A DNA stretch of 64,000 bases from Acanthochromis polyacanthus (Eukaryota; Chordata; Actinopteri; Pomacentridae). A program made the position numbers and the translations under genes. Below are positions 1-64,000 of this stretch, in pieces; the first letter of the stretch is position 1, and each line of letters begins with the position of its first letter. The notes below the pieces were generated by a model that worked only from the letters and a program-made list of their open reading frames with translations, made no database searches and was not told the origin of the DNA. The stretch is taken from the NCBI RefSeq assembly GCF_021347895.1, contig NC_067116.1, positions 41,187,677 through 41,251,676 on the forward strand, read 5' to 3'.

Positions 1-199
1 TATTTCACTTGCTGAAGACAAAACTGAAGAGTTCAGCATCACCGGCTGATGTTAGCATAAAACTGGATTCTATCACATCATCTTTTACCACATCATCTGC
101 ACAGTTCTTGCACCATTTGAATGTTTCTTGTACTTTACATCACTCTATAAGCCACTTTTTCCATCCTACACTCTTGAACTACTGTGAATATTATTATAC

Positions 200-292
200 T
201 TATAATTATATTTGTGTTTATTGTTGTTTATTGTGCTGCTGTAACATGGGAAATTTCCCCGGACACGGGGAGTAATAAAGGGTTATCTTATT
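200..292 (+). repeat. 3' end of a dispersed retroelement, copy 1
   Basis: A block with a TGTAACATGGGAAATTTCCC core, then AATAAA and a TTATCTTA-type tail. The same block appears inverted near 10,822-10,935, so it is dispersed rather than local. The poly(A)-like signal and short tandem tail suit the 3' end of a non-LTR element; I do not name the family. The rest of 1-1,031 shows no coding sequence I can support. Confidence 0.6.
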
Positions 293-1031
293 TTAAAATG
301 CCACAAGAACAAGCAAGTAGTGAAAACAGCAGCAGAGGCCTGGTAGAGCATCACCAGGGATGAAAGCCAGCGTCTGGTGACGTCTACGGGTTCCAGACTT
401 CAGGCTGTCATTGAATACAACCAAATATTAAAAGTGACAATTTGATCTATAATTCTCTTAGTTTGTCCGATTGCTTTTGGTCCCTTTAAAAGGTGGAGGG
501 TAGATATAGAATGTGTCGTAACTCCTGCGCCTTCACTTGATTTGGATGCAGATACTCTGAAATTAAAGCTCAAAGTCCAAATATTTATGGACCTCCGTTT
601 ATTCTTCAAACTAGGGATTCAGTGGGTTTAAATCTAAAATGCGCGTTAATACAATAAATAGCTGCTGAGTTGCCAGTTTAGTGGGTTTAATCTGAAGTAA
701 CTGGCACAGCAGCTTCATAATAAGTTGTAGCACCCATCATGTTCAACTGTTGGAAAAGTGGTACGTTATCTCATCTGTCTCAGTTTTATGAAGCTGAATA
801 ACTCTGCATTGTGCTGTAAGATATCTGCCATCTTTTTATCTCTGTCCCTGTACGTGAAATTCAAGAGCGTCTTTAAACTTTCACACCTCATGAGAGGAAA
901 CTTGGGTTGCACATCACCTAAATATAGCTGCAGCTTCTGCCAAACAGAAACAGTTGAGGTGTCACTGCGGTTTCCTACCAGCTCAGTTATTCACTCTGTT
1001 GTTGTGGCATCTTTCCTCCTTGTTCCTTCAG

Positions 1032-4000
1032 ACCAATGATCCCGTCACTAATATCTGCCAAGCAGCAGACAAACAGCTCTTCACTTTAGTGGAGTGGGCC
1101 AAGAGGATCCCGCACTTCTCCGAACTTCCCCTCGACGACCAGGTCATCTTACTACGAGCAGGTAAGTTTAATGCATGTATGCGTGATTAAAACAGACACT
1201 CAAACAGAACATGTCAGAGTAAACAGCCCTTTCTGTGACCTCCTGTCCTCGTGTTTGTGTGGAGTAGCTGTTCATCCCCAGACAGGCCATCTATTTAAGT
1301 CTGTTACATTTACACACACATTTCTACCATCTAGTTTAATAGAGCAGTGAAGCCAAATATAACTGGACTATTTGCCGAGTCCCAATAGTACGGTTTGCAC
1401 AGTGCTGACCTCTGCTGGGGAGAGATTTTACAGACATGCCTGGGGAAAAAGTCAAGAAGTCACACAACAGACATATTAAGAGTCTTTGTAACTAACACGG
1501 TCCGCTGTGGAATACGTCAAATCCTATAAATATAATACATCTCTGTCTTTCGCCGCGCACATTAACAAATCTTCAGGCCAAACTCAAAGCCAGACTAGAT
1601 TTCCTCTTCCGTAACACAGCCTCCTTCACTCATGCTGCCAGTCGTCACGATGACAATACTTCATCATTTACAAAATGGCCCCAAGTACTGAGCTCGTTAT
1701 CACTCAGCCGTGAATGCACCCTTCCACACGCCACCACTGCGATCTCTATAGATTAGTGCGGTGGCCCTCACTTCATACACGGCGGCTTCACCACCGCTTT
1801 CATTTTGTTTATAAATCAATTCTGAGAAAGACACCTCCCCACCTGTCCTCTATTCTTCACCTTGTCCATAATTCATATCACACTACACCAATACTTCCAC
1901 TATTTTTGGTCGTAGCTGCTTTCGATTGACTGGAACGCCTTACAAAACACCTCAAATATGCAACAAGGACTCCACTCGCCACCTTCAAGCTTAAACTCCA
2001 ACAGATTGTAGTTAATTGTTGCTCCTGGTGATCACTTCAGACCTTTCTTACACCCATGCATAAATACACTGCTCAGCACAATAAAAACACTAGTATTTTG
2101 TTAGACTGCCTTTAGCTTTGAGTACGGGACTCATTCGCTGTTGCATCGTTTTGAAATGAGAAGCTCCTCACTGCACCAGCTAAAGTTAAATAAGTTGTTG
2201 CAGCTGAAACATATTTATCACAGCAGTGATTATCCAATAGAAGGCTCTTATCTATTTGCTTAGTTAAATCCAGGTGACGACTTTTTTTGGGGGCCAGGCA
2301 GTGTGTATACACACACACTTCCTTACACCTCATGCACATTTATTTTTCACTCACATGTATATGCTTCCATGCTTCTTACCTGTTAGCTTTTATTTTGTCA
2401 TGTTTATATGTCTGTTTGTGTCTGTGCTTTACACCTGTATTTGTTCCTGCTGGCGCCTCTTGGCCAGATCATGTTTGTAAACTTGGAACTAGTTCTCAAA
2501 CATTTTTACCAGATATAATAAAGGTCAAATAAAAAAACCTCTGATGAGCTGCGCTTACTTAATTTTTCTCTTTGGCATCCAGGCTGGAACGAGCTGCTCA
2601 TCGCTTCTTTCTCGCATCGCTCAGTCACGGTTAAAGACGGCATCCTGCTGGCAACAGGTCTGCACGTCCACAGGAGCAGCGCCCACAGTGCAGGAGTGGG
2701 GTCCATCTTTGATAGGTAGGAAACATGGCAAACAAATTGACTTTACACAGCTGTAGGTGTTTACAGGTGGAAATATGGACTGAAATGATCATGCCAAACC
2801 AGTATGAAATGATGCAAAAATATGACCTAAGAAGACCATATTTTGCTCACACACCTGTCCAAAAGCTCTGCAGCCACTCAGCCGCTTCTACTGCAGCCTG
2901 CATGGTGAGGCGTTTAGGGAACATCGGTTAATTCTAACATCTGTGGATGAGTTATTGGAAAGTGCGAACAACTAAGAAAGCTGGTCGAATGCCCCTTAAA
3001 TGTCTCATGCAATTTTCTGGTGGTAATAAAGTTCAGTTAAACATGTTTGTGATAAAAATGCTAATGATTTAGGGATAGGGCGTTTTTCCTATTATCAGTA
3101 TTCACATTTTTTGACCGATTATCGATAAATGCTTCAGGTGTGATGCAGCCTCGTCTCTCTGTGTGTCATCTCTCTGTGGTCTCAGAGATGCCTCTCAAGC
3201 AGAAACTGTATAAAACTGAACAAAAAGCACAAGCAAAATCCAGGAAATTAGCTGCTCTCATGGTGGCTAATGCTACGCTAATGGCTAGCGGCTAAGTTAG
3301 AAGGCAGCTACAGATGAACCTGAAACAGAATCTGGAAAACAAGGATTAATAAAGCTTTAAGATATGCACCTTAGTGGGTAATAAAAGTGACAGAACAGTT
3401 AAAAATTAATAAAACAGAGAAGAAAAGCTGACGTAACTGCAGGAGACAAACTGATCAATCTCAGTTGATCGCATATAAACAGAAGAGATAATTTAATTAT
3501 TCCTGTTTCTACTTTACATAGCTATAGTCACCGTTATTAATGAAGCAGCCTAGGTATGAATGACAGGTTCTCCATCTACTGCTTGCCGTTAAAATATTAC
3601 ATTATATCGGCCTTTCTTGATTAACAATAATCAGCATTGGTTTCGGCCCCAAGAGACCTGGTCGATCCTTCGTACACGTATTTTTGGTATTGATACTGAC
3701 CTTCTTATTCTCTTGATTTCCTACAGAGTCCTCACAGAGCTGGTATCTAAAATGAAAGACATGCAGATGGACAAGACAGAACTGGGCTGCCTGCGAGCGA
3801 TCGTCCTCTTTAATCCAGGTCAGTCTGGTCATCTGTCGGCTTTCCGTGATGCACTTGAACACACCACAACAATTTCCTGATGAATTTTAGATTTGTGTTG
3901 CAATTATCAGCAGATGACTTGTTTTGCTTTCGTTTTCTTATGTTTTATGTTTTTGTAATGGTACCCAGCATCTGTGACGTGATGCTTTCATTTCTGTTTT

Positions 4001-5355
4001 GACTTCAGATACGTTTGACTACTGCAGGTAGGCAGGTGCTGCTACGTGGTCGTGTTTGACTTTGACTGTGTTTGTTTCAGACGCTAAAGGTTTGTCAAAC
4101 CCCCAGAGGTCGAGGGTTTGAGGGAAAAGGTCTACGCTTCTCTGGAGTCGTATACGAAACAGAAGTACCCAGACCAGCCCGGCAGGTAGATAATCCATCA
4201 CATTACAACATTGATCAGTAACCAACACCTATGTTTAGCTGCTGCAGTGGAGATTTCATTTTACAGCACGTTAGCGCACAGCTCTGACTTTAGTAAAACA
4301 CTTTGACTCGGCCACAGCGGTAAATTTAAACGGAAAGAAAATGATTGTTTTGTTCGGATTGTTCCCATTGATTATTTTTATTGACCTTTTGGGAGCTGAA
4401 TGAGAACAATGGTTACTGGGAGATAAAAGCCCACATTTATACTTCCTCAAATGCAATCAAAAACACACCATATACATCTCTGTGCAGCATTTTAATGACT
4501 GAAAAGTAAAGCAAAAATCCATTCTTATAGCAAATTCTAAAATTCTGTAAGTTTTACTGTGTGGCTTTATATATATGTAACATATATGATGACATTCAAA
4601 TGTTCAGTCAACATATAATTTAGTGTTTTTCTGTTATTTTACTAGATATGTTTCTGTAACTTGACATAACACTAAATATCAGATTAAAAATGATGTACAA
4701 TATTTTACTCCTTAATTTTCTTTATTTAAAAAACAAAACATCAAATATCTCTAAAATATTTTTTTCTTAATGACATACAGAAAAACATGGAATAATAATT
4801 GTATGCTCGATTGTTTTTTAAAAAAAATAAATGACCATTTACAAAAATACCGACTTTTGAAGTCAACATTATTTGACCTGTGTTTTTAAGCTTAGTCTGT
4901 AAATTTTTTGGTTTTTTTTCTGTGATTTTACTAGATATTAGTTGTGATTTAATAAAACATAGAAAATCTCTAAAATAACAGTTATCATTTTTGAAAGATT
5001 TCCCATTTTTATATCCCATAACTGTAAAAATAATGATACTTTTGCTCAATAAAATACAGTGAAATTAGTCATTTTACAGTCAGACATTGTAAAAGAAGGA
5101 ATTGTGTAATGTACAGTTCTTTAGAAATCAACTTTAAAATTGAGAACACAGCTTGCGTTGTTGCTCTCTTCACCTCACGTATTCGCTTTTGTTTCCGTCT
5201 TTTGCAGGTTTGCCAAACTGCTGCTCCGCCTTCCTGCCCTTCGCTCCATCGGCCTCAAGTGTCTGGAGCATCTGTTCTTCTTCAAGCTAATCGGCGACAC
5301 ACCGATCGACACCTTCCTGATGGAGATGCTGGAGGCTCCGCATCAGATCACATGA
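1032..5355 (+). CDS. rxrg: Retinoid X receptor gamma-type nuclear receptor, 3' part (ligand-binding domain), with a frameshift
   Basis: Five exons: 1032-1161, 2583-2715, 3727-3818, 4081-4185, 5208-5355 (stop TGA 5353-5355), all with AG/GT borders. They encode most of the RXR ligand-binding domain, from [15 protein letters not shown] through [13 protein letters not shown] and [15 protein letters not shown] to the helix-12 AF-2 core [13 protein letters not shown]. RXRs bind 9-cis retinoids and are obligate dimer partners of many nuclear receptors. Subtype gamma is favoured by [31 protein letters not shown] and YTKQKYP, although [11 protein letters not shown] and EAPHQ are alpha-like. The DNA-binding and N-terminal exons lie outside the window. 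One base is missing in exon four: after SNP the frame reads QRSRV and stops at 4119-4121, while the +1 frame resumes [14 protein letters not shown] to the end. The five exons sum to 608 bases, one short of a multiple of three. Confidence 0.93.
2070..2312. mobile_element. Internally deleted relative of the Tc1-like element at 41,135
   Basis: This rxrg intron segment resembles the two ends of the element at 41,135-42,083 joined together. The left part matches about 41,180-41,230 (ACTGCCTTTAG through the ATTCGCTGT region). From about 2,157 it jumps to sequence matching about 41,938-42,085, ending in GGCAGTGTGT. This is MITE-like structure by internal deletion; the left inverted terminal repeat is degraded. 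Confidence 0.6.
4560..5100. repeat. AT-rich dispersed repeat, rxrg last intron
   Basis: AT-rich tract with recurring phrases such as CTGTGATTTTACTAGATATTA, ATTTACAAAAATAC and CTGTAAA. The same phrases recur in selp and sell introns (32,270-33,050, 34,500-35,700, 39,300-39,780) and, on the other strand, at 55,980-56,600. It looks like a dispersed non-coding family; I do not recognise its name. Confidence 0.55.
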
Positions 5356-6934
5356 CAGCAGTCTCCCCCTTCCCCTGTACATACTCCCACTGCGAGCGAT
5401 ACGAAGATGGAATTAAACAAAAAGAGACTTGATTGAAATTGTAAAACGACATATTTTGTACCGATAAAAAGGAAAAAAAAACAACCATGTAATTAAAATT
5501 TTACAAACAATATTCTGAGGGGCAGGCGTCACAACGAATTCTAATAGAGCTGTTAACAGATTTTTGTAAATAGATAATTTCAGGTGTTTGTTTTAAAAGC
5601 CACGCAATGCAATTTGACAAAGAATCATATTTTATTCAGAGGAATTGTATAAAAAAAACCCAAACAAAAACCAACCCCGCATTTCATAAAACACATTTGA
5701 GAATTCTTACAGAATAAAGTTATTTAAAATGAAATGTGCCTGCATTGTCTGTGTTGTCATTAGCTTCTTCTTCCAGGCCTCGTCCAGCAGATGGCGTCCA
5801 CAGAGTGTGAGGAGACGGATGCAGCTTCCCAGCATGTTTGATGTCCATCTGTCTGTGCAGATTCCTGAATCCTCAGAGCTGCAGGACTCAGCGTCCGGGA
5901 CACATTTCACCTCATCACCGAGAGCTGCGATGTTGTGAAATCCGCTGGCAGCGACGATGTTGCGGGGAAATGGAAATATGCACAGAAAAAGGGTAACAAA
6001 GGCAGGACTAGACTTCAATGAGCGAATATGTTGGAATATGCGGACAAAATTGTAGCGCCAAAGTTTGAGACACATCAGGGAAGATGTCATCAAAAAATGT
6101 AAATACTTTAATATACTGTTCTGCTATTTCATCACAACTCCTACTAGATACAGTCTAATTCCTACTAGATACAGTCAATTTCCATTCGTTTTCAGGTCTT
6201 TTCTTGCATGATAGTGGCCTTTCTAAGCTTTGAATAGCATTGAAATCACGAAACTGGTCTGAATATGTCAAAAGAAGTGTTTTTAAGGCATACGGATGTA
6301 CAATTCCTCAGTTTTTTATAAGAATATACATGTAAAAGCTTATATTTACCGCTAACATAAGAATCATATAAATTTTTCCATTTGTTTGAGCAAAAGCACC
6401 AAACATTTTTAGTGAAATATATAAAAGTGTAAGACTTTAGAGCAAAGGCAGTTAAGATTTCCAATCATTTATGTGCACTGTCCACTAATGCAATAATATA
6501 GCAGTTAACAGGAGTAAAATAAAGTATTATTGTGTGTCTAAAACGCTAACCAGCTTTCTGTTTGTCTTGTCTAACATCCGTGTTGCAGTTGAGGTCAGAG
6601 CAACACCAGAATTAGAAATTACGTAAAGTCTGCATGCATCAAAATGACTGATTCCTTTAGGGGGCTTCTTTCCCATGTAGAGGGGCAAAAAGGGAGAGAA
6701 AAGGGGCATCTTACCCCATGGCCTGGGGAAAATTCCTGATTATGGATTTGGCTTTAAGACGACAAAAGTTGAAGTCTGTTTGGATTGAATTCCACTCTAA
6801 ATTCCTGCACACCGGAAAGATTTCTACTACGTTTAATTGCCTCTATGATTTCCTGGTTTTGCTACACTTGCTTTGACTTGACTTGTAACACTGACGGTCA
6901 TATGTTTGCAATTTTTACCATTTTTATCCTTCTG

Positions 6935-7027
6935 ACTGTATTTCTGATTAATGTTATCTTCACTGAGAAAAAACAAACTTTTCTTTCAGAAATAAGGACA
7001 TTTCTAAGTGACCCCAAACTTTTGAAC
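6935..7027. mobile_element. Solo right end of the GTTCAAAAGTTTGGGGTCAC MITE
   Basis: It ends with the inverted form of the 20-base terminal repeat (GTGACCCCAAACTTTTGAAC). The preceding about 70 bases (TTCTGATTAATGTTATCTT onward) match the right part of the full element at 42,802-43,145. Confidence 0.7.
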
Positions 7028-7427
7028 GGTAATGTACATATTTATGAAGTCATTCATTCAATTTATTATAAATATATTTTTTAAAGAAAATAGACATTGT
7101 TCCTAAAAGGAGTCTTAATATCCCAGCTTATCCAATATAAGATTTAATTTTTAAAGTATTTTGTAACGTTTTCTTGATTTTAAATTTTTAACTTGTTTTT
7201 ATTGCAAAACATTTATCATCTATTGATTGTTATACTTGCATGTTTTTAACCTTTTTATCCTTGTTTTAAATATTTTTCTAGTATTTTCTTAGTGTTAACT
7301 GTTGCACAATAAAAGAACAAGACAAAATCATTGCATGAGTGAACATACTTGATAACAAAGCCACTTAAGAAATACTTATTGTACCATGTATGTATTTCTT
7401 TAAGGAAATGGTGGACATTACTTGGAA

Positions 7428-7429
7428 TG

Positions 7430-7516
<87 letters not shown>
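7428..7516. repeat. (TATC)n microsatellite
   Basis: About 22 uninterrupted copies of a TATC/ATCT tetranucleotide, roughly 550 bp upstream of the lmx1a start codon. Confidence 0.97.
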
Positions 7517-7602
7517 CCTCAGAATGTGACCTTTTGACCTGGATTTCACTTCACAGGGGAAAAATGCCTTCATGGTTTTAGTGCAACTGACTTTGTGGCA
7601 TT

Positions 7603-7690
7603 TAGAGAGCGAGAGAGGCAGACAGACAGAGGGGGAGAGAGAGAGACAGGGGAGGGAGGGAGGAAAGGAGGGAGGGAGAGAGGTAACCTG
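7603..7690. repeat. Purine-rich GA/GGGA tract
   Basis: Nearly all-purine + strand (GAGAGAGGCAGACAGACAG, then GGGAGGGAGGAAAGG), followed by a pyrimidine-rich CTCTCT tract to about 7,755. Low complexity, upstream of lmx1a. Confidence 0.9.
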
Positions 7691-8071
7691 CACCTGCACA
7701 TCAAGTCCCTCTCACTTTCTGTCTCTCTCTCTCTTTATGTTTCTCTCTCTCTCCTTCCCGTTCGCTCCTAATAGGATAATTGATAGTCAGCCTGAAGCCT
7801 AAATAGTCGATAACTGGACTCTGAGTCTCTGGGAGCTCTGAAGGACAAACTTTGATGCGCCGAGCAGCAAGTTGCAGCAGGACTTTGAGCTCCGGAGATG
7901 CTCTGAAGGAGCCGGGAGAGAAAACACTTTGTGCACTGTGAGGAAGATCGCATTTTACAGGCATGTGCTGTTTTTACTCAAATACACGTAGCGTAAATTT
8001 TACTTTGCAAAAAATACCTTCTTTATTAAATTTGTTCCAAACGCTTTGCTGTGTTTCTTCAGAGAACTGCA

Positions 8072-18919
<10,848 letters not shown>

Positions 18920-19272
18920 AGGGGGAGATCAGACTGAAACCTCCCCCTGCAACGTGTCACGGCATTTATCTCCTGGAGGCGGTTCAGTAAGCGGATGGCT
19001 ACACTGTGATACCAGGCAATATACCACATTCACCTCTATACAAGCGTGATTCCACTACTGCCTCTTATGCTTTACAAACCCTGTGTACAGCATCTAAAGT
19101 CTCCTGTGTATGTCTGCATGACACAGCTGGGCCTCCCTCGCTGAATGTTACATTATGAGACTGCATCTACTCGTGTAAATAGCCATTTGGGTGTGTGTTT
19201 GTATTTATTCTCACAATGTGTGTGTGTGTGTGTGCCGTTACACCTTGAATGAATAATCGATAATCCAAATAT

Positions 19273-19278
19273 AATAAA
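19273..19278 (+). terminator. Poly(A) signal of lmx1a
   Basis: AATAAA about 355 bp past the lmx1a stop codon. It follows a TG-rich tract and a run of AT sequence and gives a plausible short 3' UTR. Confidence 0.6.
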
Positions 19279-19299
19279 TATGAAACAGTGATGTGAAGA

Positions 19300-22200
19300 C
19301 AAAGCGCAGCCTGGTTTTTCAGTGAGGTATTCATGCCGAGGGTCACATTCGGGTCAGGTCCATCCTCGGTGCTTATCGGGCCGATCTAGGTGACGGGTCA
19401 GCGAGACATCTTCCCCTGGCTGTGAGGTGGATCATCAGATTGTAAAACTCCGAGGCCATGACAGCCACATGGGTCAGTGGCAGGTAAGCATCACATCCAC
19501 GCCGCCATCATCAACGCTCACATTGTGCTCCTCGCGGTCAAAGGCCCTCGCTGCATTTTTCTGCCTTTTCCTTCTTCCTCCAGTCAAAGAGGATGGGAGG
19601 TGGTGGTGGTGGTGGTGGAGGAGGAGGAGGAGAGGGACCACCCAGGCGCTGTGCCCAGCTGGAATGTACCAATCCTGGGAAGGCAGAAAACCCAGGGAGG
19701 GGGCTACCAGACAACAGAGGGGCTGAAAGCTGTGTCAGGGGAGAATGCCCAGGGTGACACGGAGATATGAAGCCCCACTGTATGGAGCGCCTCCTTGCCC
19801 CAGCCGTGAACCCTCTCCTGGACCCATCTCATATTTCCCACTATGAAATCAGACCTTCCAGAGCAGAGAGCGCAAGTCAATGGTCAGGAACAATCTAACT
19901 GTCTGTCACCATTGTGAGCCGCTGCCAGCCAGAGCTAAAGAAGTGTGCAGCCGAGTATACCTACAGTATCCAGAGTCCGTTTTGTATCTGTGTCTGTATC
20001 TGCTCTGAGTGTCTGCTGGCATGTGAACGTGTGCATGTGGGAGAAGCCGCAACACTCTTTGTTGTATCATAATGCATTTCCTTGTATCCTTAGGTAGATG
20101 AAGGGAGAGGGGAAAAAAACGGACTTAAATATCAGGGATGGAAGCCAAGCCGGTCACCTGCGGGGTCTTTTCCCTTCTCATCTGCAGGTCTGTGCGCAGT
20201 TGGCGTGCATATATGGCTGCCAGCAGCAGTGGGTGGGATGAGAAAAATAATCAAACCGTGATCATACGGTCGCAGCGGGTAGCAATAACCTCATTATTAT
20301 TCTGATGGTAGCCAAACAGTTTCCTGTCAACAGTTCGGTTATTTATTGCAGCCTCCATGCCAACTGCAGGCCACAAACCCTCTGTCTTTTAACTGCTATA
20401 ATTGGCTTCACGCTGCTGCAGCGCCAAGACAGATGCACACGCTTTACTGAAGACACCACAAAGGATGTTTGCAGCACAAACAGAAAGTCTGGTGCTGTAT
20501 TATTGGTTCAGAAAGATTTTAAGAAAGATTTTCTTTAGAAGATATGGTCATGCAGTTGAAGTTTCATGCTTGTTTCAGACAATGAATTTACACCTGTAAA
20601 TTTACACTTGAATTCACAAGTAAATGAGTTAACTCCAGTAAATGCATGCTGTCTTTCAATTAGGAGAGTCTCAAGATAATATATATTCTTGGCAAATATG
20701 TCAGCTGTATTACCAAATGCAAATTTTAAAGTTTGGTTTTGGAATTTTTTGGTAAATTAGGATCTTGTTTGCCTTTCTGCCAACATATTTGTGTGCACGA
20801 CTCTCGACAGTAACGCCTAATTGGCCTTAATGTAAACCATGCACACGAAACACCAGAACAAAATGATATTTAAGGTAAAACAGACAAACAAAACAAAAAA
20901 ACCCACAATAACAATAATAATGTTCAAAGTAGAACCACAAACTCTACAAAACATGCCTGAAGAACCCTAAAGGCACCATTTTAAACTCAAAACTTTCCTC
21001 CACAGCAGCAAGAACCCCAAAATATACTATGTGAGAGATGAGACTATGTGTGAGGTCAAGAATGACACCTCTCCTCTGAATTCGTACAGACATGCACAAC
21101 CTTCACATCTGGATGCAGGGGATCAGTGGATGCACACAAATGAACATCTGACAAGACACTGTTATAGTGACTTGATCCAAGTGAAATACACTGTGTAAGA
21201 TATAAGAAGCCAGACTTCTCCAGACAGATCTAACTTGTTGTAGGGCAAACACTCAGTTCATGTAATCTAGAGATAAAGTCAAGTCGCTGTAGGGCTGGGC
21301 GATAAATCGATTTTATAGATTAATTCGACTTTGCACTTAATGCCGATTGTTTTCATGAAAACCGATTTTCTCATCAGTATCCGCCACCAACACCTGCCTG
21401 CTGGGCTCCCGTAGTTCTGAGTGCCTTAAATCCACCGGCAGGGCCCTGCTGAAGGTTCACAAGTCCCGTTTGGTCACTGAAGGGGCCTGAGCCCCCAAGC
21501 TCGAGCTGTCCTCTTTAAAGTCTCTTCTGAAAACCCACTTTTATTTTTACAATTTTAATGTGTTTTTATGGGAGCTGTTTTAAATGATTTATTATTATTT
21601 TAACTTATTTCTTTTTCTGTAACACACCTTGTAGCTGTGTGTTTTGAAAGCTGCTATACAAATAAAGTTAATATTATTATTATCATCGTTACCTGTCAGT
21701 ATGAGGAAAAGGGTTCACAGCGGCAGGGGGCGCTGCAGGAGTCGCGGGTCACGGGGGTTCGGCTACGACGCCACTGTGGTGAGCGGAGACAGCTGACTTG
21801 AACCCGGAAGCTGTGCTGCACGTAAATTTTGGGGTCTTTAATTAAGAGTTAATGGCGGTTCATGGCATAGATATGTGTAGAACCCTTCTATATATATCTA
21901 TGGCTCATGGTCAGGCGTAAACTAACCGTGACGTCACCCGTTGGTTTCAACGCCGAGAAAATGAAGCCCGGATTTTGCTCCTTCCTGGTCACCGTTTTGG
22001 ATTTTCTGGAGCCAGTGACGTAAAAAGCGTCATCAAACAGACTGGACCGGAGAGCAACTAGGGGCAGGATTGGCTGAGGACTCTCTTTTCCCGCCCACAT
22101 TTTACCGCAGAGGCTTCTGTTGCTGTCTATCAAGTATAGCCACGCCCCCTGGCTCCGCCAACTTTAACGATTTATTTAAAATTCAGTATTGATTTATTTT

Positions 22201-22835
22201 AAGATCGGCCACCTGATCTCTCATTTTGACCATGAAAACTAACGGGAAAAAATCCTGAGCTGTGTTTGTATATATCTATGATAGACATGACGAGAGGGAT
22301 GACTTGCGGAGATGGAGCGGGATTTAGATGGTTAGATTTAAGCTGGAGCTGGTGCCGGTGGACCGACGGGATAGGCGGAGCTGGAGAACCGGACGTTTCC
22401 TGATGCGGATTTGAAGTTACGGAACTAAAGTAGCCGAAATATCAAAAGTTGTTGAGGACTCTTGAGATTTAGGACACGCCATCTCAACTTCTGCTTTGGT
22501 TTTAATGCTGCACTCCTGCTGTAAAGACGAATCGACCCACCGGATGTGACCACAGTCAGAAGGTAATGGAGGCTACCATAGACTGTATATAAAGATAATT
22601 TGCCAAATGCTGGTCCATGTTTATTGTGGTACACGCCATGTCACCAAACAGCACAGTGACTACTTGTAACCCTATAAATAGACCGACTGACTGACCACAA
22701 GTTTGTAGACACCTGTGATGCTAATTAGAGGACACACCTTGATTGAACATGTTCCTGTGGTCACATTATTTTCAGTCTTTTCTAGGGGTACCATCATTTT
22801 TGTCCACGTGTGTATATATGTGTATGTATATATAT
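19300..22835. other. lmx1a to selectin-cluster intergenic region
   Basis: Non-coding as far as I can see. 19,320-20,230 is unusually GC-rich with a GGT/GGA-rich low-complexity stretch near 19,600. From 21,290 on it is a patchwork of dispersed repeats: a GGGCTGGGCGATAAATCGAT element, a LINE-like 3' end, and short modules around 21,840-22,680. No selectin membrane or tail exon was found here, which matters for the chimeric gene to the right. Confidence 0.5.
21375..21690 (+). mobile_element. 5'-truncated non-LTR retrotransposon 3' end
   Basis: CACAAGTCCCGTTTGGTCACT, CTGTCCTCTTTAAAGTCTCTT, GAAAACCCACTTTTATTTTT and GCTGCTATACAAATAAAGTT, then an (ATT)n tail. This is the layout of the 3' end of an L2/CR1-like fish LINE or a SINE sharing its tail. 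A different LINE 3' end is at 43,160-43,735. Confidence 0.6.
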
Positions 22836-22839
22836 AAAT

Positions 22840-23962
22840 ATATAGTATGAATTCCTTGTTTTCTTGGTATTTGTCTTTACATATTGAAAATAAGTATCTC
22901 AATCTCCATTCCAAGTGTCAAAATGTCATAAACTTTTTTTTTAGTACTAACAAAACAAACATGGAGGATTGTGGTTTGTGGTTTAAATTGTAGTTTCAGC
23001 AGCAAAATTTTGCTAATTTATAATGTATGACAGAGTCTTGGAGGCAAGCACTGGGGCCCTGGATTTGTTTTCTGTTTTCTGATAATTCATCTGAAAAATG
23101 TCCATTTATAGGTAAGATTTCAAGGTTTATATCGCCATGTGTAATAGGTGGTTTGTCAGAATAAGTCATAGCAAATGAAAGGTCTGATTTTTACCTACAG
23201 TTTGACCCCAGCATCATTTTCTAGACATGACTCCATGATGAATGATATTCTTGTCTTCAGAAAAGACACAATATTTGCATGAAATGATCTCTTTTTTAAT
23301 CATTTTCAGCTTTAAGACCCCACAGGGTCTAATTTCATTTACAGTTTACGGTAAAAACACTGTATTGTGCATGCTGGGACGCTGGCCGTCCATTGGCCGC
23401 TGTGATCACAGCGTGTCAGGTTCTCTCCAATGAGGTCGAAGCCTTCATAACACCTGAACTCACAGGTGGAGTTGTAGCTGTGAGGTCCGACCGGGTGTCT
23501 GCAGATCATTGTTCCACCGCTGAACTTAGTGTGGCTCAGATCTGGACACTGTTCAACTGTGAGAGGCAGTAGAGAAATATTTTCCATCTAACTTCAGCAT
23601 CTGAAATAACAAATATTTTGACAGTGTGGGCTTCCTGTGGTTCTACCTTGACACAGAGGAAGTGGTTGGCTCCAATGTCCACTGGCTTGGCAGAACAGTT
23701 GGGACTCGCCGACCAAGCGGAAGCCGAGTTCACAGCTGAAAAGGCAGGAAGAGTTGAAACGATTGGACCCAAAGGGGTGGAAACAGAGTTGAGAGGCGTG
23801 AGCTGGATCTGCCAAAGGGTTGCATGCAATAGCTGCAAAGAAAACAAATGAACATCTTTTATTTAATTCATCAGAGAACGAGGTCATGGGTTCTAAAAAT
23901 ATTATTACCACAACAGGATAGACAACAAAAAACAATGAAAAAATGAGTGCGCTGTAAAACTG
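22840..23962. repeat. Segmental duplication A, copy of selp 31,130-32,255
   Basis: From the ATTCCTTGTTTTCTTG block through two sushi exons to AATGAGTGCGCTGT, this tracks 31,130-32,255 with scattered substitutions and small indels, same orientation. It supplies the 3' half of the chimeric selectin. It abuts duplication B at about 23,962-23,968. Confidence 0.9.
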
Positions 23963-24971
23963 AATTTCAAAAAGGACAATATTAGATCTCAAGTGACTTC
24001 AGAAATGTCCTCTTAACCCAGCAGAGCATCTTTTCTTACCGTGCTCACACTTGTCTCCATAAAATCCTTCAAAGCAGTCGCACTTGTGGCTGTTGATGGT
24101 CTCCACACAGTCTCCATGGAGACATGAGTCGCTCTGACAGGCAGCTGAGGCAAAAAGAAATACTTTCATGATTAATAATTAATTTTAAACTGTTAGTTTA
24201 ACTGTTTGCCAAGAAAACTAAGGCAGGTAAAATGACCCGCTCTATTATCTTAACTCCTAACGTCGACTCACCTTTGTAGCACAGAGCGCTCTTCAGTTTG
24301 CTGCACCTCTCGTCGTTCCACTTGCCCGCCTGCTGATCTCTCTTAATGTACATCTCCACACAGTCCTCACTCAGTCTGACAAGACTTGGTGCAGTCTTGC
24401 CATTGTTGGGTTCGCCCATCGCCCAGTTGGTTGCTTCTGCAGTCAGCGACTTGTTGGTCCCGACCCAGGTCCAGACGTCATTGATCTTGCGGATGCCGAT
24501 CCAGTAATAACTGGATTTCTTTGGCAGCCAGCTGTTGAGATGCTCGATCTCCTCCTGGTTCTGGATGGCCACCATGTCAGTGTAGTGCTCTTTGCACCAG
24601 GCTCGAGCATTCCTCCAGTTCATAGTGGTGTTTGAGAAGTAGTAAGACCAGCACTCCACGTTGGTCCACATGCACAGCACTGAGGACAGACAGCAGAGAC
24701 TCATATTAGATGATGGAGCAGCAAGGATGGATTCATAAACTTCTATCTGGTTCAAAAAGTTAGATTTGCACATTAGGTTTTACTTACTTGAGCAAAGAAA
24801 AGTCAAGCAGATCCATGAAGTGGAGCTTTTACATCCACGTGTCTGAAATAGTCCAAACTCCTGTAAAAATTAAATAAAAAGACTGATTAGAATAAATTCA
24901 TATTATCCATCACTAAACCTGAATTTGCACTGAAGAGAATTACATTCAAATTGATGCCTCACCATATTCAT
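23339..24971 (-). CDS. Chimeric selectin (sele head, selp sushi repeats), predicted secreted
   Basis: Exons on the minus strand: 24963-24971 (ATG), 24788-24860, 24272-24679, 24040-24144, 23647-23832, 23339-23556 (stop 23339-23341). They sum to 999 bases, 332 residues, phase-consistent. Order: signal peptide (core [13 protein letters not shown]), C-type lectin (WKxx-type start, [18 protein letters not shown]), EGF ([17 protein letters not shown]), sushi 1 and sushi 2, then IQCFYRKL and stop. The lectin keeps the selectin Ca/fucose residues (EPN, WND) and the Arg of YIKRD. Lectin and EGF copy sele (EGF exon identical by eye; lectin about 8 differences in 408 bases). Both sushi exons copy selp sushi 1-2. 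The last splice donor is lost by a one-base deletion, so the frame runs on to the stop. No membrane segment was found. Secretion is inference; a pseudogene is the alternative. Confidence 0.8.
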
Positions 24972-25640
24972 CAGTTTGTGTCTGATATCCTGCAGAAGAA
25001 GTAATTCTTCAGTCTCAGTCTGTGTGAGGAAGGAATGATTCTGACTTTTACATGCTGAGGGTCCTGCTTTTATATCTGACTGACCCGGTCCAAGTTTCCT
25101 GGAAATTCCATCACAGTTGGGCTTTTCACTAGAATTCCCCACTCCCACTCCAGTCTGGCCCCTCCCACAGGGGGGCGCAGGAACTTTTCCTTTCTTTTTT
25201 TTGTTCTTGATATGGGACCTAATACGACTTCTACCAGTCCTATCGCCATTATTGCATCAAACAGAAATTAATAAATGTATTTACTCAAATATTACATTTA
25301 AGAGCTATTCTGAGCAACTTTATTTGCTTGAGTTTTTCCATTTGGTGCTACTTTATTCTAGTGCTCCGTTACTTTTCATGGAAAATACTGCATACTCAAC
25401 TTTATACATGATGACTGCCTTGACTACTACAATTAGCTACTAATTTTAAGAGTTTTATCTTAGTTTAAGATGTGGAATTTCATCCAAGATATTTAATGCA
25501 AAATGTTTAATGAATATAGAAAATATGAAATTTTGTTTCAGACAAACCAAATCAGCAACATGTAAAGAAATTAACATTAAAATTCTGCTGAAGCATTCAA
25601 GTATCACTAATAATAATTCTTTTCTATTGTATTTGATGAA
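23968..25640. repeat. Segmental duplication B, copy of sele 46,982-48,640
   Basis: From AGGACAATATTAGATCTCAA onward it tracks 46,982-48,640 at roughly 98 percent by eye. It includes the EGF, lectin and signal exons, introns, 5' UTR, TATA box and upstream DNA. Similarity fades next to the TG/TA microsatellite at about 25,640, a likely breakpoint. Confidence 0.92.
25068..25140 (-). promoter_or_regulatory. Promoter of the chimeric selectin
   Basis: TATAAAA lies on the minus strand at 25068-25074, about 100 bp upstream of the start codon exon. kappaB-like elements follow upstream: TGGAATTTCC (minus strand, 25101-25110) and GGGGAATTCT (25131-25140). The latter has lost the final C present in sele (GGGGAATTCC, 48141-48150). 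Confidence 0.6.
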
Positions 25641-25646
25641 TACTGC

Positions 25647-25772
<126 letters not shown>

Positions 25773-25779
25773 CAAGGTC

Positions 25780-27237
25780 AATAGGCAATTGCAATAATGC
25801 CAAGGTCTCTATTATTTGCATAAATGTAAAAAAAAAAAATTCTGATGTTTGTGGTAAAAAACAATAAAGAAGAGAATAAAAATAAGAATTTGAAATTTAA
25901 AATGGAACCTTCTCCACATAGGTAATGGTGAAGAACCCCAAAATGTTCCTCAAAGCTCCTCTACTTCTAAGAGTGTGAGTGAAAATTTCATGTCATCCTC
26001 AAGATTAAACATGATCGCTATAAGTGTAGTTAGTGTGGTGGTTGTGATTTGGCCCCTCAGAGTGGATCGGTGCCCAGTGTGACCCACTGAGCTGACACTG
26101 ATGACAGATCACCTCCTCATCGCTCCATGATGGTCACTAAATGTGCAAAACTGACACTTTGTGGCAGACTGTGGACCTCAGAGGTTTTGTGCCTCTTTCA
26201 CAACTGACCCCGCATTATTAAAATGTGGAATAGAGCAGCCAGTGAGGACACTGAGCACGACAGGGTCGACCTCTTTGCTACCACATGAGGCTGGACATTG
26301 CTGAAATGATGCCAACACTGGTGAAATGCTTGATTTATGGCACCCAGGTAAGAATTAAATGAAACTAAATCAAGAAAAAGATAATGAGTACTCAAGAATT
26401 GTTTATAGTTTATTGTCAGTTAAGCAGTATACAAGCAGGACATGAAGCAAAAGCTGCACACAAGTCATATAAATACTAAGGATTGAGTAAAAATGGAAAT
26501 GAGCATTTTGGAACAACTATTATACAATGAATACACTCTTAGAAGTAGAAGAGCCTTGAGAAACTCTTTTGTGTCATTTAGGGTTCCACTTTGAACGCTT
26601 CGTTATAATCTGAGAATATTTTTTAACCCCCCAAAACAGCAGATAATATTTAGATGTTCCTGCAATAGGCAAACAGGGAGTCATTTGTGCATATTTCTGT
26701 CAGAAGAAAGTCAAATGTGACATACATTTTTTTTTAAATCCCTAAAATGTGCAATAATATCTCCTCAATTGTTCAAAAGAACACCATGATTTAATGCCAA
26801 ATAGGTTTTCAAAATACAATGAATAAGACAAAGTGTGAACAAAGGTATAAAGGGTCAGTTAGGTCAGTTTCAAGACCAGGCAACGCTTTTCCAGTCTTAT
26901 ACTCTCCAATTACGATGGGCCTGTGTCCACTATAGCCACAGTTGTCATTGTTGGCACACGTCTGCTATAAAGAAATGTATTTACTGTGTCTTTCCTGTCA
27001 ACTTGAAGCAATCTTGGTATTCTCTGACCTTTCACCAGTAAAGTACTTTTACCTCACAGCTGCCACTCAGGTATTTTTTTTTTTTTTGCGTCTACAGAAA
27101 ACTAACTAAAAGTTCCTTGAAAATTCCCAGAGTTCCTCAAGAGCCTTCTAGTTTTAAGTGACTACCGATTGTCTCATGTAATTAATAGTAGGTAGCATTA
27201 AGCAAAATCAGATCTCAGAAAAGACAAAATAACGTAA
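25780..27237. other. Intergenic region between chimeric selectin and selp
   Basis: No coding sequence I can support. The right end must contain the selp 3' UTR, since the selp stop is at 27238-27240. The 26,030-26,350 stretch has a less AT-rich, repeat-like character, but I cannot assign it. Confidence 0.4.
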
Positions 27238-30200
27238 TTAAAACTCAAATGCTGGGTTTTCTGTTTCTTCCCATGCTTGATCCTCAGCCATGATTGGAGG
27301 CCCTGCAATGACAAAAAGAAACACAGGATTAGAAATGCTCTTATTGTGTGCTACAAAGTGTGTGTTTGACTGAGAATCATTTATTTAAGACTCACCTCTT
27401 TTCCTAAATTGCCACATGACCAACAAAACCAGTCCAATCAGGATCAGGACCAGAACAGCAGAGGATGCACCAACTCCAGTATACATCAGCATGGCCGTCC
27501 CCAAGGACATACCTTCCACAGGAACACGTAAAGATTACTATAAATACTTTTATTTCTTGTTGTTACTGCATAGTTCATGATCAACAAATGAAAAATGAAT
27601 CTACCTGTGCAGCTGGGCGGACTATTGCTCCAAAATCCAGTCGAGGAGCAAACCAGCATTGACGTTCCGTTCATTGAAAATCCCTCATCACAGGTGAAAA
27701 CACACTGAGAGCCAAAGCTGAAATCCCCCAGAGGATGGGAGCAGTTCATAGACAGGGATGAAGGCAAAGCGCTGATGGTTTCACACTGTACAGCTGGAAA
27801 AGGAAAGAAACGATCCTTACTAATGTTTAATTCCAAGTATAACAAGATAAAAGCAGCAGGTTTAAAGGTAAAACTCACGCTGACAGGTGGGTGGATTCTG
27901 GCTCCAGAGGCCGGAGGTGTTGCACGTCATCGTCGGTGTTCCTCTCAACCAGAAACCTTCACTGCATGCAAAGTCACAGGTTGAGCCATAACTGAAAGGA
28001 GAGTTTGGGTGACTGCAGTTCATCGTCCCATGCTGCGATGTTTCAGCCAGTAGGGGGCACTGAAGAGCTGTGGATAACATTTAACAAAGATTTTCAGCAA
28101 AGCAAAGTCACAAAGAACTAACCACTGATTCAAGACAAGCTTTGCCAAATGCAGTGCGCTGGAGAACTGACAGTAGGACATGTTTTAGCTGCAAGAAAAA
28201 CAGAGAAAAGCATTATTTCAAAGCTTTTCTTGGGTAAAAACTGCAGTTGAACCATGCTAGTAAGAGCTTTACCCCAGCAGTGTGGGATGTCTGTGCTCCA
28301 TGTGCCTGCAGAGGTGCATTCAGTGTCAGCTGTCCCGTTTAAAACGAAGCCTTCTTCACATGTAGTTGTGCACTGAGATCCAAAACTGAACTCTCCGTGA
28401 GGTTTAGAGCAAATTAAGGAGCCATGAGGAGGAGATTTAAGTGTGGGACATCTCTTAGCTGAAGGAGAACAGAAAAGGCTAAGGATAAACTAGAGTTTTA
28501 TTTGATAAAGTTGCATTTGGACACTATGAATCTTGAAATGAAATCTCCTTAGTTGTTTATGATTAACAGATTAGGGACACAGGTACGCGGTCATCTCAAC
28601 CATAAAAGCTTCTCTGTGCATTTATGATTGCTAAAGAAATGCTAAAAAGCTTTGTACCTGTGCATTGCGGGATATCTTCATTCCATTTGCCTGCAGAGGT
28701 GCATTCAGTGTCAGCTGTCCCAGTTAAAAGAAAACCTTCCTTGCAGGTGGTCGTGCACCGAGAACCAAAACTGAACTCTCCATGAGGTTTCGAGCAAATT
28801 GAGGAGCCATGAGGAGGAGATTTTAGTGTGGGACATCTCTTAGCTGGAACAGAACAGAGAGCAAAAGATTGACAAGGAATTTCCAGAGTTTTGTGGGGAA
28901 AAATTAAATTTAAGCAAGATGTTTGGAAGTAGATACTTAGCCTAATTTTGGTAGAAGATAACTAGAGATAAACAGGTACAGGATCATCTAAATTTAAAAA
29001 ATATGAGTAATGATGAATATATCGCTTTTACCCAAGCAGTGTGGGATATCTGTGCTCCACGTGCCCAGAGAGGTGCATTCAGTGACAGCTGTCCCATTTA
29101 GAATAAATCCTTCCTCACAGGTGGTCGTGCACCGAGATCTAAAACTGAACTCTCCATGAGGTTTTGAGCAAATTAAGGAGCCGTGAGGAGGAGATTTTAG
29201 TCCAGAGCAACGCTTAGCTGAAGGACAACAGAGAAAGCAGAAGATCAACAACATTATTTCTAGAGTTTTACGAGGAAAAGTGGTATTTGGGATTCATTTT
29301 CTTTACCCAAGCAGCGCGGGACGTCTGAGCTCCATGTGCCTGAAGAGGTGCACTCAGTTTCAGCTGTCCCAGCCAAAATAAAGCCCTCCTCACAGGCTGA
29401 CCTGCAGCGAGAACCAAAACTGAAGTTTCCATGAGGATCAGAGCAAATTAAGGAGCCATGAGCAGTAGAGTTCAGTGTGGGACATCTCTTAGCTGTACAG
29501 AGAGAGGTAAAAACGAGCAAAATGTTAGTATTATGTAGGAAAGTTACATCGGGATGCCGTCTAAACCTTGAAATACAAACTCTGTGTAGAATATGGTTGT
29601 ATTTTCTTTACCCAAGCAGCTTGGCATGTCTGCGCTCCACACGCCCAGCGAGGTGCACTCAAAGCTGGACGTCCCATTGAGTAGAAATCCTTCATCACAC
29701 TTTTCTGTACATCGAGAACCAAAACTGAAGGAACCGTTTGGGTCGGAGCAGGAGAGGGAACCGTGAGGAGGAGATTTAATGGGATTGCATCTCTTAGCTT
29801 AAGAAAGACAGAAAAAGAAAGATCAGTAACCAGCAAATGGACATTATACAAACAGAAAAGTTAAAGAAACAAACAGATTTGTGCACTAAAAGCAGAGTGT
29901 GTAGCATTTATTCTGACTATAATTCATTCTTTACCCTTGCAGTTAGGAAGTGCATGACTCCAGTTGGCGTGAGAAGAACATTCTGTCATGTTTGCACCAA
30001 TCAGATCAAATCCGTGTTCACACTGTACGATGCACGTCGAGCCATAGCTGTGCTCCTTTACAGGGTCTTTGCATTGCATATGTGCGTGAAGCGGAGCCTT
30101 TATACTGCTGCACTGCACCACTAGAGAAGAAGAAACAGTTTTATACATCAGTGGAGTGTGTGTTTATATTGAGGAAGTCTCTTTTGCTTCTAACATATGA

Positions 30201-33200
30201 AGCACCTGTGCATGTAGGTGTGGGTTTGCTCCACCGTCCTGAGGCCAGACAGGCGAGCGTGTCGTCTCCGGTCAGGTAGAATCCATCCTGGCAGGTGAAG
30301 TTACACTGAGAGCCGAAGGAAAAAGGCTCCACGGCGCCCACACACGCCATGTTTCCAGAAACCGGAGGGAAAATGGCGGGGCACTTTTTTACTACGATGG
30401 AATGCAGATATCAATCACACAAAGGCCAAACAGAGTGCCGTTCAATCACTCCAGTTACACAAACACAGCCTGGACGTGAGGTGCAGGTTTGAATAATGAT
30501 GCTGACACAATTAACAGTCACAGTGTTATTTTTCTGCTGCAAACATGAATAGGTGTGAAGGAAACCGATCTGACGAGCAGTCCAGACAGGAAGTGACTCA
30601 GGCCAGTTATGCATTATTGAAAGGTGGCAGTGATTTGCTTAGCAAGGGTCATGTTTGGTCAAAGACGCATTCAATAGAAAATCGAACAAATCTGGAAAAA
30701 ATTCCCACCCTGACCGACTCAAATTCAGCTGTTTTTTTTTGTACAATAACCTCTGTATATTTAATGACGTTGTACAAAATTTTACTTTCATACTGTGAGT
30801 ATTTCCAGAGTTCCAGGCTCTTAAAGCACATAGGGGTGGGTCAAAGTTCGATGCTTTTTAATTGTATTATTTTTTCTCCATAAACTTAAAAAGTAGAGGA
30901 AAAACACACTTGGACTTTTCAGTGATGAAAAATATATTTTTCTTTGAGCCCTGCTGAAAATTGCAACTAGTTTTGCATCCATACCTAAGAAACTGGAAAT
31001 GATCAATCAATAACTTATGGAAAATGTGTGTTTGTTAACTTCTTCTTACTCCTTTTTGAATACATGGACCTATAGTCCAGAATTGTGGAATATTTCTTTT
31101 GCTGTATGATTTTGTTTTGTTTGTATATATATAATATTAATTCCTTGTTTTCTTGTGTTGCTTTACATATTCAAAATAAGTATCTTAATCTCTAGTCCAA
31201 GTGTCATAAACTTTTTTTTTAGTACTAAAAAAACCAAACTTGGATGATGAATATTATGGTTTATATCGTAGTTCTAGCAGCAAAATTTTACCAATTTATA
31301 ATGTATGACAGAGTCTTAGAGGCAAGCACTGGGGCCCCGGATTTGTTTTCTGTTTTCTGATAATTCATCTGAAAAAATGTCCATTTATAGGTAAGATTTC
31401 AAGGTTTTTATCGCCATGTGTAATAGGTGGTTTGTCAGAATAAGTCATAGCAAATGAAAGGTCTGATTTTTACCTACAGTTTGACCCCAGCATCATTTTC
31501 TAGACATGACTCCTGGCCATGATGAATGATATTCTTGTCTTCAGAAAAGACACAATATTTGCATGAAATGATCTCTTTTTTAATCATTTTCAGCTTTAAG
31601 ACCCCACTGGGTCTAATTTCATTTACAATTTACGGTAAAAACACTGTACTTGTGCATGCTGGGACGCTGGCCGTCCATTGGCCGCTGTGATCACAGCGTG
31701 TCAGGTTCTCTCCAATGAGGTCGAAGCCTTCATAACACCTGAACTCACAGGTGGAGTTGTAGCTGTGAGGTCCGACCGGGTGTCTGCAGATCATTGGTCC
31801 ACCGCTGAACTTAGTGTGGCTGAGATCTGGACACTGTTCAACTGTGAGAGGCAATAGAGAAATATTTTCCATCTAACTTCAACATCTGAAATAACAAATA
31901 TTTTGACAGTGTGGGCTTCCTGTGGTTCTACCTTGACACAGAGGAAGTGGTTGGCTCCAATGTCCACTGGCTTGGCAGAACAGTTGGGACTCGCCAACCA
32001 AGCGGAAGCCGAGTTCACAGCTGAAAAGGCAGGAAGAGTTGAAACGATCGGACCCAAAGGGGTGGAAACAGAGTTGAGAGGCGTGAGCTGGATCTGCCAA
32101 ATGGTTGCATGCAATAGCTGCAAAGAAAACAAATGAACATCTTTCATTTAATTCATCAGAGAACGAGGTCATAGCTATTTTCAAAGATTATGAAAATATT
32201 ATTACCACTCTACAACAGGATAGACAACAAAAAAACAATGAAAAATGAGTGCGCTGTCAAACAAAATAAAGAAATTCTGTAGATGACCTGCTGTAAGTCT
32301 GGCTGCAAGGATGTGAAAAACAGGCAAATTTCAGTGAAATAAACAGAATTTTTAGTAAAACTGTAATTTTTCTGTGATTTTCTGTAATTTAACAAAACAA
32401 GGAAAATCTAATCAATTGCCATTTTTAAATTGCAAAAATACATCACATTTCTTCTAAATAACAGCAAATATCTGCAAACTAATGATTTGTTTTTGTATTT
32501 TTTCTTTTTTCTTTGCAGATTTACAAATAGTAAAACTGTAATTTTGTGATAGAACATTGTAAAGGAATGAATAATTTCTCGTAAACATACTGATTTTTGA
32601 TGTACAGTTTTAGCCTCTTTGTGTGTTTAACACTTTTTTCTGTTATTTTTTAGTTAGAATTTTACAAAACAAGAAAAATATATAAAATAATAGCTTAAAA
32701 AGTTATTTCCCATGTGCCAGTCTTTACTGTACAAAATTTTTCTTTCAAGTAACAGCAATATCTGCTGATTTAAACATATAAAAACTGATAAATTTAAAGT
32801 CCAAACATAGTAGCAGAATGAATTTACAAGTTATAAAAATACAGTTTTTGATGTGGAAATTATTTACAGTTTAGGCCTGCATTTTTGGTTAATGTGTAAT
32901 TTTTTTCACTTTCTTTTTGTGATTTAAATAGATTTTATATTATTTAATAATAATGAAACTCGGAAAATTTGTAAAAAACAAAACATTAAATGGTTAAAAA
33001 AATTGCAGGAAAAATTATTTTCTTACACGTCTTATTTATTTTTTACAGCATAGCTCAGGAAAACCCTCTAAGCAGATCAAGTTATAGTTACTCAATGCTT
33101 CATCAGTGTAGCATCTTATAGTCAGTTTTCTAGTAATTCATCACTTTTTGGTCCTTTAATTGTTGTAGAAAAACTCATGATTCATTAATTACCAAGTTGT

Positions 33201-34030
33201 TCCTCTTTTCATCCTGACTTACTGACTACTATGTTGGTACACCATACTGTAAAATGCTGAATAGTGTAAATACTGGTTTGAATAATGCTGAAAATATTTG
33301 CTCACCCTCACAGCTTGGGCCGGAGAAACCAGGATGACACTTGCAGGTGTAGTTTCCTACAGTCTCCACACAGTCTCCATGAGGACTGCAGGAATCCTGC
33401 CTGCAAGAAGCTGCAAAGGTAGGGAAAAACATCTAACATGGTAGAAAAAGTCAGCAAATATCTGCATCAAGCAAAGTGTAGAGCGTCTTACCAGAGTAGC
33501 AGATGGTTCCCTTCCTTTGTTGGCATTTCTCGTTGTTCCACTTGGCTGTATCTTTCTCCCTCTTGATGTAAATCTCCACACAGTCCTGACCTGAGATACT
33601 ATCCGGCTCCGATGTCGCCCAGTTTTGGACCTCTTCAGGGACATTCTCATTGGTTTCTACCCGGGTCCACACTCCAGCCATTTTGCGAATCCCTAACCAG
33701 TAATATTTGGAGTTGCGCGGCAGCAGCTCGTTGAGGAAGTCGGTCTCCTCCTGGTCGTGGATGGCCACCATGTCGGTGAAGTGCTCCCGGCACCACTGAC
33801 GGGCCTCCAGCCATCTCCGGCTCGGACTGGTGCTGTAGTTGTACGTCCAGGCCTGAGCTCCTCCTCTGCTGCTCAGCTCTAGAAGATGGGGTTTTAACAG
33901 TAAATTATTTGTGAGTTTTGTAAAGAAGAAGAGTTTGGTGTCTGGATTTTGCAGACTTACCTTGAGCAAACACAACCAGTGCAGCTATCAGCAGCCTGTG
34001 ATGCACGTTTAGTCTCATATCAGCTGACAT
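27238..34030 (-). CDS. selp: P-selectin type adhesion receptor with 11 sushi repeats
   Basis: Minus-strand exons: 33961-34030 (ATG), 33492-33878 lectin, 33306-33410 EGF; sushi 1-11 at 31932-32117, 31650-31841, 30206-30391, 29935-30120, 29612-29797, 29307-29492, 29032-29217, 28658-28843, 28273-28458, 27879-28067, 27605-27793; membrane 27396-27512; tail 27238-27302 (TAA). They total 2,802 bases, 933 residues, nearly all phase-1 joints. Signal core: [11 protein letters not shown]. Membrane core: [15 protein letters not shown]. The tail ends ENPAFEF, resembling NAAFDP of human P-selectin. P-selectin captures leukocytes on activated platelets and endothelium. Human has nine sushi repeats; sushi 5-9 here are near-copies of each other. 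The lectin has EPD and WNN where selectins normally have EPN and WND, so Ca-dependent fucose binding may be altered. Lies between the chimeric selectin and sell, same strand. Confidence 0.9.
28128..28190 (-). pseudogene. Truncated sushi exon inside selp
   Basis: Between the sushi 9 and sushi 10 exons, an intact acceptor (TTTTTCTTGCAG) is followed by [19 protein letters not shown] and a stop. The first dozen residues match the [14 protein letters not shown] start of sushi 5-9; the rest of the exon is missing and no donor is seen. It reads as a decayed sixth member of the sushi 5-9 array. Confidence 0.75.
28273..29797 (-). repeat. Tandem array of five near-identical sushi exons
   Basis: Five 186-base exons of selp (sushi 5-9) begin K-R-C and share [14 protein letters not shown], [14 protein letters not shown] and EGF(I/L)LNGTA-type segments. 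Spacing is about 275-385 bp. The similarity extends into intron edges (TTTACCCAAGCAG recurs), so whole exon-intron units were duplicated. Confidence 0.85.
31130..32255. repeat. selp source of segmental duplication A
   Basis: The selp interval that includes sushi 1 and sushi 2 and is copied at 22,840-23,962. The chimeric copy differs by scattered substitutions and by the one-base donor deletion. Confidence 0.9.
32270..33050. repeat. AT-rich dispersed repeat, selp EGF-sushi 1 intron
   Basis: At least two diverged units, about 245 bp apart, carry TACTGATTTTTGATGTACAG and ATACAGTTTTTGATGTGG followed by TTTACAGTTTxGGCC. Same family as 4,560-5,100, 34,500-35,700, 39,300-39,780 and 55,980-56,600. 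Confidence 0.6.
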
Positions 34031-34190
34031 CTGATGACTGAAAAATATGGTAAATGCACATGAGTTAAAATACAGCGTAATTTCACACACATGTAAGGGA
34101 ATGAATGATTGCACTAAAATTTCAGAGGTCTTACCGTTTGACCTGTCTTCAGTTAGTCTTTGCAGACGATAAATGACAAAGCAACATCAT

Positions 34191-34265
34191 ATGCCCTTCA
34201 GGGAGTGAGTCAATGACCAGTTTTGTAATATCACTTCTACCACAGCTTCCCTTCAGGAAGGGCAT
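34191..34265. promoter_or_regulatory. Probable selp 5' flank with an inverted ATGCCCTTC pair
   Basis: Just upstream of a probable non-coding first exon (donor near 34,136, GTAAGACC on the minus strand), ATGCCCTTC (34191-34199) and GAAGGGCAT (34257-34265) form an inverted pair. No TATA box is evident. The promoter assignment is inferred from position only. Confidence 0.35.
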
Positions 34266-34499
34266 CGCTTAAACCACCCACAACACACTGCCGATACAAA
34301 CACACAAATACAGACACACACTCATGCACACACACTAATACTTGTAAATGCTTTTCAAGATTACTTTGATTGATTTATTTGGAAAGGTTTACATGTCATC
34401 CCATCACACACGTTTACATAATGAATGCCCGTACAATACATCAAGTAAAACACGCAGTAAGTTAGACAAAATCCTGAGCTACCGATTATTAGAACTCGT

Positions 34500-35700
34500 A
34501 GTTAATACTTAAGCTAAACACGAGCTTACGTATGAACAGTAAATTTGAAAACCTTACAGCAAAGGTGCCAGGAATAAAATGGGGGAAAAAATGGAAGAAT
34601 TTTGTAAAGTAATAAAAAATAACGAGAAATATCTGTTAAATAATTCTGTTTTTTTACTGATTTAGATACAGTAAAACAAGGACATTTTATGGTCACGATT
34701 TGAAAAAGGAACAAACAGTATTTACAAAAATATAGATTTTTATGGATTTTTTGTTTATTTATTTTTTACTGCCAAAATGTGTATTAATATTTTTTTCCTG
34801 TGATTTTTACTAGGCAATAACATACCCTGTAAAATCTGTAAATTAGCAGTTTAAACAGTTAATCACCATTTTTCAGTTCTTCATATACATCGTTTTTATT
34901 TCAAATACTTCAAATACTACAAATATCTGTAAAATATTGTTTCTGTATTTTTTGCCAATTTAAGTATAGTTAAAAAAATGTTCAATTTCAAAATGTTGTA
35001 AAAGAACAAATTACTGTCTATAAAAATACAGATTTTTGATGTGGACATCATTTACAGTTTTGGCCATTTTTTCTTTTTCTTTCTTTTTTCTACATTTTTT
35101 CATTTTTTTATCTCATGTTACTAGATATTATCTGTAATTTAATAGAACAGGAAAACGCTGTAAAATAGTTCAATCGTTCATATTTTTAAATTTTAAATAA
35201 TAAACAAATATCTGTAAAATAATGATATTTATGTGATAAAAAATCATCATTTTACAGGGAATTATATTTTTATTTTATTTTATTTTTAAATCCTTCATAT
35301 ACATAATTGTCATTTCAAACAATAAGAAACATCTGTAAAATAATTACATGTTAGGGAAATTTAAATGCATTTAAAATCTAATAATAATACGGTTAAATGT
35401 TATAAAAGAACAAATTATATATTTTTAAATTCTATCAGTTTAATGTGGACATTATTTGAAGTTTTGTCCATTTTAAAAAAAAAATTAATAACGTGGAAAT
35501 TTACACCTTTTTTCTGTAATTTTGCTATTTATCATCTCTAAATTAACGGGAAAAAAAAGCCTACATATAAATTGTAAACTGCCAAAAAATAAAAATAAAA
35601 AAAGAAACAGTAAAAGGTGTTTAAAAAGGAACATTATTTTTTGAGCAGTGTAGGGTTTCTCAAATATATTCTTAAAAGACAAATCTGAGGCTTTAAAGTT
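34500..35700. repeat. AT-rich repeat block between selp and sell
   Basis: About 1.2 kb of three or more diverged units with ATACAGATTTTTGATGTGG, ACAGTTTTGGCCATTTT, ACTAGATATTATCTGTAATTT and CTGTAAAATA. It separates the selp promoter from the sell tail exon. Confidence 0.6.
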
Positions 35701-35734
35701 GTCCTTCATCCGCTCACATCGCTGGACTGACTCG

Positions 35735-38700
35735 TTACCTCTTCAGGCTGCCTGTGAGAAACAAACAGACTGACATGAGCGTGACCTTCAGTGTTTCTGT
35801 TGAACTGCCTAAATGCTGAAGATGCAACAGATGGAGTATAAAAGGGTGGAGGTACTTTTGGCCAAATGCCTAATTTCAACACTGACCTCGCTTGGGCAAC
35901 TTTCTTTCCTGTGAGGAAAAGACAAACTGATCACTACTGAGGCGTGTTGCAATGAGATTACACTGAATTCTTAAGTATAGTTGAGAAACACTGACTTTTT
36001 CTGTGTTTCATCCAGCAAAAGCAGATGCAGGAGAGGATGGAGAGAGCACCACACCCAGCTACACCCAGCAGCGCCTGTTTGTAGCCTGAGAACAGAGAAC
36101 ACAGTGACTTTAATGTGCTACTTCTGCTTCTGCTGCTGCAACTCTGACTGATTGACTGGAAGTAGAATCCCTGCAGCAGAAAGACAACAAAACCAACCCA
36201 GCTGGCAGAGAACGTTCCCACAACATTAGCTAACATTACCTACAAATTCTAAGATTTATTTACTGAAGATGTTTTAGTCGAATGTTCAAAGAATGTTTCA
36301 AGATTCAATTTCAACACGGATGATGCTCAGTGATAACAAACAAAGAATGTTCTCAAACCAACGTTCTCAAAATGTTTTCTACATGTTTTCGAGGCCTGTT
36401 ATGCGACATAATAACAAAAATGGAGCTTTCTGTCTGCAACATTCACAAAATGTTTTCTGAATGTTATCAAGGCCTCAGATGATTTTTTTTAAATGTTCCT
36501 GTAATGTCATGAGAACATTCTGCCTGCAATGTTCTGAGAATATTTTGAGGATGTTCTTGAGGGAACTCATTATAGAATCTCTACAACGTTCCCACAATGC
36601 TCCACAGTGTCGCATCATAACACAGTTTCCAGCAGTGTTATCGCCAAACATTTTTAGAACATCTTTATTTGTCCCACCTTTAAGAAGAACAATCTGGGCA
36701 CTAAAAGAAAACATCCTCATGAGAACATTAGCAGAACTTTGCAGAACTTCTTCAGAACATTTAGGGGACATCAAAATACTAGCTGAGGCTACATTAAAAA
36801 CTTAGAGGTTTGTCCCAGCTGTGATTTTTTTTTTTCCAAAATGTTCTGAAAAACAGTTCTGCAAAGTTTTTGAAATTCTCACATTTTTTTCTTAAATGTA
36901 CGATATTGTAGTTGTTGGTGGTAACATTGTTTGACCATTAAAATGTTTCCTGAATGTTACATCAAGAATGTTCTTTCTCTGTTATTGTGTAAAATTGTTT
37001 AACATTGTTAGAATGTTTTACAGAGAATTGTTTAATAGTGCGTTAACCAACAGCATCCTCAAGAGATCCTCAGCATATCGCAGACAAAATGTTCCAAAAT
37101 TATCTCCGTAAAACCTTGCAGACATTCTTCAAATGTCAGTTTGAGGACGTTCTGCCTTTGTTATCATGCAACGCAACCTCCAAACATCCTCTGAATGTTG
37201 CAGTTGAAGCCTTTAATCTTAGATGAACATGATCTGAAATGATAAATATCTTTAAAAAGTTTCTTTGATCAAGAGATTAAGATTTTTCCTTTAAATCTGG
37301 GTTAGAACTTGTCGGTAATGTTAGCTAATGTTGTGGGAATGTTGCCTGTTAGCGGGATAATAATGATCAAGTATATTTAGATATCAAAACTAGTGCTGTA
37401 GCATGTTTTACAACAAACACATAAGCACAAGGAAGAAAGGGGGATATAACTTGAAATATATATAGGATTTGCAAAATTTAAGCTTTAAAAAAAAAAAGCA
37501 AGGCCTTCAAAATAAAAGCATATTTACTTTCACAAGCAGGTCTCGGGCCGCTCCAGACCCCGGAGACCCCACAGGTAACAGTTGACAGGCCGATCATGAG
37601 ATGACCCAGTTGGCATTTAAACTGACAGGTTGTGTTGAAGACCTGGTTTCCTCCTGAGCAGCTGAGGTAGCCGTTTTCAGGCTGAGGCAGAGGAGGACAT
37701 TCCACCGCTGGGGGCACAAAAAAGTTCCACAGGGGCACAGTTATGTAACGTTTTACAATGGAATTCTATTACAAAAACAAAACATTTTTAGAGTGCATAT
37801 ACGCTGATGGATGTATTTTGATCAGCATTTTGAATGTGATCCTCAGTGAGACCTCAGGAAACAAAGGAAACAGATGCGGCGCTCATGATGACCAAGTTAG
37901 AATTCTGCGAAAAAGTAAATGTAATGTTCTGAAGAAGAGCAGTATTAGCTGATAAACTGTTTTAGTATTGAGTTGTCCTTTAGATCAACACCTCCAAATG
38001 TCATAACGAGGAATATATAGTCCTGAGTAGAAGTTTCCAGACATTTGAAAAGAACATTTATATCCATGACTCCTGTAGCTCATATTTTTCTATAATGGAA
38101 TTATTAAAATACATCTGTCTGTGTTCCATCCCCAGAACATCACTAATGTGTAGTGTTTATGTCATAGATTTACAATAGGTGTTGGGAAGTATGAAAAAAA
38201 TATACATACAAACTTTTACCTTCATACTATGAATATTTTCAGACTTACAACCTCATGAAGTACAAAGCGGTCGATTGGAATTTTATGCTTTTTAGTTTTA
38301 GTTTTTATTTCTGGCATTTTTAAATGGAGATAGACACATGGAATTTTTACTGACAAAAAACATATTTGAGCTCTGTTAAAAGCTGCAAATTTTTTGCTTT
38401 TAAATGGCATTACTTTTTCCCCACAACGTCACAAGTACAGGAGACAGACACATCGGATTTTCAGTGATGAAAAGCATATTTTTCACTAAGCTTGGTTGAA
38501 AATTGCGACCAATTTTGCATCTCTTCCAGGTGTCATGATCTGTAACCAGATTAATTTTTTTTAGTTCAATACAATTTCTTCTATAACCAACTTTGAGCGT
38601 CACTTTCATGGAATTTATTATAGTTTCAACGAGCAAAGCTGCAACAGTTTGGTATGAAAAAATGTTTAAAAATTTAAAAATGATATTCCCATAAGACTTA

Positions 38701-40521
38701 CAACCAATAATTCAATTAAATTATCTAATTTTTAATCATTTCAGCTCAAAATAAGGCTTAAAACTTGAATGTAATTTACATTTTGAAGGAATGACACCTT
38801 ACCTGTGCATACTGGGATGCTGGCCGTCCATTGGCCGCTGTGATTACAGCGTATCTGGTCCTCTCCAATGAGCTTGTAGCCTTCGTCACACCGGAACTCA
38901 CAGGTGGAGTTGTAGCTGTGAAGTCCAGTCGGGTGGCTGCAGTTCATCCTTCCACTGCGGAAGTCAGTCTGGTTCAGAACTGGACACTGTTCAGCTGTGA
39001 GAGGCAGTAAAAAGAAATATTTTCCTTTTAACTCGCAAAAAATTGCTGATGAGAAAACAACTACAAATATATAGTTTGATTCATCAGAGAACGAGTTTGT
39101 GGCTTGTATTAAGATGATAAAAAATATTGTTAACACTCTACAACAGGATGCACAACAATGTGACATGTTACTGAGGAATGAATAAGAAAAACTAACAGTA
39201 AATTGTAAATGAGTGCACTGTAAAGAACTGTTCTGTAGCAAAATGCTGAAAGTCCGGTAGCAAGGGTTCCAGAAAAAATATGTTCACAAATGCTGGTTTG
39301 AAAAAACTGCAAAAATATCTGTAAAATAAGCTGATCTAAATAGAGTAAAACAGCAAAAAAAGTTATGGTGTATAGATATTAAATATTATTTAATATTATC
39401 TGCTATTTTGGCAAAAACAACGGAAATCTATTAGAAAATGATTTACTATGTTTTAATTTCAAATATACATCACGTTTCTTACAAATGACAGCAAATATCT
39501 GTAAAATATTTCAAAGCTGATCTAAATAGAGACAAGCAGTACAATTTTGCTGTGATTTTATTTTATATCATCTGTAATTTAACAAAACAAGGAAAATCTT
39601 TTTTTTTTAAATTTTTTTTACCATTTTTCTGTTCCAAAAATACATCATATTTTGTACAAATGACAGTAACCGTCTGTAAGATGACTACTTTTTTGCTAAT
39701 TTAAACACAACAAAAACGGCGTAAATTTTGTGGTATAATTTTGTAAAGGATGATTAATTGTATAAATACAGATGTTTGATGAACTCTGCCCTCACCTGTT
39801 TCACACCTGTCTCCTTTAAAACCAGGTTCACAGAGGCAGGTTGTGCTGTTGATGGTCTCCTGGCATCTTCCTCTTTCACATGACGCTGAATTACACTGAG
39901 CTGTGATGAAAAAAATCAACCTTTAATGCGTTCCAAACACCCCTGCTTGTATTCCTTTTGACAGACAGCAGGTAGTTTTTTTAGTTTTAGTTTTACATAC
40001 CGTGATAACAAACTGCGTATTTTGAATTGGCACATTTCTCGTCGTTCCACTTCCCCCGGTTTGCGTAGCTGTTGACGTAGATCTCTACACAGAACTCCGT
40101 GCTGTGGTTGTTGTTGGGCTCGTTAGGCGCCCACGAATGCTCGCCGATCCACGTGCTGTTGTTGCCGATCCAAGTCCACGTTTCATTCTTGTGGGTTTTG
40201 GTGATTCCGATCCAGTAATAGGGGCTCTTCTTTCTGTTTGGTAGCTGGGAGACCAGATAGTCGTTCTCCTCCTGGCTCTGGATCACCACCATGTCCGTGA
40301 AACTGGTCTGGCACCACTGTCTGGCCATGGTCCAGTTCATGGTTGTTTCTGAGTGGCCATAAGTCCAACCTGAAGTAGTTTCAGCCAAGGAGATACCTAA
40401 GAGAAAACACACAGTGGGATAATTACATAGACGCTGTTGTGTTAAACTGATCTGTCCTGCACATTTAGACATCATTTCAAAACTATAGCCCACCGAGAAG
40501 AAGGATTAGTGTCCACTTCAT
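35735..40521 (-). CDS. sell: L-selectin type adhesion receptor
   Basis: Minus-strand exons: 40494-40521 (ATG), 40001-40396 lectin, 39796-39900 EGF, 38803-38994 sushi 1, 37528-37707 sushi 2, 35996-36085 membrane, 35735-35751 tail (TAA). They sum to 1,008 bases, 335 residues, phase-consistent. The signal starts MKWTLILLLGG. The lectin keeps EPNNN, WNDEKC and YYWIGITK. The EGF has CERGRCQETINSTTC. The membrane core is ALLGVAGCGALSILSCICFCW, followed by the short basic tail MKHRKSSLKR. Lectin, EGF, exactly two sushi repeats and a short basic tail are the L-selectin layout; L-selectin mediates leukocyte homing and rolling. The tail exon is only 17 coding bases and was placed by phase and its clean acceptor (TTTGTTTCTCACAG). 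If it is skipped, read-through would give QCFSTILKNSV instead. It sits between selp and sele as in human. Confidence 0.88.
36200..37353. mobile_element. Non-autonomous DNA element with about 40-bp inverted ends, in the sell intron
   Basis: The left end 36200-36240 (AACGTTCCCACAACATTAGC, then TAACATTACC) is the near-perfect reverse complement of the right end 37314-37353. The 1.15-kb interior has no transposase frame and is packed with GAACATTCT/AATGTTCT-type short palindromic words. Family not recognised. Confidence 0.75.
39300..39780. repeat. AT-rich dispersed repeat, sell EGF-sushi 1 intron
   Basis: Contains AGCAAATATCTGTAAAATA, CTGTGATTTTATTTTATATC and ATACAGATGTTTGATGAACT, running up to the EGF donor. 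Same family as the block in the equivalent selp intron. Confidence 0.55.
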
Positions 40522-40708
40522 CTTCAGAGAACCTTTCCAGAAAAAAAAGGTAGAAATGTGAATATCAAAGAAAATCACCATGACAAATGAGAACAGGAAA
40601 AGTCTTCCTTACTGTAATTTGTGTAGAATCTGATGCAAGTTGTCCAGTCGGATCCAACCTAAACGACGGCAGCACGTGTTAGATTGGTGCAACTTGCTCA
40701 GCGTCAGG

Positions 40709-40716
40709 CTTTTATA
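40709..40716 (-). promoter_or_regulatory. TATA box of sell
   Basis: CTATAAAAG on the minus strand, about 190 bp upstream of the sell ATG. An untranslated first exon follows that ends near 40,613 at a GTAAGGAAG donor. Confidence 0.6.
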
Positions 40717-41134
40717 GTTTCTCTGGCTCTATTCACGCGCACATTACCGAAGAATGCCTGGATGTTTACTGGGCAGAGTGAAAGGATGTGATAAAGGATT
40801 TAATGACTCTAACAAACCTATGACGTCTCACCTATGATGGTAAAGGTGGGTTTGGGGGCAAATTTTTATAATTAAAGGAAATGCAAACACTAAAGAAGCA
40901 TGTAAGTATGCAAGTACTTTTTCTCCAGAATAAATTGGGCAATTCTGACAAAAAATGAAACTGTGAGAGGTTTATAGAGAAATATCACAGTTTGTTGGAG
41001 CTTTTTCCAACTCATTGACACTTAAAAATAGTCTCCAACTGCAAACTGTGTTTTATAAGACATCAAAAGACAAAAAAGTTGGAAACTACTGGTTTCATCA
41101 TTGTCAATGTCTTGTATTTTAACAGCCTATCATA

Positions 41135-42083
41135 CACTGCCTGGCCAAGCGAAAAGTCGCACATTAATATTTTGATGGACTGCCTTTAGATTTGAATATG
41201 GCACTCAATTCGCTGTGGCATCATTTCGATAATCTTCTGCAACGTCACAGCATTTATTTCTGTCCAGAGACGCATTCCTTTTTCACCATGATCTTATATT
41301 GGTGTTGGGAGAGTTGAGCGCTATGCAAAGTCTTCTCCAGAACATTCCAAAGATTCCCAGTGGAGCTGAGGTCTGGACTCTGTGGAGGTCAATCCATGTG
41401 TGAAAATGACGTCTCATGCTCCCTGATCCACTCATTCACAATGTGAGCCCCATGAATCCTGACATCGTCATCTTGGAACGTGCCCATGCCATCAGAGAAG
41501 AACATAGATGGAAAGACCTGGTCATTCAGTGTGTTCAGGTAGTTAGCTGACCTCATTCTTTGAGAACATAACGTTGCTGAACCTGGCCAGATCATAACCC
41601 TAACCACCACAGGCTGGTAGGCACTAAGCATGATGAGTGCATCACTTCATCTGCCTCTCTTCTTACCCTGATGCCCCCATCACTTCGGAACAGGGTAAAT
41701 CTGGACTCATCAGACCACATAACCGACCACATTTCTTCCTTGAAGCTGATGGTTCTCCACTATCATTCCAGGTTTTAATAATCCGTTGGACGATTCTTAA
41801 CCTGAATTTAGTAGTTCCAGAAATGTCCTTAGTTGTTTTCTTTGCTTGATACAGGCCAACAAGTTGACCCTTCTGAGACAGATTAACATCCTTTCCATAA
41901 CCACAGGATATGTCTTCCAACATGGTTGGTTGAGAAATGAGAAGCTCCTCACTGCATCAGCTAGGGTTAAATAAGTTATTGCTGCTGAAACATATTTATC
42001 ACAGCAGTAATTATCCAATGGAAGGCTCTTATCTGTCTGCTTAGTTAAATCCAGGTGGTGACTTTTTTTTTGTCCAGGCAGTG
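41135..42083 (-). mobile_element. Defective Tc1/mariner-type transposon
   Basis: The ends CACTGCCTGGCCAAGCG (41135 on) and its reverse complement form ending GGCAGTG (42077-42083) are inverted. On the minus strand, two frames hold transposase pieces: an N-terminal helix-turn-helix-like part (RIVQRIIKTWNDSGEPSA, about 41,663-41,880) and a C-terminal part ([19 protein letters not shown] ... HMDWPPQSPDL, about 41,340-41,470). The middle is deleted and the frame broken, so it is inactive. Confidence 0.85.
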
Positions 42084-42801
42084 TGTTATCCACTGTGTAA
42101 AACCTTCATCTTGAGAGTAACTAAACCTGTCAAATGAATAAAGTTGAAGAGGAAGTTCAAAACTTCCCTCCAAACTGTGGTGAAGTGAAAGTATAAAGAA
42201 GGGAAGTGTCTTTTCCCATCTTCTGTTTTTAGTGGCACTGCTCCTCTACATTTTGAAATATTAAAGTCAAATAAAGTTTTTATCAGCGTGGAGTTACAAA
42301 GACACAAAACCTCATGCTATCACCTTCAGCGTTATGTAAGGCATCACATCTGCTGCTGCTGACACAGAAGATGCTGAATTCGCTGGAAACAAACAATAGC
42401 GATGATCCGTAAAACAGGTTACCTCAGCGATTCACTTCTTCCTTCCTTTCTTTCATACCTGTCGCTGTTCTTCACCTTCTCTGCTCTGACCTTTGGAGAC
42501 GTTCTTCCTGAAAGTCTGAAAAAACAAACAATGTCTTGCAGTGTCAAGGTGAAAGTCACCAAAGTGTGAGAAAACATTGGTGTTGTGCAGATTTGATTGA
42601 ATGCCGACTGAACTTTTGTACCAGTTTGGGAATACAACTAACAATACACATTCTTCATTTCATAACTCAAGATGCATAAAATTTAATGGGCTCAGACTCA
42701 ACTTTAATTGCTGTTTTAGCCACGTGACATAATAACAACAACACACAGTTTCACAGGTCTCGGTTCGTAGCATGATTAATATATTTTGTATTTTCACTGG
42801 C

Positions 42802-43145
42802 GTTCAAAAGTTTGGGGTCACCCAGACAATTTCATGTTTTCCATGAAAACACTCACTTTTATTCATGTGCTAACATAATTGCACAAGGGTTTTCTAGTCA
42901 TTAATTAGCCTTTAGCTAACACAATGTAGCATTAGAACACAGGAGTGATGGTTGCTGGAAATGTTCCTCTGTACCCCTATGGAGATATTCCATTAAAAAT
43001 CAGCCGTTTCCAGCTAGAATAGTCATTTACCACATTAGCAATATCTACACTGTATTTCTGATTAATTTAATGTTATCTTTATTGAATAAAAACTGCTTTT
43101 CTTTCAAAAAGAAGGACATTTCTAAGTGACCCCAAACTTTTGAAC
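42802..43145. mobile_element. MITE with 20-bp perfect inverted ends
   Basis: GTTCAAAAGTTTGGGGTCAC at 42802-42821 is exactly inverted at 43126-43145. The 344-bp body has no coding capacity. A solo right end lies at 6,935-7,027. Confidence 0.9.
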
Positions 43146-43159
43146 AGTAGTGTGCTGCT

Positions 43160-43735
43160 GCTGGAGTCCTAACAAGAACCAAAAAAGTAGATCACGTCCT
43201 TCCAATTTTTAGATCTCCACACTGGCTTCCTGTCTGCCAGAGAATAGATTTTAAAATCCTGCTGATGGTTTATATAGCACTGAATGGTTTAGGCCCATAG
43301 CTGATCTGCTGTCACTTTATGAACCATCTCAGCCTCTGAGGTCATCAGGTATTGGTCTGTTTTCAGTCCCTAGAGTTAGAGCTAAACATGGTGAAGCGGC
43401 ATTTCCTCATTATGCGCCACATATCTGGAACAAACTCCCTGATAGCTGAATGTCTGCTCCATCTCTCATTTCTTTTAAATCAAAGCTCTAGACTTTTCTG
43501 TTTGCCACTGCTTTCCTATTATAGCTTGTTTTAAATAAAAATTTGAATTAATTTTTAAAATATATTTCTAATTTTCCTTTTCTTTTCTGTATTTTATTAT
43601 ATTTGTCATTTTAATTGTGCTCTTTTATGCTTGTCTGAATGGTTCCACTGCTCTTAAAGTTTTAATGTAAAGCATATTGAGTTGCCCTCATGTATGAAAT
43701 GTGCTACACAATTAAAGCTGCCTTTCCTTGCCTTA
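43160..43735 (+). mobile_element. LINE 3' end (L2/CR1-like reverse-transcriptase C-terminus)
   Basis: Broken frames read HVLPIFRSPHWLPVCQRI, DFKILLMVYIALNGLGP and SLELELNMVKRHFLIMRHI, the typical C-terminal region of fish L2-like LINEs. It is followed by TTAAAGCTGCCTTTCCTTGCC. It is 5'-truncated and interrupted by stops. Confidence 0.8.
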
Positions 43736-44713
43736 CATATATAGCCTATAAATACATAGCTTTTTTCTTTTATCACTGTCTGACATGAACTCAGACTAAA
43801 CTTTTCCTATTTTAGGTCAGTTAGGATTACCAAAATTCTTTCTATTTGCTAAATACCACAATAATGAGAGAGAGATTTTTTTTGTTACTTTCTTCAAAGT
43901 CAGAAGTTTACATACACTAATATTACTATGCCTTCAAACTATCTGATGGCTTTGCAAGCTTTTGATAGGTTCACTGACAACATGTGAGTTAACTGGAAAC
44001 ACACCTGTGGATGTATTTTAAGGCTAAGACTAAGGTAAGCAGGAAACTAAGTTGAAAACATAAAAGCAAGGTGAACAATAACTAAAATCTATGTGCAATA
44101 TTGCACAATGTACAATAGCAGCAGCAGCTTTAAAGTGGTCAGTGCAGCAATAAAGAGAGGAATATGCCAAAAGAAAAATTAGGTTTTGAAGTTTTATTCG
44201 TTTTGTGTCCATTAGAAAAACCTCCAAGTAGCACAGGTGCACACATAAAACACAACGCTGTGAAATGCTAATAAAAGAAATAAAAAATATGAATAAACAT
44301 TTAAATCAACGTCTGATAAATAAATAATACATAAATACAACAATCAATAAAATGAAATTATTCACAGTTATGAGCTCACATGGAAATCCACCTACAGCAT
44401 TTACAGTGACATGAACCTTTCCAGAATGTTCATTAAAGCTATAGAACAATGTGTTCCACATAAAACTCCCCTTGGGAGGAAATGCGTGTTTGAACAACAT
44501 TACAGAGCAACCAGGCGTCTTTTGAAAAATTACATCAAAACATGATGAGCACTACTGAATGCAAATATATGTAAAGAAAACCTTTCCGATCACACATGAC
44601 GCATAGCTTTACACTCAGGTAAATTCATATTCATATTGTTCACGTTGCAATGACACACATGCAGTTCTGTTCAAAATATAAAGTCTTCTGAACTGTCTGA
44701 AGAAGCTGAGTCT

Positions 44714-47700
44714 CTAGATGAGGCTGTCGATGCTGTTTCTGTAGCTCTGTGGTGGAATGTCGATGTCGGAGTTGCTGTGAGAAAAAACACGACATGATGA
44801 GCACTAAAGTTCAACTTTTTATAAAAAAAAACAAATGTGGGATTTAAGAGAGTTGAATGCTTATCTCACCTGTTCAGCTCAAACTTTGTTGCTTTGCGCT
44901 TCAGTCGCTTCAAGATCCACATAGCGAGAGAAAGACCAGACAGTAAAGCAGCTCCTCCTGCAGTCACACCAGTGGTGATCGCAGCGACTTTAGACGAAGA
45001 AGCTGCGAGAACAACGTGAAAGGTGAGTATTTTGACCTTTAAAACTCAAATGTTGTAGTTTAATCTGTTGTATTTAAATGTCTCATTAGAATTGTTTGCT
45101 TGTTTTACCTTGACAGGTGGGGTTCTGTCCAGTCCAGTTGCCGTGACGATCACAGGTGAGCAGCTCGTGTCCGTCTAGTGTGAAATCTTGATCGCATGTG
45201 AAGGAACACTGAGAGTTGAAAACTGGTTCATTGGTGGAACAGTTGATGCGACCGTTTTCAGGAGCTTCAAGGAGTGAGCACCTCACAGCTGTTAAAGAAG
45301 AAAGAAGACATTTTATCAGTCAAGATATTATTTTAGTGACATTAAACCACTTCAGAGCAGCATAAATAGTCCAGGTTCTTGTGTTTACCTGTGCAGGTCG
45401 GTGCTCTGGAGGTCCACTTGCCCGGATGTGCACACTCCACGCTGAGTTCACCCTGCAGCTCGTGGCCTTCATCACAGCTAAAGGTGCAGACTGTACCGAG
45501 TGGATGTGGAGTCCCAGGAGAAACAGGGTAAGACAGAGATGGGCTGCAGCTGATTTGGCCTCTTGTTGGAGTCTCTGGAGCTGGACATGTGATTGCTGCA
45601 AAAGAAAATGAAGAAGAACATGAATGAAACATCACGGCGGAGTGAAAAATGTGCAGAGTGAGGATAAAGTGTTGCACATTGAGCTGGTGTGAGAACAGGC
45701 TTCCATACCTTTGCAGGTTGGTACGGCTTCAATCCACCGTCCATCCTCTGAACACTGAGTCATCTGAGCTCCCTGCAGTTCAAATCCTGGTTCACAGCTG
45801 AAGCTGCAGGTGGAGTTTGGCCTCAGGTCGGACAAAGGTTCGCTGCACCGAGCGATGAGGTGAGCGTCGAACTCTGGACTCTGGCAAGTGATGGCTAAAA
45901 CAGGAAAAAGATATATGTTTTAACTTGTCAGAAAACATGAAGAATCTTTTTAATTGTGTAGAAGATGGTTGGATAATTACCTTCACAGCGAGGCACCTGC
46001 TGGCTCCACTCAGCCGCTGATGTGCACGTTGCACTGCTCGGTCCCACCAGCTGATATCCGGGTTCACAGGTAAAGCTGCAGGTGTTTCCGTAGCTGAACT
46101 TCGTTTCTGTATCATCTCCACATCTGATGACGCCGTTCTCCAGATAATTGAGCTCTGGGCAACGAACAACTGCAGAAAAGAAGTTTTTTGTTAAATCACT
46201 GTCATCAAATTTTACCATTTTTTGCTAAAACAATCCTGAACGGTCCTTTTAATCTGCAGAAACTGATCAGTTCGATTTTGTGTGTGTTTTATTTTGCTGG
46301 AACCAGCCATCTTTGAAGCTCAGATTTCATCCAAATGCAGTCATTTTTAAGTAATCAGTGTTAGTATTAAGTCTGGACTAAACTATTGAACTTCTCTGTA
46401 GCTTTCCCCGTAATTTTAGTTTATTTCTTTTCAATTATATTGCACACTTTAGCTCTTAAAACATAAAACATGTAGGCGTACCTGCACAACGAGGTTGCGA
46501 GGCGTTCCAACGACCGGATGCTTCACATTGCAGAGTGTTGGACGTGGAACCAGCCAGTTCATAACCTTCATCACAGGCAAAGACACAGGTGGACCTAAAG
46601 CTGGAGGAGCCCAGAGGATCGGAGCAATTCATGGATCCACTCTCAGGTTGAAGCAGCTTCTCGCACTGAATCACTGCAGACAACAGGAAGAATCACATTA
46701 GACCACATCCCAACACCGTCATCATAAAGTTTGAAGAACGTTAAAGTGTTCATCATTTATTGATTCAACTCACATTCACACGTCGGAGGCTGCTCGGACC
46801 ATGTTTTAGAGGCAGTGCACCTCAAAGGGTTTGGCATGCTCAGCTGGTATCCTTCCTCACAGGAATACTGGCACGAGGAGTCGTAGGAGAAGTTTCCATA
46901 CTTATGGGTGCAGCTGACATTTCCTTTGTCTGGGACGGTTATCTCGTCTTTGTCGCAGTGAACAACTACCAAGAAGAAAAACAGGACAATATTAGATCTC
47001 AAGTGACTTCAGAAATGTCCTCTTAACCCAGCAGAACATCTTTTCTTACCGTGCTCACACTTGTCTCCATAAAATCCTTCAAAGCAGTCGCACTTGTGGC
47101 TGTTGATGGTCTCCACACAGTCTCCATGGAGACATGAGTCGCTCTGACAGGCAGCTGAGGCAGAAAGAAATCCTTTCATGATTAATAATTAATTTTAAAC
47201 TGTTAGTTTAACTCTTTGCCAAGAAAACTAAGGCAGGTAAAATGACTCGCTCTATTATCTTAACTCCTAACGTCGACTCACCTGTGTAACACAGAGCGGT
47301 CTTCAGTTTGCTGCACCTCTCGTCGTTCCACTTGCCCGCCTGCTGATCTCTCTTAATGTACATCTCCACACAGTCCTCACTCAGTCTGGCAAGACTTGGC
47401 CCAGTCTTGCCATTGTTGGGTTCGCCCATCGCCCAGTTGGTTGCTTCTGCAGTCAGCGACTTGTTGGTCCCGACCCAGGTCCAGACGTCGTTGATCTTGC
47501 GGATGCCGATCCAGTAATAACCGGATTTCTTTGGCAGCCAGCTGTTGAGATGCTCGATCTCCTCCTGGTTCTGGATGGCCACCATGTCAGTGTAGTGCTC
47601 TTTGCACCAGGCTCGAGCATTCCTCCAGTTCATAGTGGTGTTTGAGAAGTAGTAAGACCAGCACTCCACGTTGGTCCACATGCACAGCACTGAGGACAGA

Positions 47701-47981
47701 CAGCAGAGACTCATATTAGATGATGGAGCAGCAAGGATGGATTCATAAACTTCTATCTGGTTCAAAAAGTTAGATTTGCACATTAGGTTTTACTTACTTG
47801 AGCAAAGAAAAGTCAAGCAGATCCATGAAGTGGAGCTTTTACATCCACGTGTCTGAAATAGTCCAAACTCCTGTAAAAATTAAATAAAAAGACTGATTAG
47901 AATAAATTCATATTATCCATCACTAAACCTGAATTTGCACTGAAGAGAATTACATTCAAATTGATGCCTCACCATATTCAT
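44714..47981 (-). CDS. sele: E-selectin type adhesion receptor with 6 sushi repeats
   Basis: Minus-strand exons: 47973-47981 (ATG), 47798-47870, 47282-47689 lectin, 47050-47154 EGF; sushi 1-6 at 46774-46965, 46482-46673, 45981-46169, 45709-45894, 45389-45595, 45109-45288; membrane 44870-45002; tail 44714-44774 (TAG). They sum to 1,935 bases, 644 residues, phase-consistent. E-selectin is the inducible endothelial receptor for sialyl-Lewis-type glycans on leukocytes. The lectin has [23 protein letters not shown] and WNDERC, so Ca ligands and the sugar-contacting Tyr/Arg are kept, with about seven extra residues after EPNN. Sushi 5 has a Pro-rich insertion ([14 protein letters not shown]). Membrane core: [18 protein letters not shown]. 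The tail ends in [10 protein letters not shown]. Six sushi repeats match human SELE, as do its place next to sell and its divergent neighbour firrm, with phpt1 intervening. Confidence 0.92.
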
Positions 47982-48077
47982 CAGTTTGTGTCTGATATCC
48001 TGCAGAAGAAGTAATTCTTCAGTCTCAGTCTGTGCGAGGAAGGAATGATTCTGACTTTTACATGCTGAGGGTCCTGC

Positions 48078-48150
48078 TTTTATATCTGACTGACCCGGTC
48101 CAAGTTTCCTGGAAATTCCATCACAGTTGGGCTTTTCGCTGGAATTCCCC
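48078..48150 (-). promoter_or_regulatory. sele promoter: TATA box and kappaB-like sites
   Basis: Minus strand: TATAAAA at 48078-48084, TGGAATTTCC at 48111-48120 (one base off GGGAATTTCC) and GGGGAATTCC at 48141-48150, which fits the NF-kappaB consensus GGGRNNYYCC. With transcription starting about 30 bp past the TATA box, the sites lie near -60 and -95. Clustered kappaB sites close to a TATA box are the known design of the cytokine-inducible mammalian SELE promoter; inducibility here is inference. Confidence 0.7.
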
Positions 48151-50939
48151 ACTTCCACTCCAGTCTGGCCCCTCCCACAGGGGGGCGCAGGAACTTTTCC
48201 TTTCTTTTTTTTTGTTCTTGATATGGGACCTAATACGACTTCTACCAGTCCTATCACCATTATTGCATCAAACAGAAATTAATAAATGTATTTACTCAAA
48301 TATTACATTTAAGAGCTATTCTGAGCAACTTTATTTGCTTGAGTTTTTCCATTTGGTGCTACTTTATTCTAGTGCTCCGTTACTTTTCATGGAAAATACT
48401 GCATACTCAACTTTATACATGATGACTACCTTGACTACTACAGCTAGCTACTAATTATAAGATTTCTTTCTTAGTTTAAGATGTGGAATTTCATCCAAAA
48501 TGTTTCATGCAAAATATTTAATGAATATAGAAAATATATAAGATATTGTTTTAGACAACCCAAATCAGCAACGTGTAAAGAAATTAACATTAAAATTCTG
48601 CTGAAGCATTCAAGTTTCATTAATATTAATAAAGTATATTCTACTCGATAAATACGTTTATTTTTGAAAGTCATATATTATATCTGTACATATATACACA
48701 CTCATTTAGCTAAAACTTTTGCAGTTTTGCAACAAATCTTACATTTTATAAGTTATAATGTTCTTGATTTTTCAAAACTGATTTGAGAAAGGTGCTGATT
48801 TAAACTGAATGGTTATTTTGGAAGATGTTGCCTGTGAAGTTGTTTGACTTAAACTGACAGAGGTTTCTATTATTTTTTCCACTCTATAAACATCAGTGAG
48901 GGTCACATAAATTATTCCGTTCAGCAGCAGCAGATAGTGCAGCCTCCAAAGTAAACCAACGGCTCCGGAAACAGTTTTAAAAATGTAATATTATAGCTTT
49001 TATGATGGATTTATTGCAGGACTCGTGTTGGACTGTTTTAGTTGCAACAATCTGTGTATACATGCATGGAAATACATGTATTTTTCAGCTAAATGTAGTT
49101 AATCTTGTGTGTATTTCTACACCTTAGTGTGCATTTCTTCTAAAGGGTCTCACATAGTTGCATTTGTGTTTTTACACCGCTAATGCTCTGATAGTGGACA
49201 AACTTCTGCAAAACCTGGTGAATGATGTTGCAAATCCAAAACAAACTTCATTATATAAGTAACTAGAATTTTCCTGGTAACCACATCGGCACAAAACACA
49301 CATTCAGATGCACGTATGAAGTAAAAAAAAAAAAAAAAACACAGGAAAATTAGTGAAATCCTGTGAGCTGATAAGACACACAGATGTTAGGGTGCCACTG
49401 ATTCTTAATCGGATTTGGACTTTTTTGGTGATTTTCCCACTAATTAGAGCAAACAGTCTTATCTTTGGCAGCTTCTTTATGTCTGCACTTGAGTTATGAG
49501 TAATGTGCAGCAGCTGGAGTCTAAACTTCATGAGTCTGTGCCGTGATTCATCCATATTGGTGGTAGTACAAAATGTGCCAAAGGACAATGCATAGACTGG
49601 AACATGGTCGAAAAAAATGAATTGACATGTCCTGTCAAAGGATGTGTTCATCAAAGGAAAGATGGAGAAGACAAAAGCATGCATTGGCCGCTAACAAACA
49701 CCTTTTAGTGAGGGTCTGGGGACGGGAAATGTGTGATGTGGGAGCGGAGGCGCCTGCTGCCTGTCTGACTTTCTAGAAGTGACAGTTCACATCCTTCCTC
49801 TCTGATCCGAAGCACCGGGTAGTAGCAGACACCCTGAATCTCCACCTCTTCCCCAGAAGAGTAATATAAACTCTCTAATTAACTACTACAATAGATTCTA
49901 CAATACAATAGATTCCCCCTGGGGTCACTCTTACTTTGAGATTCATAAGAACATCAAAAGCTGGTGCTTATTTTGCATGTTTTCACTTTATTCAGGTAAT
50001 ATTTTACCCTCTGCTATGACCACCCAGATCCCAAATGTCCTTTTTTCCCCTTTTTCCTCAAGAAAGACAGCACGCTCTTAGGCGCAGCAGTCAGAGCTGC
50101 TATTGGCAGGGCAGCTCGAATGAAATTTAATTGTATATGAAAGTGTGCAATGACAAATAAAGTGATCTGTAATAGTACTGCAACTGTGAGGTTACTGTCA
50201 CTTTAACAGACCTGTGAAGGATTTTGTTTTCAGCGCAAAAGGCTGCATATCTAATCACAACAGAAAGTCAAGGCATTTACTGTAACTGCCCTGTTTCATT
50301 TCTAACACAAGTGCATGTGACTCACAAACTTTCTGTTTGACCTCAGACTAAAGCTGCAGTATGATTTACGGATGTTTATCCAAGCAGTGACCATTTGCCA
50401 AATACGGATTGTTTCTTGTTAAACTCCTATTGCTTTCTGTCTCCTGCAGCTTTTTATCCGTGTTTAACAGTCTAGAATAGATGGCCATTGTTACAAACAG
50501 TTTAGAAGACGCTACAATATCTGGGGGATATCAGTATTTTCAGTACCAGTAGTTTTTACACATGGACACGTGCTATAATAATGTTTTTCCACATGTAGAA
50601 TAAACCGGTGCAATATTTTTATTTTCTTCATTCTCAGCAATATGTAGATTTTCCAGATAAATAAGAATCTGCACAATATCAACATTACTTGTGCAGATTT
50701 CTTTGTTATTTGTATTCTTTTTTTTCTTTTTTTACTCAGGTCCACTACATTTTTGCACAGTCCACTGTAATGCTGCCACACTTCACACTTTTCAGGAGAT
50801 GTAGACTATGGTAAAAGGAAGAGCTGATTTAATTTTGGTGGCAATCCGGAAAGGGTCCTGGATTCTGTTTTTTTAGTATGTGGTCCAAAATATGACAAAA
50901 ACATCATAGGTTAGTATGTCGTCCAACAAATTGGAGCAA

Positions 50940-51080
50940 GGTGTTCAGATAGCTCAACTGGTTAAGAAGGTGATTCGTAAACAGAACTGTTTCAGAGATG
51001 CAGGTTTGATTCCAGCTCATGATCCTTTACTGCATGGGTTTCCTGTTTTCCTCTTTCTATCCTTGATGGAGGTCTGCACT
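50940..51080 (+). mobile_element. tRNA-derived SINE-like unit
   Basis: Box A-like TAGCTCAACTGGTTAAGA (about 50,952) and box B-like GGTTTGATTCC (about 51,004), spaced as in a tRNA promoter. The intervening sequence does not fold as an intact tRNA. Confidence 0.55.
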
Positions 51081-52399
51081 CTCTGAGTGCTTTTCTAGTC
51101 TTTCTAATGTTTTAGCTTTGTGCGGTTCATATGTCTATTATTTTTAATAATCTTTGGAATCTAGATTGTAATTAGCATGACTTACAGATTGGTTTTATGT
51201 GTAACATGAACAAATCTCTTTTGGAATTATCTTTAGAGCTATAATCTTTAAAATACAACATCAATGAATGAACTCAAGTTATTTTGATTCATTTCAGTCA
51301 CACTATAGAGGCTCCTGTCATTTTTGGGACAACTGATAAACTGCATTGTATGACTAAAAGTGGTTCTTTAAAGCTATTTAAACAAGTAAAACAACTGGAT
51401 TTAGTTGTAATCTGGTGGGAAACAGCACAGAAACATGAGGGTAACTGTTCACACGGACAGCAGTCAGTTTTTTGGCAGTGATCCATTTTTGACACCAGTT
51501 AAGGAGGTCATCCACTAAACAGAAGTTTAAGCATCAATAAGAAGAACATCCATCCTGCTGTCTTCTGAAGTGCCCACGGACCACAAACTAACCCTAACCT
51601 CCCTGATGGACTCCGGCGGAAAATCATCCTCTGGCTGTAGGAAATGACAAATCAAGAAGACATCAAATAAACTCAGATCAAGTATATTGTTAGAGCCCTT
51701 CAAAAGAACATGAGCAAAGCGCTGCACGTGTTATCGGTCAGGAAGTTTTAAAAAAAAGTGAAAGTAAGACAGCAAAGGCAAGAGAGGACAAACACTTACG
51801 AATTTGTAAAAGATAAAATCTAAAATACTTAAAATGAAGACCATTAAGCACCACCAAAAGCCACAAAAATGTGTATATCTTGAGATTTTTCTTGAAGATA
51901 TCAATGAAAGGAATTTTTGATTACAAGACAAGCTTTGGACAAGTTTGCTCCAAAGTTGAGGAATCTTTTAAGGTTCCTCACTACTGCCACAGTGGAAAAA
52001 GCTTTTGTGCTTAAAATGATTTCGATCAACCTCCACTTTGAGCTCTTATTGTTGACAGTAGAGATGTAGACCTTGTTGATTTTTACTTTTTAAATATCAT
52101 AGACGCTTGTAAATAAAGTAATAATGGATAGGTCCTGATAAGTCTTCAGCGGTGGATTTGTAGTAGGATCCCAATCATGGGATCATCAGCAGCTGATGTA
52201 GTGTTCGCTTGTTGTCATAGTTACAGTAGGTCGCGCCACTATCAGGGGATGATACAGAAATCTCTAACAAATCCATGGATCCAGACTATGAGTCGCATCA
52301 CTGCCAAAATCTAATCAGGTGGTCCTTGTGTCATTTCTGACTTCCCCTGAAAATTCCATCCAAATCTGTTTGTCTGTTTTTTTTTTGTTTGTTTTTTTT

Positions 52400-52765
52400 G
52401 ATCAGGCTGCACAGTGGGCTAGTGGTTAGCACTTTCGCCTTGCAGTAAGAAAATCCTTGGTTTGAATCCTGGGGTGGGCCTGGGATCTTTCTGCATGGAG
52501 TTTGCATGTTCTCCCTGAGCATGCGTGGGTTTTCTCCGGGTACTCCGGCTTCCTCCCACAGTCCAAAAATATGCTGAGGTTAATTGGTTACTCTAAATTG
52601 CCCGTAGGTGTGAATGTGATTGTGTGTCTGTAAATGTAGCCTTGCGACAGACTGGCGACCTGTCCAGGGTGTCCCCTGCCTTCGCCCGAGTCAGCTGGGA
52701 TAGACTCCAGCACCCCCCATGACCCTAGTGAGGATAAAGTGGTGTATAGAGAATGGATGTTTTTG
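52400..52765 (+). mobile_element. SINE-like dispersed fish repeat
   Basis: GTGGGCTAGTGGTTAGCAC, then GGTTTGAATCCTGGGG (box A/B-like), then GGGTTTTCTCCGGGTACTCC, GACTGGCGACCTGTCCAGGG and CAGCTGGGATAGACTCCAGC. This whole block is a very common interspersed element in fish genomes (recognised from memory). Confidence 0.75.
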
Positions 52766-53252
52766 ATCAATGTTGCGCACAGACAGACAGACGTATGTCA
52801 ATTATCACATACCTCCGCTGCGTTCCTTGGCGGACTAGAAAACCAACAAAAAAGTTGATGTTTTGTTTGTATGATGAACTTTTTTGTAGACTACATTCTC
52901 ATGAGGCATCAGTTGCTCTTAGATTAGGTTGAGTTTGATTTTGACAAAATCCAAAAATAAAAATAAAACATGCCACTACAACATGCATGCATAGATTCTT
53001 TGTCATCCAGGTCATTACAATCTAAGAGTTTCAGTAAAAGCTTCAGTTCAGGACTGAATGAAGCCTTCTGTATGAGAGAGTAACATCTTCAAGAACCAAA
53101 AAAAAGAAGCTGCTTTTAACTGAAACTCCCAACCATATGGAGTCGCCAGCGTGCGGACGCAGCGTTAATCTGCACTTTCTGCGCACTGTCTGTCTCTTTA
53201 AGAAGGGAAATAGAACTCCTGATCCAAATAAAGCCACGAGAGAGAACATGCT

Positions 53253-54081
53253 ATGTTCTCTGTGGTCGGCAGATCTCTGAACAGTCCGACAGTCTCTGGG
53301 TCGCTGCGTAAAGCTACGGTTGCAATGGCAGAAGCTCTGACCAAAGTCCCCGACGTGGAGATTGATCCAGAGGGAACGTTTAAATACATTCTGGTCAGGG
53401 TGAAAGTGAAAGATGGCGATGTGCACAAAGACATAGTCCGAGGCACAAAAAGTGCCGAGTATCACAGTAAGTTCGTCACTGAAGTTTGCAAAAAGAGGAG
53501 CGTCAAGTGCGTCAGTTCAGCTCGACATTAACCAAATCAGATGACCTGTACTGTTGCAGATTTGACCTCTTTTGGTGCACTCAGCGGTTTTTGGTGCATA
53601 CACTAAACGCGCAGTGTGCGTAAAAGCTGCACAGCTTTTGGAGGCAGCAGCTTTACGCACACGTGACTAACGCTGCTAGAGTAAATATTTGCCAAATTCT
53701 TCTAATCGTTGATTGAGTCTCCTGTAACTAAACCAGAATTGTTTCTGTTGTTGCAATTATTTCAATAATTGACAGATCATATATTTGAGAAGGTCAACCC
53801 GGCCATGGAGGCCTTGGGGATGGAGTGTAAATGTCTGGGAGGAGGAAAGATAGAGCACAACAGCCAGGACAAAAAACTCCGAGTGTTTGGAGAATCCACA
53901 GTAAGTTTCTTTGGATGAAATGTCATTAAAAACTGAATTAACTGCAAAGCCTCAGTGTTTTAATGTAAATGTCTCTTCTTCTTTTTAGGCCTTTGGTAAA
54001 GCCGACCACGCTGCATCTGTGGAGAAGCTGAAGACCGTCTTCAGTGACTATGAGATCACCTGGTCTGATGATAAGAAATAA
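53253..54081 (+). CDS. phpt1: 14-kDa phosphohistidine phosphatase
   Basis: Three exons: 53253-53466, 53776-53900, 53989-54081 (stop 54079-54081), 432 bases, phase-consistent. PHPT1 removes phosphate from histidine residues of proteins in the cytosol. Matches to the family: ALTKVPDVEIDPEGTFKYIL, the catalytic-His segment (S)AEYH at the exon 1/2 border, MECKCLGGGKIEHNSQDKK and DYEITWSDD. Two in-frame starts exist. ATG 53325 (MAEALTKVP) gives 119 residues, near the 125 of human PHPT1. ATG 53253 adds a 24-residue Arg/Ser/Thr-rich leader (MFSVVGRSLNSPTVSGSLRK) of mitochondrial-presequence type. GGGRISH of human is GGGKIEH here. A poly(A) signal follows at 54,163. It lies between sele (opposite strand) and firrm (same strand). 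Confidence 0.93.
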
Positions 54082-54162
54082 GAGCAAAAACCTTCATGTC
54101 ATTTCAGATTCTGGCCTTTATTTATGAATACAGAAACCACATAATAATGTTTTAACTCTTCA

Positions 54163-54168
54163 AATAAA
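54163..54168 (+). terminator. Poly(A) signal of phpt1
   Basis: AATAAA 82 bp past the phpt1 stop, followed by a T-rich stretch. Confidence 0.75.
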
Positions 54169-55903
54169 CTCAGTTTTTCTGCATCTAATTGTTTGATTGT
54201 GAGTGTGTGAAAGTATAAATTACTCAAAGAAAATGCTTGAGTAAATCTCTGCAGGTGTTTTCCAAAGCAGCATTTACACTTTTAGACCACCGACAACTTG
54301 AAGTGTGTGGCGTGAACTTTTGACACGTCATCTTGAAATAGAATCTTTTTTTAAAAGTTTTATTACTGAGTCTTTGATGGGCTTCATTTGAAACAGAGTT
54401 CCTTTGCCATGCGTAAAGTCCATACAGGAAGGGCAGAGCCAGTTGGAATCACTAACATATCCTGTTAGCTGAGGGGAAAGTTTATTGTTTAAAAGACCAA
54501 AAACAGATAACGGGGACTTTTTTCCTTTCATTGTGGTCACACACTTTCATTTTCTGAATAATCCGAAATAATGATGGACGTCACACTGAGCTCCACGGCA
54601 CTTTACACACAATGATAGGATAATAAATAAATGCAGGAGTGAAAGTGCCTGAAATCACAAAAGTAACAACAACAAGCTTGAGTTGAGTCATGTTTGAACA
54701 GAAAAACATCATTTTCTTCCACTTTCATGCCTCCAGCATTTAAGACCTTAATGCACTTTTCTGTTTTCTTTTTCATTACTATTAAAACAAGTGTATCTGA
54801 CACCATACAACATGATGGTATTTAGCAGATGAAATGTTTAATTTGATTTTGGTTTAGCATGTGAGCATGAAAACGCGCTGCTTTGCAACAATTACAGCTG
54901 AGGCGATGTCCATGTCATTAGTTTTGAAAGTATTTGGTCATAAAATTAATGGCAAATTGGAATTTACTTTCACAATGGCAGTGAAGAAGAAGTTGGAGAA
55001 CTTTGATCCTGAGGGAAATGGAATGTCTGTGATAAATTTTGTGTAAATCCTTCCAATATCTGTTAAAATCACAAATGTGAACCTTACCATGGTGCTTAAA
55101 AATGTGTCACGAACTTGATAAGATAAAAAGGATTTGCTGTGTGAAAACTGTGAGCATCTGTATGAAGCTTTGTGCGAATCCACCTGATACATTTCAAGCT
55201 ACTTAAGTCATTCTTTGACGTGCAGGCGGTGACACTGTGTCTGTAAAATTCAAATTCCATTCAAATCTCCTATCTGCAGTCTATCCAAAATATCCTAAAG
55301 AAGAGCTCAGCGAGCTAACATTCTATTCTGTGTTGTTATTTAGTTCATATGGCTTTAAGCGGGAGTCTAGTGTTGTATTTCATAGTGGCATAACAACAAG
55401 AAGTCTTATTCCCATAAAATTCCAACTATGTGAGTCTGAAAGAGTCTCCATCCTTTTCCTCAGGGTTTTCCCCACTAATTGATGGAGTCTCCACAGGTTG
55501 TGTTCCAGCAGTGAGCCACATTCTTTCTAGAACTTTCTTCTTTTTTATTTTTATTTTTTGTTCTTTTACTCATTGCGTCCCGATGACTTACAGAGAAAAC
55601 AAGTCGGAGTACCCTGCAACTACGCAGAGCAGACCAGAGCAGACCAGAATTAGCTCTGCGCTTCATCCTCCTTGACCCTCATCAACAGACTGAGCATAGA
55701 CACTGGAGCCGACCACGCTCTGCCAGCTACCCTGTGACCTTAAAAAGGAGAGAAACAAAAGGCACCTTCCTTCCAGTTTCCACTCCAATCCAGAGCCAAT
55801 TTCCTGAAAACTGACCTCTTTTATTGTCTACAAACAGGGAGGTCAGTGTGGGAAGTAGAAGTTTCTTGTAAAATGCACTTGTTACAGTTAATTTCGTGTT
55901 GAG

Positions 55904-55949
55904 AGGAAACAGTTCAAATGTCTGTAATTAGACATCTGAACTGTTTCCT
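55904..55949. repeat. Near-perfect hairpin, 20-bp arms
   Basis: Arm 1 at 55904-55923 and arm 2 at 55930-55949 are inverted with one mismatch and a 6-base loop. The arms begin AGGAAACAGTTC and end GAACTGTTTCCT. Confidence 0.85.
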
Positions 55950-55979
55950 GTTTTATTGAACTGTTTTTATTTTTTGTTC

Positions 55980-56600
55980 CCATTTTTGTAAAAATACATA
56001 TAATAATTAGAAAATCATAGAAAAACTGTCTTGTTGTTTACCCGTTAACCCTAAAAAAGAAAACAGAAAAACTGTAAATAAAAAGTCATCAAAAATCTGT
56101 ATTTTTTCAAATGATTATATATTCTCTTAAAGCTTTTGATCAGAAAATTACACTTTTTTTGCTGTATTGATATTTGCAAACAATGTTATTCTTTTACAGA
56201 TATTTGCCAATATTTGAAAGAAAAATCATGTGCCAGGAATTATAAAATGGTAAATAATTTTAAACCTTTTCTAAAAAAAAACGTTTGAAAATTATTACAA
56301 GTAAAATCACAGAAATCAAAGTATTCATTTACATCTTGACTACAAAAAATGGCCACAACTGTACATAATGTCCCTTACAATAATCTGTATTTTTGCAAAC
56401 AGTAATTTGTTCCTTGTGAATGTGTGACCGTAAAGTACACAGTTTACTGTATTTAAATCAGCAAAAAATATCATTTCTTTCTAGACATTTTAACTGATGT
56501 ACACAGTTTTTTATGTTATAGTATTTTAAGATATTCTTCTAAGGCTTTTGCTGCTAGATTTTTACAGCTTTTTTATAGCTTTTTAAAATTATTTTTGTCA
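55980..56600 (-). repeat. AT-rich dispersed repeat, inverted copy
   Basis: Reverse complements of the phrases seen in selp/sell introns, for example AAAAATGGCCACAACTGT and CAATAATCTGTATTTTTGCA. Confidence 0.55.
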
Positions 56601-58469
56601 GTGTACAGTTGATTTCGAATTGGTGCCACAAGATGCTGAAATACTGCTGCACTCTGACTTCCATGTGGACCAGGCAAGTAAAATATTTTTCTTTGGAGAC
56701 AGGAAATTAACCGGTAATGTTCTTCTTGGATGAGAAATAAAATATCTTGACAAACTGTAAAAGAAGCCCAGTTACTGTTTTCTCAAACTTACCATAACCT
56801 GGATGAATGAGAATCAACAGAAACAACTGATAATGTCATTTTTTAAATGGTGAAGCTAACATAATGAGACTGAACAGTGGATAGATGGATGCAGTTGCTG
56901 GGAAAACTGTCCTACTTCCCATAATGTTCCATACATTTCTGTATATTCCGTGGATTTCCTTCCAGGTGTAAGTACTCTGCAGGCAGCGCTCCAATGTGCC
57001 TCATCTTAAGTGAGATAAGCATCAATGTGCAGCCAGTTCCTGAAAAAGAAGTTGGTCCCTTCCTGCAGCAGCAGCAGCTCACACCTCAGGCTGTCGGGAA
57101 ATGAAGCGACAGCCGGCAGCAACAGATTTACTTCAGTACTCAAGATCTTATCGGCAAAACAATAGCCGCCCAAACAATTTTAGGGCGTCATTAAGGTCAG
57201 TGTTAACAGAAATGTTTGACACCCAGGACAAGTGTCACATGTCTTCTGAATCTGCATATAGAATCTATACATTCCTAAACATCTCATTCCCTCTCTGTAC
57301 TGTATGTCTATTGTCCTAATTTGTGTTTTTCTAAGTTATTATCAATGTATAATAGTCTATGAATCGTGCAAAGAAAATGTGATACCAGTATTTCCATGTG
57401 ATAAACCTAAATTCATCACTCTGACGCATTCTAAGTTTATCTCCGGGTCACACTTGACAGGCAGCAAAGTTTACTACAAACAATGTGTTTTTTTTTTAAA
57501 AATCATTTTTTAAAGGGAAACTGTTTGTGACAGGAGCACAATCAACACCCTTCTGACTGCTGGACGTCACGTATCTTCTGAAGGTCAAACTTGACCTAAT
57601 ATGTTATCATAAAGTCATGTGATGCCGATATTTCATTTACGGTACTTACCCAAAATATAAGTGCTATGCCTATATCCTCATAGTTTTTGCACATTTAATT
57701 CTCAAGAAAGCCTTGCTTCCCTTTTTTCTTCAATAAAATGAACATGCTAAATGTTGTTGTTAAATAGTTTTTTTCTGACACACTTGCCTTTAATTTTCTA
57801 CAGCCCCAGCAACATTCAGGATACACAATATCCTACTGTGTTTTTCAATGAATCTGTAGTTTTTTCTAAAGATAAACCTGTGACTTTTAAACTAGCTGGT
57901 GTTTCAATATTATGGATTGAGATATGTAAAGGCTCATCACCTGAGTAATTAGGACAGACTGACTAAAGCTAAACCTCATTGTTGACAAACGCATCATACT
58001 GAAACACTGATTGCAGTAAGAAACAAAACAGTTCATATTGTTAATCTGCTCAGAAATTTACTTCTATTTCCATCAGCGTATTTAAGCCTCATCCAATTAA
58101 CATTTTTCACTGCTAGGACTGCCCACTGATGCCCCAGAGGACCAAAAGAATAAACTGCTTTAAGAAACAACCCTTATAGTAAAATATTAAGTTTTTTTAA
58201 GTTAACATCAGAAAAAAAAGTCATCTGGAAAAATGCAAAAACTTACAGTTTATCCGCACAGTGTGTCAGACAAATATAATTACTTTTGTTTGACACAAAA
58301 CACAAAACACATTAGTACCTAAATGGCTATTTATCATTCTTTCATTTTGTTATCATTATATACCGTATTCATGACTTTGAATGTTATTTTAAGAAATATA
58401 ATGCATTGGTTATATTCATATTAACTACAAATGTATTGACATAGTAAGTGAGACTTAACTCCCTTAAGT

Positions 58470-58509
58470 TTTAACTATATCTATATCTATATCTATATGT
58501 ATGTATGTA

Positions 58510-58602
<93 letters not shown>
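58470..58602. repeat. (TATC)n / (TATG)n / (TG)n microsatellite
   Basis: Short TATATC and TATG runs, then about 43 TG units, about 0.5 kb upstream of the firrm start codon. Confidence 0.97.
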
Positions 58603-58605
<3 letters not shown>

Positions 58606-59145
58606 TCAAGGAAACAGTTGTTAATTTCATCGCTTTACCTTACATACAGTTTCTCATTAGTTGACAACGCTGGCTTGTCAACGTTTCAACCAATCAGAGT
58701 GAGAGAAGATGAGTAGCGTCGGTCGAACGTCACATCCAGTTAAAAGAACGGCGGGCGGTATGCCTGTCTACAGCTTATTATCTGTTCGTCTCTCTTTAAT
58801 AATTTCTACATTTGAGTCTTTGACCAGATAAAATGGTAACGGTAGGCGACTCGAAGGAACGTTGAAGTGATTCTACGCCTCGGAACTGAACATTTATGGT
58901 ATGTTATTTATGGTAGGACGCTGTTATCAAAACTTAACTGCTATGCTAATGCTACTTGTAGCATAACATAGACAGCAAACGTTAGCCTCGGTTCTGTTTG
59001 GCTAGTCTGTGAGTAAGTTATTAATAACATAAGCTCAGGTACTGATGAAGCTATTGTACTAAACTGGGGCATTTTCAATGACTCATGCAGTGTCCTACAT
59101 ATTTCTGGACAGCAGGACTGAGCTCCACCGGTGCCTCCTTTCATC

Positions 59146-62100
59146 ATGTCCCAGACCAACATTTCTCTCCTGGATGAGGTGGTGCAGTGGAGTCAGGAAA
59201 CCTGCCGCCAGGAGCTCAGGTCTGTCCTGCCAAAACTCACCATATCCTCCCAAACTTCATGCCCATCCCTGGCGTTTTGATGATCTCATGCGTCAGGTTT
59301 TACTGTAGGGAAAGTCCAGTGATTGCCTCTTTATGATAAGAGTATAGGAAAAGCACAGAAAAATAAATTAATTGATATTATTTATTAGTTAATATAATAG
59401 TTTGCAATATGCAGCCATACTGAACACCCAGCTCTTCACACCTTGTTAAGCTGATAAAGTTTTCTGAATATTTTCTGAGTGAAACTGTGTGAAAATTTGT
59501 GCTTTGCTCATGCTAATCTGTAATGCTTTCTGCATTACTACTGCAATTCTGCATATTTATCAAACATGTTTAGGGATTTTCCTTGACTGTTTGCACTCTT
59601 TGCATCATAAGTCTGACAGCTGGGATGATCATATACGTAAGTTTATCAATTGCACATTTTAAAAAAATACAAACTGCTTTTTTAGTACGTTTTCTGTTTT
59701 TTGCACTCCAAGTATGGAATGTATTTAAATAGGACTTCCTCACAGGTATACTGAAGATAATTACAGACATGTTCCTCCCTCACATTGGACTGTCAGAGCT
59801 GGAGGATGAGTGTTTCTCCCAGATCTTACCTAAGGTAAACAACACAACAACACCCTTTTTGTATATAGAACCATTTTTATGAATTCCTTCTCTTATATAA
59901 CACAGTGGCTACAGGGTTGAAATTATATTACATAAACTCAGTGCCATTAAACATTGCAGTATTTATTTTATCTAATATGCATTGTTGTTAAATAGGCCGT
60001 TTCTTATGTATTTCACTTAATAAACCTTATGTTTGCCCAGTATGTGGAGCTGGCTGACTAGCTGTAGTCAGTTGAGACTGTTTTTTATCCTTCTTTTGAC
60101 CCATTAGCCTCCTGATTGACTGTATGTTCCAAATGTAAATGCTTCTGCAAAATGAGTCCCATTAAAACCTTGCCTTGTAAAGGATTTGTTTTGTTGTGGT
60201 CATAGGGCTGTTAAATCAAGTAACAGTTTTCTTCCTATTCACTGCTTCATTTCGATGATGTTCCTTTGAAGTGTATTTATTTATCTTTGTGAATGTGTCT
60301 CATGTTTATCTGTCACAACTGTCTGCAGGCAGTGACGGTGTTTCACAGCATGATGAAAGAAGTCATGGACCAAGCTGGCGGACTCTCAAGTCAGAACACT
60401 GAACTGTGTGGCTTACTACGGAACATTTTACAGGTACAACTACAAAGTGTACAACATAATGACACAATATGTACCATACAAGTTTTCTACAATATATGTA
60501 GTATACTGTGTGTTGTTCTCTCTCGTCTAACTGATATTTTGACCAGATCCTGTTGTCTGTTTCAGGGACTGGTGCAGATAATTGATGCGCTGTCTACTTG
60601 TGTGCGTCACGTTGGCTCGTTTGAGGAAGCTCCTGACTTGGATGCTATCCGCTCGCTACCAACTTGTATCCTGAAAGTCCTGAGGGAAACATTTCAGCAC
60701 TGCAAGGTCAGTCTGTTTAGTTTACTGGTGGCATTTGTGAGAAACGACAGCCGCAAAAACAATCTCCATACACTTTGTCGTATATGGAGAAGAAAAACCT
60801 CTGTGATACAGTGCCTACAGAATTTAATTTTTTCAGTCATTTATTCAACTAAAAATATTTTGTGAGCATAGAATCTAGTATTGCTCCTGATAGCAGAACA
60901 ACTTCTTGTGGATGTTTTTCATAAATGTCCATTGTGTGTGATATCAGCATGCTGGAGTTCTTCACCACCATTCCTTAGTAGTTTTATTCGTGTAATTGTC
61001 CTGTTAAAATGCCCACTTTTACTTCAAATTCAACTTTAAATCCCCTTGTTATCCTCCAGCTCTGTTTGATATGATGCAGAATCAATGCTTAAATCGATGA
61101 CTACGAGCTGGCCAGAGACAACACAGCAACACCTTAACCTTTCCACCACCACGCTTTACAGTCAGTGTGAGATTGCTCTCCTGAGAAGTTGTCTTTGATC
61201 AGTCTGCTTTTACTGTGGCCAAACGACTCTGTCTTTGTTTCATTGTTTTTCCAGATGATCTAGTCTTTGGCTGTCTGTTCTTTGGAAAACGGTAGTTTTG
61301 CTATGACATCTTTTTTGGACAGCAAATGCTTTTTCCTGCCACAACTCCTGTGCAGGAAAAAGTTTTGCAGTGTCTTCCTGATTGTAAGCGGCAGCAATTT
61401 GGCACCAAAAGTTTCAAGATTTATCTGCGGTACCTGTGATGAAATTTTTGGGCTCTTGGAGGTGTCTTTTTGCATCAAACAGTCTGATATTGGGCTAAAT
61501 TCACAGGGGCAGTCGGTCATGAACAAATTGGAAATTCTCTACAATTTACACCACTTGTAGATGATTTTGCTTTCAGTGGAATGATATGTTTCCGATCATT
61601 TGGAGATCTTTTGAAATTCTGTTACTGTTAGGCATCCGCATGCCTTTTTTTCTCATGGTTTTAAAGAGTACTTTTGAACTTAAATGGCAAAGAGAGCTCC
61701 ACACGTTAGATATCGCAGGTTTCTAGAAGATTCTAGTTATTGACAGAGAGTCTGGAAAACCCTGACTGAAATTTTATGGATTAAAAGGTATGATTACTTT
61801 ATCGATGTGACTCATCTGTTGCCTTATTTAGTAAATTAAGAAATAACTACAATATGCAGATTTTATGTGTCATTTATTTGAGTATATACTATTATGAAAT
61901 ATTGGTTTTATTGCTCTGTAAACACTGTTTTAAAGAGGATCAAGTGTTTGTGAAAAGAAAAAAAAGCCAACAATTCCATTCAAATTTTCATGCAATTCTA
62001 AAATTCTGTGCACACGTTTCTATAATTTTTTTGTCAAATCCAAACAACACTGCATGTTGTCCCCAGGACAGTGAGGAGGTTTACTGCAGTCGTCTGTCCC

Positions 62101-63531
62101 TGGTGGCCGACCTGCTGCAGGGACTATTCAAGGAAGCATATTCCCTCCAGAAGAGTTTCTTGGAGCTGCTGGATCGGATCTCCCTGGAAAGCAGCGCTTC
62201 AGAGGAGGAGGTCTCTGACATTGTTACAGGTGTGGTGGTTTTTATGTGCCAAAATCTTCATTACATTGCCTACATTTAATGCAGTCTATTAAATATATCT
62301 TACATCGTCCTCCTCAGTGATTCACAGTCTCCTGGATATCTGCTCTCTTATCTCCAACCTGGACATAGCACTGCATGCTAACACATGGAAGTTCCTCATC
62401 AGGTCTGTACTCTTAATGCCGTATTGTCCTGCGTACTAGATGAATTGTTTTATTTAGTGACTTATTTTGAATGGTTATTGATTCATTCAGACAGAGTATA
62501 AAGTACCACTCATTGGTCGAGGAGCATCTACATCACCATGACATCAGCAGCAGCCTGAGTGACAACCTGCTGGCCTCCTTCCACAACTGTGTGGAGCTGG
62601 CTGAACAGATTAAACATATTGGTTTACAGGTAGGAATGCTCAGATTGGCTAGAAAAACCCCTTTAAAATCAATATTATTCATATGTTTTTTTTTTTGTTA
62701 CTTTGCACAGATGGATGAATGCTTGAGTTAGTATTTGTTTATCTCTTATCAAAGTTGTATTTCCTTTGAAACTAGGGAAGTTTTTCAATGTTTTCTTCGA
62801 GCATAAACATATTTGCTCAAAAAAAGTTGTTGCAAACACAGCATTTTTGTCTTTCCTGACTTTACTATATTCTGCATGGATAATGATGATTTTTTTTCCT
62901 GTGTCTTACCCTTGTGTGCTTAGAACAATGTATGACTTGTGTTTAAAAGTGTAAGGTCAAAGGTAGAGTTGATCTCGGTCACCTTTTGTATTTATGCTCT
63001 TTTGTCCTTTCTTAAAGGAGGCCAAACAAAGCCCAGAATACAAGCTGTTCCAGAAATCTGCAAAGATGTGCAGATTTTTTGCCAACACTTTGGTTCATTA
63101 CATAAAGGTACTAAAATTAGGATCTTCTTGCCACTCTCTTTGGTAGTTTAAACCTTTGTGCTGTGTCTCACTGTTAATTTTCTTTTTATAAATGTCTGCT
63201 TACATTTTAGGATAATTTCTTCTTTCCTCTTTTCAACAGGAATTCAAGTTTTTTCTGACAAAATGTTGCAGCAGTTTTCACCAACTTTATCTCCAGATCA
63301 TCAGGTATTTGTTGTTTGGCTGTAATTTTAGAAAGCAAATTAAGACCATAATTTACCCTTCCTGGTATTTTATGTCTTTCAGTAAGTTCCCTCCCAGTTT
63401 GTGTGCTCCAGAACTGCCCACGGCTCTGTCTGAGGAGCTGAAAGCAGCAGCTCTGGTTCCCATGGATGCTTTCCTCCTCCAGCTGCTGTCTCTGAGGCCG
63501 TTTGCTGAAGTTGCCCTCCGGCAGGATCTAT
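59146..63531 (+). CDS. firrm: FIRRM (C1orf112), N-terminal exons, gene continues past the window
   Basis: Eleven exons: 59146-59241, 59597-59636, 59746-59834, 60329-60433, 60566-60706, 62067-62229, 62318-62402, 62491-62629, 63018-63107, 63240-63304, 63383-63531; 387 codons, phase-consistent, then the window ends. FIRRM partners FIGNL1 in removing RAD51 and in mitosis and recombination. Matches to human: SVLPKL (SVLPRL), ILKIITDMFLPH (ILKIIVEMFLPH), GGLSSQNTELCGLLRNILQ, RLSLVADLLQGLFKEAYSLQ, VIHSLLDICS, ALHANTWKFLIRQS, YKLFQKSAKMCRFFANTLVH and KFPPSLCAPEL. The start MSQTNISLLDEVVQW matches the human MSQ start. The protein is all-helical with no catalytic motif in this part. Intron 1 is U12-like (separate entry). 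Intron 5 (60,707-62,066) holds degraded repeat DNA. Human FIRRM also neighbours SELE, in opposite orientation. Confidence 0.93.
59242..59596 (+). other. U12-type AT-AC intron in firrm
   Basis: The donor is ATATCCTCC, the branch site TTCCTTGAC (59579-59587, branch A 10 nt from the end) and the acceptor GCAC. All three fit the minor-spliceosome consensus. The joint gives SVLPKLT-SLHHKSDSW, the same length as human SVLPRLL-SMYQHSDSW. The only nearby GT donor (59220) gives the wrong phase. Confidence 0.85.
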
Positions 63532-63949
63532 GTGAGTTCAAAGCTTATCTTGTTGTCATTTTCTCCAAATACTGTGGAAGTGGTGAAAAATACTTTGCAG
63601 TTTCCCTTTGTAGTGAAAGCATGACTTTATGAACTTTCTACTGATTAGCTGTGGGCTAGTCTGACTCACCGGATGTAGATTTTGGGTCCAAGTCTGCAAT
63701 TGCCTTCACATTTGACACAATTTCCTCCTTTTCTCTCTGCTATGTGTGATAGAGTTTTCACAATCAGCAATTCATCAATCTCCAAATTGCTACACAGAAA
63801 ATTTCAAGTTTTGCAGAAGATTTGTATCATGCAGTAAGGCAGCCCTGCTAATGTTTGAGTCACTTTTTCATTTTAATGGCAGTGCTTAACTCCCTGTGTG
63901 CAGATGTTTCAGCAAAACAATCCTCTTGTCTCCATTTTGAGGAAACACT

Positions 63950-64000
63950 GTAGGGACAGACCGATAATCGTCCTGATCGATTAATGTGGCCGATATTTGA
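63950..64000. repeat. Dispersed CGATAATCG-type repeat, cut by the window end
   Basis: GGGACAGACCGATAATCGTC, then GATCGATTAATG and GGCCGATATT. Similar CCGATTATCGATAAAT phrases occur at about 3,070-3,135 and a related GGGCGATAAATCG at 21,297. Confidence 0.45.

Follow-up and report, generated by a model that had tools for sequence, protein, structure and literature searches.

A fourth selectin-derived gene, assembled from copied parts of SELE and SELP and predicted to encode a soluble protein, lies within the SELE-SELL-SELP cluster of the spiny chromis, Acanthochromis polyacanthus, a coral-reef damselfish (Pomacentridae). We refer to this gene as the chimera, and to the whole 64-kb stretch of DNA that was analysed, which covers positions 41,187,677-41,251,676 of one contig in an assembly of 957 Mb and 81 contigs, as the window. 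As readings of the sequence, the anatomy of the chimera and the prediction that its product is soluble are solid, and we give an even chance to the fuller interpretation that it is a real, lineage-restricted selectin derivative that would be expressed and secreted as a four-domain lectin.

Sequence comparison and exon models place SELE, SELL, SELP, and the chimera in this order on the minus strand of the window:

47,981-44,714, minus strand: coding part of the SELE-like gene (644 aa)
about 40.7-35.7 kb, minus strand: SELL-like gene, modelled in part
34,018-27,238, minus strand: SELP-like gene (929 aa)
24,971-23,339, minus strand: coding part of the chimera, the fourth selectin-derived gene (332 aa)
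at about 17,051: LMX1A-like homeobox exon

A tandem of SELE, SELL, and SELP is likewise described for Fugu (PMC514892). Within the spiny chromis cluster, positions 39,158-38,705 of the SELL-like gene align with 32,230-31,553 of the SELP-like gene on either side of SELP 32,112-31,879, a stretch that is itself missing from the SELL-like gene and contains almost the entire first CCP exon; the SELL-like gene thus seems to have lost CCP1 through a deletion of about 230 bases.

BLASTN comparison resolves the chimera into two copied blocks that meet inside an intron:

23,969-25,617, minus strand: SELE-derived block containing the 5' flank, the promoter, and the signal-peptide, lectin, and EGF exons (parent 46,979-48,630)
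23,961-23,968, minus strand: junction, eight bases outside both BLAST alignments, in the EGF-CCP1 intron
22,835-23,960, minus strand: SELP-derived block (parent 31,124-32,262) with the last part of the EGF-CCP intron, two CCP exons, and some 500 bases of the intron that follows them
23,021-23,234, minus strand: copy of a dispersed repeat inside the SELP-derived block

Identity to the parent is 97.5% over 1,652 columns in the SELE-derived block and 93% over 1,152 columns in the SELP-derived block (E = 0 in both cases), which bears out the positions that a first-pass annotation of this DNA had proposed for two blocks duplicated from sele and selp. When a 2,851-base query covering the chimera was compared with the assembly and 40 of the 371 candidates were scored, the only full-length match was at the query's own locus, and the other long matches were the two parents and one SELL-like exon. 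These four are among 44 assembly matches, 39 of which fall in the dispersed repeat (query 2417-2660; about 22,991-23,234 in the window) and one at query 2747-2840. No further copy of the chimera was found among the scored candidates from the 957-Mb assembly, and this search ruled out that the chimera is a haplotig or a repeat copy from elsewhere. The dispersed repeat is about 200 bases long, is also found in the SELP intron, and has many copies in the assembly at 70-87% identity.

We consider it highly improbable that the chimera is an assembly artefact, either a false join or a false duplication. The window contains 0 Ns, the chimera differs from its parents by 39 and 54 substitutions in the two blocks, and no second copy occurs among the candidates scored from the 81 contigs. 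Furthermore, residues S84, P204, and N222 of the chimera are clownfish residues that are absent from the parents in this genome, which would be unlikely for a duplicated haplotype, and H and D, not the P and N of the chimera, stand at the corresponding sites in a second A. polyacanthus SELP record (P0246). The gene is already annotated under a generic name, as the NCBI protein set holds a protein record, "L-selectin-like [Acanthochromis polyacanthus]," that is identical to our predicted protein at 332/332 residues; with one assembly searched, this record may derive from the same assembly.

The coding sequence of the chimera is distributed over six exons:

24,971-24,963, minus strand: exon 1, coding part with the start codon (9 bases)
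24,860-24,788, minus strand: exon 2, signal peptide (73 bases)
24,679-24,272, minus strand: exon 3, C-type lectin domain (408 bases; Lectin_C, 80.8 bits)
24,144-24,040, minus strand: exon 4, EGF domain (105 bases; EGF, 21.9 bits against a cut-off of 21.5)
23,832-23,647, minus strand: exon 5, first CCP domain, of SELP origin (186 bases; Sushi, two stretches, 61.6 bits for the CCPs)
23,556-23,339, minus strand: exon 6, second CCP domain, of SELP origin, with the read-through tail TIQCFYRKL and the stop (218 coding bases)

Joined, these exons give 999 bases with phases 0,1,1,1,1 and a single terminal stop, so that the open, phase-consistent model proposed earlier was reproduced exactly. The splice sites of the five remaining introns are intact, and the domains contain neither a stop nor a frameshift. 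Because the block junction is intronic and the exon phases agree, splicing of the EGF exon to the first CCP exon is expected.

All of the lectin, EGF, and CCP domains of the predicted protein score above their Pfam cut-offs, the EGF domain barely so. As is typical of selectins, a C-type lectin domain with an EPN-type calcium/ligand site is followed by a single EGF domain (residues 166-196) and by CCP repeats, of which selectins have at least two and the chimera has two, recognised as two Sushi stretches. Among solved structures, the nearest chain is that of human E-selectin 4c16 (E = 2.8e-87, 49% identity over 288 columns), and a fold comparison ranks the same structure first (E = 7.5e-32, rmsd 6.2). 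In the alignment with this chain Y48, E80, N82, N83, E88, E92, Y94, R97, N105, D106, and E107 are identical, and we take these eleven positions to be the calcium- and sialyl-Lewis-x-binding site residues of E-selectin. The AlphaFold model of the chimera is fair, with a mean pLDDT of 75.7 (the other four models reach 64.8-65.8; 20 sequences). In ten-residue blocks, pLDDT is 44-86 in the lectin part, 89-97 for residues 191-320, and 78 for residues 321-330, and it falls to 42 for the last two residues. The high values across the EGF-CCP seam and the CCPs suggest that the seam is foldable.

Selectins are type I membrane adhesion receptors that mediate cell rolling through calcium-dependent binding of sialyl-Lewis-x-type glycans. 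The feature of membrane selectins that the chimera lacks is the membrane segment with its cytoplasmic tail, and hydropathy, downstream homology, and a deleted splice donor agree on this point. The SELP-derived copy extends some 500 bases into the intron that follows the second CCP exon and stops before any membrane exon, and two features near its end bear on how the message would terminate:

23,364/23,365, minus strand: one-base deletion abolishing a splice donor, TGCACAA/GTACAG in SELP against TGCACAATACAG in the chimera
23,295-23,300, minus strand: ATTAAA polyadenylation-type hexamer downstream of the stop

Relative to the SELP donor, one G is missing from TGCACAATACAG. The SELP donor is itself weak (5.8 on a matrix built from 26 donors of both parents). 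We regard the donor as the older state because a donor occupies the same position in the SELL-like exon and because the clownfish SELP protein continues past it into further CCPs. With the donor deleted, the second CCP exon is expected to run on to the stop, and the hexamer beyond it was inherited, since the SELP intron has the same hexamer. In SELP itself, the weak donor CAA/GTACAG (region 31,650-31,579) is followed by an early in-frame stop, giving the tail TSTVFLP, and by the ATTAAA hexamer, so that a short soluble SELP isoform could arise by ending in that intron. A strong donor-like sequence, TAG/GTAAAA, lies at 23,194, 145 bases beyond the stop of the chimera; splicing there would leave the protein unchanged but could make the message a target of decay.

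Across the 332-aa protein the hydropathy maximum over 19 residues is 1.35 and lies in the signal peptide, whereas the C-terminal membrane segments give values of 1.71 in SELE and 2.84 in SELP. After the signal peptide, the hydropathy profile shows no conspicuous hydrophobic segment. The claim that no membrane exon is present out to lmx1a also held: tblastn with the clownfish SELE and SELP proteins returned chance matches only between window positions 1 and 23,350 (best E = 2.7). An additional membrane exon between the window start and 23,350 was rejected on this search, which covers exons of the SELE and SELP types. A fourth, chimeric selectin gene with a soluble product is therefore upheld as a prediction from sequence, and the deleted splice donor strengthens it. 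Being a selectin by descent and domain order that has no anchor, the chimera is best called a putative selectin-derived secreted lectin.

The tail produced by the read-through has a feature of its own. If the mature protein is taken to start at W38, which corresponds to residue 1 of the human chain, it has 23 cysteines, and the odd, unpaired one is C327 in the tail TIQCFYRKL. Read through as it stands, the second CCP exon of SELP would end in TSTVFLP, without a cysteine; it is the one-base deletion that set the reading frame of the tail with C327. Given the lower pLDDT of residues 321-332, the direction in which C327 points in the model is provisional. Monomeric soluble E-selectin is described as forming only monomeric bonds with dimeric PSGL-1, and a dimeric Ig fusion as forming dimeric bonds (PMC3581448). 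From this behaviour we infer that a disulfide in the tail would matter. If C327 linked two molecules, firmer binding of dimeric ligands would be predicted. Dimeric soluble P-selectin has reportedly been the subject of one study in mice.

Divergence between the chimera and its parents is distributed unevenly along both blocks. In the cores it is about 1.3%, at non-coding sites (12/866 in the SELE block and 5/423 in the SELP block) and at coding sites (8/595 and 6/404, respectively) alike, whereas three block edges differ at 19/188 (10.1%), 33/215 (15.3%), and 10/73 (13.7%) of positions. The best change points, 25,416 and 23,014, beat 2,000 of 2,000 permutations, and unbroken identity extends over as many as 512 and 194 bases, more than expected by chance (0 of 5,000 and P = 0.0002, respectively). 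Selection was rejected as the cause of the low core divergence because the non-coding core is as similar as the coding core. A core far closer to the parents than its flanks, in coding and non-coding sequence alike, is the pattern expected of gene conversion, and conversion of the chimera with SELE and SELP appears to be the likeliest cause. It follows that the chimera may be older than 1.3% suggests, and the last exchange would postdate the split from clownfish, since the core shares many parental residues that clownfish lacks. The earlier description of the locus as two adjoining duplications accordingly holds for its anatomy but not for a simple history, as the cores of both blocks appear to have been homogenised with the parental genes.

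The same observations raise the question of whether the chimera is what is left of an older, larger fourth selectin, or of an older chimera, whose core was overwritten by recent conversion with SELE and SELP. The contrast between the edges and a core that is equally close to the parents at coding and non-coding sites, the change points, and the identical runs all speak for such a remnant, but the edges are short, the outer ones adjoin simple repeats, change point 23,014 adjoins the end of the dispersed repeat (about 23,021-23,234), and nothing else downstream points to a larger gene. We hold an older remnant to be less likely than not, though it would be compatible with the interpretation of the chimera as a real selectin derivative.

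Coding differences between the chimera and its parents bear on whether the gene is functional. There are 8 non-synonymous and 5 synonymous differences, giving a dN/dS of 0.40 that does not depart significantly from neutrality (P = 0.096). Bases that set the chimera apart from its parents lie at 24,391, 24,390, 24,379, 24,289, 24,274, 23,817, and 23,764, in addition to the deletion at 23,364/23,365. When 13 random substitutions were simulated, the frame remained open in 54% of cases and acquired a stop in 46%. An open frame as proof of function was rejected on this stop risk of 0.46, and, the frame being young, its openness is weak evidence. The designation of the chimera as a dedicated gene in the first-pass annotation is, on the same simulation and the same P value for a shortage of non-synonymous changes, not established.

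With clownfish as the outgroup for residue polarity, A124, V128, S158, and K163 appear to be new in the lectin domain of the chimera, V128 with weak polarity because it lies beside an alignment gap; S158 and K163 are T in all four other sequences compared. The chimera would thus have gained about four new lectin residues since it and SELE split, including two in the loop that follows EPNN, against one in SELE. At the lectin position S84 the chimera has the older state and SELE here has G, with a polarity that is uncertain because Stegastes also has G. In the CCPs, P204, N222, and T276 match clownfish SELP, and the H and D that SELP carries at the sites of P204 and N222, also present in P0246, are new in SELP. 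Since the CCP differences match clownfish SELP, the CCPs of the chimera contain no new-looking residue. At the T276 site (region 31,814-31,805), T is shared by P0246, clownfish, and the chimera, but SELP in this assembly carries P, which may reflect polymorphism, a change private to this sequence, or an exchange with the chimera.

The core promoter was copied from SELE together with the exons:

25,067-25,140, minus strand: core promoter copied from SELE
25,131-25,140, minus strand: kappa-B-type site GGGGAATTCT, one base changed from GGGGAATTCC in SELE
25,101-25,110, minus strand: kappa-B-like site TGGAATTTCC, unchanged relative to SELE
25,067-25,076, minus strand: TATA-like box, unchanged relative to SELE

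Matches to the full kappa-B consensus are no more frequent in the window than expected (3 found vs. 4.28 expected), and the kappa-B sites were rejected as stand-alone evidence on this count. The altered site is of interest because of its place, 54 bases upstream of the TATA-like box, and because mammalian SELE is under kappa-B control. The one-base change leads to the prediction that the chimera would respond more weakly to NF-kappa-B than SELE.

Taken together, these data give a probability somewhat short of even that the chimera is a functionless by-product, that is, a chance open frame, perhaps transcribed at a low level and turning into a pseudogene, in which conversion or youth keeps the likeness to the parents. 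The survival of the frame in 54% of simulations, the lack of significant constraint, the larger number of new lectin residues in the chimera than in SELE, the altered kappa-B-type site, the lost splice donor, and the absence of another named pomacentrid from the best 120 of 574 relatives are as such a by-product would have them. A gene of this kind is harder to reconcile with domains free of stops and frameshifts, with the intact splice sites of the five remaining introns, with the retention of all eleven ligand-site residues, and with CCPs that differ from SELP only toward clownfish SELP.

Among the best 120 of 574 relatives of the chimera protein (lengths 182-581), no other pomacentrid is named, with 5 of the 120 rows lacking a species; the next-best relative scores 569 bits compared with 809 for the chimera protein, and the 90% cluster of the protein has one member. 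Separate searches recovered SELE of clownfish (92%) and Stegastes (80%) as well as clownfish SELP. These searches of annotated proteins fit an origin, or at least a survival, of the chimera that would be restricted to Acanthochromis. No paper noting the chimeric nature of the gene was found among the titles and abstract openings of the open-licence literature.

If the chimera is a real selectin derivative, its history and action may be pictured as follows. A copy of part of SELE supplied the promoter and the signal-peptide, lectin, and EGF exons, and a copy of part of SELP the two CCP exons; the copies meet inside an intron, with compatible phases that should let the EGF exon splice to the CCP exon, and the SELP copy falls short of every membrane exon. 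A later one-base deletion removed the last CCP donor, with an expected run-on to the stop and a possible polyadenylation site, and gene conversion with SELE and SELP probably keeps the core parent-like. The gene would be transcribed much like SELE, in inflamed endothelium, and the protein would be secreted and act as a free selectin that competes with membrane selectins for ligands of the sialyl-Lewis-x type. A role as a decoy or humoral lectin is what we infer from this picture. Its most specific form, a humoral selectin that is driven by inflammation, secreted as a C327-linked dimer, and able to block leukocyte rolling or to signal through dimeric ligands, seems to us a long shot.

Soluble selectins are known to arise from membrane receptors, by shedding or splicing, and have been studied as markers and modulators of inflammation. 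If the proposed reading is true, a separate gene for a soluble selectin would be a natural experiment on selection for free selectin. The locus also offers a compact example of a chimeric gene, in which parents, junction, anchor loss, and splice-site deletion are legible in about 26 kb and conversion ties the gene to both parents. To the first observation of the gene the present analysis adds the deleted donor of the last exon, the tail with an unpaired cysteine, the uneven divergence, the altered kappa-B-type site, the eleven kept site residues, and the single copy among the scored candidates.

Compared with its parents, the chimera shares the promoter, signal peptide, lectin, and EGF parts with SELE (97.5% DNA identity over the block); however, SELE continues with six CCPs and ends in a membrane segment and a cytoplasmic tail, whereas the chimera has two CCPs of the SELP type and no anchor. 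With SELP it shares two CCP exons (93% over the block), but SELP has its own lectin and EGF domains, eleven CCPs in our model, and a membrane segment, and it keeps the second CCP donor that is deleted in the chimera. Short fish selectins from Lucifuga dentata (P0064, 339 aa), Plectropomus leopardus (P0087, 303 aa), and Monopterus albus (P0092, 308 aa) also have the order lectin-EGF-CCP-CCP and end early. Their CCPs are 68-76% identical to those of SELE and 46% identical to those of SELP, from which the CCPs of the chimera come, and they were rejected as the same kind of chimera because their CCPs are SELE's own. The source of P0087 is a contig of 1,730 bases, and P0092 breaks off within CCP2, so that both may be partial models. 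In P0064 and P0087 only a few residues follow CCP2, as though translation continued into the adjoining intron; these two may be partial models or truncated isoforms. The recombinant human E-selectin 4c16 has the same four domains as the chimera and is soluble, with a glycomimetic bound; it is, however, a laboratory construct in which the SCRs are those of E-selectin itself and the extra tail is absent. Mammalian soluble P-selectin, as described in PMC7355470, is free of an anchor like the predicted product of the chimera, and for P-selectin this source is consistent with the earlier statement that shedding and splicing are the only routes to soluble selectins in mammals. Mammalian soluble P-selectin is derived from a membrane gene by splicing or cleavage (PMC7355470), whereas the chimera is a separate locus without membrane exons.
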